Positions 1-64,000 of a stretch of 64,000 bases of DNA are shown piece after piece. The notes under the pieces were generated by a model, which saw nothing but the letters and a program-made list of their open reading frames with translations, did no database searches and had not been told where the DNA came from. A program made the translations under genes and the position numbers. Numbering within the stretch: position 1 is the first letter of the stretch; the number at the start of each line of letters is the position of its first letter. Origin of the DNA: Bacteriovoracaceae bacterium (GTDB taxonomy: Bacteria; Bdellovibrionota; Bacteriovoracia; Bacteriovoracales; Bacteriovoracaceae); NCBI GenBank assembly GCA_016786485.1, contig JAEUWD010000048.1, forward strand, positions 124,001-188,000. The letters are read 5' to 3'.

Positions 1-1
1 C

Positions 2-106
2 GATGAAAAAATTAAAAAAGAATCACAAACTATAAAGTCTGATTTTAAGAAGAAAGCGGAATTCACGCAAAGTCGATATCGTTGGACGGGAATCAATAAT
101 GAATAA
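2..106 (+). CDS. C-terminal fragment of an upstream gene (FtsW by position)
   Basis: An open frame enters from the left edge and ends at a TAA eight bases inside murG. The visible 34 residues are lysine- and glutamate-rich and end in RYRWTGINNE. That suits a cytoplasmic tail of a membrane protein, but no domain can be identified. In dcw clusters the gene just before murG is usually ftsW, so FtsW is a positional inference only. The overlap with murG suggests translational coupling. Confidence 0.45.
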   Translation, partial: DEKIKKESQTIKSDFKKKAEFTQSRYRWTGINNE

Positions 107-1157
107 GTTGGCAGTGATTGTAGCTGGTGGAACCGGCGGACACATTAATGCGGCAATTGCCTTAGGCGAAGTTGCGCGCGCCAAAAATTATCAAGTCCAG
201 TACATTTCAGGCACACGCCATTTGGACTATAAATTATTTCAAGGCAAAAACTGTATGCATTTAAATAGTTCTGCTTTGAGATATAAAAACCCTTTTAAAA
301 TTCTTAAAAGTATCGCGAGCAATTTTTATTATTTTTTCAAAATCTTTTATTTTTTCCTGATAAACAAACCGGCATTTGTTATTGGTTGTGGTGGTTATGT
401 TTGTGGTCCGGTCCTGATGGCGGCGTATTTACAAGGTATAAAAGTTTACATTGTCGAACAAAACGCAGTCATGGGCTTAACGAATAAAATCCTGGGTTAT
501 TTTTCGAAAAAAATCTTTGTACATTTTAAAAAGACTAATGGAGTTTCAAAATCACAATTAAAAAAGGTTGTGGTTTCTGGTAACCCAACACGTAGTGTGA
601 TTTATAAGTCAGATAAAACTAAAAATACAAAATTTAACATTCTGGTTTTTGGCGGAAGTTTAGGTGCAAAACAGATTAATGATACGATTAAAGAACTAGT
701 TGGGTTGAGCCTAGGTTTTCCAGTCAAAATTCAACATCAAACAGGTTTAGACCAAAGAGAAGAATTAAAACTGGCCAACGATATCGAATACTATAGCTAT
801 GAATATCTGGATAATATTCAAAATTTTTATAACGAAGCTGACCTGATTATTTGCCGGGCCGGGGCTTCAACCGTTTCAGAATTGCGAGTTTTAGAACGAG
901 CTTGCGTTTTTATTCCATATCCTCAGGCGACTGATAATCACCAATATTACAACGCTATTTACTTCAAAGAAGAGGCGTCCTTCCCTGTTTATATCTTGGA
1001 TCAGAAAGCTTCTGCTCAGGAGAACGTCAAAAAACTGAGAGAGATCATTACGGACTGCCATAAGCATGGTATAAAATTCGATAACAGAAATCTTAATGCA
1101 AAGAGTGAAAGTGCAAACTTCATCATTGAACAGATCTTTCAAGACCTGGCCCTATAA
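99..1157 (+). CDS. murG: MurG, lipid II-forming GlcNAc transferase
   Basis: MurG is the membrane-associated GT-B enzyme that adds GlcNAc from UDP-GlcNAc to lipid I, making lipid II. The glycine-rich GGTGGH loop is at residues 10-15. The GCGGYVCGP and EQNAVMGLTN segments belong to the lipid-binding N-terminal half. The C-terminal half holds FGGSLGA, a CRAGASTVSEL motif and PYPQATDNHQYYNA, the UDP-GlcNAc site region. At 352 aa it has the usual family length. The gene overlaps the upstream frame by 8 bases and murC downstream, in an apparent dcw operon. Confidence 0.97.
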   Translation: MNKLAVIVAGGTGGHINAAIALGEVARAKNYQVQYISGTRHLDYKLFQGKNCMHLNSSALRYKNPFKILKSIASNFYYFFKIFYFFLINKPAFVIGCGGYVCGPVLMAAYLQGIKVYIVEQNAVMGLTNKILGYFSKKIFVHFKKTNGVSKSQLKKVVVSGNPTRSVIYKSDKTKNTKFNILVFGGSLGAKQINDTIKELVGLSLGFPVKIQHQTGLDQREELKLANDIEYYSYEYLDNIQNFYNEADLIICRAGASTVSELRVLERACVFIPYPQATDNHQYYNAIYFKEEASFPVYILDQKASAQENVKKLREIITDCHKHGIKFDNRNLNAKSESANFIIEQIFQDLAL

Positions 1158-2493
1158 AAATAAGAAAATCCATTTTATTGGCATAGGTGGGATCGGTGTG
1201 AGTGGATTGGCCAAAATTTGCCAATTTAATCAAAGCATCGTCAGCGGCTCCGATGCCAAGGAAAGTTATATCACGGCCGATTTAGAAGAATGTGGTATTA
1301 AAGTTTTTATTGGTCACCAGGAAGAAAACCTTCAAGCTTGTGAATTAGTCGTTATCTCATCTGCTATTAAAGAAGACAATCCTGAATTAAAAAAAGCCCG
1401 CCGTGAGAAAATTAAAGTCATGTTACGCGGTCAATTTCTAGCGGAATTACTTGAGAGTTTTTTTGTTATTTCCATTGCCGGTAGTCACGGAAAAACGACA
1501 ACTAGTTCTTTGTGTTCAGTACTACTAAACGATGCGGGGTTACCTTCTAATTTTTTAGTTGGTGGGGTTTTAAAAAATTACGGTTCGCAAGTTGGAACCT
1601 ATCAATCAAAAAACTTCGTCGTGGAAGTGGACGAGTCAGATGGAAGTTTTTTACAAGTCGCCTCAGACATTGCGATTTTAACTAATATTGATAACGATCA
1701 CCTAAATTACTATAAAACAATTGATAATATCGCCAAGGCCTTCGAAACTTTTGTTGCGAAGGCCAAGCCTTCGGCAGTGATAATTTATAATCGAGATGAC
1801 AAATATCTAGCGCAAGTCATGAAAAAGACAGAGGTCAAATCAATCTCGTTTGCTCTAAGTGAAAAAGCGGATTATCAGATTTCAGAAATAAAAAATAAAC
1901 CTGATAGTACTTCATTTAAACTGAATAATGAAACTTATGAAATTCCCCTGATTGGTTTACATAACGTCTATAATGCCTCAGCTGCTATTATTTTAGGCAA
2001 GATTATGGAACGGGAGACAGCGCAATTGCAACATGCTCTCAAAGGTTTTAAAGGTGTTGGTCGCAGACAAGATATTGTTTATCAAGAAGATGATCTGTTG
2101 ATTATTGACGATTACGCTCATCATCCGACCGAAGTAAAGAAAACCATTATTTCTTATCAACAAAAATATCAAGATCGTTTAGTGGTCGTCTTTGAGCCTC
2201 ATCGCTATACCAGGACTCATGAGTGTTGGGGTGAATTTTTAACCGCCTTCGATGAAGCCCCTCAGCTTTATTTACTTCCCATTTATTCAGCAGGGGAAGC
2301 GCCGATTACCAATGTGTCTTCTGAACAATTGATAAAAGAAATTAATCAGAAACGTAAAGTCGCAGGCAAAGTAATAAGCAACTTAGCGGAATTAAAATTT
2401 GCTAAAAATTCAATTGTACTCGCAATGGGAGCTGGTCCAATTAGTAAAGAAATTCGAAGCTTCGCGAAAAAGTTAAAGAATGACTCTTTATAA
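1096..2493 (+). CDS. murC: MurC, UDP-MurNAc:L-alanine ligase
   Basis: Cytoplasmic ATP-dependent ligase that adds L-alanine to UDP-MurNAc. Motifs in order: dinucleotide-type FIGIGGIGVSG near residue 30, the ATP loop GSHGKTTT at 129-136, VEVDESDGSF, TNIDNDHLNYY, DDYAHHPTE and FEPHRYTRT. All are standard Mur-ligase signatures. The ATG used here lies 62 bases inside murG and gives a tail of about 23 residues before the first strand. In-frame GTG (1105, 1111) and TTG (1126) codons are alternatives, and none has a strong ribosome-binding site, so the exact start is uncertain. The 3' end overlaps murB by 14 bases. Confidence 0.96.
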   Translation: MQRVKVQTSSLNRSFKTWPYKNKKIHFIGIGGIGVSGLAKICQFNQSIVSGSDAKESYITADLEECGIKVFIGHQEENLQACELVVISSAIKEDNPELKKARREKIKVMLRGQFLAELLESFFVISIAGSHGKTTTSSLCSVLLNDAGLPSNFLVGGVLKNYGSQVGTYQSKNFVVEVDESDGSFLQVASDIAILTNIDNDHLNYYKTIDNIAKAFETFVAKAKPSAVIIYNRDDKYLAQVMKKTEVKSISFALSEKADYQISEIKNKPDSTSFKLNNETYEIPLIGLHNVYNASAAIILGKIMERETAQLQHALKGFKGVGRRQDIVYQEDDLLIIDDYAHHPTEVKKTIISYQQKYQDRLVVVFEPHRYTRTHECWGEFLTAFDEAPQLYLLPIYSAGEAPITNVSSEQLIKEINQKRKVAGKVISNLAELKFAKNSIVLAMGAGPISKEIRSFAKKLKNDSL

Positions 2494-3361
2494 TAATATT
2501 CCGGGCACAAATTATTTAGAAAACCACGATCTCACGACATTCTCAACCATGCGTTTACAAACCAAGGGTGATATTATTCTCGTTGCAAGTCTTGAGGCTT
2601 TGTCGACACTGCTTAAAGATTTAAATAAAAATAAAAAACCATATCGTTTATTAGGCTGGGGTGCTAATCAAATTTTGCGTGCACTCAAAAACGAAGTTTA
2701 CATAAAATTAGAATTTGCTTTCGATGCCAAATATTTTGAACAAGTTCGTGATGAATATGAATTACCTGCGTCGCTTGCTCTTACTCAACTCACCTCTCAC
2801 GCCTTGAAGTTTGGCTTAAAAGGCTGGGAAGTGCTAACTGGTATACCGGCTTCACTCGGTGGTGCTATTTACATGAATGCAGGAACGAGATTGGGCGAGA
2901 TTAAAGATCTTTTAATATCAGTTAGTGTCATGGATAGAGCAGGTAAAATTCGCGAACATCAAGTCAACGAGAAATCATTTTCCTATCGTCATAATCATTT
3001 TGTGAATGACGGTGAAGTGATTGTTGGCGCCAAACTTAAACATTATGGTCTTGATGAAAGTGTACCTAAAAAAATCCAAGAATATGCTGATTATCGAAAA
3101 AAAACTCAGCCGACCAATTTAAAAACTTGTGGTTGTGTTTTTCAAAATTATTCACCGACCTTGCCCGCTGGTATGGCGATCGATTGTTTGGGTCTTGGTG
3201 GCTTAGAATGGGGTGACTTGGAAATCAGCACTAAACATAGCAATTTTTTTGTGAACAAGGGAAAAGCAACGGATGCTGACTTCGATCATTTCGTCGAATT
3301 TGTGCAAGATTTACTTTTAAGGTATTATTTCTCAGAGTTTGAACTTGAAGTGAAAGTCTAA
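2480..3361 (+). CDS. murB: MurB, UDP-N-acetylenolpyruvoylglucosamine reductase
   Basis: FAD enzyme that reduces UDP-GlcNAc-enolpyruvate to UDP-MurNAc. The N-terminal FAD-binding part shows TFSTMRLQTKGD and GWGANQIL. The latter has Ala where most MurBs have Ser in the G-x-G-S-N loop. GIPASLGGAIYMNAGT follows, then the catalytic-domain motifs YRHNHF and CGCVFQN. In the last motif Cys replaces the Ser that protonates the product in E. coli MurB. The length of 293 aa is normal. It overlaps murC by 14 bases and is followed 13 bases later by the ftsQ-like gene. Confidence 0.94.
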   Translation: MTLYNNIPGTNYLENHDLTTFSTMRLQTKGDIILVASLEALSTLLKDLNKNKKPYRLLGWGANQILRALKNEVYIKLEFAFDAKYFEQVRDEYELPASLALTQLTSHALKFGLKGWEVLTGIPASLGGAIYMNAGTRLGEIKDLLISVSVMDRAGKIREHQVNEKSFSYRHNHFVNDGEVIVGAKLKHYGLDESVPKKIQEYADYRKKTQPTNLKTCGCVFQNYSPTLPAGMAIDCLGLGGLEWGDLEISTKHSNFFVNKGKATDADFDHFVEFVQDLLLRYYFSEFELEVKV

Positions 3362-3374
3362 TAAGATAAAAAAG

Positions 3375-4112
3375 ATGATGAAATTTTTATTATTGATGCT
3401 TTTTTGTAGTAATTTGGTCATGGCCAATGAAAGACCCGTCAACAAAGTTAAATACAAAACCTATTTTGGAAATTGCCCGATAAGAGTAGTCGGTCAATTA
3501 ACCTTAAAATTAGTCAAAACTTTCGAAGAAAACCAATCACTTAAAGACGTTAAAGATTACATCATTAAAGGTAACCTGACCGAGAAATACTATATCTCAA
3601 ATTATGAAATCAATTATGAACCGCTGACAAAATTCTTAAAATTTCAATACAGTTGCCCACTACCGATGGCCCGCGTTCAGCTCTATAAATCTGAAGGCAA
3701 TGAGTCCTATTCGGCGATCTTGGTTGAAAATGGCCAGTTTTATGATTCAATTTACGAGCAGCTTATGATCGCTGAGAATAAGATTGAGCAGGACCTCCCA
3801 TCGCTCGCTTTACCAGTGGAAGAAATTGATAAAGAACTTAAAGAAGAGTTAGTGAGATTTATTAAGCAAATTTCTCCCAACCTCAAGAAACTTGTTTCTG
3901 AATATATTGTGACTGAAAAACACGAACTCATGCTCATTCTTTCATCAAGTAATCAACCAACAACGGTCTTTTTAGGCAGCGATGGCTGGGATGAAAAGTT
4001 GACTAAAATACACAAGATTATCGATTACATGAGTGAAAAAAAGAAAATTCCCGTTGTCATTAACATCACCAATATCAAAAAAGTTGTTGTCAAGTTCTCT
4101 GACACCATCTAG
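3375..4112 (+). CDS. ftsQ: Divergent FtsQ-like periplasmic division protein
   Basis: This 245-aa protein occupies the ftsQ slot between murB and ftsA. It starts with a short hydrophobic segment (residues 4-17) ending VMANE, which looks more like a cleavable signal peptide than the cytoplasmic tail plus anchor of classical FtsQ. Residues 97-150 show the order Pro-x-Ala-x-Val, then LVENGQFYDS, then LPSLALP. The C-terminus ends IPVVINITNIKKVVVKFSD. Both fit the FtsQ beta domain, which often ends in a P-x-x-I-D-L-x-x-x-x-x-V-V-V-x-F pattern. An N-terminal POTRA domain is not obvious. The assignment rests on position and this pattern. Confidence 0.62.
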   Translation: MMKFLLLMLFCSNLVMANERPVNKVKYKTYFGNCPIRVVGQLTLKLVKTFEENQSLKDVKDYIIKGNLTEKYYISNYEINYEPLTKFLKFQYSCPLPMARVQLYKSEGNESYSAILVENGQFYDSIYEQLMIAENKIEQDLPSLALPVEEIDKELKEELVRFIKQISPNLKKLVSEYIVTEKHELMLILSSSNQPTTVFLGSDGWDEKLTKIHKIIDYMSEKKKIPVVINITNIKKVVVKFSDTI

Positions 4113-4177
4113 CATTTAATAGAGTGGAAGATTTTTCCTCCACACACAGCAGAATGAATCTGACTCCATTTGGAGAA

Positions 4178-4193
4178 TGAGAAAGGAATCTCA
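4178..4193 (+). promoter_or_regulatory. ftsA ribosome-binding site inside a small hairpin
   Basis: TGAGA and TCTCA can pair around the loop AAGGAA, which carries the Shine-Dalgarno sequence of ftsA. The second arm ends at the A of the ATG. A second short hairpin, CTCCA-TT-TGGAG, lies just upstream at 4164-4175. The pairing is seen directly in the sequence. Any role in setting ftsA translation is inference. Confidence 0.3.
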
Positions 4194-5425
4194 TGAACAC
4201 TGATAAACACATTGTGGTTGGCTTAGATGTCGGTACGACCAAAGTCTGCACCATCATTGGATACCAAAAAAATTCAGAACTCGAAATCTTAGGTGTGGGT
4301 TCACACCCAAGCTACGGACTTAAAAAAGGTTCAGTCGTTAACATCGATAAAACTGTTCGTTCAATTTGTTCTTCCGTTGAGGAAGCAAAATTGATGGCGG
4401 GAATTACTACTTTGGTTTCAGCAACTGTTGGGATTGCTGGAAATCACATTTATAGTTTCAATAGCACAGGTGTTGTGCCGGTGAAGGGAAAAGAGATCAC
4501 ACAAGATGATGTTGATCGCGTACTCGAGGCTGCACGTGCAGTGGTTATTCCATCAGATCGTGAAATTCTTCATGTCATTCCTCAAGAGTATCGTGTGGAT
4601 AATACCGACGGTATTAAAGATCCAATTGGCATGATTGGAGTTCGACTAGAAGTAAAGGTTCACATCGTAACAGGTTTAACGCCACTGATTCAAAATTTAG
4701 TGAAGTGTGTAGAACAAGCGGGAATCATTGTTAATGATATTATTCTTCAACCGATTGCTTCTTCTCGTTCAACTCTTTCAGATGAAGAAAAAGAAATTGG
4801 TGTTGTCCTCGTTGATATCGGCGGTGGCACAACAGATATTGCGGTTTGGAAAGAAGGCTGCTTGGTTCATTCAGAAATTATTCCAGTTGGTGGAAATCAT
4901 TTCACGAATGACCTTTCAGTCGCACTCAAAATTCCTCATAACGAATCAGAAAGAATTAAAGTTTATCATGGCTCTGTATTGCCTGAAACCCTTAATCAGT
5001 CGGCACATGTGACGGTTCAGGGCCTAGCGGGAACTCGTCCGCGCGAGGTGCAACTGGGAATTATTGCCGATACTTTAGGTGCTAGAGCTGAGGAACTATT
5101 TAAAATTGTTAAAGATGTTATTCATGACAATAATTTGCAAGACGATATTACCGGTGGTTATGTTATAACTGGTGGCGGGGCCTTAATTAAAGGCTTAGCA
5201 GAACTCGCAGAGTACGTCCTGGAGCGTCCAGCGAAGATCGGCTACCCGAATGCTTTTGGAGGAATGACCAGCGTTATGCAAAATCCAAAATTCTCAACCG
5301 TCTTAGGCCTTATGCTTGAATCAGACAAAAGTTTTGTTGTTAAAGAAAAGAATACTGATATTGAAATCGATATCGTTTCAAAATTAAGTCGTTCACTAAA
5401 GAATGTATTTAAAGAGATTTTTTAA
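4193..5425 (+). CDS. ftsA: FtsA, actin-like Z-ring membrane tether
   Basis: Actin/Hsp70-fold ATPase that anchors FtsZ filaments to the inner membrane and recruits the divisome. Seen: phosphate-1 loop [12 protein letters not shown] near residue 9, phosphate-2 [13 protein letters not shown] near 207, adenosine motif [12 protein letters not shown] near 322. The C-terminal amphipathic helix [10 protein letters not shown] matches the membrane-targeting tail of the family. The 410-aa length is typical. An AAAGGA ribosome-binding site precedes the ATG. It sits 80 bases after the ftsQ-like gene, and ftsZ follows 13 bases later. Confidence 0.97.
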
Positions 5426-5438
5426 TTTGGAGGATACC

Positions 5439-6782
5439 ATGTTTGACATTTCTGAAAACCAAGAACTTTCCGGCGGAGCAAAAATAAAAGTAATCGGTGT
5501 TGGTGGCGGCGGTTGTAATGCTGTTAATACAATGATTCGCTCTGGTCTTCAGGGTGTTGAATATATTGTTGCTAATACGGATGCTCAAGCGCTTAACGCA
5601 AGTTTGGCGAAAGTGAAAATCCAACTAGGCGCTGAAGTGACTAAGGGTCTTGGAGCTGGTGCCAATCCAGACGTAGGTCGTAAAGCTGCTCTTGATGATT
5701 ATGAAAAACTAAGTGAAATTTTAGAAGGTGCTGATATGGTTTTCGTAACTGCCGGAATGGGTGGTGGTACCGGAACTGGTGCTGGTCCAGTTATCGCGAA
5801 ACTTGCTAAAGAACTAGGCGCACTAACTGTTGGTGTTGTGACGAAGCCATTCTTATTTGAAGGCAAGAAACGTATGAAGCAAGCTGAGCAGGGTATGAAC
5901 CTGCTTCGCGAGTGTGTCGATTCACTAATTACAATTCCAAATCAAAGATTATTAAATCTAGCTGGTGAAAATTTATCACTTGTTGATACCTTCAAAAAAG
6001 CTGATCAAGTTCTATTGAATGCAGTTCAAGGTATTTCAGATTTAATTAATAATACAGGTCTTATCAACGCAGACTTTGCGGACGTAGCGACAGTTATGGC
6101 CAACAAAGGTTTAGCTCTTATGGGAACTGGCGTTTGTTCAGGTCCAGAACGTGCGATTAAAGCTGCAACAGAAGCGATCAGTTCACCACTTCTTGAGGAT
6201 ATCTCAATCGATGGTGCAACTGGTATCATCATCAATATCACAGGTGGTTCTAACTTAACTACACATGAAACAAACGAAGCTGTAACTTTAATTATGGAAG
6301 CTGCGGATGAAGATGCTGAAATCATTTTTGGTACAGTTATCGATGAAAACATGGATGAAGAAATCAAGGTGACAGTTATTGCAACTGGCCTTGGTGGTAA
6401 AAATAAAACAGCAACTATTGCATCTGAAGATAAATACGCTGCAGAACTTACGGTTTCTCAACCTGAGTTGCTAGCGACTTCAGTGGTAAAAGAAGAAGTG
6501 AAACCAGCAGTAGAAGCTCGTCCACATCTTTCACAAGCGATTAAAGAAGCGGCTCAGAGATATGAAAGTCATAAAAATGTGGCGCCAGAAGCACCATCAG
6601 CTGTGATCGAAAAAACAGCTACAGCTTCAGCGGCTGAAAAGAAAGTTGTAGCACAAGAAATTCCAACTCGTGCTCGTACGATTGCTGAGAAGCTTGGATT
6701 TATGAATTTTGACGAAAGTGAATTCGATACACCAAGTTACCTAAGACGTGATGGAAATTCTGAGTCTAACGAAAGACTTTAG
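5439..6782 (+). CDS. ftsZ: FtsZ, tubulin-like cell-division GTPase
   Basis: FtsZ polymerises with GTP into the Z ring. The start is set at the ATG with GGAGG six bases upstream, giving [10 protein letters not shown] and 447 aa. An in-frame ATG 36 bases earlier lies inside ftsA and has no such site. Seen: [11 protein letters not shown], the tubulin signature [25 protein letters not shown] and the NADFADV T7-loop region. A variable linker of about 100 residues rich in Ala, Glu and Lys follows. The tail FDTPSYLRR is the conserved peptide that binds FtsA and other partners. Its stop codon overlaps the end of the opposing RNase J gene. Confidence 0.98.
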
Positions 6783-8392
6783 ATAACATGCACGTGGGTA
6801 ACAGGTTTATAACCTAAATCCGCATTTAAATAGCGTCTGATTTCAATTTTAATATTGTCGGCCAATTCTAGGTCGGTGGATTTTTTCCACATGCCATTAT
6901 ATTTACTGCTGATCAGATCAGTCAGAGGAATTTTCTTTTCATTAGTAGCTAGCGGTAGACCATACATCGTTATTTGAAGCTCATGGTTCTTTTTTTGAAA
7001 TGTGACAAAGACTGCGCCATTACACGACATTTTTCTACGTTCAGAAATTTGTGAGCGTTCGATTTCCAAATGTTCGCCGTGGATAATAAGTGGTTCATTC
7101 ACTTCGTGCTGAACGATATCTGTTTTATTTTCAGCTATTTTTATTTCGCCGAAGTTTTTTAATTCGAAAGTTTTTATTTCTGGGAATTTTTTTTGAATAA
7201 ACTGTGCATGTCGCTTAAGAAACAAAGTTTCACCATGAATAGGAATATAGTGTTGTGGTTTAATACGATTGATGAGTTCAATCAGATCGGTTTGGCAGGC
7301 ATGACCTGAAGCATGGATATTTTTATCTTTTGACGTAATAACTTCAGCCCCTTGGGCGATGATGCTGTTATAGATACGTGCAATTTTCTTTTCGTTCCCT
7401 GGAATAACTTTTGAACTAAAAACCACCGTATCGCAAGTTTTTAGTTTAAAATCCGGATGTTCACCGGTGCTAAGTTTCTTTAAGGCGCTGAAATGATCGC
7501 CTTGGCAGCCCGAAACAAAAATCAGAATATTTGATTTATCCTTTAGTTCATCAATATGCCGTAAATCATCTTCATGATATTGAAGCACACCAGTTTCACG
7601 CGCATTGGTCATATAATTTTCAATTGAACGACCAAGGAAAGAAAAAGGTTTTTTATATTTTTTGCAGGCATTAATAAAGCTCTGCATACGATGAATGTTG
7701 GATGAAAACAAAGTGACAAAAAGGCGACCAGGGTGCGACTTCACTACTTCTTCAATATCAGGAATGAGTTCAGATTCCGATGGAGTTTTGGTTTGGTAGA
7801 GAATATTAGTGCTGTCTAAAAAAGCGTAGGTTTGTTTAGCGGCAGCAAAGTGTTTCGCGATTTTTTCAAAATTAAAAGCTTTTTCATATGGTGGATTGAG
7901 ATCAAACTTAAAATCAGAAATATACAAGGCACAGGCATTTTTTTTCTTATCTTCAATCAGGAAACCAAAAGTTTCTGGAATAGAATGTGTGACATGCACA
8001 GGATGAATATTAAGATGTTTAAAACTTAAAACATCATTTTCTCTAAAAATATTAATTCGTGTCACAATTCCTTGCTCATCCAAGCGATGACGTATGAGTG
8101 AGGTGGCAAATTGACTGGCCCAAATTTTAATCTCAGGAAATTTTTTAAGAATATGCGCCACGGCACCAATATGATCTTCATGGGCATGTGTAAAAAGAAT
8201 GTCGGTAACGTTTTCTTTTTCAAGTATCTTTACATCGACGACTAGATAGTCGATATCGAAGTGATCTTCATAGGGAAAAAGAATACCTGCATCGATAATA
8301 ATGGTTTGTTCGGGCGTTCTGACCACGGTTAAATTTGAGCCAATTTCACCGACGCCGCCAAGTGGTAGAATCGAAAAATATGGATTGCTCAA
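6779..8392 (-). CDS. rnj: RNase J family ribonuclease
   Basis: Metallo-beta-lactamase/beta-CASP ribonuclease with 5'-3' exo- and endonuclease activity in RNA decay. The zinc motif H-A-H-E-D-H is at residues 69-74. Further motifs: ISDFKFD, the beta-CASP block from [11 protein letters not shown] to [11 protein letters not shown], then [20 protein letters not shown] and YIPIHGE. A smaller C-terminal domain follows. The 537 aa match the usual 550 or so. It lies eight bases downstream of the uridine kinase gene, suggesting co-transcription, and is convergent with ftsZ with a 4-base overlap and no visible terminator. Confidence 0.95.
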
Positions 8393-8399
8393 GTTAGCC

Positions 8400-9059
8400 T
8401 CACAGTGTGATGTGAGAAGTTTCAGTCTCGCTCATATTTATGTGAGTTTGACGATCTGTTAACATTTCATTGATTCGGGCGGAAAGAATATCAGCCGCAA
8501 CATCTGTTTCTTCTCCTACAATAAAGTCAGCGTAGTCTTTTTGTGGAGATAAATATCTTTGGTACATTGGACGAACGGTATCGTAGTATTGCTCAATAAC
8601 TGATTCTAGTGAACGGCCACGCTCTTTAACGTCGCGGTGTAATCTACGTGTGAACCGAATATCGGCTTCCACATGTAAAAAACATTTAATATCTAAAATT
8701 TTACGAATTTCTTCATCGTAGAGAGAAAAGATCCCTTCGAATATAATAATATCTGAAGCCTCGATCATGTGAGTTTGATGAGTTCGGCGATGTTCAGTGA
8801 AATTATAAATAGGAACTTCAATTGAAAGACCTGATTTAAGATCATTTAAATGTTCACGTAAAAGATTCCAATCAAAAGCTTTTGGATGATCGAAATTAGG
8901 ATGACCTTTTGGTGACTTAAGATTCGCACTTGGCGTTGGTAAGTAATATGAATCCATATGAAGGATATTACATTTACCTTTGGTAACTTTATCTAAGACC
9001 TTTTTTGCAAAAGTTGTCTTACCTGAGCCGGATCCACCTGCGATACCAATAATAATCAC
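8400..9059 (-). CDS. udk: Uridine kinase
   Basis: P-loop kinase of pyrimidine salvage that phosphorylates uridine and cytidine. The start chosen is a GTG with AGTAGG just upstream, so the protein begins VIIIGIAGGSGSGKTT as in the family. An ATG 60 bases further upstream (9119) gives a 20-residue extension that looks non-conserved and lacks a ribosome-binding site. Other motifs: HMDSYYL, NFDHPKAFDW, PIYNFTEHRRT, FEGIFSLYDEEIR and FTRRLHRDVKERGRS. The C-terminus is about ten residues longer than usual. The gene leads the rnj transcript and diverges from prmA. Confidence 0.9.
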   Translation of the reverse strand: MIIIGIAGGSGSGKTTFAKKVLDKVTKGKCNILHMDSYYLPTPSANLKSPKGHPNFDHPKAFDWNLLREHLNDLKSGLSIEVPIYNFTEHRRTHQTHMIEASDIIIFEGIFSLYDEEIRKILDIKCFLHVEADIRFTRRLHRDVKERGRSLESVIEQYYDTVRPMYQRYLSPQKDYADFIVGEETDVAADILSARINEMLTDRQTHINMSETETSHITL

Positions 9060-9199
9060 AAAACCTACTTTTTTATGTCCAAATGATAACAAATTTGTGA
9101 AGAATGACAACATGCGCATATAATTTTTTCAAATACGCCGCATTGTGTTGCAAAAAACTACGGTTAATGAAAATATACTATAAATTCAAGAGGTTATAT

Positions 9200-10183
9200 A
9201 TGCAGACCCCGACTAGCTTTGTGGTTAATCTAACTTTAGATCGAGAAAATTCTCAGCAACGTGCAGAATACATTCGAATCGCTATGAATCGTTATGATTG
9301 TAGCGGTGTTGAAGAATATGCACTGGTGGAATCTGAAGTGGATGAACTTTTAGGCGAACGTAGTTACTCTGGCGGCGATTTACCGGAAGAAGTGATTGAA
9401 GAAGTTGATGCTGCAACTTTCGAGCAACAAAATATGCTCAAATTTTATTTCACGAACGAATCAGCTCACAATAATGCGCTTGATTTTAAAGATTATTTAT
9501 CAGAATTAAAAAAATCTTTTCAAATAGAACTCGAAAAAGTGGAAGAGAGTGATTGGAATAGTGAATGGAAAAAGCACTATGCACCCATTCATATTGATAC
9601 AGAACTTGTTGTTTATCCTGCTTGGTACAAATCAAATGAAATATCTGATACCTACCCGCTTTATATTAACCCTGGCATGGGATTTGGAACAGGAACGCAC
9701 GAAACAACTTTTTTATGTTTAACTGAATTCAAAAAAATTAGCAGCGAAGGCCAAGTTTATCCAAAGGTTTTAGACTTTGGTTGTGGGTCAGGTATTTTAG
9801 GTATCGCTGCTTTGTTGTTAGATCCAGTAGCTGAAGTTGATTTTTACGATATTGATCAGAAGGCCCTTGATAATACGGTCGAAAATTTAAAAATTAATCA
9901 GTTAGAATTATCTGAACATCGTTTGCTTCTAGAAGAAGATAAAGCGAAGTTAGCTGATAAATATGAACTCATTTTTGCCAATATCCTGGCGCATATTCTC
10001 ATTCAGGAAAAAGAATTCTTAACTTCGCGCCTGACCTCAACTGGCGTGCTTATTCTTTCCGGCATTCTAAGTAACCAAGCCCAAGCCGTGATTGACGAAT
10101 ATGAATTATCAGGTGAATTAAAGCTCATCAATATTTTAAATAAAGGTGATTGGGTTTGCTTACAGTTTAGAAAAATCTTATGA
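9200..10183 (+). CDS. prmA: PrmA, ribosomal protein L11 methyltransferase
   Basis: SAM-dependent enzyme that trimethylates ribosomal protein L11. The ATG at 9200 is preferred because AAGAGG lies seven bases upstream. Earlier in-frame starts overlap the promoter region of the divergent kinase gene. Motifs: an acidic N-terminal substrate domain, then NPGMGFGTGTHETT, SAM motif I VLDFGCGSGILGIAALL, and FANILAHILI (the Asn-Ile-Leu motif). The product is 327 aa, a little longer than the usual 290-310. It overlaps rsmE by 4 bases (ATGA), so the two rRNA/ribosome-modification genes are coupled. Confidence 0.93.
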   Translation: MQTPTSFVVNLTLDRENSQQRAEYIRIAMNRYDCSGVEEYALVESEVDELLGERSYSGGDLPEEVIEEVDAATFEQQNMLKFYFTNESAHNNALDFKDYLSELKKSFQIELEKVEESDWNSEWKKHYAPIHIDTELVVYPAWYKSNEISDTYPLYINPGMGFGTGTHETTFLCLTEFKKISSEGQVYPKVLDFGCGSGILGIAALLLDPVAEVDFYDIDQKALDNTVENLKINQLELSEHRLLLEEDKAKLADKYELIFANILAHILIQEKEFLTSRLTSTGVLILSGILSNQAQAVIDEYELSGELKLINILNKGDWVCLQFRKIL

Positions 10184-10878
10184 GAGCTTGTCTGTTAAAA
10201 GGGCAAGCCTTAGTAGTAGGAAGCGAGCTCTTAATTCAAGATGAGCAAGCTCATCATTTAATTAATGTAGCACGGATTACAGTTGATGAAAAAATTTTGA
10301 TACTTAATGGTGAAGGTTTATCCGCCATTGGCCAATTAAATACGATCAATAAAAAAAATCTAAGACTCAAAATTATCGAAGTGAAAAAGCATGATCATTT
10401 CCATCATATTGATTTGGCAATTGCGACCAATAAAAAAGATCCTATGGAAGATATTTTAAAAATGGCAGCTGAGCTCGGGATTCGCAAAATCTATCCGGTG
10501 CGTACGCAATATTCGCAACCTTTAAACTTGAATCATGAAAGAGTTGAAAGAATTTTTGCTAGCGGCCTTGAGCAATCAAATAATCCTTATCTTCCGGAGC
10601 TTATGCCTGAGGCAGATCTGAAATCCGTCGCTTTTTCAGATTATAAAACAATTTATTGTTTTCATCTGACGGGTGAAAAACCAAGTGATTTAAACCCTCA
10701 TAAACAGGATGCTCCTGAGCTCATTTTCATTGGCCCCGAAGCGGGCTTTGGTGATGCTGATATCGAGTTTTTGAAAGCATTGCCAAATATCAAAATGTTA
10801 ACTTTGAATCTCCCTATTTTACGTGCCACTACGGCCGTGCCTGTGGCCATGGGTTTATGTCTTGGTAGAACTTCTTGA
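10180..10878 (+). CDS. rsmE: RsmE, 16S rRNA m3U1498 methyltransferase
   Basis: SPOUT-class enzyme methylating U1498 of 16S rRNA. The N-terminal PUA-like part shows DEQAHHLINVARI. The SPOUT part shows KMAAELGIRKIYPV, a GLEQSNNPYLPEL segment (the usual A-x-E-Q-S/C-x-R block), FIGPEAGFGDADIEFL and LPILRATTAVPVA, the knotted SAM-binding loop. The 232-aa length is normal. The start overlaps the prmA stop. The downstream gap of 42 bases holds an RDD gene start and no terminator. Confidence 0.94.
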   Translation: MRACLLKGQALVVGSELLIQDEQAHHLINVARITVDEKILILNGEGLSAIGQLNTINKKNLRLKIIEVKKHDHFHHIDLAIATNKKDPMEDILKMAAELGIRKIYPVRTQYSQPLNLNHERVERIFASGLEQSNNPYLPELMPEADLKSVAFSDYKTIYCFHLTGEKPSDLNPHKQDAPELIFIGPEAGFGDADIEFLKALPNIKMLTLNLPILRATTAVPVAMGLCLGRTS

Positions 10879-10920
10879 TTCTATGCAGGAGATATGAGAA
10901 GTTAGTTAGAAGGGAAGAAA

Positions 10921-11640
10921 ATGAATAATAAAGAAATCAATGAATTGTTTGATGGCAAAATAAAGTTTAAACCACTTACCTCTGGTTTGGGTTTTCATCA
11001 CCAAAAAACTGAAGTTAAAGCTGCTCCTAAAAAAATTCATATTCCAACTACTGTTGAACTTAAAATTCGTGAAAATAGTTTGGCCCAATCGCTAGAGAAA
11101 GCGAGCCAAATAATGCTGGGTAAAGAAGAAGGCGTTGATCGTGGCGACCTCTCACCTTTCTATTCGAAATCGCAGAACTATGCTCCAACTAAAGAGATGA
11201 GCAGTGAAGTGGTATTGGTCTCTGCAACTAATGAAAATGCCGAAACTATGGAAAGATTAAGTGCTTGGTTTGTTGATATGGCGATCATTTTAGTCATGTT
11301 TGGTATCAGCGTACTGGCGATTGTTGGTATTGCAGCGAGCTCAAGCACAGAATTTACTAAAATTGTGACTCATGAAAATATTTGGTTAGTTTTAAGCCCT
11401 ATCAGTTTTTTTTATTATTTCTTCTATTTTACTTTTTTAGATAAATCAGAAAAATCGACCATTGGTAAAAACTTGATGAAGCTTAAAACGGTGGCGGCAG
11501 ATACGGAGTCGAAGATTGATATTTATCAGACTTCGAGTCGTACGTTTGTGGTGCTATTTAATATTCTCACTTTTGGGATTGGTGGTCTTTTGGATCTTCA
11601 AAACAAGCTGACCCAAACCCGTGTTATTCAAAATCAATGA
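10921..11640 (+). CDS. RDD-family membrane protein
   Basis: A soluble N-terminal half of about 115 residues is followed by an RDD domain: ERLSAWFVDMAIIL with the membrane-embedded Arg/Asp pair, a first segment near 120-140, a second near 155-175, then GKNLMKLK and a last hydrophobic stretch near 205-225. RDD proteins are multi-pass membrane proteins of mostly unknown function. The N-terminus carries a short motif, FKPLTSGLGFHHQK. An AGAAGGGAAG ribosome-binding site lies just upstream. The stop overlaps the next gene by 4 bases, linking it to heptose metabolism only by position. Confidence 0.8.
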   Translation: MNNKEINELFDGKIKFKPLTSGLGFHHQKTEVKAAPKKIHIPTTVELKIRENSLAQSLEKASQIMLGKEEGVDRGDLSPFYSKSQNYAPTKEMSSEVVLVSATNENAETMERLSAWFVDMAIILVMFGISVLAIVGIAASSSTEFTKIVTHENIWLVLSPISFFYYFFYFTFLDKSEKSTIGKNLMKLKTVAADTESKIDIYQTSSRTFVVLFNILTFGIGGLLDLQNKLTQTRVIQNQ

Positions 11641-12092
11641 AACTAAGCCCTGCTGCTGAAAAATTTCTTAAGCAAAACCAAGGTAAAAAAATTGTTTTTA
11701 CTAACGGTTGCTTTGATATCATTCATCGTGGTCATATTACTTACTTAAATGAAGCCAAGAAATTAGGTGATGTACTTTTTATTGGACTGAACTCAGACAA
11801 GAGCGTTAGGCGATTAAAGGGTGAGGATCGTCCGATAAATAATGAACAAGATCGTGCCTTCGTTTTGCTAAATCTTAAATCAGTGGATTTTGTTGAAGTC
11901 TTCGATGAAGAAACGCCACTTGCACTTATTAAGGCCGTAGCTCCAAAGGTTTTAGTTAAAGGTGGTGATTGGTCGGTGGATAAAATTGTCGGTTCTAAAG
12001 AAGTTCTAGCGCTTGGAGGCGAGGTTTTCTCTTTAAAATTCGTCGATGGGCACTCTACTACTAGTATTATTCAAAAAATTCAGAGTCTCTAA
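11637..12092 (+). CDS. rfaE2: D-glycero-beta-D-manno-heptose 1-phosphate adenylyltransferase
   Basis: Stand-alone equivalent of the C-terminal domain of HldE. It makes ADP-heptose for the LPS inner core. The nucleotidyltransferase signature is TNGCFDIIHRGHITYL (the H-x-G-H site), followed by GLNSDKSVRRLKG, RPINNEQDRAFVL and LVKGGDW. The 151-aa length matches the one-domain family. No kinase domain is fused and no heptokinase gene is nearby. ATGA overlap with the RDD gene indicates coupling. ADP-heptose would be a donor for GT9-type heptosyltransferases such as those further along. Confidence 0.93.
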   Translation: MKLSPAAEKFLKQNQGKKIVFTNGCFDIIHRGHITYLNEAKKLGDVLFIGLNSDKSVRRLKGEDRPINNEQDRAFVLLNLKSVDFVEVFDEETPLALIKAVAPKVLVKGGDWSVDKIVGSKEVLALGGEVFSLKFVDGHSTTSIIQKIQSL

Positions 12093-12147
12093 GTTATTAA
12101 TATCATTAAATTTATCAATAAAAGTCGACTATTTTAGTCAACGGCTA

Positions 12148-12174
12148 TTAAGTAATTCCTGAGTGCGACGATAC
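12148..12174 (+). promoter_or_regulatory. Sigma-28 (FliA-type) promoter of flagellin
   Basis: TTAAGTAA, an 11-base spacer and GACGATAC closely match the sigma-28 consensus TAAAGTTT-N11-GCCGATAA. The element lies 65 bases upstream of the flagellin ATG and nothing else nearby resembles it. Late, FliA-dependent transcription of flagellin is the established pattern; the assignment here is by sequence match. Confidence 0.75.
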
Positions 12175-12238
12175 GGTATTTAACGGAGCAAATTAATCAA
12201 GATTAAGGCGCTCCACAACCCTTAACAGGAGCATTCTA

Positions 12239-13072
12239 ATGGGCTTAAGAATTGCGACAAACGTTGCTTCCCAAACCGCTGTAAAAAACCTCAGATTTAG
12301 CGGAGCTGAGCAGAGTAATGAGTTTGCTAAACTTTCATCTGGTAAAAGAATTAACCAATCTGCAGACGATGCAGCTGGGTTAGCGATTGCCAAGAAGTTA
12401 GAAGCAGAAACTCGTGGTATGAGACAAGCGAACAGAAACGCTAACGATGGTATCTCAATGGTTCAAGTTGCCGAAGGTGCCTTGAACGAATCAGGTAACA
12501 TCTTAACACGTTTACGTGAGTTAACTGTTCAAGCGGCTTCAGACACAATTGGTGAGAAAGAGCGAGGATTTCTTGATCTTGAATACCAACAATTAGTGCA
12601 AGAAGCTGATCGTATTGCACAATCTTCTACTTACGCTGGTATTCCAGTTGTAAAAGGTGAAACTGGTGCAGGCACAATGGAATTCCATGTTGGTGCTTAT
12701 GCTGGTGAAAATAACAAAGTTACATACGAAGCAGATTATGTTGATGCAACTGCCTCTACTTTAGAAATTGATGGTACAGGTATCAGCACAAGAGATGATG
12801 CTAACGATTCAATGGAATACATCGATAACGCGATTGAAATGGTGGCTGGATACAGAGCAAGTTTAGGTTCAATCCAATCACGCTTACAATCTTCAGTACG
12901 TAACCTTGAAATTGCAGCGGTTAACCAAGATGCTGCTCGCTCAAGAATTGAAGATGTAGACTATGCTGAATCAGCTTCGAAAGTGGCTTCTATCAACGTA
13001 ATGAAAGACGCTGGTATCTCGACACTTGCTCAAGCTAACAATATCCCGAACTCAGCTTTAAGATTGTTATAA
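12239..13072 (+). CDS. fliC: Flagellin (short, D0/D1-only type)
   Basis: Structural subunit of the flagellar filament. The N-terminal D0/D1 region (SGAEQSNEFAKLSSGKRINQ, DDAAGLAIAKKL, NANDGISMVQVAEGAL) and the C-terminal D1/D0 region (RSRIEDVDYAESASKVA, GISTLAQANNIPNSALRLL) are canonical. The middle is only about 60 residues, so the outer D2/D3 domains are essentially missing; 277 aa is a compact flagellin. AGGAG lies seven bases before the ATG. A sigma-28-type promoter precedes it and a strong terminator follows, so it is probably a single-gene transcript. Confidence 0.97.
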   Translation: MGLRIATNVASQTAVKNLRFSGAEQSNEFAKLSSGKRINQSADDAAGLAIAKKLEAETRGMRQANRNANDGISMVQVAEGALNESGNILTRLRELTVQAASDTIGEKERGFLDLEYQQLVQEADRIAQSSTYAGIPVVKGETGAGTMEFHVGAYAGENNKVTYEADYVDATASTLEIDGTGISTRDDANDSMEYIDNAIEMVAGYRASLGSIQSRLQSSVRNLEIAAVNQDAARSRIEDVDYAESASKVASINVMKDAGISTLAQANNIPNSALRLL

Positions 13073-13091
13073 TTAGTTAAACAGGGCCTTC

Positions 13092-13123
13092 GAGGGGGAG
13101 GCTAAAATATCCCCCTCATTTTT
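13092..13123 (+). terminator. Intrinsic terminator after flagellin
   Basis: GAGGGGGA (13092-13099) and TCCCCCTC (13110-13117) form a perfect 8-bp GC-rich stem with a 10-base loop, followed by ATTTTT. It lies 19 bases after the flagellin stop codon. Confidence 0.9.
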
Positions 13124-13140
13124 CTCTCACAAATTAAAAA

Positions 13141-13243
13141 ACGAGACTGTAGGAAATTAGATATATAAAGGATTTTGCGGAGTAGATTACGGTTTACTCC
13201 TCTTAAGCCCAGCCTCCCTAGATAAATTCTAGGGAGGTTTTTT
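13141..13243 (+). ncRNA. Candidate small RNA between flagellin and the PilZ gene
   Basis: The stretch lies between two intrinsic terminators and has no reading frame of note. It contains a hairpin, GGAGTAGA (13179-13186) pairing with TTTACTCC (13193-13200), and ends in a very strong terminator. AGCCTCCC (13211-13218) is complementary to GGGAGGCT in the flagellin 3' untranslated region (13096-13103). I see no convincing -35/-10 pair for it, so it could instead be a processed or read-through leader. The 5' end is a guess. Confidence 0.35.
13213..13243 (+). terminator. Strong intrinsic terminator before the PilZ gene
   Basis: CCTCCCTAGA and TCTAGGGAGG form a perfect 10-bp stem around the loop TAAAT, followed directly by six T residues. 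It lies 14 bases before the PilZ start codon, after the flagellin gene already has its own terminator. It therefore ends some other transcript or blocks read-through. Confidence 0.92.
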
Positions 13244-13257
13244 ACTTAAAGGACAGT

Positions 13258-13962
13258 GTGAACTTACACAAGATTGATTCGCCCGCCAAAATTGAAACGC
13301 TTTTAAAATCAATTCAAAAGAATGATAGCCGTATATTCATGTGGAAAATCTCTAATGGTCAGAAGGAATCGGTAGAGCTTAAGCTTCGAGCGATTCGTTT
13401 AGCGCGCAAAGAACTGGTGGTTCAGGCCATTGGCGATAATGCAAAAAAAATCCTTTCTGGTAGTGAGCACCTTAATTTCTTCGTGGAAGATGAAGTTATC
13501 TTGTTTCAAGGCGAAATCGTTCGGGTTGAAATGGACAATACCATTACCGTACGATTACCGGCATTTCTCTGTATGTACGACCGCCGTAAATTCTTCCGTA
13601 TGAAAATTCATGAGAAAGACTCATCCATGTTATTATTTGAAATAGCTAAAGGTGAGGCCCGTAAAAAATTTGTGAAGAAAATTTTCGATATTAGTGAAGG
13701 TGGCTTTTCAATTATTGTGAGTGAAGTCGAAAAAAATTACTTTGATAAACATCAGCTTATTACCGATATTACGGTGAATCTAATGGGTGCAAAATTTACA
13801 TGCAAGGGACGTGTGGTGGGTAAAATAAAGCCTGCTGAATTGGGTAAAACCGAGGCTCCATATCAAGGTTACAAAATAGCCGTTCAGTTTTTAAATGCCA
13901 GTAAGGAAGATGTCGAAAAAATTAAGAAATTTATCTTTCAGCATATTTCAATTTCAGTTTAA
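13258..13962 (+). CDS. PilZ-domain protein, probable c-di-GMP receptor
   Basis: 234 aa with a GTG start preceded by AAAGGA. The N-terminal half (to about residue 100) resembles the YcgR-N-like partner domain only by layout. The C-terminal PilZ domain shows the c-di-GMP motifs: RRKFFR at 109-114 and D-x-S-x-x-G at D144, S146 and G149. With both motifs intact it should bind c-di-GMP. Its place directly after flagellin suggests a YcgR-like brake on flagellar motion, which is inference. The strong terminator upstream means it needs its own promoter or limited read-through. Confidence 0.82.
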   Translation: MNLHKIDSPAKIETLLKSIQKNDSRIFMWKISNGQKESVELKLRAIRLARKELVVQAIGDNAKKILSGSEHLNFFVEDEVILFQGEIVRVEMDNTITVRLPAFLCMYDRRKFFRMKIHEKDSSMLLFEIAKGEARKKFVKKIFDISEGGFSIIVSEVEKNYFDKHQLITDITVNLMGAKFTCKGRVVGKIKPAELGKTEAPYQGYKIAVQFLNASKEDVEKIKKFIFQHISISV

Positions 13963-13980
13963 ACAGCATAAAATTCAAAC

Positions 13981-14733
13981 ATGAAAATAGCCATGGTATC
14001 TGACGTTCATATTCGTCAAAATCTTGATGAAGCCGATAAACTCTTAACTTGTTTTTTTGCTCATCCATTAGTTCAAAGCTCGGATGAAATCTATCTACTA
14101 GGCGATATTTTTGATTTATTAGTAGGAAAGCATCGTGAGTATTTCCAAAAATTTCCCAATTTTTTCGATAACTTAAAGCAGTTAGTTCAGAAGGGAAAAA
14201 AAATTATTTTCTTCGAGGGCAATCACGATTTACATGTGAAAGAACTTTTCGAAACATTTTGTGCAGATAATGGTTTGGATTCTGAACGGATAAAAACTTG
14301 CAGAAATTATCATGTATTGCGAATTGATAATAAATCTTATTATTTTTCTCATGGTGATGAGCATGATTTGGAAGACAAAAAATATCAATTGTATAAAAAG
14401 ACTATTCATTCTGCTTTTGTAAAGCAGCTCGCCCATAAAGTCATTTCGTTCGGCTTCTTGGAATTTATCGGAAATAAAGCCTCAAAAGCTTCACGTAAAG
14501 TGGGAAGTACCTATTTTAATGAAGCTAAAGTTCGTGCCAAATTTCGTGCTGGCGCGATGGAAAAAGCTAAAAATGGCTATCAGTATATTATCGGTGGGCA
14601 TAGTCACGTGAAAGATTTTTATGAACACAATGGTCATTGCTATGTGAATAACGGCTATTTCGGCAAGGAAAAGTCTTTTATTTATTTAGACACTGAGAAA
14701 ACTGAAAAAATTCTCGATTTCATTAAGCTTTAA
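13981..14733 (+). CDS. lpxH: LpxH-like metallophosphoesterase
   Basis: Calcineurin-like phosphoesterase. Metal ligands seen in order: SDVHI (D8, H10), LGDIFD, FEGNHD, SHGDEHD and GGHSHV. The family includes LpxH, which cleaves UDP-2,3-diacylglucosamine to lipid X in lipid A synthesis at the inner membrane. The 250-aa length and motif spacing fit LpxH/YbbF better than general phosphatases, but substrate cannot be proved from sequence. It lies 18 bases after the PilZ gene, probably in one transcript, and ends six bases before the opposing recN. Confidence 0.75.
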   Translation: MKIAMVSDVHIRQNLDEADKLLTCFFAHPLVQSSDEIYLLGDIFDLLVGKHREYFQKFPNFFDNLKQLVQKGKKIIFFEGNHDLHVKELFETFCADNGLDSERIKTCRNYHVLRIDNKSYYFSHGDEHDLEDKKYQLYKKTIHSAFVKQLAHKVISFGFLEFIGNKASKASRKVGSTYFNEAKVRAKFRAGAMEKAKNGYQYIIGGHSHVKDFYEHNGHCYVNNGYFGKEKSFIYLDTEKTEKILDFIKL

Positions 14734-14739
14734 TTCAAC

Positions 14740-16368
14740 TTAATTCAGAGGCGCCATTTGTTGCACTTCTTTTAAGATGCCTTTACCGATAACTTCACGC
14801 ACGTGAGAAGAGGTTCTTGGTTGATCGCTTTTTATTACCACATCTTTTGAAACCACAATGAGTTTATCCGCGTTGATAGCGATTTGCGGTAAGTGAGTAA
14901 TCGCCACGACTTGAGAATTTTCGGATACTTTTTTAAGCGCTTTACCAATATGTAGAGCTATTTCACCGCCCATACCAGTATCAATTTCGTCGAAGACGAA
15001 AATGCTAATACTATCGCGTGAACTTAAAATTTGTCGTATAGATAAAAGAATTCGTGAAAGCTCTCCGCCTGAAACAATATCTTTCATCAAGAAATACCCT
15101 TCGCCAGGATTAGATTCAACATAGATTTCGAGTGATGTAATACCACTTAGACTTAGTTCGTCCATTTCAGAAAGTTTAATTTCGACACTCGCACCGTTCA
15201 TTTTTAAGAGACGAATATTTTTTGTGAGTTCTTTTGATAAATCTAAAGCAAAATTTTGTCGTTTTTCATGGAGTCTTTTTGCGAGGTTGAATGTGAAAGC
15301 TTTTTTACTTTCATACTCACTTTCAAGACTAGCTAGTCGTGAAGCTATGGTTGTGAGCTTCTCTTTATGAGCAACCAGCTCTTCTTTTTTAGCGAGAATA
15401 TCGCTAATATTATTTCCATATTTACGTTTAAGTTTTTGATACTCATCTAATTCTTTGAGAATTGATTCTAATTCGCTTTCATCTAATTCTTCTTCCGCCT
15501 CTTGTGAAATACGGTATGAAAAGTCTTCAAGTTGCAATTTAATATCTGAAATAAGTTTTGAATCTTCTGGGCCAAAAAACTGCGATTTATCAAGCAGTGA
15601 TGAAATACGTGACATCGATGAAAGAATATTACTTTCGTTTTGTTCACCAGAAAGGTAATTGATCATTTCAGTTAGAACACTATGTTTCTTTTCGTAGTTT
15701 TGAATTGAAGTCTTGCGTTGTTTAAGCTCTAACTCTTCCTCTTCACTTGGATTTACACTCTCAATCTCATTTAGCTGAAATTCAACAAAATCTAATTCTT
15801 TGATTGAATTCTCTTCCAGCTTTTTCAATTCCTCGAGTTCGGTTTGAATTTTAGAGAGTTGACCGTAATTACTTTGATATTCTGCTACCGATACATTGAG
15901 GCCTGCAAAATTATCCAAGAGAACTAGCTGATAATTTTTTGAAAGCAGCTTTTGGTTTTCAAACTGCCCTACTAAATCGATGAATCTTTTGGCAAATGAA
16001 GTGAGAAAATTCAAACTACATTGTTGGAAATTGACAAAAGATTTTGATTTTCCCGAATCATAGATAATTCTTTTAATGATAATTTCATTGTTTTCGATAG
16101 GATAGCCACTTTGATCGAGATAACTAATAACTTCGTTTTCGTCACAAAAGAAAGTTGCTTCTAGGCATGAATGCTCATGACCTTTACGAATTTGTTTTTT
16201 ATCACTTCGCTGACCAAGTACTAATTGGAGGGCGTCTAGCACCAAGCTTTTGCCAGAACCAGTCTCTCCGATTATGGCATTAAATTTATCAGAGAAAAAA
16301 ATTTCTTGGTCTTCAAAAGTAGCAAAATTAGTGATTTTGAGACTTTTTAAATAAAGTGCATTTTCCAT
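14740..16368 (-). CDS. recN: RecN, SMC-like DNA repair ATPase
   Basis: RecN binds DNA ends and helps double-strand-break repair. N-terminal Walker A GETGSGKS is at residues 34-41. A long coiled-coil middle (about 150-370) follows, then the C-terminal ABC signature SGGELSRILLSIRQIL, Walker B IFVFDEIDTGMGG and the H-loop AITHLPQIA. The 542 aa are near the normal 550. It is the last gene of the long - strand run and overlaps nadK by one base. NadK-recN adjacency is common in bacteria. Confidence 0.96.
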   Translation of the reverse strand: MENALYLKSLKITNFATFEDQEIFFSDKFNAIIGETGSGKSLVLDALQLVLGQRSDKKQIRKGHEHSCLEATFFCDENEVISYLDQSGYPIENNEIIIKRIIYDSGKSKSFVNFQQCSLNFLTSFAKRFIDLVGQFENQKLLSKNYQLVLLDNFAGLNVSVAEYQSNYGQLSKIQTELEELKKLEENSIKELDFVEFQLNEIESVNPSEEEELELKQRKTSIQNYEKKHSVLTEMINYLSGEQNESNILSSMSRISSLLDKSQFFGPEDSKLISDIKLQLEDFSYRISQEAEEELDESELESILKELDEYQKLKRKYGNNISDILAKKEELVAHKEKLTTIASRLASLESEYESKKAFTFNLAKRLHEKRQNFALDLSKELTKNIRLLKMNGASVEIKLSEMDELSLSGITSLEIYVESNPGEGYFLMKDIVSGGELSRILLSIRQILSSRDSISIFVFDEIDTGMGGEIALHIGKALKKVSENSQVVAITHLPQIAINADKLIVVSKDVVIKSDQPRTSSHVREVIGKGILKEVQQMAPLN

Positions 16369-17276
16369 TAGACTTTTCTCCTACCGTAATCGAATTTTTC
16401 CTTAAGTGTAAGGTAAAAAGTTCTATCTTCATTTTTAATTAGGCTAATTGTGCGACTGCGATCTTTTTGAATAACCACCGTATCATCTGTATCGACACCA
16501 AAAACAATTTGGCCATCCAGTGTGATAGCGAGATTTGATTGAGGGCTTAATACTTTTATTTTTAATTCACTCTTATCCGGAATAACCATCGGTCTGTGCG
16601 TTAAACTATGCGGACAAATTGGGGTTAAAAGAATAGCGCTAACCTCTGGATGAACAATCGGGCCACCAGCAGCAAGTGAATAGGCGGTCGATCCTATGGT
16701 TGAACTTACGATAAGGCCGTCGCCTGATAAATTATAAATATGTTGATCGTTAGCTTTTACACTGATGGCAAACATACGGGCAATATCATTTTTACTAACA
16801 GAAATGTCATTAAAAAAGTTTCCTTTAAAAACTTGTTTTTCATCTTTGAAAACTTGTACTTTATAAAGTGGTTTAACTAAAACTTTAAACTTACCTTCTA
16901 AAACGTCACTGAGTTTTTCATAAAAATCCATTTTACTAAATTCAGTAATGAAACCAAGTTGCCCAAGGTTAACGCCGAAAATAGGAACTTGTTTTTTGGC
17001 AAAACGAGTAAGGCCCAATAAAGTCCCATCACCACCAAGTGATATAACTAAATCAACTTGAGTACAGATTTCTTTTTCAGAAGCAAAATTAAATGATTTA
17101 AATTTTTTTGTTTGGAAAATTTTTTCTAAGCGATCAAACTCAGATTTAATAAAAAAAATGTCTTTATTTCGACGCTCAAGCCAGTTTACCAAGTTGGGTA
17201 AAAGGTTATTAAACTCACTAACGGCGTGAGGTTTAAGCACAATGGCAATTTTCTTAATTCGTTTCGTGTTGTTCAT
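16368..17276 (-). CDS. nadK: NAD kinase
   Basis: Phosphorylates NAD to NADP. Seen: SLGGDGTLLG (the GGDG motif), FGVNLGQLGFITEF, NDISVSKND, and the glycine-rich GDGLIVSSTIGSTAYSLAAGGP active-site block, followed by CPHSLTHRP. The 302-aa length is normal. Its start lies 23 bases inside the response-regulator gene and its end overlaps recN by one base, so all are likely read from the same mRNA. Confidence 0.95.
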   Translation of the reverse strand: MNNTKRIKKIAIVLKPHAVSEFNNLLPNLVNWLERRNKDIFFIKSEFDRLEKIFQTKKFKSFNFASEKEICTQVDLVISLGGDGTLLGLTRFAKKQVPIFGVNLGQLGFITEFSKMDFYEKLSDVLEGKFKVLVKPLYKVQVFKDEKQVFKGNFFNDISVSKNDIARMFAISVKANDQHIYNLSGDGLIVSSTIGSTAYSLAAGGPIVHPEVSAILLTPICPHSLTHRPMVIPDKSELKIKVLSPQSNLAITLDGQIVFGVDTDDTVVIQKDRSRTISLIKNEDRTFYLTLKEKFDYGRRKV

Positions 17277-17652
17277 GGATCGCCTTAGTATTCGAAATAT
17301 TTAACATAGCGTTGAGTGCAAACTCAAGGTTTTCAAACGGTTTATTCAGAATAGTACAGTGATATTCTTTGGCTTTGGCCAAAACTTGGGGCGAGTTATA
17401 AGCTGTCATAATAATAAAAATCTGTGCAATTTCCTTAAGTTGATACTTCTTTTTTGATTCTTCGATGATATCAAAACCCGTAATATCTTTAAGCATCAAA
17501 TCACAAACAATTCGATCGTAATTATTTTTAAGAATATCTTTAATCGCATCACGCCCACTGGCAAAAGTTTTGACCGTCGCTCCCCGCTTTTCAAGTAGTT
17601 TTTTTAATGACTTTTGAATAAGTAATTCATCTTCAATGATAAGTATGTTCAT
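17254..17652 (-). CDS. Single-domain response regulator (receiver only)
   Basis: CheY-like receiver of 132 aa with no output domain. Acidic pocket EDE at 7-9, phosphoacceptor D51 in VCDLML, the Thr of IIMTAY and the Lys of NKPF are all present, so it should be phosphorylated. It overlaps the histidine kinase gene by 20 bases, so that kinase is its likely partner. With no DNA-binding domain it would act by protein contact. The target is unknown; its place at the end of a flagellar operon suggests motility, but this is inference. Confidence 0.88.
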   Translation of the reverse strand: MNILIIEDELLIQKSLKKLLEKRGATVKTFASGRDAIKDILKNNYDRIVCDLMLKDITGFDIIEESKKKYQLKEIAQIFIIMTAYNSPQVLAKAKEYHCTILNKPFENLEFALNAMLNISNTKAIHEQHETN

Positions 17653-19177
17653 TATTATTTATTGGCAGTTTTACAATAAAACTGGCCCCTTTTGTGTATG
17701 CAAAATCAAAGTATAAATCACCTTTCATTCGACGGACTAGATTACGTGAGATGGGTAAGCCTAAACCGGTGCCACTTTCTTTAGTGGTATAGAACGGTTG
17801 GAATAAATAATCGGCTTTCTTTTTTTCGATACCAGGTCCGTTATCGCTAACTTTGATGTAAAGGTCATGGTCGATCCAAACCTTAACGGTAATAGTCGGT
17901 TTCAAGGTTTGTGAAGTACGTAAAGCTTGTGCAGCGTTAACAATCAAGTTAAAGAGAATTTGAATAACCCAAGTTTGATTTACTTCCAGATTTAAATTTC
18001 CGCACTCTTCACTATATGCAATAGTTCTTTCGATTCCGCGCGTTTCACTTTTAGTTAATGTAATCGCTTCATCGATGAGCTTTTGTAGTGATACCATTTG
18101 GGTTTTATTATTATTGCTGTAAATATTTGAGAAGTTTTCAATAATCAATTGGCAGCGCTCAACGCTTTTGGCAATTTCTTCGACGAGTTCTTTATCGTCT
18201 TGGTTTTTCATTTCAGATTCAATGATTTTACTGGAAAGGCCAAGACCAAACAGAGGATTACTTAATTCGTGTCTTAACGTATTAAGTAGTTCACCTAGTA
18301 AAGAAACACGTTGAAAGTGAAAGATATCAGAAGTGTGCTCAGCTAATTCATTATATTCATAAATCACTGCATAAATGTTGTCTTTGACCAAAAAACTTTC
18401 TTTTACTTTAAGATCTTCGTAATTTTCTAATTTTTTAAAAATAGTATTTTTAAAAATAATTTCTTGCTGATGATAGATGGCCATTGGATATGGATATTCA
18501 TGCAAACAGTGGATCAAGTGAATAATTTTTCGGTTCGCACTTTCTTGATAAAGGAGTCCGTTGAAGATTGGAAGTAACATGGAAGAGAAGCTATAAAAAA
18601 AATGAAGCTCTTCTTTATTGGGGACTAAAAAGTCATTACGGGAAATAACTAAAATAATATTGTACTTGGGTAAAATAAATTCTTTCGCCAGAAATGTTCC
18701 AACCAGTTTTAAATTAAGGTTTTTGATCTGACTTTGATTAAAAGATTTATTCTTACTTTTTTTAATGACGTTAAAGAGATAATTGAAATCATTAATATTT
18801 AAGATAGTATTTGAACTACCGTCTTCATGGATGTAATTGAAGCACGCAGCTTGGGTATTTCCTTTTTCATGAATAATTAGATGACATGAAAGATAGGAAT
18901 GCAGACCTTCGAGATTTAAAAATTCTTTAGGAAACGATTCGATACCATCGCAAAGCACCATGAGCTTTTCAAGTGAATCTTTCTTTTTTTGCCAGTGAAT
19001 GATTTGATCATGCTTATTGGAAACGGATTGTAAGTGAGCATACTTTTTAAGCAGTTTATTGCTTTCCTGCTCTAGCGACTTCATGGTTTTAGTAAAGTCG
19101 AATAAATTTAGGTCGTGGTCGTTTTTTGATTCGGAGTGGCTTGGTTTTTTAATGTTGAGATAATTTGTATTTTCCAC
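17633..19177 (-). CDS. Cytoplasmic sensor histidine kinase
   Basis: 514 aa with a GTG start inside the preceding gene. No membrane segment is seen. The N-terminal 60 residues include a short coiled coil. Residues about 65-215 look GAF-like and 220-290 PAS-like, by fold pattern only. The phosphoacceptor region is LRHELSNPLFGLGL (His303). The ATPase domain has LIVNAAQAL (N box), VSDNGPGIEKKKAD (G1), QPFYTTKESGTGLGLPIS (F/G2), which makes it NtrB/KinA-like. The receiver gene overlaps its end. The signal is unknown and the last residues read into a short PINNN tail. Confidence 0.9.
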   Translation of the reverse strand: MENTNYLNIKKPSHSESKNDHDLNLFDFTKTMKSLEQESNKLLKKYAHLQSVSNKHDQIIHWQKKKDSLEKLMVLCDGIESFPKEFLNLEGLHSYLSCHLIIHEKGNTQAACFNYIHEDGSSNTILNINDFNYLFNVIKKSKNKSFNQSQIKNLNLKLVGTFLAKEFILPKYNIILVISRNDFLVPNKEELHFFYSFSSMLLPIFNGLLYQESANRKIIHLIHCLHEYPYPMAIYHQQEIIFKNTIFKKLENYEDLKVKESFLVKDNIYAVIYEYNELAEHTSDIFHFQRVSLLGELLNTLRHELSNPLFGLGLSSKIIESEMKNQDDKELVEEIAKSVERCQLIIENFSNIYSNNNKTQMVSLQKLIDEAITLTKSETRGIERTIAYSEECGNLNLEVNQTWVIQILFNLIVNAAQALRTSQTLKPTITVKVWIDHDLYIKVSDNGPGIEKKKADYLFQPFYTTKESGTGLGLPISRNLVRRMKGDLYFDFAYTKGASFIVKLPINNNEHTYH

Positions 19178-19500
19178 CGAATAAGATTATCGACTAGCTC
19201 ATGCTCCATCAAGTCACAAAGCATGAAATTATCATTTTTTTCCCAAGAACTGACAATGGCCCGCAGGATTTGGAGGAGCTCGATACTTATTTGTTTTAAA
19301 TCGATCTTTACGTTCTGGTCGCAGTTTGAGCAAAAGACGGCTTCCGTTGTGAGTGAGGTGAAGCTTTCGATATGATCGATAGTGCTGTAAAGCTGTGAGC
19401 GACTCGGCCCATTGATACGCATACTTTGAGCTGTTTTAGTTACTTCTTTGATAACTCTATCTGAAATCATTTGTAGTGTTGAAAAGTGATTTGTTTCCAA
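19108..19500 (-). CDS. Unrecognised 130-aa protein upstream of the kinase
   Basis: I do not recognise this family. It is predicted soluble and mostly helical, with one CSNC pair near residue 58 and a Thr-rich tail. Its 3' end overlaps the kinase gene by 70 bases in another frame, an unusually long overlap. It starts one base after the stop of the GT9 gene. The tight packing suggests it works with, or is translationally coupled to, the kinase and regulator. It could be a sensor partner or a flagellar protein; sequence does not decide. Confidence 0.6.
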   Translation of the reverse strand: METNHFSTLQMISDRVIKEVTKTAQSMRINGPSRSQLYSTIDHIESFTSLTTEAVFCSNCDQNVKIDLKQISIELLQILRAIVSSWEKNDNFMLCDLMEHELVDNLIRWKIQIISTLKNQATPNQKTTTT

Positions 19501-19501
19501 A

Positions 19502-21184
19502 TTAAACCGTCCTTGAAGGTGTTGTGGAGGCAGTTGAATTTTGAGCCACGCACTGCGAAATTAGTTCATAGAAAATCGAACACGCCTGATTTCCTTGATT
19601 AAACCCAATCAAGGTGTTTTCGGCAACAGTAATAATACTGTCTCCTGGCACGTTTGAGAGCTTCACGTGATAGTAATTCACGATAGGCGCTAGAAACGGA
19701 TAGTGATTTTTAATGATCGAAGTCATCTGAATGATTTCATTTATTTTTGTATTGTACTCTTGTAGTTTTGGGATTTGAGGCGTTTTAGCTTTTGTTTCAT
19801 CCAGTAAAAATTTAGAAAAATTAGTTCCAAATTTATACAGTTCAAAAAGATGTGTGACACCTTCAAGATAGAAATTTAATGTCTTTTTTACGGTGTCAGA
19901 AAGTTTAGGCACTGAAGACGAAATTTCAAGGCCAGAAAGAGTAAATGACCACAAAATTTTATAAAACGATTGAAACAACATCATGGAATCAGTTTGTTGT
20001 TTGCTAATTTCTTCTAGTTCTAATTCACGTGTATCTGGTTCGTAGGTCTTAAACACATTTACATTATCAATTGATAAATCGCGGGCCTTGTCAGACTTTA
20101 ATAACTCTTGAACGTCACCACCGGCCAGAATGGTATTGGTAATCGCCACCACTGATTGGTAAGACAGATCGGAGTGGCAAGGCATCAACTCACATGGGGT
20201 TGTATTATGGCACGGGTAACACTTAATTCGAGGTGCGATATTGAGTGCGCCTACTTGGTATGGTGTTGTTTCATAAGGTCTTACTGTACCTAGTGAAAGT
20301 GTAAGCGAGGGAGTTTGTGCGACTGCCGCTAAATGCCCTACCATCGAATCATGACCGATAAATAGCTTAGCATCTGTTAATGTGCGGTAAACTTCTTCTA
20401 TACTTTTGGTGCCTACAAAATAATCAAGGCGATCAGAGAAGCCTTTTAAAATTTGGCTGTCCTTAAAAAAGTGAAGTTCACTTTCATCTTCTTTGCCACC
20501 CACCAGGGTAATTTTATAATCTGAATTGTGTTTTAGAATTTGATAAATTACTTCCAACCACTTTGAATGACCCCAGCGTTTCCGCTTTTCAGAGGCAAAG
20601 GGGTGGATAACAATACTATTTGAGCGAGTCGAAAGATCATTAGTGACCTGCGGGATTTCTGTGCGACTCACCCCGAGTATACGCTTATAGATATCGACTA
20701 AGTTATACGGCGTGAAAGCGGTTTTCATAATATTAGAAAAAACCAACTGACTCCAGGTATCGTTCACAATAATTTGAGCATTAGTGCTGCGATAACAGCC
20801 AATTTTGAGCGAGGTATTTACCAAGCTAGTTAAATACGTCGATGGCTTACAGAACGAAAGATTTACAACCACATCGATGCCAACATCGTTAATTGATTTT
20901 AACAATGATCGACAAGCATTCATAGTTTGCTTAAGGCTTTTTTCACCTTCATAAGCAAAAAAATCTTTAGTATCGAGGTAAATAATATTATCGAAAACTT
21001 CATCTAGCAAAAAAGCTAATGGTTTTGCAAATTTTTTACGTGCGATTAAAGTTAAGGCGACTTCTGGGTATTGTTTGTTTAATTCTTTGGCCGCGAGAAA
21101 GGTTTGAATCAGATCACCAATTCGAGTGAGCTGAATGATGGCCAAAGACTTTTTATTTTTTAGTTCGGACAATGCTAAATTCAT
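19502..21184 (-). CDS. GT9 (heptosyltransferase-like) glycosyltransferase
   Basis: 560 aa. The first 350 residues match the GT-B heptosyltransferase family (GT9): IIQLTRIGDLIQT near 17, IHPFASEKRKRWG near 193, ITLVGGKEDESE, the nucleotide-sugar motif FIGHDSMVGHLAAVAQ and a Cys cluster CYPCHNTTPCELMPC. About 190 further residues are helical and do not look like known GT9 enzymes. LPS heptosyltransferases are shorter, and the gene sits in a flagellar operon beside a Maf-like gene. Flagellin modification is therefore more likely than LPS core synthesis. Donor and acceptor are unknown. Confidence 0.8.
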   Translation of the reverse strand: MNLALSELKNKKSLAIIQLTRIGDLIQTFLAAKELNKQYPEVALTLIARKKFAKPLAFLLDEVFDNIIYLDTKDFFAYEGEKSLKQTMNACRSLLKSINDVGIDVVVNLSFCKPSTYLTSLVNTSLKIGCYRSTNAQIIVNDTWSQLVFSNIMKTAFTPYNLVDIYKRILGVSRTEIPQVTNDLSTRSNSIVIHPFASEKRKRWGHSKWLEVIYQILKHNSDYKITLVGGKEDESELHFFKDSQILKGFSDRLDYFVGTKSIEEVYRTLTDAKLFIGHDSMVGHLAAVAQTPSLTLSLGTVRPYETTPYQVGALNIAPRIKCYPCHNTTPCELMPCHSDLSYQSVVAITNTILAGGDVQELLKSDKARDLSIDNVNVFKTYEPDTRELELEEISKQQTDSMMLFQSFYKILWSFTLSGLEISSSVPKLSDTVKKTLNFYLEGVTHLFELYKFGTNFSKFLLDETKAKTPQIPKLQEYNTKINEIIQMTSIIKNHYPFLAPIVNYYHVKLSNVPGDSIITVAENTLIGFNQGNQACSIFYELISQCVAQNSTASTTPSRTV

Positions 21185-21312
21185 GTCCTTTCCTCTTCAA
21201 TTAATGAAGAAAGAAAAAGGATCTCAAGCTCGTCATTATCGACTTCGAGCCCACTATTAATCTTTTTTTGGATTTCATCCAATTTGCGGTAAATTTCTTC
21301 TTTAAAACTCAA
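21181..21312 (-). CDS. Small 43-aa acidic protein in the flagellar operon
   Basis: A TTG start lies five bases after a perfect AGGAGG (21318-21323 on the complementary strand). The product begins MSFKEEIYRK and ends LSSLIEEERT. It is very acidic, predicted helical, with no membrane segment. Its TGA overlaps the ATG of the GT9 gene (ATGA), the usual coupling form. The strong ribosome-binding site and exact overlap argue for a real gene. Function is unknown; a small adaptor or a translational leader for the glycosyltransferase are both possible. Confidence 0.65.
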   Translation of the reverse strand: MSFKEEIYRKLDEIQKKINSGLEVDNDELEILFLSSLIEEERT

Positions 21313-21336
21313 TCAGTCCTCCTTGAATTTAAGTCA

Positions 21337-22905
21337 TTAAAGACTTAATTCAGATTTGGTATTTGCTGCAGGATTAGCTGAACGATGGATTCTTTCTGAC
21401 GTACTCACTAGTATTTGACTGATAGTTTGCAGGTTGTTCTTCAATTCAAATAAACATTTTTCAACATAGCGGTGATTTTCTTCGCTATTGCCGTAAGGTG
21501 CATTTTCAATTCTAGCTTTGAAATAATGAACAACGCTCGAGCATAGATTCTTTTCGTTAGAAAAATTAAATAATTTATCCATGCCAATTAAGAATTCATG
21601 CGTATTGCGAGTTGAATTTTTAGCATTGATGAATGATCTTATGGTCGAAAGTAATGTTCTTAGAATTGTCGTCATGGGCTCTTTTTGTTCAGTAATGTAA
21701 CGAGACATTTCTTTTTCATGGCCGACAGCATGGAAAATTTCTGTTTGAGCAAAAACTTTGGCCGCGACTTGGCGTGAAAGGAAATATTCAATATCTCTTC
21801 GTGCATTTTGTGAATAAAGCGGGCGATAAATAATTCCCAACTCATCTTGCGCCGTTAAGTAAAGATCTAACTCACTACGAGTAATTTTGGTGTTCTCAAA
21901 ATAATATTCGATAGTGGCATAAAGGCTTGGTCCAATATTGGCTTCTTCTGTTCTTCTAACTGCGGTGAGGCTATTAATCAGACTGCTACCATTTTGATAA
22001 AATGACGTATTTGGATGGACACAAAGTGATGAAGTTTCACATAAATCAGCTAGTTGCAGATAACTTTGATTGGCACAAATAACGAGGTCTAGGTTTTTAA
22101 GAACCGCACCTGCCACGTATAAATCAGCATTGATAGTAATAATCTGATTGTTAAATGATTTATTAATCAAATTGATAACTTCTTTTTCTTCCGCATCACC
22201 CTGTATTAATAAAATAGGATAGTACGAATCAGATTTATAGAGACTATCAACGAGCGAAATGAGTTCGTGTTCTTCAATTGCTAATTGGCCGTCATCACCC
22301 ACAAATTGTATTCCAACGAATTTGACTTCTGTTTTGGTGTGCGCCAGTTTTTTGCGAATAATTTTAAAGTTTTCATTCGCGAGATTAATAAATTCTCGGT
22401 CGATATTTAAATGACTGCCTTTCGTAAATGGTAATGAATTGATTTGGGTATCTAAATCATGAGCATGAATAGTTGAGGCATTGTTTTGCGAAATAAGCTT
22501 TAGCATCGCCATGGTTGAAGATGCATGTAAACTCTTATTAGGGTTAAATGAAACGCCTTTTATTTTTTTTGTATTCAAAAAGCTTGCGATGAGAGCAGTG
22601 AATTGGTCACAGCTATAAGTATAAATCTCATCCCAAACTTCGCTTCTCATCGGAGTTAAAGCATTCCAAAATAAATTCAGTGCATGAGCGTCAGAATAAA
22701 TCTGACGTGACTTAAAAGTTTGAATTTTTTTTCTATCAACCACGTGGACTTGCTTAACGTACGGGATCAGTTTGGCCAGATTTGCGCTTTCTTGAAAACA
22801 CGAAATGTGGATTTCATTTCGGTCGCTATGCGCACGATATTGATTCACAAGGTGGGCACATGAAAGAAAGTCTTTCGTATTATAGGCCAGGATTAGAATT
22901 TTCAT
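21337..22905 (-). CDS. Divergent GT9-like glycosyltransferase
   Basis: The start is the ATG giving MKILILAYN, with GGGGAGG six bases upstream; this makes 522 aa. The Rossmann start and the block VAGAVLKNLDLVICANQSYLQLADL, matching the GT9 pattern where the motif is usually N-D-T/S-G-x-x-H-L-A, indicate a degenerate GT-B fold. The His and Asp of the classic motif are not kept, so activity is uncertain. A helical C-terminal region of about 170 residues resembles, in layout, the tail of the other GT9 gene. It overlaps the Maf-like gene by 26 bases. Confidence 0.62.
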   Translation of the reverse strand: MKILILAYNTKDFLSCAHLVNQYRAHSDRNEIHISCFQESANLAKLIPYVKQVHVVDRKKIQTFKSRQIYSDAHALNLFWNALTPMRSEVWDEIYTYSCDQFTALIASFLNTKKIKGVSFNPNKSLHASSTMAMLKLISQNNASTIHAHDLDTQINSLPFTKGSHLNIDREFINLANENFKIIRKKLAHTKTEVKFVGIQFVGDDGQLAIEEHELISLVDSLYKSDSYYPILLIQGDAEEKEVINLINKSFNNQIITINADLYVAGAVLKNLDLVICANQSYLQLADLCETSSLCVHPNTSFYQNGSSLINSLTAVRRTEEANIGPSLYATIEYYFENTKITRSELDLYLTAQDELGIIYRPLYSQNARRDIEYFLSRQVAAKVFAQTEIFHAVGHEKEMSRYITEQKEPMTTILRTLLSTIRSFINAKNSTRNTHEFLIGMDKLFNFSNEKNLCSSVVHYFKARIENAPYGNSEENHRYVEKCLFELKNNLQTISQILVSTSERIHRSANPAANTKSELSL

Positions 22906-23545
22906 TCTTTGCCTCCCCAACCTCGACGGTTAACATATGAAAAGCCAGAAAAAAGAGGTCTTTTTTATCGGTTAATGTTTTTAACCGGCTGATACTTTTG
23001 GTAAAATCATCAATGCTCGACTCATCAGTTATTTTCAATAGATCTTTTTGCAACTCTGGATGAACAATGCTGGCATAATCGCGCACGTAACTTGAATGTT
23101 TATATTTTAAAAATTGTTTAAACATTTCAAGATTCAAATTAAGTGAAACATCGTGAACCAAAACGGACGGCTTATCATAAAGGTAATTTAAAAAAGTTTG
23201 CTCAGAGTAAAGCTTGTTCACATCGCCTAAATGTTTAATGACTGTTTTATTATTGAGAAAAGGCCGTTTCTGATTAAAAAGCTTAATCAATTCTAAATTA
23301 GGTTCAATGATAATAATTTGATAATCAACTTTTTTCGAAACGAGATATTTGATGAGTTGGTCAACGTGAAAACCAAAACCTAAACCAAGTACAATGAACT
23401 GATGACGGTTATCAATCAGTGACATATTAGTCGTAACAAAAGCTTCTGCTTCTTTTACGGGATTATAAATGGAATGAAGATAGACACCGTCAATAACGGG
23501 GACATCATGTCCGGTTCTTGCTTCTTTGAGTACGATTTCAGGCAT
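22880..23545 (-). CDS. Maf-like (motility accessory factor) short protein
   Basis: 221 aa. LHSIYNPVKEAEAFV, then VLGLGFGFHVDQLIKYL and IIIEPNLELIKLF, match the N-terminal region of Maf flagellin glycosyltransferases: the pattern Y-x-P-x-x-E-A, L-G-x-G-L-G-Y-H-x-x-x-L, then V-x-E-P. The large C-terminal MAF_flag10 catalytic domain of normal Maf (600+ aa) is absent. Two GT9-like genes follow instead. AAGGA lies five bases before the ATG. Maf transfers nonulosonic acids to flagellin in Campylobacter and Aeromonas; a role here in flagellin modification is inferred from motif and location. Confidence 0.65.
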   Translation of the reverse strand: MPEIVLKEARTGHDVPVIDGVYLHSIYNPVKEAEAFVTTNMSLIDNRHQFIVLGLGFGFHVDQLIKYLVSKKVDYQIIIIEPNLELIKLFNQKRPFLNNKTVIKHLGDVNKLYSEQTFLNYLYDKPSVLVHDVSLNLNLEMFKQFLKYKHSSYVRDYASIVHPELQKDLLKITDESSIDDFTKSISRLKTLTDKKDLFFLAFHMLTVEVGEAKNENSNPGL

Positions 23546-23585
23546 AAAATCCTTTTTAGCCTTTCTGAGATATTATAAGACAATT

Positions 23586-23981
23586 TTATCTTTTTACATT
23601 ATTTAAATTGTACCCTTTAACCCCTTGTTTTTGTTTATGAACAACACCAATTTCCTGATGAGTTTTGTCTTTTATTGCGTGAAGTGTATCAAGTAACTTT
23701 TGATCAACTTGAAAAATTTGTTCCACACAAATTTGGGTACGTGAAACCCAGTTTTGAACTTTCATATTCAGCGTTTTTTCTGGCTGACAAGCTTTAAGCT
23801 CATTTTCGATTTCTGTCTGAAGTGTTGCAATAATATTCAGAAGTCTTTCGCGATTCTGAGCATCAGCCTCAATTCCGTTGATGTTTTCAGTATTGGCATC
23901 CGCTAACATTTTTTCAGTTAACTCAAGAGACTTATTAAGTAGGTCGAGGTGTTGATCCATTTTATAAATAACGTTTTCCAT
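23586..23981 (-). CDS. FliT/FlgN-like flagellar chaperone (by position)
   Basis: 131 aa, highly helical, with heptad-like stretches (LDLLNKSLELTEKML, then NRERLLNIIATLQTEIENEL). It lies right after fliS with a one-base overlap. fliT follows fliS in many fliD-fliS-fliT operons, and FliT-type export chaperones are short helical proteins that bind FliD. No motif is strong enough to prove identity, so the name is positional. It has a basic C-terminal tail ending NNVKR. Confidence 0.55.
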   Translation of the reverse strand: MENVIYKMDQHLDLLNKSLELTEKMLADANTENINGIEADAQNRERLLNIIATLQTEIENELKACQPEKTLNMKVQNWVSRTQICVEQIFQVDQKLLDTLHAIKDKTHQEIGVVHKQKQGVKGYNLNNVKR

Positions 23982-24379
23982 TAGCCTTCCTTTGTTTGTG
24001 GAGCAGTTGTTTTCATATTTTTAACGGCCTGTAGCCACCCATCATAAAGTGTGTTCAGAACGTTAAGACAACCTTCAAGTGGTTTTGCGTCGATATTGAT
24101 ATTGGCTTGTGTACTGGCATGGAGGATATAGTCGTAAAGTGATTCGAGCTCTTTTGAAACAGTGCCACCGACTTCGTGATCAAGACTGTTCACTAATTCA
24201 ATAATGATGTCTTGTAGTTTTCCAATATGCTCGCCCTTTTTTGCAATTTGCTTTTCATGGATAGCGTCAATGGCAAGTCTGCAGTTTTTAATTGCAGCTT
24301 GATAGAGCATGAGCAGGATTTGTTCCTTACTCGCCGTTTTAACCGATGTTTTTTTGTAGGCCCCTAACCCGTAGCTCAT
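23981..24379 (-). CDS. fliS: FliS, flagellin export chaperone
   Basis: 132-aa four-helix protein that binds the flagellin C-terminus before export. It shows the family pattern: an N-terminal GLGAYKKTSV, TASKEQILLMLYQAAIKNCRLA, a middle helix IIELVNSLDHEVGGTVSKELESLYDYIL, and LNVLNTLYDGWLQAV. It starts 21 bases after fliD and overlaps the next gene by one base. Confidence 0.93.
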   Translation of the reverse strand: MSYGLGAYKKTSVKTASKEQILLMLYQAAIKNCRLAIDAIHEKQIAKKGEHIGKLQDIIIELVNSLDHEVGGTVSKELESLYDYILHASTQANINIDAKPLEGCLNVLNTLYDGWLQAVKNMKTTAPQTKEG

Positions 24380-24400
24380 TTGATCCTCCTGATCGACTTA

Positions 24401-25792
24401 CTAACCCAGTGGTGATGGAGCTGAGCCAATTCCAGCTAATCCAGCACCCTGAGATTTGATTCTATTTATAGTTTCTTCTAATCTTGCAAATTTTGCTTTT
24501 AAATTTTCTTCTTTTCTGGCGATCATTCGCTCTTTGTTATCAATTTGTTTATCGATGTCATCAATATTTCTTTGTAGGCCATTTTTGCGTGAATTAAGGA
24601 CTCCGTTTGGCTGTTGTAAGAGTTGGTTAACAACACTGTCGAGATTGTCGACAAAGCCGTTATTTTTACCACCCTCAATTGAATATGACCCTGCCACAAT
24701 TTCTGAAACTTTTTGATAATTACTTTCTATTTCCTTTTCGAATTTAGCAGCATCGAATTTTAAAACCCCGTTACGTTGAAAACTAATACCGATATCGCTG
24801 ATTCGGAACACACCGGTTTTGGTACGAATTGGAGTAAAAATGGTACTGCGTAAACGACTTTCTAGTGTTTGCAAGGTGATATCACCACCCAGTGTCTTGG
24901 AAGTATCAGTCGTCTCATCCATCGTGTTTTGGCTTTTAATGAATTCAAAAACCTTATTGATATTATCAACAAGGGAGCTAATTTTTCCGGTAATGGCCTG
25001 TGAGTCTTCTTTTACGCTTAAAGTGAATTCATCACCTGGTTTGGCTTTCTTCAAATCAATGGTGAGGCCAGGAATAATTTCATTGGCCTTATTTTCTGGT
25101 ACCTGAATTTCAAATCCGTCCAGCTTAATTTTAGCATCCTGAGCATCTCGATGTGATTCGAAGTAAAGATCTTCTTCACCGTCGACGAAATATAAATTGG
25201 GGAACTCGGCTTTTTTCCCATCACCTGTACTGGTAAGCGCAATAATGAGTCGCCATGGTTTCTCTTTATCCGTTCCGTCGTTAACAACGGTAGCATGCAT
25301 GCCACTTTCCGAATCTTTATTTATTAGTTTGGCAATACCATCTAGGCTTGAATGTTCTTCATCAATGTAAACTTCTTTGGTGCTGCCATCAGGAAGTTTG
25401 TATTGGATGTAGCCAACACCTAAATAAGTATTTTCCTTATCTTCAATCCCGTTAGAGATGGCCGATGATTTTCGTGCGAGTTGAGTCACTTCAACTTGAT
25501 AATTCCCTGGCATTGCAATATTTTTATCGGCGGTGACACCAATCAGGTTTTCATTCGTGTCAATTTTAATTTCGCGTAAACTTCTTTCGCCTTTGTTCTT
25601 AAAAACTTCACCGCGTACGTTCTCCATCAATTTAGTGAGTTCGCTTACTAGGCCTTTTTTGGCTTCGATTTTACTTTTGCGTTCTTGCATTTGCTGAATA
25701 GGAATTTTTTCGCCCGCAACAATCTGTTGAACGATATCTTTAGGCAATCCTGAGTTGATAGAACCAAAGGCAATTCCCAATGCATCCTCCAT
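24401..25792 (-). CDS. fliD: FliD, flagellar filament cap
   Basis: Cap protein (hook-associated protein 2) that folds flagellin at the filament tip. The N-terminus shows GSINSGLPKDIVQQIVAGEK followed by a basic coiled coil, VEVTQLARKSSAIS and LDGIAKLINK. The C-terminus shows DIGISFQRNGVLKFDAAKFE and a terminal coiled coil from LDSVVNQLL to RLEETINRIKSQ. The 463 aa are typical. AGGATGC-like sequence is upstream, though the ribosome-binding site is modest. It is the first gene of the long - strand operon. Confidence 0.94.
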   Translation of the reverse strand: MEDALGIAFGSINSGLPKDIVQQIVAGEKIPIQQMQERKSKIEAKKGLVSELTKLMENVRGEVFKNKGERSLREIKIDTNENLIGVTADKNIAMPGNYQVEVTQLARKSSAISNGIEDKENTYLGVGYIQYKLPDGSTKEVYIDEEHSSLDGIAKLINKDSESGMHATVVNDGTDKEKPWRLIIALTSTGDGKKAEFPNLYFVDGEEDLYFESHRDAQDAKIKLDGFEIQVPENKANEIIPGLTIDLKKAKPGDEFTLSVKEDSQAITGKISSLVDNINKVFEFIKSQNTMDETTDTSKTLGGDITLQTLESRLRSTIFTPIRTKTGVFRISDIGISFQRNGVLKFDAAKFEKEIESNYQKVSEIVAGSYSIEGGKNNGFVDNLDSVVNQLLQQPNGVLNSRKNGLQRNIDDIDKQIDNKERMIARKEENLKAKFARLEETINRIKSQGAGLAGIGSAPSPLG

Positions 25793-25885
25793 GATCTCAA
25801 TTGGGTTGGGGAAAATGATACACGTCCCCTTAAAAGTAGGTTAACATGAGAGGCTGAGCATTTATACTAGGCATAAATAGCAATA

Positions 25886-25945
25886 GAAAAAGCCCACTCA
25901 TTTGGGGTGAATGGGCTCGTAAATACGAGAATAACAATTATGGTT
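25886..25945 (-). ncRNA. Orphan intrinsic terminator with upstream hairpin; candidate small RNA
   Basis: Read on the - strand, a perfect CTCGT-ATTT-ACGAG hairpin (25916-25929) overlaps a terminator whose arms are AGCCCA (25891-25896) and TGGGCT (25912-25917). The stem continues with three further pairs after one mismatch, and five T residues follow. The next gene to the right is on the other strand, so no annotated transcript ends here. On the - strand CCGACA, a 17-base spacer and CAAAAT form a weak promoter about 20-45 bases upstream of the hairpins. The fliD start lies about 95 bases downstream. Confidence 0.42.
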
Positions 25946-26004
25946 TTTACAGATTATTTTGTTAACCTGTACTAATCTTGTCGGGTATTTTGGGGAAAAC
26001 TTAA

Positions 26005-27489
26005 GTGAAAAGTTCAAGTATTATCAAGTTAAAGTCTAAATTCTTTTTATTTCGGGCACTTACATACTTTTCTTTCCTTCTTATTCCGATTTGGATCCAA
26101 AAGACTTACCAACTAGATTTATCAATTATTGCTGTTTTGATTTTGCTTTATTTTTTATTTATGGCGAGTCAATGGTATCTGTTGGGCAAAGAAATCGATC
26201 ACCGTTTAAAAATTTATTTCCGAGCAAATTCGTCAATTGATCGTATTTTATACCGAATTATTTTAGGAAATATCGCACTTCTCATTTATTTCAATTTTTT
26301 AAATCTCATTCCAGGCGATCTGATTAAACATTTTTTCTGGGGAACGTGGGTGGTACTTGGTTTGTTTTATTCCTGGCCGACACGGGGAAAAATCATTGAA
26401 GAAAGTGTGACTTCGCAACTAGAGGAATTTAAATTTCTCGATCGTTTTGAAAAAACTGTTTTATTTTTGGCCTTAGTTTTATTTATTATTTCTATTCCCG
26501 AAATTCCAGCGCTCGAAAATATTGAAGCTTTTAAACTTATCATTGATCCAAGTGAAGAAATTCACCCGCAGCTGTGGAATTTTTTAAGTGTAAATTATTA
26601 TCCGTTTGTGAAGTTTCCAAAAGTTTATGCACTTGCTTGGTCGCTACATTTATATTTTATAGGAATCGGTTTTTATCTCTTGGCGCTCTATGGAATTTTA
26701 CGTTTCTTTGTTTCTCGTCGCTTGTCAATTTTAGGTGTTTTCTCTCTTATTTCAAGCTGGTCATTTTCAAAAATTCTGCAAGCCGATGTTGGGGCTTCAT
26801 TAACCACGACCTACTCACTTATTTGGATTTGGTCGTTAGTTTTTTGTACTAAAAGTTCAACCTATCGCTCAGGGCTTTTCATGGGTTTGGTCTGTTATTG
26901 GGGAACATTAATTCATCAGAACTTTGCATTCTTATTACCGATTCAATTAATTTTATTAAATCTTTTTTTAGTAAAAGAACGTACCAAATGGTATCGCATG
27001 CAGACCATGAAATATTCCATTTTGGGAATCATTTTAACTTTTATTAGTTTCTTCAGCCATGCCGATACAGCGTTCTCGTATAAGGGTATTGGCATTGTAG
27101 AAATCGTCACACAGAGCGTGGCTTTTCTTGATCAGAAAGCCTTTTTCTGGTTGGCCGGTTTTGGTTTAATTATTGTGTTATCCAGTCGTTTTGCGAATCG
27201 CTTTAATCAACTCTCAAAGCTTCGTATGGACACAACTAAGCTAAATGAAGTTTTGATTAGTTTTTTAATTATCGCAGTGGTTTCGATTATTTTAGAACGC
27301 AGCTTACTAAACCACTTTGGTTTGTTATGGGTTTTTGTACTACTAAGCTTGATTCCGCTCGAATGGATTTTTCAAGGTATTACTCGATTACGTTCACGCA
27401 GAAATATTATTTACGTTCTCTATATTTTGATTTGTTTGCTGGATTCTCACTTCGAAGGGCGACTTAAAATTCTGAATAAATTTTTCTAA
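26005..27489 (+). CDS. Unrecognised polytopic membrane protein
   Basis: 494 aa with about ten to twelve hydrophobic segments spread over the whole length, starting GTG with GGGG nine bases upstream. I recognise no motif. The layout, with a loop near 165-200 containing Asp, Glu and His and followed by many helices, resembles GT-C type glycosyltransferases (ArnT/PMT-like) but is not diagnostic. It diverges from the fliD operon across a 212-base gap and ends about 125 bases before the next gene. A role in sugar transfer to envelope or flagellar material is only a guess. Confidence 0.55.
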   Translation: MKSSSIIKLKSKFFLFRALTYFSFLLIPIWIQKTYQLDLSIIAVLILLYFLFMASQWYLLGKEIDHRLKIYFRANSSIDRILYRIILGNIALLIYFNFLNLIPGDLIKHFFWGTWVVLGLFYSWPTRGKIIEESVTSQLEEFKFLDRFEKTVLFLALVLFIISIPEIPALENIEAFKLIIDPSEEIHPQLWNFLSVNYYPFVKFPKVYALAWSLHLYFIGIGFYLLALYGILRFFVSRRLSILGVFSLISSWSFSKILQADVGASLTTTYSLIWIWSLVFCTKSSTYRSGLFMGLVCYWGTLIHQNFAFLLPIQLILLNLFLVKERTKWYRMQTMKYSILGIILTFISFFSHADTAFSYKGIGIVEIVTQSVAFLDQKAFFWLAGFGLIIVLSSRFANRFNQLSKLRMDTTKLNEVLISFLIIAVVSIILERSLLNHFGLLWVFVLLSLIPLEWIFQGITRLRSRRNIIYVLYILICLLDSHFEGRLKILNKFF

Positions 27490-27540
27490 ATCCGATTTTT
27501 TTTATCAAATATTAAGAATTTATTATTTAAGTTTTTCATC

Positions 27541-27570
27541 TTGCAATCCGAACGGTTGGAAGGTTAAGAT
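27541..27570 (+). promoter_or_regulatory. Candidate sigma-70 promoter
   Basis: TTGCAA, an 18-base spacer and TAAGAT give four of six matches in each box. The predicted transcript start would be close to 27577. That would leave the GTG at 27575 without a leader and favours the TTG start at 27614 for the small gene that follows. Confidence 0.35.
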
Positions 27571-27613
27571 CTAAGTGAGGTTACTCACGAAGAGTTTCCA
27601 AGGGGGCCCGGAA

Positions 27614-27844
27614 TTGTTTAAATCAGGTGTTACCGCCTCTCTCTACAAGTCCTTTATTAGTTCCTATCAAAGTTTCGACACTCAAAAATCGCAATCCACT
27701 AAACCGTTCGTCTATGTCGACCAAAGCGCAGTAAAGCTTATTACTGACGTACTTGGTAAGCATAACGTTGACGATGAGGGTGTTTTTGCGGTTTCAGTCG
27801 CAGAAGACGGCTGGGTTGAGTTTTTGGCTTTGTTCGAAAACTAA
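27614..27844 (+). CDS. Small conserved-looking protein of unknown function
   Basis: The TTG start has AGGGGG seven bases upstream and gives 76 aa, beginning MFKSGVTASLYK. An in-frame GTG at 27575 would add 13 residues but has no good ribosome-binding site. The body is soluble and mixed alpha/beta: FVYVDQSAVKLITDVLGK, then VFAVSVAEDGWVEFLALFEN at the end. No family is recognised and no cysteine or metal site is present. It stands alone, with 63 bases before cysQ. Confidence 0.5.
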   Translation: MFKSGVTASLYKSFISSYQSFDTQKSQSTKPFVYVDQSAVKLITDVLGKHNVDDEGVFAVSVAEDGWVEFLALFEN

Positions 27845-27907
27845 GAAAAGTCCTTGCTGCTAAATAAATAGAGCTACAAAAAGCTAGGCTTTTGTTATTC
27901 TATTCTC

Positions 27908-28636
27908 ATGAAGTTAACTTCACGCCAAATATTTTTAGATGAAATTCGCGAGGAAATAACCACCGCTTTGCTTCAGTATATTGAATCACCTGCGAATTTA
28001 AATCATAAGGCCGATGGTAGTCCGGTGACTGCGCTTGATCAAAATATTTCCGACCTGATCAAACAGAAAATTCCGCAACTCGATTCTCGGTTAAATTATT
28101 ATTCCGAAGAAGATTTTTCAGTTTTTAAAAAACCAATGTTGATTGTTGATCCGATTGATGGAACCAGGGAATTGCTTGATGGTATGCCTGAATTTGCTGT
28201 TTCCGTGGCTTGTTTAAATCACGAAAAAATCAATCACAAATCGAATTGGGGCTGGATCTATAATCCATTAACAGGTGAGGAGTCACTTGAAAAAATGGCC
28301 AAGAAAAAAGCTGAGAAGACGGGACTCATTTCGCGTTCGGAAGTAGAAAGCGGCTTGTTTTCAGATGGCCTAATTAAGGCTTTAAATTTAAGAGCTGTTG
28401 GTAGCATCGCGTACAAACTTTTACTACTTTATCATCAGCAAACAGATTATGTGATTTCCTTACGACCGAAAAATATTTGGGATATTGCGGCTGGTACTAT
28501 TTTGTGTCAGCAAAATGGTTTTGATTTTTATTCAGAAAATAAAAAAATCAAAATCTTTGATCAGGTTCATTATCAAGCACCACTCATCTGGTGCCGTGCG
28601 GGTGAGTTCAATCGCATTCGTAAAATTATATCTTAG
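27908..28636 (+). CDS. cysQ: CysQ-like 3'(2'),5'-bisphosphate nucleotidase
   Basis: Inositol-monophosphatase-fold, Mg-dependent phosphatase that removes 3'-phosphate from PAP/PAPS. Seen: DGSPVTALDQ, SEED, the metal motif VDPIDGTRELLDG and the C-terminal IWDIAAG (the W-D-x-A-A-G motif). The 242-aa length fits CysQ. The family also includes inositol and fructose bisphosphatases, but the E-L-L-D-G-M extension of the metal motif is typical of CysQ. The last 11 bases overlap the opposing nth gene. Confidence 0.85.
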   Translation: MKLTSRQIFLDEIREEITTALLQYIESPANLNHKADGSPVTALDQNISDLIKQKIPQLDSRLNYYSEEDFSVFKKPMLIVDPIDGTRELLDGMPEFAVSVACLNHEKINHKSNWGWIYNPLTGEESLEKMAKKKAEKTGLISRSEVESGLFSDGLIKALNLRAVGSIAYKLLLLYHQQTDYVISLRPKNIWDIAAGTILCQQNGFDFYSENKKIKIFDQVHYQAPLIWCRAGEFNRIRKIIS

Positions 28637-29276
28637 CGCTAGGACAGTATTTATTAACTGGGCACAGCGAACATTGAGGTCTTCGTGCGATACAAATGCG
28701 CCGACCTAAAAAAATCAATAAATGGCTAAAGTCAGTCCAGTCAGCATTAGGAACAATTTTAATTAAGTCCTTTTCAACTTTTTCAGGATCTTCATGTGTC
28801 GTTAGTTTTAGCAGTTTCGAAATACGCTTCACGTGTGTATCGACGACAATTCCTTCATTAATTCGAAAAGCATTTCCTAATAAAACATTCGCCGTTTTAC
28901 GACCGACACCACCTAATTGAGTCAATTCTTCTATAGTACGAGGGAGTTCACCCTTGTGATCTTGTTCAATTTGCCGAGCACACTGAATGATGTTTTTGGC
29001 CTTGTTTTTAAAAAAACCCGTCGTGCGAATGATTTCTTCCACATCAGTTACAGGAGCTTTTGCCAGAGTTTTTGCGTCAGGATACTTTGCGAAAAGCACA
29101 GGTGTAACCATGTTCACTCGCTTATCAGTACATTGAGCGGATAAAATGGTGGCAATCAAGAGCTGAAAGGGCGTTTCGTGGTCGAGTTCGCAATGAGCAT
29201 CTGGCCACACTTCCCGTAATTTGGTCACAATTTTTTGGCTTCTTTTGAGTAAATCTGAATTCTTTTCTTTTGCCAA
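28626..29276 (-). CDS. nth: Endonuclease III
   Basis: Base-excision DNA glycosylase/AP lyase for oxidised pyrimidines. The helix-hairpin-helix LGGVGRKTANVLL carries the catalytic Lys and VVDTHVKRI the catalytic Asp. The 4Fe-4S cluster ligands are C195-X6-C202-X2-C205-X5-C211, the standard spacing. The 216-aa length is normal. It diverges from the rlmE-like gene across 63 bases and ends inside the 3' end of cysQ. Confidence 0.96.
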   Translation of the reverse strand: MAKEKNSDLLKRSQKIVTKLREVWPDAHCELDHETPFQLLIATILSAQCTDKRVNMVTPVLFAKYPDAKTLAKAPVTDVEEIIRTTGFFKNKAKNIIQCARQIEQDHKGELPRTIEELTQLGGVGRKTANVLLGNAFRINEGIVVDTHVKRISKLLKLTTHEDPEKVEKDLIKIVPNADWTDFSHLLIFLGRRICIARRPQCSLCPVNKYCPSAKI

Positions 29277-29339
29277 ATTTTGTCCTCGGGTTATGCTATT
29301 AATACTGCTAAACTAGTATAAATTTAGGATAAAGGTCAA

Positions 29340-29939
29340 ATGAGTAAGCTATTTAAAGTTAAAGACCATTTTTACAAAAAAGCCAAAAAAGAGAATTTCT
29401 TGGCACGCAGTATTTATAAACTGGAAGAAATTGATCAGCAATATAAAATTCTGAAGCCAGGAAATCTGGTTCTCGATTTAGGTTATTATCCAGGTTCATG
29501 GATTCAATATACATCGGCCAAGGTTGTGGATGGGCAAGTTGTAGGGATTGATATTCAGGAAGTAAACCCAAAGCTAGCAAGCTTGCCGAACGTCAAGCTA
29601 ATGCAAAAAGATATTGATACAGTAAGGGGCATAAGTGACCTAGGTGTTGGACGTAAATTTGACGTGGTGTTGTCCGATATGGCGCCGAGTACGACTGGTG
29701 TAAAAATGGTTGATCAAGCTCGAAGTTTAAATTTAGTTGAAATGGTTTTTGGTTTATTGCTTCCACTTCTTGAACGCAACGGAAATATGGTGGCCAAAGT
29801 TTTTGATAGTCATGATGCCCAAGTTTTTCTTAAGACACAAAAAAAACGTTTTAAAGATTTTAATTATCTAAAACCTAAATCAACTCGCAGTATCAGCAAA
29901 GAATTCTTTGTTATTGGCAAGGGATTTTTAGGTGAATAA
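29340..29939 (+). CDS. rlmE: RlmE/FtsJ-type rRNA 2'-O-methyltransferase
   Basis: SAM-dependent methyltransferase family that in E. coli modifies U2552 of 23S rRNA. RSIYKLEEIDQQY supplies the first catalytic Lys, LSDMAPSTTG the Asp, VAKVFDS the second Lys and SISKEFFVI the Glu, so the K-D-K-E tetrad is complete. Motif I reads VLDLGYYPGSW at about 43-53, where the family usually has DLGAAPGGWSQ. The change of the Ala-Ala pair to Tyr-Tyr in the SAM loop is unusual. 199 aa; AAAGG precedes the ATG. It overlaps the next gene by 8 bases. Confidence 0.87.
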   Translation: MSKLFKVKDHFYKKAKKENFLARSIYKLEEIDQQYKILKPGNLVLDLGYYPGSWIQYTSAKVVDGQVVGIDIQEVNPKLASLPNVKLMQKDIDTVRGISDLGVGRKFDVVLSDMAPSTTGVKMVDQARSLNLVEMVFGLLLPLLERNGNMVAKVFDSHDAQVFLKTQKKRFKDFNYLKPKSTRSISKEFFVIGKGFLGE

Positions 29940-31125
29940 ATTTAATCTTTTTCTGCTTATTTTAGCTCCGCTATTTTTATCGGCGATAAAAGACGAGAAA
30001 AAATTTATTGATCAATTAAAGCCATTACTTGCAAAAAGTTTTTCTCTAAATCGTGCATTACCTGAGACTTTAGAAATTGCGCAGAAAAAATATCACTTAA
30101 ATTACACGCTCAATTCGGATCTTGAAAAATTTATCGAAAAAGAAGTTAAAAAATATCGCCCAGATTACGCTTCAGTGGTGGTGATTGATAATAAAGATTC
30201 AAAAATTTTGGCAGCACTTGATTATAATCGCCAAGAAAACCAATTCAAACGCGATTTGAGTTTTTCGAGTTCCCATCCTGCGGCCAGCGTTTTCAAGTTA
30301 GTGACCGCAGCTTCTGTATTGGAAAATGGTAGTGTTGCTAATGACACAACTTTTGAATATCGCGGAAAAGGTTCGACACTTTATCGTTATCAGTTAAAAG
30401 ATAAAAAAGATAAATGGGTTCGAGAAATAAAATTTGAAAATGCTTTTGCTTCTTCAAATAATGTTATCTTTGCAAAAGCAGCGTTGAATAATTTAGATTC
30501 GAATAAGCTTAGCCAAATGGCGCAAAGGTTTCAGTTCAATCAACAGCTCTTAGAAGAGCTGGAAATGAATGAGTCGCTTTTTATAGGTTCTGAAGATAGC
30601 TATGAATTCGCTGAGCTTGCTTCAGGTTTTAATAAATTAACTTCACTTAGTCCTATCCACGCTTGTGCGATGGCTTCTATAGTTGCTAATGATGGAGTTT
30701 TTAAACGTCCTTTTTTATTGAATGATGTAAAAGAAGCTAATTCCGAAAAAATTTGGTGGCAACCTCAACAGAAATCTGAAAAAGTCATCGACCCGAGTAC
30801 TTCAAAAAAATTACAAGAAATGATGGAACTGACTGTTCATAAAGGTACAGCACGTGTCATTCAAAAGTACATGCATCGTGGCCCTCTTAATAAGTTAAGA
30901 ATTGGTGGAAAAACCGGCTCATTAACCGGTGGTTTTCCTAATGGGAAACGAGATTGGTTTGTGGTTTACGCTAAGCCCAACGACGAGAGCTTGGGTAGCG
31001 GTATTTCGTTAGCAGTTATGATTGTGAATCAGAAAAAATGGTATGTTAAGGCCCCATTACTTGCTAAAAATGTAATTGAATACTATTATCGAAATCTCTT
31101 TGAGCATAAAGATCTTTTAAAATAA
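29932..31125 (+). CDS. Penicillin-binding transpeptidase-domain protein
   Basis: 397 aa, GTG start. A hydrophobic N-terminus (residues 5-18) acts as signal peptide or anchor; a short helical region follows, then a transpeptidase domain with the active-site SVFK at 119-122, SSNN as the S-x-N motif and GGKTGS as the K-T-G motif. All three catalytic boxes are present, so D,D-transpeptidase activity and beta-lactam binding are expected. No glycosyltransferase or dimerisation domain is present, so it is smaller than PBP2/PBP3. Its role in the sacculus is not clear. Confidence 0.85.
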   Translation: MNKFNLFLLILAPLFLSAIKDEKKFIDQLKPLLAKSFSLNRALPETLEIAQKKYHLNYTLNSDLEKFIEKEVKKYRPDYASVVVIDNKDSKILAALDYNRQENQFKRDLSFSSSHPAASVFKLVTAASVLENGSVANDTTFEYRGKGSTLYRYQLKDKKDKWVREIKFENAFASSNNVIFAKAALNNLDSNKLSQMAQRFQFNQQLLEELEMNESLFIGSEDSYEFAELASGFNKLTSLSPIHACAMASIVANDGVFKRPFLLNDVKEANSEKIWWQPQQKSEKVIDPSTSKKLQEMMELTVHKGTARVIQKYMHRGPLNKLRIGGKTGSLTGGFPNGKRDWFVVYAKPNDESLGSGISLAVMIVNQKKWYVKAPLLAKNVIEYYYRNLFEHKDLLK

Positions 31126-31140
31126 TCAGTAAGGATAAAT

Positions 31141-31908
31141 ATGAGTACGGAACAAGTGGTAGAAGCGAAAGAACAAAAATTAAGCAAGAAGCAAAAAATA
31201 AAAAAAGAAGCAATTTCATTTTCGGTCATTATTTTTTTAGTTCTCTTTTTTCGTTCAGTTTTCTTTGAGCCATTTAAAATTCCTTCTGGCTCGATGATTC
31301 CTACGCTAATGATTGGGGATTTTATTCTTGTTAATAAATTCTCATATGGTTTTAAAGTTCCCTTCACAGAATGGTTCACTGATCCGGTTTATATCACGGG
31401 TCCAGCGAAGCCACAGCGTGGAGACGTGGTTGTCTTTAAATTCCCTAATGACACTTCATTAAACTACATTAAGCGAGTGGTTGGTTTGCCGGGTGATACC
31501 GTTGAAGTTATCAATCGTGTGGTTTATATCAACGATAAGCCGATTCAGTCGGTGGAAGTAGATGGTAAAGACATCATGTTAGATATGGATGATAAATTTA
31601 AAACGTATAATTTTAAATTTTACAAATCATACACTGGTGAGCATGAACACATTCTCCAAATTCACATGGACAATTATTACAATGCTAATTTTTATAAAGT
31701 AACAGTTCCCGAAGGCCACTATTTCGTAATGGGTGACAACCGTGATTTCTCATCTGACTCACGTAGCTGGGGATATGTACCATTCTCAAATATTAAGGGC
31801 AAAGCTCTTTTTGTATGGTTCTCAATGTCGATTCCATGGCCGTGGTCTGAGGATGAACAAGATTCATTCAAGTTTAGACCTTGGCGAATTGGAACTGTCA
31901 TTAATTAA
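31141..31908 (+). CDS. lepB: LepB, signal peptidase I
   Basis: Membrane serine protease that removes signal peptides. One membrane helix at about 25-42 is followed by IPSGSMIPTL with catalytic Ser51, a membrane-association loop, NYIKRVVGLPGD with catalytic Lys111, and MGDNRDFSSDSRSWGYVP (box E). The 255-aa length suits a single- or two-helix enzyme. AAGGAT lies seven bases before the ATG. It is 15 bases after the transpeptidase gene and convergent with mutS2, with a 4-base overlap. Confidence 0.96.
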   Translation: MSTEQVVEAKEQKLSKKQKIKKEAISFSVIIFLVLFFRSVFFEPFKIPSGSMIPTLMIGDFILVNKFSYGFKVPFTEWFTDPVYITGPAKPQRGDVVVFKFPNDTSLNYIKRVVGLPGDTVEVINRVVYINDKPIQSVEVDGKDIMLDMDDKFKTYNFKFYKSYTGEHEHILQIHMDNYYNANFYKVTVPEGHYFVMGDNRDFSSDSRSWGYVPFSNIKGKALFVWFSMSIPWPWSEDEQDSFKFRPWRIGTVIN

Positions 31909-34238
31909 CTAAGTTCAACAATCGTTGCACCGTCATTGCCATTACTTGGTAGCTTCCATTTTAGATCATGGTCTTGTTCTAGAATTTCACGTAATCGTTT
32001 TCTGAGAATGCCTTCACCATGTCCATGAATGATTTCAAGATAAGGGAAGTCACCATTTTTAAGATAGGCTATATTTTTAAAAACGGTATTTTCAAACTCA
32101 TCTAAACGCATTCCAATACAATTGAGGACAAAACTTTTAGTTTCATCAGTGACGAAATGGCTTGAGTCTCGTGCCTTTTTGGCAGATTTGCCTTTAACTT
32201 CAGCGTAGAGGTCAGTCATTAAAACTTCCGACTGGAAGTGCCCGGATTTAATCGTCACTTTATTTCCTTTCTGGTGGATTTTTATGACTTGGACATTCGA
32301 ATTTAGTTTCTTGGAAAAATAATTTCTACCAACTTGAATATCGCCTGACGGGAGTAATGGAACGGAGCTACTGCTTTGAGGAACTAGTGTTTTTACCGAT
32401 GCTAATATATTTGAAATTTTATTTTTATTCGTAATCTCACCTGATTCAATTTTTGCAAGTAAATTTTCAATGGTTCTTTCATATTCTTGAATCTTTTTTC
32501 GAAATTCTAATTCCGCTTTCGAAATTTTTAACGCGACCAAGTTTTCTTCTTGTTTGTAGAGCTGTTTTAAATTTTGATTTTCTAAAATATTCGCTTCGAT
32601 TTGCTTGTCGAGTTCATTCGCCTTGAGCTGAACCTTTTTCATCTCTTCATCTGCTGGTGTAACGGATTCTGCTAAAACATTGTTGGCGGTACTGAGAATA
32701 GAATCTTGATAAGCGGAATTTTTAAATATTTGCGAAAAAATATCCACTGCCATGGAGTTGCCAGGGCTCCCCAAGTGAATTTTATAGGTAGGGCGATGGG
32801 TTTCAAGATCAAAACCTACGTGAGCAGCTTGATAGCCAGGAGTCTTGAAGCAAACATTTTTCAAAATCTCATGATGAGTAGAGCAAATAATATGGGTGTT
32901 ACCAAATTTTTTAATTAATTCAAAAATACCAAAAGCGAGAGCTGAAGCTTCTTGCGAAGAAGTTGAACGAAAAATTTCATCGACGATTAAAAGATTGGTA
33001 TTTTTTGAGCTCTCCAGGAAAGATTTAAACGTCATAACCTCGGATGAGAATGAACTTAGGCCATGGTCGATTTGTTGTCCATCTGTACCAAGGAAGTAAA
33101 CACCCTGAAAAAGAAATAATCGAGCTTTTTCAGCTGCCAGGAATAAGCCCTTATTAAGAAGTAAAATATTAATCAAAATCGATTTTAGCGTCACCGATTT
33201 TCCACCAGTGTTAGGCCCAGAAATAATAGTGGCAAATTCTCTTTTCTGAAGTTCGAAATGATTGCGAACACAGTTTTTAATTAATGGGTGGTAATAACCA
33301 ATGAGTTCGATTTCAAAGTCATTAGAAATTTCAGGATAACAAAGACCATAACTTTGACTAAAGCGATATTTGGCATAATAGAAATCGAAGCTCGTTACAA
33401 TTTGATAAAGATCTTTTAAGCGATTGGTGGGATCACCGATTTTTTTACTAAATTTAATACAGATCTTATTAATCTCTTCTTGAAAGAGTCCTTGCATCTC
33501 TAAACGTTGGTTAACTAAATTTCTAATCACAAAAGGTTCAATATAGAGGGTGTGGCCAGATTCCGATCTGGAGACGATATGGCCCAGCGACGAGCGATAA
33601 GAATCTGTTTTTATCGGTAAAACAAAATAATCGTTAATTAAATCGAAGTTAGGTATTTGCATACTTTGACTAATATCAGGATCTTTAATTAATTGTTTAA
33701 GTGTCGTTTTAATCGCTTCTTCGTAGGATTTAATTTTCTGAGAAATTTCACGTAAACGAGTATGCCCCATGTAATTAATTTCTGCGTTCGGGCTGACAAT
33801 ACTTCTGAATTCCTTAATAAAATATTTTTGAGCTGTGTTGTGAATTTGGCGAAGCTCACTCATTGAGATAATGGCCAGTTCTTGTGGAAGAAATTCATTC
33901 AGGGCGTAGGCGGTCTCTATCAAACATACCAATTGATTAAGATCTTCTAATGAGAAAATAGCGCCCTTTTCTATCAGACCAATTTTATTTTCATCGACAT
34001 ATGGTGAAATATGCGACTCAAATTGAAAAACCGGCATAGTATCAGCTGTTTTTAAAAAAGCTTGGATAATTCGGTGTGATTTTTCAATTTCAGATCTGGG
34101 ATAGAAGGCATTGGGTTTGGCGAGCTCGATTTTATTTTTTTCAAAATAAGCAAATGAGGATATAATTCGACAGAGATGTAGCCATTCGAAAGGCTCGAAG
34201 TTTTTTAAATCTTCTGTAGTGAGTAAATTAAGTTCCAT
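31905..34238 (-). CDS. mutS2: MutS2 with C-terminal Smr nuclease domain
   Basis: 777-aa MutS-family ATPase without the mismatch-recognition domains. The core domain precedes Walker A GPNTGGKS, then FLGTDGQQIDHGLSSFSSE, Walker B LLIVDEIFRSTSSQEA and the STHH signal. A coiled-coil region follows at about 510-590. The Smr domain ends the protein with LNCIGMRLDEF and IIHGHGEGILRKRLR. In Bacillus subtilis MutS2 splits collided ribosomes and feeds the RqcH pathway; older work assigned roles in recombination. The start codon overlaps that of the divergent RqcH-like gene. Confidence 0.94.
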   Translation of the reverse strand: MELNLLTTEDLKNFEPFEWLHLCRIISSFAYFEKNKIELAKPNAFYPRSEIEKSHRIIQAFLKTADTMPVFQFESHISPYVDENKIGLIEKGAIFSLEDLNQLVCLIETAYALNEFLPQELAIISMSELRQIHNTAQKYFIKEFRSIVSPNAEINYMGHTRLREISQKIKSYEEAIKTTLKQLIKDPDISQSMQIPNFDLINDYFVLPIKTDSYRSSLGHIVSRSESGHTLYIEPFVIRNLVNQRLEMQGLFQEEINKICIKFSKKIGDPTNRLKDLYQIVTSFDFYYAKYRFSQSYGLCYPEISNDFEIELIGYYHPLIKNCVRNHFELQKREFATIISGPNTGGKSVTLKSILINILLLNKGLFLAAEKARLFLFQGVYFLGTDGQQIDHGLSSFSSEVMTFKSFLESSKNTNLLIVDEIFRSTSSQEASALAFGIFELIKKFGNTHIICSTHHEILKNVCFKTPGYQAAHVGFDLETHRPTYKIHLGSPGNSMAVDIFSQIFKNSAYQDSILSTANNVLAESVTPADEEMKKVQLKANELDKQIEANILENQNLKQLYKQEENLVALKISKAELEFRKKIQEYERTIENLLAKIESGEITNKNKISNILASVKTLVPQSSSSVPLLPSGDIQVGRNYFSKKLNSNVQVIKIHQKGNKVTIKSGHFQSEVLMTDLYAEVKGKSAKKARDSSHFVTDETKSFVLNCIGMRLDEFENTVFKNIAYLKNGDFPYLEIIHGHGEGILRKRLREILEQDHDLKWKLPSNGNDGATIVELS

Positions 34239-35547
34239 GATTCAATCCAAATTACAACTAGACTATCAGATAAAACAAATAAACGAAAATTGTAAGTTTC
34301 CTGGACAGATACAAAAAATTTATACTTCCGCTCGCTATTTGGCCTTTGCGGTCAGAACACCTGGTAAGAGTCAAACGCTCTATCTGGGTCGAGGCAAAGG
34401 CTATGAAGGGATATGGTCTGCAGAAGAAAATTTACCTAGCGAATTGCGCACCAAAGATCGTTTCCTCGATTACCTAAGAAAACATCTGACATCGGTGCAT
34501 ATTCTTTCAATCCGTTACGATGTGGATGACCGGATAATTCTGTTTGAATATCAATATTTTAAAAAGAAAAATCATTTTTATTATTTTTGGTCTGGGCGTG
34601 AAGCCTATTTTGGTTTGGTTTATTACGATGAGAAAAAAAATGAATATGAACTCAAAATGTCATGGGGACTAACTGAGAAACATTCAGAAATTAAGGATAA
34701 TTATTTTGATTACTTTAATGAAGTCGGTCGTAAAAAGCTTAAAAAATCAGAGATGAAACCGATCACAACGATTAAAATTTTACTCGAAGAGGAAAAAAAT
34801 GAATTAGCGAAAGCCGATCCAAAAGAGCAGAAAAAAGAAAAAAAGAAAATCGCTAAAATTCAAATGGAGTTAGATAAAATTAAAGCTATTAGTGAATGGG
34901 GTAAAATTATTTCGCCCATTGACGGTGCCGATTTTGAAAAACTCGACAAGTTTAAGCATGGAAATATCGAACTTAAACTCAAAGGGAAAACGGGTCATCA
35001 AAAGAAGAGCCAGTTATTTCAAAAAATTAAAGATTATCAAAAAGCTTATCAAATTCAAGCTAAACGGCTTGAAGGAATGCTCACAATAAAGGAAAAGCCA
35101 TTAGAAAATGAACTCGAAGTGATTATGCCCATCTGGAAAAACACCACAAAAGTCCGTGAGCAAAAAAGCGAGTATAAAATAGTTGAGTATCAGGCACAGG
35201 GTTTTACTATTTATGTCGGAAAAGATGCCGCGGCCAATGACCATATGCGAAGCAAGCTGGCCAAAGCCGATGATATTTGGTTTCACCCTCAACATATTCC
35301 GGGCCCTCATATTATTGTGAAACTAAAAGGTGATTACCGCTTGAAGTTAGAAGATTACCAAATTATAGGGTCGATTATGATGGAGGCGCTTGATATAACA
35401 AAACAAACGCAGTTCTTTGATCTGATGTATACTGAAGTAAAAAATTTAAAGGCCATAAAAGGTAAGGCCGGTAGTGTAAATTACAAAAAACAAAAATATA
35501 TATGCGTCGAATACCTCAAAAATTGGCAAAGCTTTTTATCGGCATAA
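34237..35547 (+). CDS. RqcH/NFACT-family protein (DUF814), possible Ala-tailing factor
   Basis: 436 aa. The start used (ATG, MIQSKLQLDY) shares two bases with the divergent mutS2 ATG; a GTG at 34219 is an alternative. The N-terminal NFACT-N-like part ends LRKHLTSVHIL then DDRIILFEY, keeping the Asp-Arg pair (D98-R99) that binds tRNA in B. subtilis RqcH. The following Glu-x-Met segment is not evident. A highly charged coiled-coil middle (about 190-295) leads to the NFACT-R domain: IYVGKDAAANDHM, ADDIWFHPQHIPGPHIIVK and KAGSVNYKKQKYICV. It is shorter than RqcH (about 570 aa). Confidence 0.78.
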   Translation: MIQSKLQLDYQIKQINENCKFPGQIQKIYTSARYLAFAVRTPGKSQTLYLGRGKGYEGIWSAEENLPSELRTKDRFLDYLRKHLTSVHILSIRYDVDDRIILFEYQYFKKKNHFYYFWSGREAYFGLVYYDEKKNEYELKMSWGLTEKHSEIKDNYFDYFNEVGRKKLKKSEMKPITTIKILLEEEKNELAKADPKEQKKEKKKIAKIQMELDKIKAISEWGKIISPIDGADFEKLDKFKHGNIELKLKGKTGHQKKSQLFQKIKDYQKAYQIQAKRLEGMLTIKEKPLENELEVIMPIWKNTTKVREQKSEYKIVEYQAQGFTIYVGKDAAANDHMRSKLAKADDIWFHPQHIPGPHIIVKLKGDYRLKLEDYQIIGSIMMEALDITKQTQFFDLMYTEVKNLKAIKGKAGSVNYKKQKYICVEYLKNWQSFLSA

Positions 35548-36266
35548 TGCTTTCTACTACTTGTTTCGCTGTGAAAGCAGAGACAGATCTTAGAAAGTTG
35601 ATCCATGGTTTTGATCGACAAATTCATCACCCACAAGATTTGTTCAAGTCGATAAAGGTTGAGTATCGAAACACGGCTTTTGAAAAATTAAACAAGAAAC
35701 ACAAAGATTTTTACATTGAACTGACTTGGAATGATACCGGTGATTACAATGCTAAATTGGTAAATACCTCTGGAAAACTCGCAGCAATCGATACGAAATT
35801 AGAATCAATTGCTAAAGAAAAAATTTATTATGTCGTTCCAAAAAAATTGGCCCAAATCGTGGTGGGCTATGAACTGAAAAAAGTGGAAGGTAATACTCGA
35901 GCAATTCGAGCGATTGACACGACAGGACAGCAAATTTTTCACGAAATTTATCTCGAGTTCAATGAATGGGGTTATCTGAACCTTATGATTAGTAAAAAGG
36001 CGACTGGGACAGTTAAGCAAAACTTTCATTATCTCAAAAAAGACGACAAGCAGGTTTTGGCCCGCATCGAGCTTAATACTTTTGAGGGTAAAAAGATGAT
36101 TCAAGGTGAGATGCAATTTAATTATGAGAAAATTGACTCAGCATATTTAGTTTCATCGATTGATTCAAATTATACCCATGAATTGGTTTCGAATAAGAGA
36201 AATAAAAATAATCTAAAAATCAAAGAAAAAATAACCTTCAAAAACTATCAGCTAATAAAAAAATAA
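35502..36266 (+). CDS. Exported protein of unknown function (LolA-like layout)
   Basis: 254 aa with a signal peptide (basic N-terminus, hydrophobic 11-22, likely cleavage after VKA at about 26). The mature part is predicted mainly beta-stranded, with alternating blocks such as IYYVVPKKLAQIVVGYEL and LNLMISKKATGTV. This recalls LolA/LolB-type barrels, but I see no defining motif. Its start overlaps the RqcH-like gene by 46 bases. A later ATG at 35547 would cut the signal peptide, so the upstream start is preferred. Likely periplasmic. Confidence 0.55.
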   Translation: MRRIPQKLAKLFIGIMLSTTCFAVKAETDLRKLIHGFDRQIHHPQDLFKSIKVEYRNTAFEKLNKKHKDFYIELTWNDTGDYNAKLVNTSGKLAAIDTKLESIAKEKIYYVVPKKLAQIVVGYELKKVEGNTRAIRAIDTTGQQIFHEIYLEFNEWGYLNLMISKKATGTVKQNFHYLKKDDKQVLARIELNTFEGKKMIQGEMQFNYEKIDSAYLVSSIDSNYTHELVSNKRNKNNLKIKEKITFKNYQLIKK

Positions 36267-36290
36267 CAGCTAATCATTTTTTGTATTTCA

Positions 36291-36319
36291 TAGATAAAAA
36301 TTTATTTAAGCGATAAAAT
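36291..36319 (+). promoter_or_regulatory. Candidate sigma-70 promoter of the MoxR/Bat operon
   Basis: TAGATA, a 17-base spacer and TAAAAT (five of six for the -10 box) lie 25 bases before the MoxR ATG in an AT-rich gap. It is the only reasonable promoter-like match in the 77-base gap before a run of eleven + strand genes. Confidence 0.35.
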
Positions 36320-36343
36320 AAGACATTAACAGTGAGGTTGTGC

Positions 36344-37294
36344 ATGAGTCTTTCACAGAGAGAAAAAGTATTTACGACATTAAAGAAAGCTAAGGAAATT
36401 GTTTTTGGCCAAGATGAGATGCTTGAGGCCATTATAGCCGCGTTAGTTTGTGAGGGACATTTGTTGATTGAAGGTATGCCGGGGCTTGGTAAAACTCTCA
36501 GCGTCTCGACTATGAGTAAACTATGTGACCTTGATTTTAAGCGTATTCAGTTTACACCCGATCTGCTTCCGTCAGATTTAATTGGAACCATGATCTTTAG
36601 TCAGAAGACCGAAGAATTTAAAACTAAAACCGGTCCGATTTTTACGCAAATTCTTTTAGCTGACGAAATTAACCGTTCACCAGCGAAAGTTCAATCGGCA
36701 CTACTTGAAGCTATGGCCGAAAAACAAGTTACGATTGGCGAACAGTCGCATAAATTACCATCGCCTTTCGTCGTTCTAGCAACTCAGAACCCTATTGAAC
36801 AAGAAGGAACATATCCGCTACCCGAAGCTCAGTTGGATCGTTTTATGATGAAAGTAGCAGTTGATTATCCTGATTTTGGGGCCGAAAAAAGTATTCTTGA
36901 TTTAGGTAAAAAGATTTTTGCGGATATGGAGCCAGTTCTTAAGAAAAATGAATTAGCAGATATTCAAAAAACGGTTGAAAGTATTTATGTTGATGAGAAA
37001 ATTAAAGATCTGATTATTCGAATCGTGCATGCAACTCGACCAAGCTCGAAATTATTTGTGAAAGATTTTGAAGGTGCGATTTTAGCAGGTGCTTCACCAC
37101 GAGCTGGTATTTGGTTATATAAAATTTCAAAATTCAAAGCTTTCCTTGATGGAAAAGATTATGTGTCGCCAGAGCATATACTAAGCATTGTTCCGCAAGT
37201 CTTGGGACACAGAATTATCCTTTCATACGAGGCAATCGTAGATAAATTAAACGCAAAAACTATTGCATTGAGAATTGCTAACGCAACTGTTTAA
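36344..37294 (+). CDS. MoxR-type AAA+ ATPase
   Basis: Start set at the ATG with GAGG six bases upstream, giving MSLSQREKVF and 316 aa; a GTG twelve bases earlier is weaker. Walker A GMPGLGKT, LTPDLLPSDLIG-like segment, Walker B LLADEINRSPAKVQSALLEAM, sensor ATQNPIEQEGTYPLPEAQLDRF. MoxR ATPases work as chaperone-like partners of von Willebrand factor A proteins, and this one heads a typical MoxR-DUF58-BatA-BatB-BatD operon. The next gene starts two bases after its stop. Confidence 0.93.
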   Translation: MSLSQREKVFTTLKKAKEIVFGQDEMLEAIIAALVCEGHLLIEGMPGLGKTLSVSTMSKLCDLDFKRIQFTPDLLPSDLIGTMIFSQKTEEFKTKTGPIFTQILLADEINRSPAKVQSALLEAMAEKQVTIGEQSHKLPSPFVVLATQNPIEQEGTYPLPEAQLDRFMMKVAVDYPDFGAEKSILDLGKKIFADMEPVLKKNELADIQKTVESIYVDEKIKDLIIRIVHATRPSSKLFVKDFEGAILAGASPRAGIWLYKISKFKAFLDGKDYVSPEHILSIVPQVLGHRIILSYEAIVDKLNAKTIALRIANATV

Positions 37295-37296
37295 TT

Positions 37297-38151
37297 ATGA
37301 ATTTAAAAGAAGTTGAAAAAGTCGTTTCAGGTATTCAAGCGCAGTTATTTAAGAACTCGAATGCTTATTCAATTGGTATGCTCAAATCGCGTTTTCGTGG
37401 AACTGGAATTCAATTCAAAGAACACCAAATTTATGTTCATGGTGATGACGTCAGATTTATTGATTGGAAGTTATCTGCGCGGACTCGTACTGCATTTGTA
37501 AAAAACTTTGAAGAAGAGCGAAATGTTAATATCGTGGTTGTGGTCGATATAACGCGCTCGATGTATTTAGGCTACAAAGGTAAATCCAAGCTCCAAGCTG
37601 CATTCGAGTTGTCTTGCTTGTTATATTTACTGGCCGAGCAAACAGGCGATATGGTGCAAGTGGTTTTGTGGGATGAAGGCACAATGATGTTGCCTCAAAA
37701 GAACGGAAAAGAAGGTATTATTAATTTTGTCTCCCAGCTCGAGAAAAAAGGCATTTTAAATAAACACGGAAAAATTGATATTGAATATGAGTTAAAAGAA
37801 ATTTTACCGGTAGAAAAAAAAGTGGCTCAGCTGAAATCATTCCTTGCCAAAAATAAAGAAGTAGTCATTTTTTCTGATTTCAGTTCTTTTGATGAAGTGA
37901 ATGAATTGAATAAATTACTTTATAAAAAGAACATACATTGCTTCAAAATTGTTTCTCCACTAGAAGAGGCGAATGAGCGCCCCTTTTCTGTCGAAGTTTA
38001 TAACTCGCAATCACAAGATAATAATAAATATTTCCTGGATCAGATGAGTACATTTGTTGAGAAGCGAAAGTTAGAACGCTTGAAGGGCCGGGTTAAAGTT
38101 TTAAAAGTCAAAGACCGGTACCTCGAAGTCTTTGTTAAAGAGTTAAGCTAG
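37297..38151 (+). CDS. DUF58 protein (vWA-like), Bat operon
   Basis: 284 aa, cytoplasmic. DUF58 signature: RFRGTGIQFKEHQIYVHGDDVRFIDWKLSARTR is the block at about 29-62 with the conserved Y-x-x-G-D-D-x-R-x-I-D-W core. A vWA-like DITRSM (MIDAS D-x-T-x-S) follows near 87. DUF58 proteins accompany MoxR ATPases in the bat operon; their biochemical role is not settled. The stop is followed two bases later by the next gene. Confidence 0.88.
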   Translation: MNLKEVEKVVSGIQAQLFKNSNAYSIGMLKSRFRGTGIQFKEHQIYVHGDDVRFIDWKLSARTRTAFVKNFEEERNVNIVVVVDITRSMYLGYKGKSKLQAAFELSCLLYLLAEQTGDMVQVVLWDEGTMMLPQKNGKEGIINFVSQLEKKGILNKHGKIDIEYELKEILPVEKKVAQLKSFLAKNKEVVIFSDFSSFDEVNELNKLLYKKNIHCFKIVSPLEEANERPFSVEVYNSQSQDNNKYFLDQMSTFVEKRKLERLKGRVKVLKVKDRYLEVFVKELS

Positions 38152-38152
38152 T

Positions 38153-38932
38153 ATGAAACGAATTATTGCTTTACTCCTTATTATTAGTTTTGAATCGTCA
38201 TTCGCTGCGACCTTATTTATTAAACCGACGACGGAACAAACGATCCAACAAGGCGATGTGGTTAAGTTGGAAATTTTTCTTGTTGTGAAAAAGCATGAGT
38301 CACTTCAACCATTAGAGCTTTATAACAAAGTATTGGGAAAAACGCTTTTTATTATGAATCCACAGATTATTAAGGAACAAGAAACAGCAGCAGATAAAAA
38401 TTATTTGATTGATGCTGATGTGGTTTTCAGTAATGAAGTCACTGCTGGCCAGGTATTAAGTCACGACTTTAAAACTTCTAAGTTAAATATTATTATTTCG
38501 AACGTGATTGTACCGGCGCAAGAAGCTCAAAAAGAATTCATGGTATTCGACCAGGATTTTTATCCTGAATTAAATATTCGGCAGTTCTGGCAAAATATTG
38601 GGGCGATTATATTATTGTTTAGTTTAGTTGGTTTTAAATTTTATCGAAAACAAAAACGTAGGCGCGCTGCTGCTCAGATTATTCAGCTACGTGCAGAGAA
38701 AATTAATTCGCTAATTAATAAAATAAAAAATGCTGAACGACGTGAAGATTTTGAAGCGATTTATCTACAAAAGCAAATGATTCTAGCTGAATCTCTCGTG
38801 CCTGCAGAAGAATTTAGAAAAATGATATCCAAAATTGAAAATTACTTATTTAAAAAAGAGCTTAGTGAGTTTGAAAAGAATGAAATCAAGAAATCTTTTA
38901 ACAATTTTGCTAACACCATAGGCAGAACTTAA
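38153..38932 (+). CDS. Unrecognised exported membrane protein in the Bat operon
   Basis: 259 aa. A signal peptide (1-18), a beta-rich periplasmic stretch of about 120 residues, one membrane helix near 147-162 (IGAIILLFSLVGF) followed by a strongly basic RKQKRRR stop-transfer signal, and a helical cytoplasmic tail. In other bat operons this slot holds a DUF4381-type or BatA-associated small membrane protein. The topology fits, but I do not recognise a family motif. It overlaps batA by one base. Confidence 0.6.
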   Translation: MKRIIALLLIISFESSFAATLFIKPTTEQTIQQGDVVKLEIFLVVKKHESLQPLELYNKVLGKTLFIMNPQIIKEQETAADKNYLIDADVVFSNEVTAGQVLSHDFKTSKLNIIISNVIVPAQEAQKEFMVFDQDFYPELNIRQFWQNIGAIILLFSLVGFKFYRKQKRRRAAAQIIQLRAEKINSLINKIKNAERREDFEAIYLQKQMILAESLVPAEEFRKMISKIENYLFKKELSEFEKNEIKKSFNNFANTIGRT

Positions 38933-39906
38933 TGGAATTTAGAACGCCATTTTTAGTTATCCTGCCATTGTTAACAATGGTGATGTGGTCATTTGATTTT
39001 TGGAAACTCTTTCGAAATGCTCAGTTGCATTTTCCGCTCAAAAAAATGAAACAATCACTTTTGAACATTAAACGCTGGGTCTTATTTGGATTAGGCGTGG
39101 TGGCTTGGTTATTTATTGCTTATGCCATGATGGGGCCGAGAAAACCGCTAAATTTTTCACCGAGCCAAATTGAAGTTAATGATATTTTTATGGTTATCGA
39201 TGTTTCTCGTTCAATGCTCGCTGATGATATTAAGCCTAATCGGTTGGAAGTTGCTAAGCAAAAGATCCACGATTTCTTAAGACTTCGTCCAACCGATCGC
39301 ATCGGTATTATTATTTTTTCGGAAAAAGTTTTTACTTTGGTTCCGCTCACGACAGACAGAAAAGTTATTGATGAAGTTGTCCCTGAGATAACAGTGGGTA
39401 ATTTGGGCGGTGGTACGAATATCGGTGATGCTTTAGGTTTAGCGGTTGCTCGGGCTGTTGACACGGAAACAAAAAACAAAGTTATTGTTTTGTTAACGGA
39501 CGGTGTAAGTAACGTTGGTAATATGTCACCCCTGCAAGCCGCTGAATTGGCGCAAAAATATAAAATTAAAGTCTACACTATTGCATTAGGCACGGATGAT
39601 GATGCGAGAATCCCGGTGCCTGGTGGTGTTTTCGGAACTAGATATCAAGTGATTCCTGGCGGTTCGATTGATGTAAAGACCTTGGAGACAATTTCACAAA
39701 TGACCGGTGGTAAAGCTTACGTGGCAAAAAGTGAACAAGCATTACAAGAAATTTTGGATGATATCCAGCAACTTGAAAAAACAAAAATTGAGTCACAAGG
39801 ACAAATTGTTTATCAAGAGAAGTATTACCAGTATCTAGTTATTGGCATCGTACTGTTGATGTTGATTGAACTGCTGCGAAGGTTTTATTTAAAAGAGTTA
39901 TTATGA
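38932..39906 (+). CDS. batA: BatA, vWA-domain membrane protein
   Basis: 324 aa. Two N-terminal hydrophobic segments (about 5-22 and 38-58) and one at the C-terminus (about 297-315) bracket a periplasmic vWA domain. The MIDAS motif is FMVIDVSRSM (D-x-S-x-S), with GGGTNIGDAL and VLLTDGVSNVG completing the metal site. Bat (Bacteroides aerotolerance) proteins help cells survive oxidative or envelope stress; their exact task is unresolved. It overlaps batB by 4 bases. Confidence 0.9.
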   Translation: MEFRTPFLVILPLLTMVMWSFDFWKLFRNAQLHFPLKKMKQSLLNIKRWVLFGLGVVAWLFIAYAMMGPRKPLNFSPSQIEVNDIFMVIDVSRSMLADDIKPNRLEVAKQKIHDFLRLRPTDRIGIIIFSEKVFTLVPLTTDRKVIDEVVPEITVGNLGGGTNIGDALGLAVARAVDTETKNKVIVLLTDGVSNVGNMSPLQAAELAQKYKIKVYTIALGTDDDARIPVPGGVFGTRYQVIPGGSIDVKTLETISQMTGGKAYVAKSEQALQEILDDIQQLEKTKIESQGQIVYQEKYYQYLVIGIVLLMLIELLRRFYLKELL

Positions 39907-41684
39907 CATTTGATAAGCTATATTTATTACCGATTGTTATTATTTTGTGTTTACTGATTTTTTTCTTCGGTAAGCGTCTCTACTTTAATTTTGTGGAGTG
40001 GGTTTCAGATCATTGGTTTTACGGACCGAAGAAAAGACTTAATATGTCTTTTTTCTTTTATTTTTTAGGTTTGAGCCTATTGCTTTTTTCGTTGGTCGAT
40101 GTAAGAGGCAAGCCAACCAAAATGAAGGCGCAAATACCTGATCAGAAAACAATCCTCATGATTGATACATCGGCCAGTATGATGGCCGAAGATGTAAGAC
40201 CAAATCGTTTTCAAAAAGCTATTTTTTTGGCCCGCCACTTTGCTAAGAAAGCTATTGGTCATCAAGTTTCGGTTTTTGTTTTTTCAGATACCATTAAACG
40301 CCTGGTTCCATTTACGACGGATTATGATTTATTAGATTCGCGTTTAAATGGCTTGGAGACAATGGATATTAATCGTGGTGGGACGAATCTTGGGTTGGCC
40401 ATCACGGAAGCTTTGCAATACCTCAGGACTTCAGATGGTGGTCATGCTGGCAACATGCTCATTTTCACTGATGCAGAAGAAACCGAAGCTGGACCATTAC
40501 TAGATATTGGAAAAGGTGTTTCTGTGGCGATGGTCGGTGTCGGGACCGCCCAAGGTGCACCGGTGCCGATGCGCGATCGACAAGGGGTGTTTATTGGAAA
40601 TAAACAGTTTGACGGTGATATCATTACGTCAAAGCTTGATGAGAGCTTTTTAAAAAAACTAGAAGATAAAATCGAATATTATCGTTATTGGATAGCAACT
40701 TCATACTCTTTACCAACGGAAGAAATTTTAGAATTCTTCAAAAAGATTCATTTGGGTGAACATACAGAAAATGAAGTCACTATTCAGGAAATTTACCTTG
40801 AATACATTCTAGCTCCGGGGATTATTTTATTATTTATTTCTTATGCTCTTAAATTCGGTAAAGTCTTTACTCCATTATTACTGTTTTTAACTTTTTCCCA
40901 TTTAGCCTCCGCTCAAGCAGAAGAGCCTCAAGCAGAAAAAAATCCTTATGAACCCCAGATTTTGAATCTGAAAGAAAAAATCAAAAAGGGTGAAGCCAGT
41001 AAAACTGATAAATTAAAGCTCGGCGAATACTTTATGCGAAGTAATGAAAACGAGAAGGCCATAACTGCCTACGAAGAAAACCTTGGAAAAATCGAAATCG
41101 AAAACGAAAACGATTTAAAATCATATTTTAATAAGGGTACGACCTATCTCAAGGCCGGCAAAGTTGAACAGGGGATTAACGAATATCAAAAATTATTGGA
41201 CGCCATGAAAGGTATGAATATTGAAGGTATGGATGAGGTTAAAAAACTTATTAATCAAAATACTCTGACCGCATTAAAAGAGCAGGAACAAAAACAACAA
41301 AAAGGTGATGGTGAGTCTGAGGATAAAAAAGAGTCGCAACAAAATCAATCACAAGATGGGCAAAATGGTCAGCAAGGCGACCAACAAAAACAGAACGAGC
41401 AAAAAAAACCAGGTGAAGAGAATAAGGATGAGCAAGGTCAGAAGGAAGAGAAAAAAGACAATTCCGATGGCAAAGACGGTGAAAAAGATAAAAAAGATGA
41501 AGGCCAAGGTGATAAAAATGAACAACAGAAAAAAGAAGCCGGAGAAGCTGGCAAAAAAATACCAAAAGATAAATTGCCGACATTATTAAAACAATTGGTA
41601 AACGACGACCGACAGTTACAAGAAAAATTAATTGATACATCGACGGCCGATAAGCGCGGAATGGGACCTAAAAAGGACTGGTAG
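39903..41684 (+). CDS. batB: BatB-BatC fusion: vWA domain, TPR and charged tail
   Basis: 593 aa. The first 310 residues are BatB: two membrane segments, vWA MIDAS LMIDTSASMM, RGGTNLGLAI, MLIFTDAEE, then a C-terminal membrane helix near 300-318 and a second hydrophobic stretch. After that come TPR-like repeats (about 345-445) as in BatC. A long low-complexity tail of Lys, Gln, Glu, Asp and Gly (about 460-565) follows. BatB and BatC are separate genes in Bacteroides; fusion is known in other phyla. The charged tail would lie in the periplasm if topology follows BatB. Confidence 0.86.
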   Translation: MTFDKLYLLPIVIILCLLIFFFGKRLYFNFVEWVSDHWFYGPKKRLNMSFFFYFLGLSLLLFSLVDVRGKPTKMKAQIPDQKTILMIDTSASMMAEDVRPNRFQKAIFLARHFAKKAIGHQVSVFVFSDTIKRLVPFTTDYDLLDSRLNGLETMDINRGGTNLGLAITEALQYLRTSDGGHAGNMLIFTDAEETEAGPLLDIGKGVSVAMVGVGTAQGAPVPMRDRQGVFIGNKQFDGDIITSKLDESFLKKLEDKIEYYRYWIATSYSLPTEEILEFFKKIHLGEHTENEVTIQEIYLEYILAPGIILLFISYALKFGKVFTPLLLFLTFSHLASAQAEEPQAEKNPYEPQILNLKEKIKKGEASKTDKLKLGEYFMRSNENEKAITAYEENLGKIEIENENDLKSYFNKGTTYLKAGKVEQGINEYQKLLDAMKGMNIEGMDEVKKLINQNTLTALKEQEQKQQKGDGESEDKKESQQNQSQDGQNGQQGDQQKQNEQKKPGEENKDEQGQKEEKKDNSDGKDGEKDKKDEGQGDKNEQQKKEAGEAGKKIPKDKLPTLLKQLVNDDRQLQEKLIDTSTADKRGMGPKKDW

Positions 41685-41685
41685 T

Positions 41686-43419
41686 ATGAAAAACGTATTT
41701 CTTTTATTCCTTTCACTCTTTTTTGCGAACTTAGTTTCAGCGCAAGAATTTGAAGTTTTGGTTGAGAATCAAGAAGTTATTATGGGTGAAAGCTTTGATG
41801 TAACTTTTAAAATTGTTACTGAATCAGATGATGAACCGCAAATCACTTTTGATCCAGAAGGATTAGAAGTTTTAGGTCGTAGTAATCGTGGAACATCAAT
41901 TATTACGACGAATATCAATGGACGCATTACACGTAGTCGTGAAGTGACCATGGTTTATGAAATGGTGGCAAACAGTAAAGGACGTGTGAAGCTAAGTAAT
42001 ATCAAAGTGGAACTCGATCAACGTAAAATTGGCCACGCTGATGTTACATTACGTGTCGTTGAATCTATACAAAAGCTGGATGATTTCTTCGCACTGGCCG
42101 TTCCTTCAAAAACTCGTGTGTATCTCGGTGAATCGATCATTTTACGTTATTATATTTATAAAAAAATTCAGATTCCTAATTTTGATATAAAAAAGTATCC
42201 AAAACTTGATGGTTATCTCAAGCGCTTCGTACAAGAGCCATTACGTGACGAGCGAGTGAATTATAACGGGCAGATTTACGTCAGAAGCATTTTATATACC
42301 GTACAGCTTTTTCCTGAAAAAATTGGTGACTTAGAAATAGATCCTATTAAATTAACTGTTCACTATCCTGCCCGAAATATGAATGACCCTTTTGGGAGTT
42401 TCGGTCTCGGACTTGGGATGGGGTATTCAAAATTAAAAACCAAATCGATTGGTAGTGCACCAGTGAAAGTCACTGTTATGGCGTTGCCAGCGAAGTCTGT
42501 ACCACCGCACTTTACAGGTTTAGTGGGACAGCATGAATTGAGCTTTCAATTAATGAAAAATAAATTTCTTATTAACGAGCCGGTTGAGGCGAAGTTAATT
42601 GTTAAAGGTATGGGCGTTCTGGAAAATTTCGATGCTCCTGTCTTAATAAAAAATAGTGGGCTAGAAGAATTTGAATCAAGTGCGGATTTAGTATTAAATC
42701 AAGATTTCTCGGCGACTAAAACCTTTCAATATACTTTTATTGCTCGTCAAAATTTTTCACAAGAGCAAAAGGCGATACCTTTAAGTTATTTTGATCCAGA
42801 AAAAATGGAATACATCACCATCATGATCAATGTCCCACCAATTGAAGTTGCGGGTGGGAAAGCAGTTGATAACTCGATTGCCAAATCTGATGAGCCTGCG
42901 CCCGCAGTGGAAGAGCCAAATCGACCAGCACCATTGCCAAAAATCGTTGAAGATTTAGGGATTATCGGGCCAGAGTTTGAGCCGAAGCTAATTCGCTTTA
43001 CGACGAAAACAATAAACCTGCTTTTACTTGCGATTATTGTTGTGCTTTTTGGTGGCAATTTCTATCAATGGATTAAGCCTAAAAAGATGGAAAATGAGTA
43101 TGAAAATATCTTCCGCGAAATAAAGTCAAAAGGTTTAAATTACTCGCGACTTTTCCACTTTCTTTCAGGCTTTAAAAACGATGAGAATTCAGACCTACTT
43201 CGAGCTTTACAAAACTCGACTATCGATGAAAAGGTGAAAAAGTATTTTCTCGATCTCGTCCAAGCCTGTGAAAAGAATCAATTTTATATGGAAAACAAAG
43301 ATAAAAAGATGACAATTAACAATAAGTATTTTATTGATGTTTTAAATTTTTATAAAAATCGAAGAACAAGTGCAAGTAGTCGAAAATATTCAGGAATTTC
43401 AAAAGCTTCTCAAGTCTAA
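41686..43419 (+). CDS. batD: BatD, exported Bat-operon protein
   Basis: Start set at the ATG after AAAGGA, giving a signal peptide MKNVFLLFLSLFFANLVSAQ and 577 aa. Two or three beta-sandwich repeats follow, as in BatD (VLVENQEVIMGESFDVTF, then VYLGESIILRYYIYKK, then FLINEPVEAKLIV). A Pro-rich linker and one C-terminal membrane helix (about 447-465) end in a cytoplasmic helical tail. It follows the BatB-BatC stop by one base. Its 3' end overlaps ribF by 50 bases. Confidence 0.87.
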   Translation: MKNVFLLFLSLFFANLVSAQEFEVLVENQEVIMGESFDVTFKIVTESDDEPQITFDPEGLEVLGRSNRGTSIITTNINGRITRSREVTMVYEMVANSKGRVKLSNIKVELDQRKIGHADVTLRVVESIQKLDDFFALAVPSKTRVYLGESIILRYYIYKKIQIPNFDIKKYPKLDGYLKRFVQEPLRDERVNYNGQIYVRSILYTVQLFPEKIGDLEIDPIKLTVHYPARNMNDPFGSFGLGLGMGYSKLKTKSIGSAPVKVTVMALPAKSVPPHFTGLVGQHELSFQLMKNKFLINEPVEAKLIVKGMGVLENFDAPVLIKNSGLEEFESSADLVLNQDFSATKTFQYTFIARQNFSQEQKAIPLSYFDPEKMEYITIMINVPPIEVAGGKAVDNSIAKSDEPAPAVEEPNRPAPLPKIVEDLGIIGPEFEPKLIRFTTKTINLLLLAIIVVLFGGNFYQWIKPKKMENEYENIFREIKSKGLNYSRLFHFLSGFKNDENSDLLRALQNSTIDEKVKKYFLDLVQACEKNQFYMENKDKKMTINNKYFIDVLNFYKNRRTSASSRKYSGISKASQV

Positions 43420-44308
43420 TGAGAAGATTGGTTTAACCATTGGGAACTTTGATGGCTTCCATACTGGCCATCAATATTTAGTAAAATATCTACAAGAGCA
43501 AACCAAAAAGCGTGACGAGAAACTTGCGGTATTTACTTTTGTTCCGCATCCGAAATTCACGATCGAAAGTAACGCTAAAAATTTTCTGATTAATAGCTAT
43601 TCTGAACGTCGTAAGTTTTTTGAATCCATGAAAGTTGATTACTTAATGGAGCAAAAATTTGATCGTGATTTTAGTTTATTGTCGGCTTCAGATTTTCTAG
43701 AAATCTATATTTTAACCATTCCAAATTTACGCAGCTTATATCTTGGTTACGATTTTAGTTTCGGTGCGAATAAGCAAGGGGACTTCAAATTTGCTAACAC
43801 CTACTTAAGTCAAAGAGGAGTTGAAGTTTTTCTACTTAAAAAAGATGATTCGGGCAAAAATCCGTCTTCAACTAAAATTCGTGAAGAAATCCGCCTGGGA
43901 AACATGAGTGAAGCCACGAGGCTTTTAGGTCGCCAGTTTTTTTTAGACGGGATAGTGGTTAAAGGAGAAGGGCGTGGAAAAAAAATTGGTTTTCCAACTG
44001 CCAATATTCAATTTGATGCAAAACTTTTAACCCCACAAACTGGCGTCTATGTGACGAGAACGATCTATAAGGGTATGGTTTATCATTCCATTACCAATAT
44101 CGGGATAAATCCGACTTTCAATCAAACTGGAAAAATTCATGTTGAAACCAATATTTTTGATTTTAATAACGAAATCTATGGTGAGGAACTCAGAGTCGTT
44201 TTTTTAGAAAAAGTACGAGATGAGAAAAAGTTTGAAACAGTGAATGCGCTCGTTGAACAGATTAAAAAAGATGTGACTTATGCCAAAGAAAAACAACGAG
44301 ATACTTAA
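43370..44308 (+). CDS. ribF: RibF, riboflavin kinase/FAD synthetase
   Basis: Bifunctional enzyme making FMN and FAD. The N-terminal nucleotidyltransferase has TIGNFDGFHTGH and YLGYDFSFGANKQGD. The C-terminal kinase has GRGKKIGFPTANI, GVYVT and NIGINPTF, and ends with an FLEKVRDEKKF segment. The 312-aa length is normal. The GTG start sits 50 bases inside batD and has no strong ribosome-binding site, but there is no better start before the first conserved strand. The aroE-like gene starts 29 bases before its stop. Confidence 0.94.
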   Translation: MQVVENIQEFQKLLKSNEKIGLTIGNFDGFHTGHQYLVKYLQEQTKKRDEKLAVFTFVPHPKFTIESNAKNFLINSYSERRKFFESMKVDYLMEQKFDRDFSLLSASDFLEIYILTIPNLRSLYLGYDFSFGANKQGDFKFANTYLSQRGVEVFLLKKDDSGKNPSSTKIREEIRLGNMSEATRLLGRQFFLDGIVVKGEGRGKKIGFPTANIQFDAKLLTPQTGVYVTRTIYKGMVYHSITNIGINPTFNQTGKIHVETNIFDFNNEIYGEELRVVFLEKVRDEKKFETVNALVEQIKKDVTYAKEKQRDT

Positions 44309-44960
44309 TCTTGGATTGCTCGGTGCCAATATTCAGCACACACAATCGCCAGCGATTTACCAAAAGTTGTTAGACCAAAAATTTCACTACCATATTATCG
44401 ACATTTCTAATTCAGACAAATTACCAAGTCTGGAAAGTATTTTTGAAAAATATCAGCTAGATGGTTTAAGCATTACGAGTCCTTTTAAACGAAGTTTTAC
44501 TAAAGCAATTAATCAGAGTTCAATCAATTGCGTTAAACAAGTTGATGGAAAAATTCAAGCAACCAGCACGGATTACTCCGCGATGAAAAAACTGCTCGAA
44601 ACAAAATATCGACCTCGACAGATAGTTATTCTCGGAGATGGTGCTATGGCGATACTTTTAAAACAAATTTGTCAGGAATTAAAAATTTCGTATTTAGAAT
44701 TTTCTCGAAAACAAAATGGTGAAATTAATAAACTAGATTTGTCAGCTTTAGAAGCGGGAAGCTTAGTTATCAACAGCTGTTCGCGCGCTTTTGTATTCGA
44801 AGGTAAACTCAGTAAGTCCTCGATTTTTTGGGATCTTAACTATCATTTTTTACCTCATATCGAATATTTTTCGAAAAATCCGAATTGGACTTACCATGAT
44901 GGGATGGAGGTGTTGGAGCTGCAGTGTCAACTATCCCTTAAGTTTTGGGATCTTAGCTAA
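44280..44960 (+). CDS. aroE: Short, divergent shikimate dehydrogenase-like protein
   Basis: 226 aa against the usual 265-280. LGLLGANIQHTQSPAIYQKLL aligns to the AroE shikimate loop, LSITSPFK keeps the catalytic Lys (K70), STDY keeps the catalytic Asp (D98), and GDGAMAILLKQI is a shortened, changed NADP loop (normally G-A-G-G-A-x-x-A). The tail GMEVLELQCQLSLKFW matches the G-x-x-M-L-V-x-Q-A-x-x-x-F-x-x-W end. The substrate site looks intact and the cofactor domain reduced. It may be the cell's AroE or a non-canonical relative. Confidence 0.72.
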   Translation: MPKKNNEILNLGLLGANIQHTQSPAIYQKLLDQKFHYHIIDISNSDKLPSLESIFEKYQLDGLSITSPFKRSFTKAINQSSINCVKQVDGKIQATSTDYSAMKKLLETKYRPRQIVILGDGAMAILLKQICQELKISYLEFSRKQNGEINKLDLSALEAGSLVINSCSRAFVFEGKLSKSSIFWDLNYHFLPHIEYFSKNPNWTYHDGMEVLELQCQLSLKFWDLS

Positions 44961-44994
44961 TTTTTTCCATTCAAGTTCCGATAATCAATTACGT

Positions 44995-46689
44995 ATGCTT
45001 AGAAAAGAATTTATAGACGCGTTGACATCGACCGGCTCTATTCCACTTAAGGAACTTCGTCCTTACTTAACGAATAGTGATCCTGAAGATATTACTGAGT
45101 TTCAACTGACTAATAATCAGTTCTTTAACGAATTAAAATTCGCACAACTTTGTTCGCAGAAATTTAAAATTCCATTTATTGATTTGAAGAATGCAAAAGT
45201 AACGAAAGAAACACTTTCGACTATTCCTAAAAAAGCGATTGTTAAATATCGTTTATTACCTATTCAAAAAACGGCCAACAAAATAACTTTTGCAACTTTT
45301 GATCCAACGGTTGTTACCTATGCAGGTACACTGGCCGAGCAATTAAAAAAACCAGTCGAAGTTATTTTAACCACCATCTCTGCTTTCCAACGTATTTTTT
45401 CTGAATCGGAACAGTCTATTGATGAACTAGTTGCGACGGTTATGGAAATGAAAGGTGATACAGGAGCTGATGATAATGTTTCGGAAAAAGATATTGGTGA
45501 CGATGTTATTACTTTCGTAAATCGAATTTTAGCGGAGTCATTTGTTAAAAAAGCATCAGATATTCACGTTGAACCTTATGAGAAAAGTTTTAGAATTCGT
45601 TTGCGTTTGGACGGTAACTTGGTTGAAATAGCGAGACCTCCAAAATCAATGCAAGCTCCGATTGTTTCAAGATTAAAAATTTTGGCCAAACTAGATATTT
45701 CTGAAAAAAGAAAACCACAAGATGGTCGTATTAAATTAAGTGTCGGTGGTAAGCCTATTGATTACCGGGTTTCATCGCTGCCAACTCTCTTCGGTGAAAA
45801 AGTGGTTATGCGTCTTTTAGATCAATCGAACCTCCAGTTAGATATGACGAAATTGGGTTTTGAAAAAGAGCAGATCGAAGCACTGCAAGCAGGCATTTTA
45901 AAGCCCTATGGTATGTGTTTAGTTACGGGGCCAACCGGTTCTGGTAAAACGACAACCTTATATTCCGCTCTCGCTGAATTAAATAAACCAGACACTAATA
46001 TTTCAACCGCTGAAGATCCAGTCGAGTTTAACTTGGAAGGTATTAACCAAGTTAACGTAAAAAAAGACGTGGGATTAACTTTTGCTGCCGCTCTTAAATC
46101 ATTCTTACGTCAAGATCCGGATGTTATTATGGTGGGAGAGATTCGAGATTTTGAAGTTGGTGAAATCGCAGTTGAAGCGGCACTGACTGGTCACTTAGTT
46201 TTATCTACGCTGCACACGAACGATGCACCTTCCACAGTTACACGTCTTCTTAATATGGGAATCGAACCTTTTCTTGTCGTAGCAGCACTTAACGTTGTTG
46301 TTGCACAGAGATTGTGCCGCAAAATTTGTTTAAATTGCCGTGAAGTTGCCAATGTATCACAAGCAGAGCTTCTGGCCGCAGGTTTTGCTCCTGCAACAGC
46401 AGAAAAAATAAAAGTCTATAAAGGTAAAGGTTGCGATAAATGTAACAAAACTGGTTACAAGGGCCGTGTTGCCATTTATGAAGTTTTGAGTGTCACGCCA
46501 GGCGTACGTGAAGCCATTTTAAAACATGCTTCATCGGATGAACTTAAATTGATTGCGATTAAAGAGGGAATGAAAACTCTAAGAATGTGCGCGTTGACCA
46601 AGGTCGTGCAAGGCTTAACGACACTTGAAGAAGCTGTAACGAATTCGGCCTCAGATGATATTTTACAAAAACAAAAGAAAGCAGGATAA
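44995..46689 (+). CDS. pilB: PilB, type IV pilus extension ATPase
   Basis: Hexameric motor that polymerises pilin. Start set at MLRKEFIDAL (564 aa), since an upstream in-frame start would bury the first 68 codons in the aroE-like gene; no strong ribosome-binding site marks it. An MshEN/T2SSE N-domain is at about 1-150. Walker A GPTGSGKTTTLYSAL, Asp box FRQDPDVIMVGEIRD, His box TGHLVLSTLHTNDAP and a four-Cys zinc motif (CRKICLNC, then CDKCNKTGYKGR) follow. It is the first of pilB-pilT-pilC. Confidence 0.95.
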   Translation: MLRKEFIDALTSTGSIPLKELRPYLTNSDPEDITEFQLTNNQFFNELKFAQLCSQKFKIPFIDLKNAKVTKETLSTIPKKAIVKYRLLPIQKTANKITFATFDPTVVTYAGTLAEQLKKPVEVILTTISAFQRIFSESEQSIDELVATVMEMKGDTGADDNVSEKDIGDDVITFVNRILAESFVKKASDIHVEPYEKSFRIRLRLDGNLVEIARPPKSMQAPIVSRLKILAKLDISEKRKPQDGRIKLSVGGKPIDYRVSSLPTLFGEKVVMRLLDQSNLQLDMTKLGFEKEQIEALQAGILKPYGMCLVTGPTGSGKTTTLYSALAELNKPDTNISTAEDPVEFNLEGINQVNVKKDVGLTFAAALKSFLRQDPDVIMVGEIRDFEVGEIAVEAALTGHLVLSTLHTNDAPSTVTRLLNMGIEPFLVVAALNVVVAQRLCRKICLNCREVANVSQAELLAAGFAPATAEKIKVYKGKGCDKCNKTGYKGRVAIYEVLSVTPGVREAILKHASSDELKLIAIKEGMKTLRMCALTKVVQGLTTLEEAVTNSASDDILQKQKKAG

Positions 46690-46692
46690 ATT

Positions 46693-47835
46693 ATGAGTCA
46701 GAACAATGATGACGCAACCAAAACCGCGACTAACACCAAAACCCAGAATCAATCTGGAGTTGGAAACTTGCAAATCCAGCAACTTTTTAAAGTTATGGTG
46801 GATAGTGGGGCTTCCGATTTACATTTGTCTGTAGGAAGTGCTCCCGGAATGAGAATTCACGGTAGCATTGTGAGAGTTAAGGTTGGAAGTCTTACCGCAG
46901 ATGATACCAAAAAATTAGTTTATCAAATTATGTCTCAGCAGCAAAAAGCTGAGTTTGAAAAAAATCTCGATCTCGATTTTTCATTCGGGATTAAAGGTCT
47001 TGCACGTTTTCGCGCTAACGTCTTTATGTCAAAAGGTGGCGTTGCTGCTGTCTTTCGTCAAATTCCAAGCTTAATTCCAGATTTTGATTCATTAGGCTTA
47101 CCAAAAGTTTTACTTGAAATTTCAGACGTGGCTAACGGCCTGGTTCTTGTCACGGGTCCAACCGGTTCTGGTAAGTCGACGACACTGGCATCAATTATCG
47201 ATCGTTTGAATCAGAAAGAAGCTGGCCATATTATTACCCTGGAAGATCCTATTGAATTTGTTCACAACCACAAAACCAGTATTGTTAACCAGCGTGAAGT
47301 TGGAAAAGATACATTGCATTTTCATAACGGTTTACGAAGTATGTTACGTCAGGACCCGGATATCGTTCTGGTGGGGGAGTTGCGAGACGCTGAAACGATT
47401 GAAGCGGCGCTTACGATTGCAGAAACAGGTCACTTAGTTTTCGGTACGCTTCACACCAACTCGTGTATTCAAACTATCAATCGTATTGTTAACGTTTTCC
47501 CTTCTGATCAACAAGAGCAAATTAGAACATTGCTTTCCTTCGTTCTACAAGGGGTTATTTCTCAGCAGCTGTTACCGAAATCATTTGAGCCTGGGCGAGT
47601 GTTGTGTCAGGAAATTTTAAAAACAACACCAGCGATTCGAAACTTGATTCGTGAAGATAAAATTCACCAAATTTATTCTCAAATGCAGGTTGGTCAAGAC
47701 GAGACAGGCATGGTGACTATGAACCAAAGTATTATGAAAGCCGTGAAGAACGGTTCAATTAATAATGAGACGGCCATGACTTATTCAACCCAGCCTGAAG
47801 AATTAGCAAAGAAATTAGGTTTAAAAACAGCTTAA
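46693..47835 (+). CDS. pilT: PilT, pilus retraction ATPase
   Basis: 380 aa, including about 25 extra Asn/Thr/Lys-rich residues at the N-terminus. LHLSVGSAPGMRIHG, Walker A GPTGSGKSTTL, Asp box RQDPDIVLVGELRD, and His box AETGHLVFGTLHTNS are typical of PilT; the zinc motif of PilB is absent, as expected. AGGA lies upstream, overlapping the pilB stop. Retraction powers twitching motility; gene order pilB-pilT-pilC equals that of Myxococcus. Confidence 0.95.
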   Translation: MSQNNDDATKTATNTKTQNQSGVGNLQIQQLFKVMVDSGASDLHLSVGSAPGMRIHGSIVRVKVGSLTADDTKKLVYQIMSQQQKAEFEKNLDLDFSFGIKGLARFRANVFMSKGGVAAVFRQIPSLIPDFDSLGLPKVLLEISDVANGLVLVTGPTGSGKSTTLASIIDRLNQKEAGHIITLEDPIEFVHNHKTSIVNQREVGKDTLHFHNGLRSMLRQDPDIVLVGELRDAETIEAALTIAETGHLVFGTLHTNSCIQTINRIVNVFPSDQQEQIRTLLSFVLQGVISQQLLPKSFEPGRVLCQEILKTTPAIRNLIREDKIHQIYSQMQVGQDETGMVTMNQSIMKAVKNGSINNETAMTYSTQPEELAKKLGLKTA

Positions 47836-47846
47836 GGATTTAAATA

Positions 47847-49073
47847 ATGCCGAAGTTTAGATGGGAAGGTTTTGATAAAACCGGAAAAAAAATGAGTGGC
47901 AGTTTGGTCGTTACAACCGCCCGCGAGTTGCGTGCGACACTTCGACGTGATGGTGTTCGTGTTGTTAAAGTTATCGAGCCAGGAATTTTAGATACAGACT
48001 TTGATCAATTAATGATTGATGCTGGTTTGAAAGAACCGTTTTCAAATAAAGAATTAGGTAAATTCACACGCCAATTATCAATTCTATTGAGTGCGGGTGT
48101 CCCAATTCTCGAATGCTTCGAAATTTTATTTAAACAAGAAAAGAATCCAAGTTTTAAAAACTTAATTAAATTAGTTGCTCAAGATGTGGGTGGTGGTTCA
48201 ACACTTAACGAAGCACTTAGTAAGCGCAAAGGCTTTACCAAACTCTATACGAGTTTAATCAAGGCCGGTGAAGCAGCCGGTATTCTTGATGAGATTTTAA
48301 ATAAGTTGAATGAGTTCATGGAAAAACAACAAAAGTTAATGTCACAACTTAAAGGTGCACTAATGTATCCAACCATTGTTACCCTGGTTGGTATCGGTGT
48401 CGTTTACGCTCTGATGGTTTTCGTTGTTCCGCAATTTGTGAGTATGTTAACTGAGACCGGACAAGAGTTACCTTTTGTTACAAAATTTGTTATTGATGTT
48501 TCTGATTTTTTGCGGGCCTATACTTTACAGGCGGCACCACTAATGGCAGTCGCATTTTTCTTTTTTATGAAATGGAAAAAATCAGCTTCGGGAAAACCCA
48601 TATGGGATTTGGTTACGATGAAGTTACCTATTTTTGGAGGAATCATTATCAAAGGCAACTTGGCGTCTTTTACGAGAACTCTAGCAACCATGCTAGGCGC
48701 CGGCGTACCGCTTTTGGATGCCTTGGATATTTGTCTTGAGACACTAGACAACACTTACATTGCACAAGATTTACTAAAAGTGAAAGTGGCCGTAACCGAA
48801 GGTAAAACGATAACTGAGCCATTAAAGAAGATTGAGTATTTCCCAGAACTCGTTGCACAAATGGTGAAGGTTGGTGAAGCCACCGGTAACCTGGATCAAA
48901 TGTTAGTCAAAGTTTCGGATGTTTTTGAGCAAGAAGTAGAAGAGTTATTAGGGAACGCTACAAAATTAATTGAGCCACTAATTTTAGTCGGTTTGGGCGG
49001 TATTATTGCGACTATATTAATTGCTATGTACTTACCAATGTTTATGAGTGCTGGTGGAGCCGACGCTCCTTAA
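47847..49073 (+). CDS. pilC: PilC, pilus inner-membrane platform protein
   Basis: 408 aa, two GspF/PilC repeats. FTRQLSILLSAGVPILECFEIL and FTRTLATMLGAGVPLLDALDIC are the matching repeat motifs, each followed by a cytoplasmic helix bundle. Three membrane segments lie near 170-195, 215-240 and 375-400. GALMYPTIV and EATGNLDQML are also family signatures. AAGGA precedes the ATG. pilA follows after a 190-base regulatory gap. Confidence 0.95.
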   Translation: MPKFRWEGFDKTGKKMSGSLVVTTARELRATLRRDGVRVVKVIEPGILDTDFDQLMIDAGLKEPFSNKELGKFTRQLSILLSAGVPILECFEILFKQEKNPSFKNLIKLVAQDVGGGSTLNEALSKRKGFTKLYTSLIKAGEAAGILDEILNKLNEFMEKQQKLMSQLKGALMYPTIVTLVGIGVVYALMVFVVPQFVSMLTETGQELPFVTKFVIDVSDFLRAYTLQAAPLMAVAFFFFMKWKKSASGKPIWDLVTMKLPIFGGIIIKGNLASFTRTLATMLGAGVPLLDALDICLETLDNTYIAQDLLKVKVAVTEGKTITEPLKKIEYFPELVAQMVKVGEATGNLDQMLVKVSDVFEQEVEELLGNATKLIEPLILVGLGGIIATILIAMYLPMFMSAGGADAP

Positions 49074-49104
49074 AAAATGACTAACATAAAGCCTAGTTAA
49101 GTGC

Positions 49105-49133
49105 TTGAAATTACTACAAGTTAAGATTTTAAG
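49105..49133 (+). promoter_or_regulatory. Candidate pilA promoter
   Basis: TTGAAA, 17 bases and TTTAAG resemble a sigma-70 promoter. The box and its surroundings (TGCTTGAAAT then ACAA) also occur before pilM at 53021, which supports a shared promoter type. The -10 match is only moderate. No sigma-54 GG-N10-GC pair is found in the same gap. Confidence 0.4.
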
Positions 49134-49183
49134 CATAAAAAATTGAACTTATGAGACAATATAACTACACATTCACTACCTCC

Positions 49184-49245
49184 TTATTCTCTTAATGGGT
49201 AAAGTCGTGGTGTTTGTTTAACAACTAATGTTTATTCTCTTAATG
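49184..49245 (+). repeat. 14-base direct repeat in the pilA leader
   Basis: TTATTCTCTTAATG occurs at 49184-49197 and again at 49232-49245, 48 bases apart. The second copy is part of an inverted repeat just before the pilA ribosome-binding site. An exact 14-base repeat in such a short gap is unlikely by chance even in AT-rich DNA. Confidence 0.8.
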
Positions 49246-49251
49246 AATAAA
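49231..49251 (+). promoter_or_regulatory. Inverted repeat next to the pilA ribosome-binding site
   Basis: TTTATTC and GAATAAA form a perfect 7-bp stem around TCTTAAT. It ends immediately before the CGAGGGGG ribosome-binding site. It could be an operator or an mRNA stem-loop that sets pilin translation or stability; the sequence alone does not tell which. Confidence 0.55.
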
Positions 49252-49263
49252 CGAGGGGGAAAA

Positions 49264-49824
49264 ATGAAAAAGCTAAACCAAAAAGGCTTTACGCTTGTCG
49301 AGCTAATGGTCGTTGTTGCGATTATTGGTATTCTTTCAGCGATTGCCGTGCCTAACTTTAAAAAGTATCAGGCAAAGTCAAAACAATCAGAAGCGAAATT
49401 AACTTTAGCAGGTATCTTTACTGCTGAAACAGCAATTTTTGCTGAGTATGATTCGTTCTTTTCGTGTTTATTACAAATTGGATATGAGCCAGGTGCTGCT
49501 GTTGCTGGCCAAACAGGCGGTTATTATGCAGCTGGTACAACGGGAATGCTAGTTAATGCCGTAGCCGGTGGACAAACACCTGCTGGATGTGCTGGTGGAG
49601 CCGGAAATGAAACGTTTGATGCTACAAAAGTTACTGGTGGTGGTGGGGCACCTGCTACTGCAGCAGCAATCCCAGCAGCAGCTGTGACTGCAACAGACAC
49701 ATTTATTGCGGGTGTTGGCGGTCAAGTTATGGCTGGTGGTCAGTGTGATCAGTGGACGATAAATGAAAACAAAACAGTTACTAACACACAAAGTGGGTTA
49801 ATGACTGGCGCTGTTTGTCCATAA
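49264..49824 (+). CDS. pilA: PilA, type IV major pilin
   Basis: Prepilin with a short basic leader MKKLNQKG and the cleavage/methylation motif [21 protein letters not shown], with Glu at mature position 5. The ATG is placed after AGGGGG; an earlier in-frame ATG at 49228 is not used by the leader. Mature protein is about 178 aa. The hydrophobic helix is followed by a Gly/Ala/Thr-rich globular part with four Cys, the last two (GGQCDQW and GAVCP) forming a likely C-terminal disulfide loop. It has its own promoter candidate and a terminator, so it is probably monocistronic. Confidence 0.95.
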
Positions 49825-49851
49825 GAAATATTTTAGTTTTTTGATATACAA

Positions 49852-49877
49852 GGGGGAGCTAAGGCTCTCCCTTTTTT
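49852..49877 (+). terminator. Intrinsic terminator after pilA
   Basis: GGGGGAGC and GCTCTCCC form an 8-bp stem (one G-U) around TAAG and are followed by six T residues. It lies 28 bases after the pilA stop and also contains the stop codon of the opposing gene. Confidence 0.9.
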
Positions 49878-50521
49878 ATTTTCTGGATGCGTTCTTCTAG
49901 TTTTTGCAAAATAATTTCGTTAGTCGTAAGAGTTTTAGCTTGTTCAAGTAGTCGCAAAGCCAATTCAGGATCGTCACCTTCTATGGCTGCTTTTGACATC
50001 ATACTGCGAACGTAAAACGGAACACGAGGATCATGATCGATATTCTTAAAAATTTGCAAGGCGTATTCACGATCTTTTAGTTCAAAGTAATAATGGTAAA
50101 GAGCATTGTAATTAATAAAATAATCCTTTGGGTAAATACTCAAGCCTTTATCAAAAATATCTTTAGCCCCAGCATCGTCATCTTTAATAATGGAAAGATA
50201 TTGACCACCCATGGAATAAACTTCTTTAAATTTGGGATCGAGTTTGATCATAGTGGTAAAACGCAAATACATCCAATCATTCAAGTCGTTTTTTGTGTAA
50301 TGTTCTTCGTCAGAATCAATGAGCGTTTTAATCCATAGCACAGAGCTAATAAGACGTTTCATTCCGAGGTTCACCGTTAAGAGAAATGAATCTTTCAAAT
50401 TAACTGCGAGTTGTTGTTTGGTAACTTTATGAAATGGTTTTTTATATTCTTGGTGAATAGTCCCGGCCAAGAATAAAAAAAGAAATGAAACTACTAATTG
50501 AATCTTTTGAGTCAAAGTCAT
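49859..50521 (-). CDS. Membrane-anchored TPR-like protein (PilG position)
   Basis: 220 aa. One N-terminal membrane helix (about 7-22), then a helical region with TPR-like pairs: LDPKFKEVYSMGGQYLS, SIYPKDYFINYNALYHYY, ELALRLLEQAKTL. It lies between pilA and the ABC genes, where Myxococcus xanthus has pilG, but on the opposite strand. That makes it a candidate for an analogous pilus accessory protein; I cannot show homology from motifs. Its start is 13 bases from the ABC ATPase start, with a palindrome between them. Confidence 0.62.
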   Translation of the reverse strand: MTLTQKIQLVVSFLFLFLAGTIHQEYKKPFHKVTKQQLAVNLKDSFLLTVNLGMKRLISSVLWIKTLIDSDEEHYTKNDLNDWMYLRFTTMIKLDPKFKEVYSMGGQYLSIIKDDDAGAKDIFDKGLSIYPKDYFINYNALYHYYFELKDREYALQIFKNIDHDPRVPFYVRSMMSKAAIEGDDPELALRLLEQAKTLTTNEIILQKLEERIQKIKKGEP

Positions 50522-50534
50522 AGAATAATTCTAC

Positions 50535-51443
50535 ATGATTCGATTAGAAAATATTAACAAAGATTTTAAACCAGATGCTTTTGGTCCTGTATTTAAAGCT
50601 CTTAAAAATGTGAGCTTTGAAATTAAAGAAGGCAAAATCACGGGATTTCTAGGCGCTAATGGTGCAGGCAAAACAACGTCTATGAAAATTATCATGGATT
50701 TTATTCGCCCGAGCTCTGGCAACATTATTTACGACGTGAAATTAGGGAAAAAAAAAGAAGAGATTTTTTCTAAAATAGGTTTTCTTCCAGAGCGTCCATA
50801 TTTTTACCCTCATCTCAATGGTCGTGACTTTGTTTACTATATGGCCACACTTTCAGGTGTACCGAAATTATTATTAAAAGAACGTATTGCATACTGGGCA
50901 CCACGCTTTAAAATCGATTTTGCACTCGATAGAAAAATCAAAACTTATTCGAAAGGGATGTTACAGCGTTTGGGTTTTCTTTCAACTCTGTCTCACGATC
51001 CAAGTTTAATTATCCTAGATGAACCTCTTTCTGGCCTTGATCCGATTGGTCGTAAAGAAATGAAAGATGTTATCGTAGAAATCCACCGTTCTGGTAAAAC
51101 AGTTTTTTTCAGTAGTCATATTATGGGCGACGTGGAAGAAATTTGTCAGGAGATTGTCTTTTTGCAATCGGGTGAATTGCAATACACGGGCTCAGTAGCA
51201 GCTTTATTACATAGAAATAGAAATGAAAATTATCTTTTCTGTGTAAAAAATAATGATCGTTATGATCTCAAAACACCACATACAAGTTCTACTCGTGGCC
51301 GTGAAGATACCATTTATTTTGAAGTCAGTGCGGATGATAAAAATATCATGTTGAAAGAATTAGTGGAAAATAGAATGGAGATTATTTCTATGGAGCCTGT
51401 TCAGAAAACATTAGAAGAAATTTTCTACGGAGCTAAGAAGTGA
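50535..51443 (+). CDS. ABC transporter ATPase (PilH-like by position)
   Basis: 302 aa, ABC-2 type ATPase. Walker A LGANGAGKTTSMK, signature TYSKGMLQRLGFLSTL, Walker B LIILDEPLSGLDPIG, H-loop FFSSHIMGD. The last 90 residues are a regulatory tail. It and the permease sit between pilA and pilD, exactly where Myxococcus has the PilH/PilI ABC transporter required for pilus assembly, so a pilus role is likely but inferred. The substrate is unknown. Its stop overlaps the permease start by 4 bases. Confidence 0.85.
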   Translation: MIRLENINKDFKPDAFGPVFKALKNVSFEIKEGKITGFLGANGAGKTTSMKIIMDFIRPSSGNIIYDVKLGKKKEEIFSKIGFLPERPYFYPHLNGRDFVYYMATLSGVPKLLLKERIAYWAPRFKIDFALDRKIKTYSKGMLQRLGFLSTLSHDPSLIILDEPLSGLDPIGRKEMKDVIVEIHRSGKTVFFSSHIMGDVEEICQEIVFLQSGELQYTGSVAALLHRNRNENYLFCVKNNDRYDLKTPHTSSTRGREDTIYFEVSADDKNIMLKELVENRMEIISMEPVQKTLEEIFYGAKK

Positions 51444-52207
51444 GTACGATTTTTACTGTTGCTTATTATACTTTCAAAGAATTATTAAAAAGCCGTGTTT
51501 TGATGAACGCTTTTTTTATGGGATGTTTCCTTATAGCTTTAACCTATATTGCTTCTGAGTTTACGTTTGGTGTGCCTCAACGAATAGCGATAGACTTCGG
51601 ATTGGGAATTCTCACCTTATCTTCAGTGGGAATGGCCCTTTTTTTCGGCGTGGAACTACTTTCAAAAGAAATCGAAACGAGAACTATCTATATGATTATT
51701 TCACGTCCAGTTGAGCGTTATAAAGTTCTGCTTGGAAAATACTTAGGTTTTTTAAGTATTCTTTTTTTGAATCTTATCATCCTTGCCAGTATGTCACTTA
51801 TTACATTCAAAGTCCTGAAAGGTGATATCACGAATATGATCTTGTGGAATATTATTTATATCTTTATCGAAGCACTATTGGTTTTGCTTTTAGTGGTGCT
51901 TTTCTCTTTAAATACCAACAATACGGTTTCTGTTATTTCTGTGATTGTACTGTATGTGACAGGCCATGCGATGGACCCTAATACATTAAAATTTTTCGTT
52001 GAAGGTCGCCCCGCTTTTGAAAAACTCATTAATTTCTATCACTTTGTTTTACCTGGCTTTTATAAATTGAATATTAAGGACTTTGTTCTTTATCAAGAAA
52101 ATCTCTCATCAGAATATTTAATTTCAACACTTGGATATGGATTTTTATACTCACTATTTTTAATAACTCTTACTGCCGTTATTTTTGAACGAAAAGATTT
52201 AAATTGA
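51440..52207 (+). CDS. ABC-2 permease (PilI-like by position)
   Basis: 255 aa with about six membrane segments: near 20-40, 50-70, 105-130, 140-175 and 232-250. FFGVELLSKEIETRTIYMIISRPVERYKVLLGK is the conserved amphipathic coupling block of ABC-2 permeases, here at about 66-98. GTG start overlapping the ATPase stop and a TTG-start pilD overlapping its own stop show tight coupling. Function is inferred from its partner and position. Confidence 0.83.
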   Translation: MSTIFTVAYYTFKELLKSRVLMNAFFMGCFLIALTYIASEFTFGVPQRIAIDFGLGILTLSSVGMALFFGVELLSKEIETRTIYMIISRPVERYKVLLGKYLGFLSILFLNLIILASMSLITFKVLKGDITNMILWNIIYIFIEALLVLLLVVLFSLNTNNTVSVISVIVLYVTGHAMDPNTLKFFVEGRPAFEKLINFYHFVLPGFYKLNIKDFVLYQENLSSEYLISTLGYGFLYSLFLITLTAVIFERKDLN

Positions 52208-52986
52208 GCCTTTCATTACTACTTGAAATTTATGCAGCAATTCTGGGTCTCATGTTTGGGAGCCTGCTAAACGTTTTGATTTTAAGGCTGCCAAAAAATG
52301 AAGATACAGTGAAAGCTCGCTCTTGTTGTCCAAAATGTTCAAGGCAACTCAAGTGGTATCACAATATTCCAGTTTTAAGTTTCGCGTTTCTTAGAGGTAA
52401 ATGCGCATATTGCGAACAAAAAATTTCTTGGCAATATCCTATTGTGGAAATTATCACCGGGATAGCGGCGTGGCTTCTAGCGCCCAAATCATTCGACATG
52501 ATGGAAATCATGTATTTTGTTTTATTCTTTTCTGTTTTCTGCGCTTTCTTAGTGCATTTTGTGGTGGATGTTCGTCATCAAATATTACCTGATCAAATAA
52601 ATCTTTTTTTATTGGTTCTTTTTCTTTGCTACGTTTTGTTCTTCCGTAACTGGACTTTCTGGCTTTCCGGGGCCGCGATCGGATTTTTAGGGACCCTCAG
52701 TGTAACCTGGATTTTTTATAAAATTAAAGGTCAAATAGGTTTGGGTGGAGGAGATATTAAGCTTTATGGCATCCTCGGACTTTATCTTGGACCTTTCGGA
52801 ATTGTGCAAAATATTTTTCTAAGTTGCACTCTGGGAGCGGTTGTCGGCTTATTTTTGATCGGAACAAAACGAATGACTCGCAACGATCCGTTAGCTTTCG
52901 GTCCATTTATTATCATCATTGCTACTTTTCAAATTTTCTTTCCGGAATCCTTCCAGTCATTTGCCCAAATGATTTTTCCATCATAA
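52204..52986 (+). CDS. pilD: PilD, prepilin peptidase/N-methylase
   Basis: Inner-membrane aspartyl protease that cleaves and N-methylates prepilins. GSLLNVLILRLPK, the four-Cys zinc site CCPKCSRQLKWYHNIPVLS with CAYC, VVDVRHQILPDQIN holding the first catalytic Asp and GLGGGDIKLYG the second. About eight membrane helices; 260 aa. TTG start overlapping the permease stop (TTGA). It should process the PilA in this window. Confidence 0.94.
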   Translation: MSLSLLLEIYAAILGLMFGSLLNVLILRLPKNEDTVKARSCCPKCSRQLKWYHNIPVLSFAFLRGKCAYCEQKISWQYPIVEIITGIAAWLLAPKSFDMMEIMYFVLFFSVFCAFLVHFVVDVRHQILPDQINLFLLVLFLCYVLFFRNWTFWLSGAAIGFLGTLSVTWIFYKIKGQIGLGGGDIKLYGILGLYLGPFGIVQNIFLSCTLGAVVGLFLIGTKRMTRNDPLAFGPFIIIIATFQIFFPESFQSFAQMIFPS

Positions 52987-53022
52987 TGCCGGACTGATTC
53001 ACTCAGGCAAATGACTAAATGC

Positions 53023-53052
53023 TTGAAATGATAACAACCTTCTAGCTATAAT
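53023..53052 (+). promoter_or_regulatory. Sigma-70-type promoter of the pilM operon
   Basis: TTGAAA, an 18-base spacer and a perfect TATAAT. The transcript would start near 53059, leaving about 44 bases before the pilM TTG. The surrounding words AAATGACTAA and TGCTTGAAAT also occur before pilA. Confidence 0.7.
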
Positions 53053-53102
53053 AAGAAGTGGTGCATAGGTACATTTTGCCTAGTAAAACTTAGGAGAGGT
53101 TT

Positions 53103-54188
53103 TTGGCTGGTAGTTTGATTGATTCGATTGTTTCAAAGATCCTACCTTCGTCTGGTAATCTCGTCGGCGTTGATATCGGTTCGGGTTTTATTAAAGTTTG
53201 CGAACTCAGCGGTGGAATGGCGACCAAATATAAATTAGAAAAATTCTCAATGCTAGCTCTGACAGAAGCGGCCATCATCGAAGACGAAATTCAGAAAAAA
53301 GAAGAAATCATTGCTAAGATAAAAACTTGCATCGACAAAGCCGGAATTAAAAATAGTTCAGCGGCCCTTGGCCTATATGGTCCAAACACCATCATTAAAA
53401 GAATGCAAGTTCCTGAAGGTACTGACGAAGAAATCGAAGATCATATTCTTTGGGAATCAGAACAGTATATTCCTTTCGGCGCAGATGAATCTCAAATTAG
53501 TCACTTTGTTTTAGGTGATAACGAAGGTGGCGGTAAAGATGTTATTCTTTCTGCTGCTCGCGAAGATACCGTAGTAAGTTTTGAAGAATTATTAACTGAA
53601 GCTAAGATGACTCCCAAAGTAGTTGAGATTGGTTTGCTATCTCTTTCAAATCTTTTCGAAGTTGCCTATAGCGATAAGCTGGGTGATTTTAAAGCTGGTG
53701 TGGCCATCATTGATTTTGGTGCACAAAGTACAAAAGTTATGATTTATAAAAATGGCGCGCCTATTTTTTGTAAAGAAATTCCAATGGGTGGTGCTTTGAT
53801 CACTGAAGAAGTTCAACGCCAGATGGGTTTAAGCTTTAGTGATGCGGAAGATTTAAAAATTAATGGCGATGAATCAGGTAATTTACCAGAAGAAATCGTA
53901 ACTATCGTCGACGCACATTTAAATACACTTTATGATGATATCAAAAAATCTTTAAACTTCTTTTTATCAAATTCAAACGAAGAGCCATTAAAACATTGTT
54001 TAGTGACAGGTGGAAGTTCGAGGTTGCCCGGTTTGATAGATGGTCTTGAAGGACTATTAGAAATCAATGTTGAATTTTTTAATCCGTTCAGAAAAATTAA
54101 ACCAAGCTCCGGCTTTTCGAATGAAGAACTTGAAAGAATTGCAACTCAAGGTTGTGTCGCTCTAGGCTTAGCAATGAGGAGTTTATAG
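53103..54188 (+). CDS. pilM: PilM, cytoplasmic actin-like pilus protein
   Basis: 361-aa FtsA-like fold protein that binds the PilN cytoplasmic tail and couples the alignment complex to the motor. GVDIGSGFIKVCEL is the phosphate-1 loop, IIDFGAQSTKVMIY the phosphate-2, and CLVTGGSSRLPGL the adenosine motif. TTG start with AGGAGAGG upstream. It heads pilMNOPQ, all tightly packed. Confidence 0.95.
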   Translation: MAGSLIDSIVSKILPSSGNLVGVDIGSGFIKVCELSGGMATKYKLEKFSMLALTEAAIIEDEIQKKEEIIAKIKTCIDKAGIKNSSAALGLYGPNTIIKRMQVPEGTDEEIEDHILWESEQYIPFGADESQISHFVLGDNEGGGKDVILSAAREDTVVSFEELLTEAKMTPKVVEIGLLSLSNLFEVAYSDKLGDFKAGVAIIDFGAQSTKVMIYKNGAPIFCKEIPMGGALITEEVQRQMGLSFSDAEDLKINGDESGNLPEEIVTIVDAHLNTLYDDIKKSLNFFLSNSNEEPLKHCLVTGGSSRLPGLIDGLEGLLEINVEFFNPFRKIKPSSGFSNEELERIATQGCVALGLAMRSL

Positions 54189-54190
54189 GC

Positions 54191-54787
54191 ATGATTAAAA
54201 CCAACCTCGCCAAAGGCTTTCAGCCCATTGTTCTACCTAAAATTGCAGGTATCGATCTTAATTTATTAAATTTTAGAATGTCGATAGCTGTTTTCTTGGC
54301 TTGTTGGTTGTTGCCTGACATGTTTTTACAACCGATGTGGCAACAAGAGGTTGAAGAAGTTGATGCCAGAATTAAATCACTTCAATCACAAGATAAAGAT
54401 TTAAAAGATAAAGTTGGTGATTTCAAAACACTGGAAGAGCAACTTCGCGATCTTGAACTTCAAGAAGGTCGTTTACAGGAAAAACTCGTTATTGTTAAAA
54501 AAATTATTAAGACCAGAAAATCTCCGGCCAATATCATGATTTATATCGCCAAAAATATGCCTGAGGATTTATGGTTAACTGAACTTATTATTGATAAAGA
54601 TAAGTTTTCACTCAGTGGTCGTTCACTTTCGTATAAGAGTATTACCTCCTTTGTCGAAATTCTAAGAAGCTCAATCTTCTTTAATAAAGATTTAAAAATG
54701 TCTCCCGTCCAATCGGAAGAGGACGCAACCAGTGGAATGCGATTCGAGAAATTCGGTTTGACTTCAACTATCGGGAGATATGAATAA
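54191..54787 (+). CDS. pilN: PilN, inner-membrane alignment protein
   Basis: 198 aa. A short cytoplasmic tail with INLNLL-like IDLNLLNFR (the PilM-binding motif) precedes one membrane helix at about 30-48, a periplasmic coiled coil (60-105) and a ferredoxin-like C-terminal part (NIMIYIAKNMPEDLWLTEL). ATG at 54191 is two bases after the pilM stop; an earlier in-frame start lies in pilM and is disregarded. It overlaps pilO by one base. Confidence 0.9.
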   Translation: MIKTNLAKGFQPIVLPKIAGIDLNLLNFRMSIAVFLACWLLPDMFLQPMWQQEVEEVDARIKSLQSQDKDLKDKVGDFKTLEEQLRDLELQEGRLQEKLVIVKKIIKTRKSPANIMIYIAKNMPEDLWLTELIIDKDKFSLSGRSLSYKSITSFVEILRSSIFFNKDLKMSPVQSEEDATSGMRFEKFGLTSTIGRYE

Positions 54788-55461
54788 TGACCAGTATTGC
54801 AAAAAACTTCCACATGGTTATTTTGGGTATCTTCGGTTTCCTGTACTTTATGGATTATCAAACTCATCTTGAAAATCTTGAAGCTCGCGGATCATCGCTG
54901 GGAAATATAGAATCAAATATTGCTAAAAATAATCAGCGTCTTAAAAAACTTAAAGAATTTCGCGAAAATTTAGAAATTTCAAAAAAACGTCTACAAGAAG
55001 TCGCGGAACAAATTAACTTGGTGCAAAAGCAATTACCAACCAGTCTGAGTGATACTCGAGTTATGGATTTCTTTGCTGACGAAGCTAAGAAAATTAATAT
55101 TTACGATATTCAACTAACTCCAAAAGAAGAAGAGCTTAATGGTTTCTATTTCTCAAAGAAATTTGATCTTGAAGGTGTAGGTACATTCCTTCAGTTCTTA
55201 GTTCTATTTGAACGCCTTTATACTGCTGAACGTTTATTTAATATTGAAACAGTTAATCTAAAGGAAAATACTAAAGATAAGCAAAAAGGCCGCTTCTTTT
55301 TAGTTTCGTTAAAAACTACGATTGAATCTTATCGTTACAATCCTGAACATAAAGAAGGCACTGGTATCGAAGAGATCGAACAAAAATATACTAAGCCTGT
55401 GGTTGACCCAAAAGCCAAAAAAGCACCCACTAAGCGTGGTGGGGGAGCTGACGCCGAATGA
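54787..55461 (+). CDS. pilO: PilO, inner-membrane alignment protein
   Basis: 224 aa, partner of PilN. One N-terminal membrane helix (8-23), a long coiled coil (26-80), then the PilO core with QLPTSLSDTRVMDFF and FLQFLVLFERLYTAERLFNIE. The C-terminal 35 residues are Lys/Gly/Ala-rich and probably disordered. TAATG overlap with pilN and 4-base overlap with pilP. Confidence 0.88.
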   Translation: MTSIAKNFHMVILGIFGFLYFMDYQTHLENLEARGSSLGNIESNIAKNNQRLKKLKEFRENLEISKKRLQEVAEQINLVQKQLPTSLSDTRVMDFFADEAKKINIYDIQLTPKEEELNGFYFSKKFDLEGVGTFLQFLVLFERLYTAERLFNIETVNLKENTKDKQKGRFFLVSLKTTIESYRYNPEHKEGTGIEEIEQKYTKPVVDPKAKKAPTKRGGGADAE

Positions 55462-55910
55462 TTTATATTTTATACATGCTCGCTTTATTCAGTGTAGGAA
55501 GTGTGCAGGCTCAAACGCCAGCTGATTATATTAATTCGATTACTAAAATCGAAGACCCGTTCAAATTAAGAGATCCATTTAAACCACCAAAAATCAAGAA
55601 AGTTGAAGCCACTCAAAAAGGGGAAGGTTTCATGCGTGATGGTATTTTCACCAACATGATTTCAGCTGAAGATGTGAATTTGGAAATGTTAAAAGTCGTG
55701 GGTGTGATGGTAGGTAAAGAAAGAAGAGCAGTAGGAAAAATTGGAGATAAGGGAGAAACATTTGTCCTAAGGGAAGGAATGAAAATTGGTTCAGATAAAA
55801 TTGAACTAAAAGCGATTCTTCCTGGCGGTGTCGTGTTTGTTGAGAAAATTACTAATGTATATGGACAGGACGAATATTTAGAAACTGTTGTCCCACTTTC
55901 TCAGGAATAA
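55458..55910 (+). CDS. pilP: PilP, pilotin-like link to the secretin
   Basis: 150 aa. Signal peptide MIYILYMLALFSVGSVQAQ with no lipobox Cys, unlike many PilP lipoproteins. DPFKLRDPFKPP is the Pro-rich linker, followed by the beta-sandwich part LKVVGVMVGKERRAVGKIGDKGETFVLREG and a C-terminal LETVVPL. It links PilN/PilO to PilQ in the periplasm. An extended -10 promoter starts one base after its stop. Confidence 0.85.
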   Translation: MIYILYMLALFSVGSVQAQTPADYINSITKIEDPFKLRDPFKPPKIKKVEATQKGEGFMRDGIFTNMISAEDVNLEMLKVVGVMVGKERRAVGKIGDKGETFVLREGMKIGSDKIELKAILPGGVVFVEKITNVYGQDEYLETVVPLSQE

Positions 55911-55919
55911 TGGTATAAT
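55911..55919 (+). promoter_or_regulatory. Candidate extended -10 promoter before pilQ
   Basis: TGGTATAAT is an exact extended -10 element starting one base after the pilP stop codon, 26 bases before the pilQ ATG. No -35 box at 17-18 bases is evident; extended -10 promoters can do without one. Confidence 0.45.
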
Positions 55920-55944
55920 TTTCCTATTAGCATGGAGCTTGCGT

Positions 55945-57789
55945 ATGAAAAAAGGATTTTTTCAGCATTCATTAGCACTTTTATTTTTAGTAATGCCATT
56001 TCAGGCATTTTCTAATTCCATAAAGTCAGTAGATTTTTACCAACAAGGCGATGTTAGTTATCTTGAACTGACACTCGATGAAGAAGCGTGGGCCGAGCGT
56101 TTTCACATTACTGATGACAAACAAGTCATTCTGGATGTTCGCGGTGTAAAAGCTTCAGAAACAGTTTTGCGAGGTATTGATACGTCTGAATTTTCTGGTA
56201 GTGCTGTTTTCGTTAGTGGTTATAAAAAACCAGGTAGCCCTGAAGATATTCGTTTTGCTGTTCAACTAAGAGATAACGTTCGTTCAAAAATTATCAAAGA
56301 AAAAAATAAAATTAAACTCGCAATCGAAAATCGTTTTGGTGTTTTTAATCAATCAGAACTAGAAGAAGCTGAAGCTAATAATCCAATTCAAACAGTAAAT
56401 TCCAATACGGTTGATGCAGGCATCAATGTTCCAAAATCAGGTGATATTGAAGATATTCTTGAAAATTTAACACTTTCGGGTGCAAAGAAATATGTCGGTA
56501 AGAAAATATCTTTAAACGTTAAAAATATCGGGATTTCAGATTTATTAAAAATGATTGCTGATACATCAGGTTTCAACATTATTATTGATGATGAAGTTGT
56601 GAAGTCGGCACCTTTAACTTTAACACTTACGAATATTCCCTGGGATCAAGCGCTAGATACTGTTTTGAACCTAAGTAACCTTGTAGCAAAAAAGAATTCT
56701 AACATTTTAACCATTACAACTTATGACAAAGCGGTAAAAGAAAAAGAGCAAAAACTAGAGTCAGAAAAGAAAATTGCAGAAAAAGAACCGCTTGTTACAA
56801 AAATTTTCCCAATCAGTTTCGCAAAATTAGGTGACATCGGAAAAATTTTAAAAGAATACTTAACTCCGGAAAGAGGTCGTATCACAGAAGATCAGCGTAC
56901 AAACTCACTCATCGTTAAAGATACAGTTGAGGTTATTGAGAAGATGAAGAAGATTGTTGAAACACTCGATACTCAAACTCCACAAATTTTAATCGAAGCA
57001 AAAATTGTTGAGGCCAGCGAATCGTACTCTAAACGTATGGGTCTAGAGCGCGGTCTACAATTTGGTTATGATCCCGTGAGTCCGATCGCCACATCGGAAG
57101 GTCCTGGTTTTTCATTTAACTCTGCAACTACGCCTGACTCGGCTAACTTAGTTGGTATGTCGATTGGTTTATTCCGAAGATTAAAAGATTTAAACTTCAG
57201 CCTTCAGCTAATGGAAAGTGAGTCTAAGGGTAAAGTTATTTCGAGTCCAAAAATTATTACGCAAAATAAAAAAGCAGCAACCATTACTAGCTCAGAAACA
57301 ACCAGTTATCGTGTAGCAAATGCAACTAACGCAGCGGTTGGCGGCGCTGGTGCTGGTGCTGGTGCTGGTACAGTTGTTGGTCAATTAGCAGTTAACTTCG
57401 TTCAAATCAATGCGGATCTTAACTTAACCGTTACACCGCAAGTAACGAATGAAGGTTCTATTAACTTAGAAGTTCAATTAAAGAAATCAGGTTTCGGTAA
57501 AGCGCGCTTCGCTGATGGTCCACCAGATACGACGACCAGAAATATTAAAACTAACGTACTAGTTGATAACGGCTCAACCGTTGTTATCGGTGGTTTATAT
57601 CGTACTGAAGAATCTCAGGCCATCTCAGGTGTTCCATTCTTGAAAGATCTTCCCTTACTCGGTTGGTTATTTAGAACGCCATATAATCCAGACACTAGTC
57701 GTAGTGAGTTGATTATCTTCTTAACTCCAAGAATTATTAACCAAGAAGAAGCGGGCTTAGTCGATCGTTCATCTATCGTTGATAGTTAG
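55945..57789 (+). CDS. pilQ: PilQ, outer-membrane secretin of the pilus
   Basis: Start set at MKKGFFQHS (614 aa), which gives a proper signal peptide; an earlier start inside pilP does not. AMIN domain near 25-130, STN/secretin N domain (VKNIGISDLLKMIADTSGFNIII), N1 domain (FPISFAKLGDIGKILKEY, then DQRTNSLIVKDT), and the secretin core with VISSPKIITQNKKAA and VDNGSTVVIGGLYRTEE. A Gly/Ala repeat loop GGAGAGAGAG lies in the core. Only one AMIN domain is seen, whereas many PilQ have two or three. Confidence 0.94.
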   Translation: MKKGFFQHSLALLFLVMPFQAFSNSIKSVDFYQQGDVSYLELTLDEEAWAERFHITDDKQVILDVRGVKASETVLRGIDTSEFSGSAVFVSGYKKPGSPEDIRFAVQLRDNVRSKIIKEKNKIKLAIENRFGVFNQSELEEAEANNPIQTVNSNTVDAGINVPKSGDIEDILENLTLSGAKKYVGKKISLNVKNIGISDLLKMIADTSGFNIIIDDEVVKSAPLTLTLTNIPWDQALDTVLNLSNLVAKKNSNILTITTYDKAVKEKEQKLESEKKIAEKEPLVTKIFPISFAKLGDIGKILKEYLTPERGRITEDQRTNSLIVKDTVEVIEKMKKIVETLDTQTPQILIEAKIVEASESYSKRMGLERGLQFGYDPVSPIATSEGPGFSFNSATTPDSANLVGMSIGLFRRLKDLNFSLQLMESESKGKVISSPKIITQNKKAATITSSETTSYRVANATNAAVGGAGAGAGAGTVVGQLAVNFVQINADLNLTVTPQVTNEGSINLEVQLKKSGFGKARFADGPPDTTTRNIKTNVLVDNGSTVVIGGLYRTEESQAISGVPFLKDLPLLGWLFRTPYNPDTSRSELIIFLTPRIINQEEAGLVDRSSIVDS

Positions 57790-57800
57790 TAAGGTTGGAC

Positions 57801-58796
57801 ATGAACACCAAGTTGCGTTCTTCTTTATTAGTTAAGTACCTCGAGCAGTATCAAGCAAATCCTGCATCTAAAGTCTTTGCCCCACTGGCAGAAACTTATC
57901 GCAAATTAGGTATGATTGAAGAAGCCTTCAAGATTGTGACAGAGGGTTTACATCGTCATCCGGATTATTTATTGGGCCATATCGTTCTCGCCCATTGCTA
58001 CGTTGATAAAAAGTTATTTAAAGAAGCCTACACTGTGCTTAAACCATTTGTGGAAACACATATAGATAATATTTCATTACAAAAACTTTATGCTGAAGCG
58101 GCCCTTCGAACCGGAAATCTTTATGAGTCACTCCAAACTTTAAAATATTTATTGTTTCTGAATCCACGAGATAAAGAAATCGTGAGAAAAGTAAAAGCAC
58201 TCGAGGATGATCTGCAGGTGGAAGCTCTATCTCAGAATCAGGGCCGTGTAACGGAAACAGCAGCTCCCAGCATTAGTGAACCTGAAGAATGGGTGCAAGT
58301 AAGTTTCCATGGAAAAAAAGAAGAGAATGTCGAAGAAATTTCAGCACCGAAGGTAGCTCCGATTCAACAAAAACAGACTCCTCAAGATGACTGGACCATG
58401 CAAAAAATGGTACCAGAAGAAATTCAAAATGAACCCGAAGTTGAACCGGATCATTTTGCGTCAGTGGACCCAGAGTCAGAATCGACTCAAGTGAGTGAAT
58501 CGCCGGCCCCATTTATTACACATACTTTGGTTGACTTATATTGCTCGCAAAAACATTTTGATAAGGCGATTGAGATTCTGGAAAAGATCTTAGAGCTAAA
58601 TCCACGTGATCAGAAAACCCAGCAAAAACTCGAGGAAGTACGACGTAAAATTCATAATCCGACCCAGTCAGGTCACGATAAGCTGCTCGATTTAATTGAG
58701 AAGCAGGTTAAGGGTCGCGACCCGTTCTATCAAACTCTAAATGAAAAGTTTGATGGTTTCTTGAAGGCTTTACGCAAGAGAGCTTCTACGGTATAA
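57801..58796 (+). CDS. TPR protein downstream of pilQ
   Basis: 331 aa, no signal peptide. TPR-like repeats occupy about 10-125 (LLGHIVLAHCYVDKKLFKEAY, LQKLYAEAALRTGNLYESL). An acidic Pro/Glu linker spans about 140-235, and a last TPR pair (LVDLYCSQKHFDKAIEILEKIL) lies near 238-275. ATG with AAGG seven bases upstream is preferred to the TTG two codons earlier. It follows pilQ by 11 bases and so is likely in the pilM-pilQ transcript; a pilus assembly role is inferred. Confidence 0.72.
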   Translation: MNTKLRSSLLVKYLEQYQANPASKVFAPLAETYRKLGMIEEAFKIVTEGLHRHPDYLLGHIVLAHCYVDKKLFKEAYTVLKPFVETHIDNISLQKLYAEAALRTGNLYESLQTLKYLLFLNPRDKEIVRKVKALEDDLQVEALSQNQGRVTETAAPSISEPEEWVQVSFHGKKEENVEEISAPKVAPIQQKQTPQDDWTMQKMVPEEIQNEPEVEPDHFASVDPESESTQVSESPAPFITHTLVDLYCSQKHFDKAIEILEKILELNPRDQKTQQKLEEVRRKIHNPTQSGHDKLLDLIEKQVKGRDPFYQTLNEKFDGFLKALRKRASTV

Positions 58797-58804
58797 ATCC
58801 CCTC

Positions 58805-59239
58805 ATGAATAAACACTGCATTATAAACGGTCCAAACTTGAACCTATTGGGTCAGCGTGAGCCAGAAATTTATGGTTCAATGACGCTATCCGAAATCCAA
58901 AAACACACTGAAAGTGAGCTTAAAAAGCGTGGTTTAGATGTGAAATTAGATTGGTTTCAGTCGAATATTGAAGGTGAAATTGTTGAAAAAATTCAATCGA
59001 CATTAGAGCAAAATTACAAATCAATCATCATCAACCCAGCAGGATATTCTCATACGAGCGTTGCAATATACGACGCTCTAAAATTGGTCAAAATTCCTAT
59101 CGTTGAGGTGCATCTATCAAATGTATACGCACGAGAGGACTTTAGGCACAATTTGTTGACGGCCAGAGCGGCCAGAACCATAATGAGTGGACTTGGGAAG
59201 AATGCTTACGCCATGGCCGTGTTATCACAGGAACTATAG
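58805..59239 (+). CDS. aroQ: AroQ, type II 3-dehydroquinate dehydratase
   Basis: Third step of the shikimate pathway. INGPNLNLLGQREPEIYG with the catalytic Tyr, FQSNIEGEIVEKI, INPAGYSHTSVAIYDAL with the catalytic His (the family more often has N-P-G-A-Y-T-H), and EVHLSNVYAREDFRH with the substrate loop. 144 aa is normal for the dodecameric type. Starts eight bases after the TPR gene and 25 bases before efp. Confidence 0.95.
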   Translation: MNKHCIINGPNLNLLGQREPEIYGSMTLSEIQKHTESELKKRGLDVKLDWFQSNIEGEIVEKIQSTLEQNYKSIIINPAGYSHTSVAIYDALKLVKIPIVEVHLSNVYAREDFRHNLLTARAARTIMSGLGKNAYAMAVLSQEL

Positions 59240-59264
59240 CAAAATATAAATAGAAGGATCAGTT

Positions 59265-59831
59265 ATGTATCAAACAACGGATTTTAAAAAAGGTTTAAAA
59301 ATTGAATTGGAAAGCAAGTTGTACATCATTGTGGAAACAACTCACGTTAACCCTGGTAAAGGTTCAGCTTTCGTAAAAACACGTCTACGTAACATGGAGA
59401 CTGGCCAAGTAATCGAAAGAACTTTCAAGGCTGGTGTGGAAAAAGTTGGTAAGCCTGATTTTGAAGATAAAGAAGTTGAGTACATGTATGGCGATCAAGA
59501 AGGTTTCAATTTTATGGATCAAGGTAACTATGAAACGATTCACTTAACTTTTGATCAAGTTGGTGACTATCGTTATTACCTGCAAGAAGGAATTAAACTA
59601 CAAGTTCTTTATTATAACGGAAAACCAATCTCAATCGAACTTCCAAACTTCGTTGAATTAACCGTGACTCAAACTGATCCAGGTTTGAAAGGTGATACTT
59701 CAGCTGGCGGAAAGAAAAAAGCCATTATGGATACTGGTCTTCAAATTAACGTTCCACTTTTCATTAAAGAAGGTGAGCGTCTTTTAATCGATACTAGAAC
59801 AGGTGAATTCGTAGAGAGAGTAAAAAAATAG
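59265..59831 (+). CDS. efp: Elongation factor P
   Basis: Three-domain factor that helps ribosomes pass polyproline stretches. NPGKGSAFVKTRLRN has the tip Lys32 that is modified in many bacteria. DKEVEYMYGDQEGFNFMD, YYNGKPISIELPNFVEL and RTGEFVERVKK complete domains II and III. 188 aa; AAGGA upstream. No epmA/epmB-like gene is nearby, so the modification route is unknown. efp-accB-accC order is common in bacteria. Confidence 0.97.
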   Translation: MYQTTDFKKGLKIELESKLYIIVETTHVNPGKGSAFVKTRLRNMETGQVIERTFKAGVEKVGKPDFEDKEVEYMYGDQEGFNFMDQGNYETIHLTFDQVGDYRYYLQEGIKLQVLYYNGKPISIELPNFVELTVTQTDPGLKGDTSAGGKKKAIMDTGLQINVPLFIKEGERLLIDTRTGEFVERVKK

Positions 59832-59839
59832 GGAGATTT

Positions 59840-60274
59840 ATGGATTTTAAAAAAGTAAAAGAGTTTATTGATCTGGCCAAAGCAGAAGGCGTTCAAGAAC
59901 TAAAATACGAAGGTAAAGAGTTTAAATTCTCAGTCAGTTTTACATCTGGGAGCCAAATCGTTCAGCACACACCAATGTATGCTCCACAAGCGGCACTAGG
60001 TGAAAAACCAGCGCAGAAAACAAACACAAATCCAAACACTCACGAAGTAAAATCTCCATTTGTTGGAACACTTTATATTGCTCCATCGCCGGGTGAACCT
60101 GCTTTTGTAAAAATAGGAGACAGAGTTCGTAAAGGACAAACACTTTGTATTCTTGAAGCCATGAAAATTATGAATGAGATAGAAAGTGATGTTGATGGCG
60201 AGCTAGTAGAAATTTGCCTAGAAAATGAAAGCTTGGTTGAATATGGCGAGGTTCTTTTTAGAATAAAAAAATAA
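59840..60274 (+). CDS. accB: AccB, biotin carboxyl carrier protein
   Basis: Carrier of acetyl-CoA carboxylase. N-terminal VKEFIDLAKAEGVQELKYEGKEFKF-type region in two blocks, a short linker (45-68), and the biotinyl domain with SPFVGTLYIAPSPGEPAFVKIGD and EAMKIMNEI, where K109 carries biotin. 144 aa. GGGAG precedes the ATG; the stop overlaps accC by one base. Confidence 0.96.
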   Translation: MDFKKVKEFIDLAKAEGVQELKYEGKEFKFSVSFTSGSQIVQHTPMYAPQAALGEKPAQKTNTNPNTHEVKSPFVGTLYIAPSPGEPAFVKIGDRVRKGQTLCILEAMKIMNEIESDVDGELVEICLENESLVEYGEVLFRIKK

Positions 60275-61626
60275 TGGCAGAAATAAAAAATTTTAAGAAA
60301 GTCTTAATTGCAAATCGTGGTGAAATCGCTGTTCGCGTGCAACGTAGTTGTCGTGAGCTCGGTATTGATACAGTGGCGGTACACTCCGATGCTGACAGTG
60401 GCTCTTTGCATGTCAAGGTAGCCGATGAGTCAGTATGTATTGGACCAGCAAAACCAAAATTAAGTTATTTAAATATCCCATCGATTTTATCGGCTGCGGA
60501 AATTACAGGTGCCGATGCCGTTCACCCTGGATATGGTTTCCTTTCTGAAAATGATGAATTCGCTAGAATGTGTCATAATTGGAATATTACTTTCATCGGG
60601 CCAAGTGTGGATTGTCTCGAAAAAATGGGTGATAAAATTGAGTCTAAAAAAATCGCTAAACAAGCGGGCGTACCAACTTTAGAGCCAATTTACATTTCTC
60701 AACTGAATAATGATGAAATCAAGGCACAAGTAAAAAAACTTGGCTACCCAATCTTGATAAAAGCTTCTGCTGGCGGCGGAGGTCGCGGTATGAGGAGGAT
60801 CGATCGCGACGAGGATTTATTAACTGCGATTATGACACTACAAGAAGAAGCTAAGGCAGCATTTGGTGATGGTACTTTGTTTATTGAAAAATATATTACT
60901 GAGCCACGACACATAGAAGTTCAAATTTTAGCTGATAAGCATGGTAATGTTATCCATTTAGGAGAACGTGATTGTTCTATTCAACGCCGATTCCAAAAAA
61001 TTATAGAAGAATCCCCTTCACCTGTTTTAAGTGAAGAAACTCGTGAAGATATTTGCAATGCCGCTGTCCGTTTAGCAAAGTTTGTGAATTACGATTCTGT
61101 TGGCACAGTCGAATTTCTTTATGATCAAGAACAAAAGAAGTTCTATTTCATGGAAATGAATACCAGAATTCAGGTCGAGCATCCTGTGACAGAGCAAAGA
61201 ACAGGTGTAGATCTTATTAGTGAGCAAATAAGAGTTGCACAAGGCCATAAACTCACACTGAAGCAATCTGATATTAAGTTTGATGGTCATGTTATCGAAT
61301 TTAGAATTTGTGCTGAAGATCCTGAAACTCAATTGCCTTGCGCGGGTACGATTTCTCACTATCATCGACCTGCTGGCTTGGGGATTAGAGTCGATGATTT
61401 TATTTATAGCGGTTATACGGTGTTACCGTACTATGACTCTATGATTAGTAAAATTATTGTAAAAGCACCTAATCGTGATCAAGCCCTGATTAGATCTTGT
61501 CGTGCACTGGGTGAAACAGTCGTTAGCGGCATTAAAACTAACCTGACATTACATACAAAAATCCTCAACCACCCAGATTTTAAAAGCAATAATTTCTCTA
61601 CCAGTTTTTTATCAAAAAAAATCTGA
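60274..61626 (+). CDS. accC: AccC, biotin carboxylase
   Basis: ATP-dependent carboxylation of biotin on AccB. KVLIANRGEIAVRVQRSCRELGI, HPGYGFLSEN, the ATP-grasp glycine loop KASAGGGGRGMRRI, GERDCSIQRRFQKIIEE and MEMNTRIQVEHPVTE are all canonical. 450 aa is normal. The carboxyltransferase genes accA/accD are not in the window. Confidence 0.97.
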   Translation: MAEIKNFKKVLIANRGEIAVRVQRSCRELGIDTVAVHSDADSGSLHVKVADESVCIGPAKPKLSYLNIPSILSAAEITGADAVHPGYGFLSENDEFARMCHNWNITFIGPSVDCLEKMGDKIESKKIAKQAGVPTLEPIYISQLNNDEIKAQVKKLGYPILIKASAGGGGRGMRRIDRDEDLLTAIMTLQEEAKAAFGDGTLFIEKYITEPRHIEVQILADKHGNVIHLGERDCSIQRRFQKIIEESPSPVLSEETREDICNAAVRLAKFVNYDSVGTVEFLYDQEQKKFYFMEMNTRIQVEHPVTEQRTGVDLISEQIRVAQGHKLTLKQSDIKFDGHVIEFRICAEDPETQLPCAGTISHYHRPAGLGIRVDDFIYSGYTVLPYYDSMISKIIVKAPNRDQALIRSCRALGETVVSGIKTNLTLHTKILNHPDFKSNNFSTSFLSKKI

Positions 61627-61642
61627 TAAAATTATCTATATT

Positions 61643-62953
61643 ATGGAAAAGATTGAAGAAGTTCGAAAACTTATAGTTCCGAAGTTATACGAAAAAGCAT
61701 ATCAAAAATGCCAAGAAAATATTCATTCCGACACGGAAGATCTGGAAGAGTTTCTTGAGATTGCATTAACCATAGAATTAAAATTAAAAAAGCCGGTCAA
61801 TATCGAAAATTTCAAAAAACTAGTGACGCTTCAAAAAATTAGTCAAAAACAAACCAGTATAAAAAAAATCTTCGAAGCGACCTTAAAAGAAAGCAAAACC
61901 AACAAGCGTCATATTTACGAATTATATTTAAATCACTTACGCGATAACGGCGAGTTTAATAATTATTTACACTATCTTGGTGAATATTTTGATTATTTAC
62001 TGAAAATCAAAAATCATGATCAAGTTTTCGTTTGGTTTGAAAAATTAGAAGCTAATCAAGTTAATCTTAAATTACTTGAGCAATATTTTGTCGCCATTTT
62101 TCGCAGCTCTGATGAAGTTCGTCTCGAAAAAGCTTATAAGTTGCTGGGCAAATTAAAAATAACAAAAAAGGAATTAACTGTTTTCTATAACAATTTACTC
62201 GCTTTTAATCATGTTTATATTAACGCGAAAGCAGAGTTTGATTTTTTCCATAATAAGATATCAGCACTCAACAACGGAGTGTCGAAACGTGATTTAATGG
62301 AGCTGATGATTGTTTATCCTGATGATTTAGAAATTATTAAGTTACTAAAAAAGCATTTTAATAAGGTGGCTGCGATTCAAGAATATGAAAAAAAATTTAA
62401 GCGAGCTTCCCGTTATACGGCCGAAGAAGAAGTACGTATACCAGATGAAATACAAAAGCCGAAAGCACACACTGTAAATCGTAGTAAGTTTTTTAATGCT
62501 TTAGATTTTGACACAACTGATATTCATGAGCTTAAAAATAAAATTGAAAGCATGATCATGGACATAAACCTCGAGCATGAAAAAATGTCTCGTTACATTT
62601 TGAATTTCTTAAAAGAAATGCGCTCGACAATTTCGATAGAAAAATATATCGGATTCTTAAAGCTAAATAAACTGGTGAGTGCTTCAACCTTTAAGGAGTT
62701 GGTTTTTATACAAATCGAAAATCTTATTGATGTTCGAAAATATTATGATGCCCTTAGTGCTATCGAAGAAATCACTAAAACGTACCCTATGAATGAAAAT
62801 GAAAAGCTCGGTTTTGATTATCTACAAGCAGAAGTTTATCGTAACCTTAATGAAAAAGAAAAAGCCTTCGACCTTTATAATAAAATCAAAAAGAAAAAAA
62901 CGAAGTACCGTTTATTAGATGAAAGGATAAGAGAGCTTGAGTCAAATAAATAA
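61643..62953 (+). CDS. Helical-repeat protein of unknown function
   Basis: 436 aa, no signal peptide or membrane helix, rich in Lys, Leu, Glu and Asn. The whole length is predicted helical, with TPR-like pairs near the C-terminus (VRKYYDALSAIEEITKTYP, then EVYRNLNEKEKAFDLYNKI). No catalytic motif is seen. It follows accC by 16 bases; the next gene starts inside its last 17 bases. It could be a cytoplasmic scaffold for the envelope protein that follows, which is a guess. Confidence 0.65.
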   Translation: MEKIEEVRKLIVPKLYEKAYQKCQENIHSDTEDLEEFLEIALTIELKLKKPVNIENFKKLVTLQKISQKQTSIKKIFEATLKESKTNKRHIYELYLNHLRDNGEFNNYLHYLGEYFDYLLKIKNHDQVFVWFEKLEANQVNLKLLEQYFVAIFRSSDEVRLEKAYKLLGKLKITKKELTVFYNNLLAFNHVYINAKAEFDFFHNKISALNNGVSKRDLMELMIVYPDDLEIIKLLKKHFNKVAAIQEYEKKFKRASRYTAEEEVRIPDEIQKPKAHTVNRSKFFNALDFDTTDIHELKNKIESMIMDINLEHEKMSRYILNFLKEMRSTISIEKYIGFLKLNKLVSASTFKELVFIQIENLIDVRKYYDALSAIEEITKTYPMNENEKLGFDYLQAEVYRNLNEKEKAFDLYNKIKKKKTKYRLLDERIRELESNK

Positions 62954-64000
62954 AGTTCTCTATGTTTTTTTACTCTCAATTGCGATTCTTTTGTTTCTCA
63001 TATGGCGCGTAATACATTCACAACAATTTGCTAAAATTCTTGTCAATAATACAAAAAAACATATAGCTGCACAAATCTCACCCGATTTAGATTTCGAAAA
63101 AGTAAGTCTGGAATTCTTTCCTCCTGGTGCTCGTATCCATAACGTGAAGTTTGCTTATAAAAGTAAAGATAATCTAGATATTTCAGTTTATTCAGCGAGC
63201 CTGGTTTTTTCATTTAATATGTTCGATGCGTTTAATAACAAAATTTCATTTAAAGAGATTATGCTTGAAGATGGAATAATTGATGTTCGTTATGAATCAC
63301 CAGAAACAGAATCTGAATTATCTTTTGACCAGATGTGGAAGACAATTGATGATTTGCCCGTGCACATCAAGGCGGTCAGACTAAAAAATCAGCTCGTAAA
63401 ATTCAACGAGTCGCGGGTAGATGTTAATAATTTTAAACTTGGCATCGATAAAAAGAATTTTGATGCGCTAGTAGATATTGAAAATATTTATGATCCTAAT
63501 CTAAAAATCATCACCAAGGAATCAGGCATCGATGTGGTGAAAGGTCATCTCGTTTTAAATCGTACGGAGCTTGTTTTTGGTGGGGTATCAGTTACACATA
63601 ATTTTTCAGAAGCAGTTGTGTATGGAAAAATTATGGATGTCTATAAAAATCCTGTCCCTAAAATAGATGTTAAGTTTAAGGTCTACCTGCCATCGATAAA
63701 TTATCTAACTGATAAATACATCGGGCTGGTATTTAAGAATGGTTTCATTGAAGCCAGTGCTGAGATTGATTCAGGACTTTTAGAAAAAACGAAAGTCCAA
63801 GCGCATTTCACTGATTTAGATACTAACTATTTTCATGCCACGAGCTTAGATGCTAAAGTGAGCATCAATAATAAAATCTTGACCGTAAAAGATGGAAAGC
63901 TTGAATATCGTGATTCAAAGCTTGATCAGTTAAGTGATTTGGTTCTCTATAATTTTCGAGCAAATAAATTCGAAGATTTTAATGCCAGTTTTTATGCTAA
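62937..64000 (+). CDS. AsmA/TamB-like envelope protein, 3' end outside the window
   Basis: A frame open to the right edge begins with TTG at 62937, overlapping the preceding gene, with AAGGAT upstream. 354 codons are visible. A membrane helix at about 7-24 is followed by a periplasmic beta-rich chain: ISPDLDFEKVSLEFFPPGARI, then FKEIMLEDGIIDVRYE. This is the N-terminal pattern of AsmA/DUF3971-type proteins, which bridge inner and outer membrane for lipid traffic. The family call rests on this pattern and topology; the end is missing. Confidence 0.65.
   Translation, partial: MSQINKVLYVFLLSIAILLFLIWRVIHSQQFAKILVNNTKKHIAAQISPDLDFEKVSLEFFPPGARIHNVKFAYKSKDNLDISVYSASLVFSFNMFDAFNNKISFKEIMLEDGIIDVRYESPETESELSFDQMWKTIDDLPVHIKAVRLKNQLVKFNESRVDVNNFKLGIDKKNFDALVDIENIYDPNLKIITKESGIDVVKGHLVLNRTELVFGGVSVTHNFSEAVVYGKIMDVYKNPVPKIDVKFKVYLPSINYLTDKYIGLVFKNGFIEASAEIDSGLLEKTKVQAHFTDLDTNYFHATSLDAKVSINNKILTVKDGKLEYRDSKLDQLSDLVLYNFRANKFEDFNASFYA

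Follow-up and report, generated by a model that had tools for sequence, protein, structure and literature searches.

A free-standing Maf N-terminal domain beside two GT9-derived proteins: a candidate modular flagellar glycosyltransferase in Bdellovibrionota

The systems closest to the locus described here are Maf, FlmG, TibC/AAH, and the GtfA/GtfB type. GtfA/GtfB glycosyltransferases are active-inactive pairs, the binding part of FlmG is TPR-like, and NeuB is needed for the usual nonulosonic-acid donors. Maf1 is reported to glycosylate flagellin in the cytoplasm before FliS binding (PMC4065374), and PMC11339370 describes the role of the Maf N-terminal domain as unclear. FlmG of Caulobacter is described as modular, with a substrate-binding part apart from the transferase (PMC7591256), TibC as a GT9-fold enzyme that heptosylates protein (PMC4358343), and the flagellin of ETEC as carrying O-heptose (PMC5000012).

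The window, a 64,000-nucleotide stretch from a relative of Bacteriovorax in the Bacteriovoracaceae (contig JAEUWD010000048.1, positions 124,001 to 188,000), contains a fliD-fliS operon that also includes MafN, P2, and P0001, with intergenic gaps of at most 40 bases (Table 1). The first-pass annotation placed three genes here, adjoining fliD and fliS, and all three are found at its coordinates, on the minus strand. The middle gene, P2, needs a corrected start: the ATG at 22905 (522 aa), which lies 15 bases inside the TTG given earlier and behind GGGGAGG, is more probable. A 43-aa frame between the two long genes was absent from that annotation. This microprotein is present at 83 of 88 loci (61 of 64 distinct loci), of 12 pairs 10 could be computed and all of these have dN below dS, and the frame is apparently under purifying selection. 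A Bdellovibrio-type counterpart of the 131-aa protein weakly resembles FlgN/FliT export chaperones (FlgN E 1.3e-4 for the counterpart at L169, FliT E 2.9e-4 for that at L074, both below cut-off). Promoter-like sites are fewer than in shuffled sequence.

Table 1. Features of the flagellar region, in positions of the window
Feature	Position	Strand	Evidence or remark
Heptose-1-phosphate adenylyltransferase (RfaE2)	11637..12092	+	TIGR02199 210.9 bits (cut-off 181.5)
Flagellin, 277 aa	12239..13072	+	PF00669 113.9 bits, PF00700 77.3 bits
130-aa protein directly 3' of P0001	19108..19500	-	counterparts at most loci
P0001, GT9 glycosyltransferase, 560 aa	19502..21184	-	PF01075 64.5 bits (cut-off 22)
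Microprotein, 43 aa	21181..21312	-	TTG start behind AAGGAGG; stop overlaps P0001 start as ATGA
P2, GT9 paralogue, 522 aa	21337..22905	-	profile; start overlaps MafN end by 26 bases
Stand-alone Maf N-terminal domain (MafN), 221 aa	22880..23545	-	profile, fold
131-aa protein	23586..23981	-	window copy without usable Pfam match
FliS, flagellin export chaperone	23981..24379	-	PF02561 125.8 bits
FliD, filament cap	24401..25792	-	PF07195 159.2 bits (FliD_C)
494-aa protein, conserved	26005-27489		gene present in 36/37 family loci

The 221-aa protein carries the N-terminal pattern of Maf only, as had been noticed at first pass. The window's MafN matches part of Maf_flag10_N (PF20157) with E 0.0021 and 18.0 bits, under the Pfam cut-off of 23.5. 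Scanned singly, 17 of 46 family members match PF20157 at E <= 0.01, the best at 1.1e-6. Alignment by hhalign with nine full-length Maf proteins gives 97.0% (E 9.5e-11), with controls at 15.7% or less. PF01973 is found in all nine of these Maf rows and PF20157 in eight; the row L155 is a frame beside the one that matches PF20157, and without it the value is 96.5%. The AlphaFold model of MafN (pLDDT 91) has a methyltransferase-like Rossmann fold, as in class I methyltransferases and spermidine synthases. It aligns with the Maf structure 5mu5 at Z 9.5 (VIA-align; rmsd 3.8 over 141 residues), tied with MnmC2 at Z 9.8. In a Foldseek search with the model MnmC2 and spermidine synthases come out on top, with 5mu5 absent among the best 50 matches, and the MafN profile run against sequences of solved structures finds chance matches only and no Maf.

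The catalytic place of Maf appears to be taken by a GT-B enzyme of family GT9 that is unrelated to the Maf catalytic domain. The locus resembles Maf in the N-domain homology, by profile and fold, in its flagellar neighbourhood, and in combining a glycosyltransferase with a helical domain. In contrast to Maf, its N-domain is a separate protein and GT9 stands instead of PF01973. PF01973 and NeuB (PF03102) have no matches in the genome, which is 98% complete, and P2 is ruled out as the missing Maf catalytic domain by an hhalign value of 0.2% against full-length Maf. The earlier suggestion of one Maf divided over several proteins is thus not upheld. What survives of the proposed Maf-type flagellin modification set is a separate Maf N-domain, two GT9-type proteins, the flagellar operon, and the capacity to make ADP-heptose.

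P0001 is well above the PF01075 cut-off. Its D24, K202, and D279, which are taken to form the active site with roles assigned from WaaC, are the same in all 51 rows, as are four cysteines (322/325/331/336). The model (pLDDT 89), in which the C-terminal domain is helical, matches 3tov (Z 27.5), WaaC (25.5), WaaF (24.7), and TibC (17.8). The first-pass annotation had named matches to LPS core enzymes only as evidence against its reading, and here the outcome is mixed. Among NCBIfam models P0001 matches LPS heptosyltransferases I, RfaQ, III, and II best, and next the protein heptosyltransferase Aah/TibC, all below cut-off. Scores with the LPS heptosyltransferase I-III equivalog models are 46.8/185.3, 41.5/170.2, and 37.5/134.6 (bits/cut-off). 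Besides its fold, P0001 shares with TibC/AAH a weak TIGR04414 match (25.2 bits) and four conserved cysteines that follow the catalytic core. However, the score is far under the family cut-off of 200, the P0001 model is without the N-terminal beta-barrel, and the cysteine spacing differs from that of the iron-binding finger of TibC (339/342/358/370; PMC4358343).

P2 is probably derived from GT9 as well, though the evidence is weaker. Its window copy has no PF01075 match and matches TIGR02201 with E 1.6e-6, far under the model cut-off. Among 48 family members 37 match PF01075, and the P2 and P0001 family profiles align at 99.7% (E 4.7e-26, 512 columns). The first-pass description of two long GT9-like proteins thus holds outright for P0001 and in this weaker sense for P2. 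All four checked GT9 positions are kept in 35 of 48 family members; three of the four are lost in the window copy, and P2 is catalytically degenerate in the window's clade. P0001 and P2 recall the GtfA/GtfB type, in that an active transferase is encoded beside an inactive paralogue, but the GT family, sugar, and substrate are different, and binding between P0001 and P2 would be hypothetical. The two proteins were also said to have similar helical tails, and this is not borne out by hhalign of the tails alone (0.4%). Both tails give less than 1% against FliS, flagellin, and the Maf C-terminal region (0.2% for P0001), and so does the P0001 tail against the 131-aa protein.

The genes present indicate that the organism could make ADP-heptose. 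GmhA, RfaE2, and HldD are over their cut-offs, while the heptose kinase, at 322 bits, falls short of its cut-off of 345. The adenylyltransferase at 11.6 kb, which the first-pass annotation connected with an ADP-heptose donor, is the heptose-1-phosphate enzyme. In 22 of the 23 loci holding both genes, RfaE2 lies 129-524 bases from flagellin on the same strand. This adjacency is weakened as proof of the donor because all 27 genomes tested have RfaE2, which a need for LPS alone would explain. By coordinates, RfaE2 is about 2.6 Mb from MafN in one Bdellovibrio-type genome. On the acceptor side, flagellin has several conserved Ser/Thr residues; no acceptor site is proposed, since they are spread over residues 96-219.

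The distribution of the genes links the set to the flagellum. In a single-sequence search all 37 family loci have FliD, FliS, MafN, and GT9, and 36 have P2, which a profile finds at the 37th as well. The gene order is kept across the window's family. Bdellovibrio-type genomes have a near-identical set. In a set of 59 family genomes chosen while the result was still unknown, 53 have FliD, and 48 of these also have MafN, whereas none of the six FliD-less genomes has it; this count excludes 11 added genomes picked because a search showed no MafN. A scan of named genomes gave no match with a single-protein query and 54 loci with an alignment query, of which all 54 have GT9, 51 have P2, and 47 have MafN. 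Seven lack MafN: L114, judged by its length, is the same contig as L192, and the other six contigs, judged by coordinates, end near or before the MafN place. GT9 is found at 92 loci, 68 of them distinct, that is, deduplicated, as L036-L072 and L088-L141 partly overlap (same contigs in two collections). The GT9 tree excludes L042, L043, and L051, whose GT9 frames are cut or broken.

Natural losses also appear to tie MafN, P2, and GT9 together, although they represent about three events only. Eleven genomes have FliD and lack MafN; nine of these loci are readable, L193 ends after fliS, and G280 is not included. All nine readable loci are also without P2, suggesting that MafN and P2 share a task, and GT9 has decayed in most of them. 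Where MafN is present, GT9 residues are intact in 34 of 35 rows, and where it is absent, in one of nine (Fisher p 4.5e-7 on rows, with kinship ignored). Across three independent pairs, MafN loss goes with GT9 decay as expected in one, none shows the opposite, and two show no difference. L192 has an intact GT9 without MafN and P2, while L071 keeps MafN with P2 and GT9 decayed. In one clade a GT9-derived gene stays in the operon without its active-site residues, and in seven GT9 remnants the best profile match is still over the helical tail. Because such dead remnants remain in the operon, GT9 may also have a non-catalytic role.

On balance these observations favor, by a modest degree, a multi-protein flagellar glycosyltransferase in which P0001 transfers heptose to flagellin, with MafN and P2 as an accessory unit. 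P0001 would be the catalytic subunit. Most likely it would use ADP-heptose to place heptose on Ser/Thr of flagellin while this is still in the cytoplasm, ahead of its delivery to export by FliS. MafN may assist in placing flagellin or a ligand. P2, with its sugar-nucleotide site mostly lost in this clade, could be an inactive co-subunit for acceptor recognition, physically associated with the others, and the microprotein would belong with P0001.

Other activities of the set have been considered, each less probable than flagellin heptosylation. The GT9 pair could act on LPS or the flagellum's membrane sheath and not on protein, its place in the operon reflecting sheath assembly or history. The LPS enzymes at the head of the P0001 match list agree with this, and flagellar sheaths in Bdellovibrio-like bacteria are the subject of a published review (PMC7175336). 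However, three other GT9 proteins in the genome are over the PF01075 cut-off, and against the LPS heptosyltransferase models two of them score above P0001 and one about equal to it. In addition, the Maf N-domain partner and the fliD-fliS operon point to flagellar proteins, and the long tailed GT9 is absent from all 11 FliD-less genomes examined, making action on LPS or sheath unlikely. Somewhat less probable still is a different flagellar acceptor, such as FliD, hook, hook-associated protein, or the 494-aa protein. The set is directly 3' of fliD, the flagellin gene is on the opposite strand some 6.4 kb distant, and the 494-aa gene is nearly constant in the family (Table 1). Flagellin, on the other hand, is the substrate of known Maf and FlmG systems (PMC7591256, PMC11339370, PMC4065374), its chaperone gene fliS is in the same operon, and RfaE2 adjoins flagellin in this family.

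The proteins could instead be chiefly export or assembly factors, with glycosyl transfer absent or secondary. The persistence of GT9 remnants that match best over the tail agrees with this, as does the degeneration of P2 in the window's clade. The conservation of the P0001 residues in every row, and of the four P2 positions in most, would nevertheless be hard to explain without catalysis, and this role has a low probability, close to that of another acceptor. Least probable is that MafN is an enzyme in its own right, similar to a methyltransferase or aminopropyltransferase, and modifies the glycan or flagellin once GT9 has acted. Class I methyltransferases and spermidine synthases have the fold predicted for MafN. 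The glycines of the MafN GLGFG loop and H60, P82, H131, and S134, which follow other strands, do not vary among 46 rows, as would be the case in a ligand pocket. Yet the Maf N-domain, stated to be of unclear function (PMC11339370), shares the same fold, and the loss of MafN together with the GT9 paralogue P2 suggests a common task.

Flagellin heptosylation by such a set would extend to Bdellovibrionota in general, although this is put forward tentatively, at somewhat less than even probability. In this phylum the Maf N-domain as a free protein, together with a co-transferase that derives from GT9 and is dead in the window's clade, would direct a four-cysteine GT9 with a translationally coupled microprotein onto flagellin, as a modular heptosyltransferase unlike described systems. 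If true, the Maf N-domain is a transferable acceptor- or ligand-binding module, paired in evolution with two unrelated catalytic domains. Since the domain is here a separate protein combined with another transferase, its role becomes testable on its own. If the reading is right, the set would also explain genetically how flagellin is heptosylated, and would be an instance of paired active and inactive GT9 proteins served by their own microprotein. It is near-constant in those members of the window's family that have flagella and is matched in Bdellovibrio-type predators, for which a search of literature listings found no description of such flagellin-modifying genes. In concept the separation of acceptor binding from transfer is shared with FlmG, but here the proteins are separate, the transferase is another one, and in the window the 131-aa gene is followed by MafN with no TPR gene in between. 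In several related families a TPR gene is found directly before MafN, a further likeness to FlmG.

Profile and structural comparisons suggest that MafN, a 221-aa protein encoded near fliD and fliS, is the N-terminal domain of Maf as a free-standing protein. The window sequence alone matches Maf_flag10_N (PF20157) weakly, at 18.0 bits with a cut-off of 23.5. In profile comparison, the MafN family matches a set of nine full-length Mafs, taken from a different family in the phylum, at 97.0% (E 9.5e-11) over 123 columns, and still at 96.5% when the ninth row is omitted. All nine proteins have the Maf catalytic domain (PF01973) and eight have PF20157. Control profiles (PrmA, NAD kinase, response regulator, RsmE, GT9 and P2) reach 15.7% at most, and on these sequence grounds the relationship is firm at the family level. 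The AlphaFold model of MafN (pLDDT 91) aligns with Magnetospirillum Maf (5mu5) over 141 residues (Z 9.5, rmsd 3.8), a tie with MnmC2 (Z 9.8); other methyltransferase or spermidine-synthase folds score 9.1 or lower. One report describes the Maf N-domain as a methyltransferase-like fold (PMC11339370). From its profile and the 5mu5 alignment, MafN is thus predicted to have this fold without the remainder of Maf. Among 368 genomes in the phylum, 173 contain a match to the MafN profile, and nearly all rows among the matches listed have frames of about 180-300 aa, with two cut at contig ends. At least one of the 173 genomes (G093) is counted with a full-length Maf. Canonical full-length Maf genes precede flagellin, fliD and fliS at two loci of another family, so both kinds of set exist within the phylum.

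Coordinates of features in the window and at loci of related genomes
Feature	Genome or locus	Position	Strand
494-aa protein, opposite fliD	window	26005-27489	+
Run of 12 genes, fliD to recN	window	25792-14740	-
MafN	window	22880-23545	-
P2, 522-aa GT9 paralogue	window	21337-22905	-
43-aa microprotein	window	21181-21312	-
P0001, 560-aa GT9 enzyme	window	19502-21184	-
Histidine kinase and response regulator	window	17254-19177	-
TPR protein before MafN	L169	6988-8082	
TPR protein before MafN	L176	7869-8852	
TPR protein before MafN	L074	8757-9581	
Second MafN-P2 pair	L073	4995-8962	
Canonical Maf, flagellin, fliD, fliS	L145	2702-9000	
Canonical Maf, flagellin, fliD, fliS	L148	7359-13600	

The run from fliD to recN is likely one operon, since its gaps are 40 bases or fewer and several genes overlap. 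The order is fliD, fliS, a 131-aa protein, MafN, P2, the microprotein, P0001, a 130-aa protein, histidine kinase, response regulator, NAD kinase and recN. The two regulatory genes lie downstream of the set in most loci, other families included. The 494-aa protein is present in 36 of 37 family loci and had no match in Pfam and NCBIfam searches.

The set is conserved in the family and beyond it. FliD, FliS, MafN and GT9 are each present in all 37 loci of the window's family. P2 was detected in 36 by single-sequence search, and the remaining locus has a diverged P2. Of 59 family genomes picked before the result was known, 53 have FliD and 48 of these also have MafN; the six lacking FliD all lack MafN. 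The GT9 alignment search gave 54 named relatives, 39 of them with Bacteriovorax-, Bacteriovora(c)- or Halobacteriovora- names; the remainder include Oligoflexia and Bdellovibrionales. The window's genome therefore probably belongs to the Bacteriovorax-like group. The identical order recurs in Bdellovibrio-type and several other families, with one extra gene immediately before MafN; in the three loci tested this gene encodes a TPR protein, which is absent from that position in the window.

P0001 is a GT9 enzyme by both sequence and fold. Without an additional helical domain at about 400-551, its model matches 3tov (Z 27.5), WaaC (25.5), WaaF (24.7) and TibC (17.8). R21, G23, D24, K202, D279 and four cysteines do not vary across the 51 rows of its family. 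Cysteines 322, 325, 331 and 336 are absent at the aligned positions of five other-family GT9 proteins in the tree alignment; perhaps they form a metal site acquired in this family. P2 is a paralogue of P0001 (full-length profiles, 99.7% over 512 columns). The first-pass annotation gave the two proteins similar helical tails, a likeness not borne out when the tails are compared alone. All four checked positions are kept in 35 of 48 P2 rows, and three are lost in the window copy. On the GT9 tree, degenerate copies fall in L120 and in one ten-row clade that includes the window (support 99); nine of its rows have P2, each degenerate, and the tenth (L114) has none. The fewest changes that explain this distribution are two. 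L135, outside the tree, also has a degenerate P2. Proteins at the P2 position in Bdellovibrio-type and other families keep an R-x-G-D start (18/18) and D-T-x-x-K (17/18) by pattern, and the decay of P2 therefore looks derived.

A 43-aa frame between P2 and P0001, missing from the first-pass gene list, is preceded by AAGGAGG, and its stop codon overlaps the GT9 start. Relatives are mostly 42-58 aa, with a leucine-rich stretch followed by EEE at the end. The frame is present in 83 of 88 loci (61 of 64 distinct loci), and dN is below dS in all ten computable pairs of 12 tried, imprecisely because many dS values exceed 1. It occurs in L192, the sole MafN-less locus with intact GT9; searches of the remaining MafN-less loci and other families gave no significant match.

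Natural losses suggest that MafN and P2 move together as a unit, since they are lost jointly and recur as a second pair within one genome (L073). That pair adjoins a PilB-like T2SSE/MshEN (type II/IV secretion) ATPase gene, and no GT9 turned up at that locus, where the same module may serve a pilus. The nine readable loci with FliD and without MafN all lack P2, and all retain a GT9-derived gene in place. Active-site residues of GT9 are lost in eight of these nine, compared with one of 35 rows with MafN (L071, the one exception, where P2 and GT9 are both decayed), but these row statistics overstate the case because only about three loss events underlie them. Three independent pairs compared for MafN loss and GT9 decay gave one difference in the expected direction, none in the opposite and two with no difference. 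GT9-derived genes without active-site residues persist after the 131-aa gene in L186-L191, L194 and L195, where MafN and P2 are lost. In seven of them, the helical tail and a portion of the first half are still recognised by the GT9 profile, suggesting an additional role that is not catalytic.

The set may work in a way that resembles flagellin glycosylation by Maf and FlmG. Aeromonas Maf1 is reported to bind flagellin in the cytoplasm and then hand it to a FliS homologue (PMC4065374). O-heptose has been reported on ETEC flagellin (PMC5000012), and protein heptosylation is established for TibC, a GT9-fold enzyme (PMC4358343). By analogy we infer flagellin as acceptor, heptose as sugar, a complex and an order of events: MafN and P2 would present flagellin to the GT9 enzyme, which would transfer heptose onto it before FliS binds. 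The earlier proposal of a Maf-type modification split over several proteins holds for the separate N-domain; however, the set is not a Maf, because the defining catalytic domain was tested for and not found. The best-ranked titles of a literature search, mostly outside subscription journals, contained no description of GT9 together with a free-standing Maf N-domain, or of such flagellin-modification genes in the window's group.

Genes for a heptose donor are present. RfaE2 (the adenylyltransferase near 11.6 kb), GmhA and HldD score above their cut-offs; a protein resembling heptose kinase falls below its own (322 vs 345 bits). A genome search for NeuB gave no match. RfaE2 was found in all 27 genomes tested, distant from MafN in several. 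Of the 23 loci holding both genes, 22 have RfaE2 and flagellin on one strand, separated by 129-524 bases; in the other the distance is 2,072 bases.
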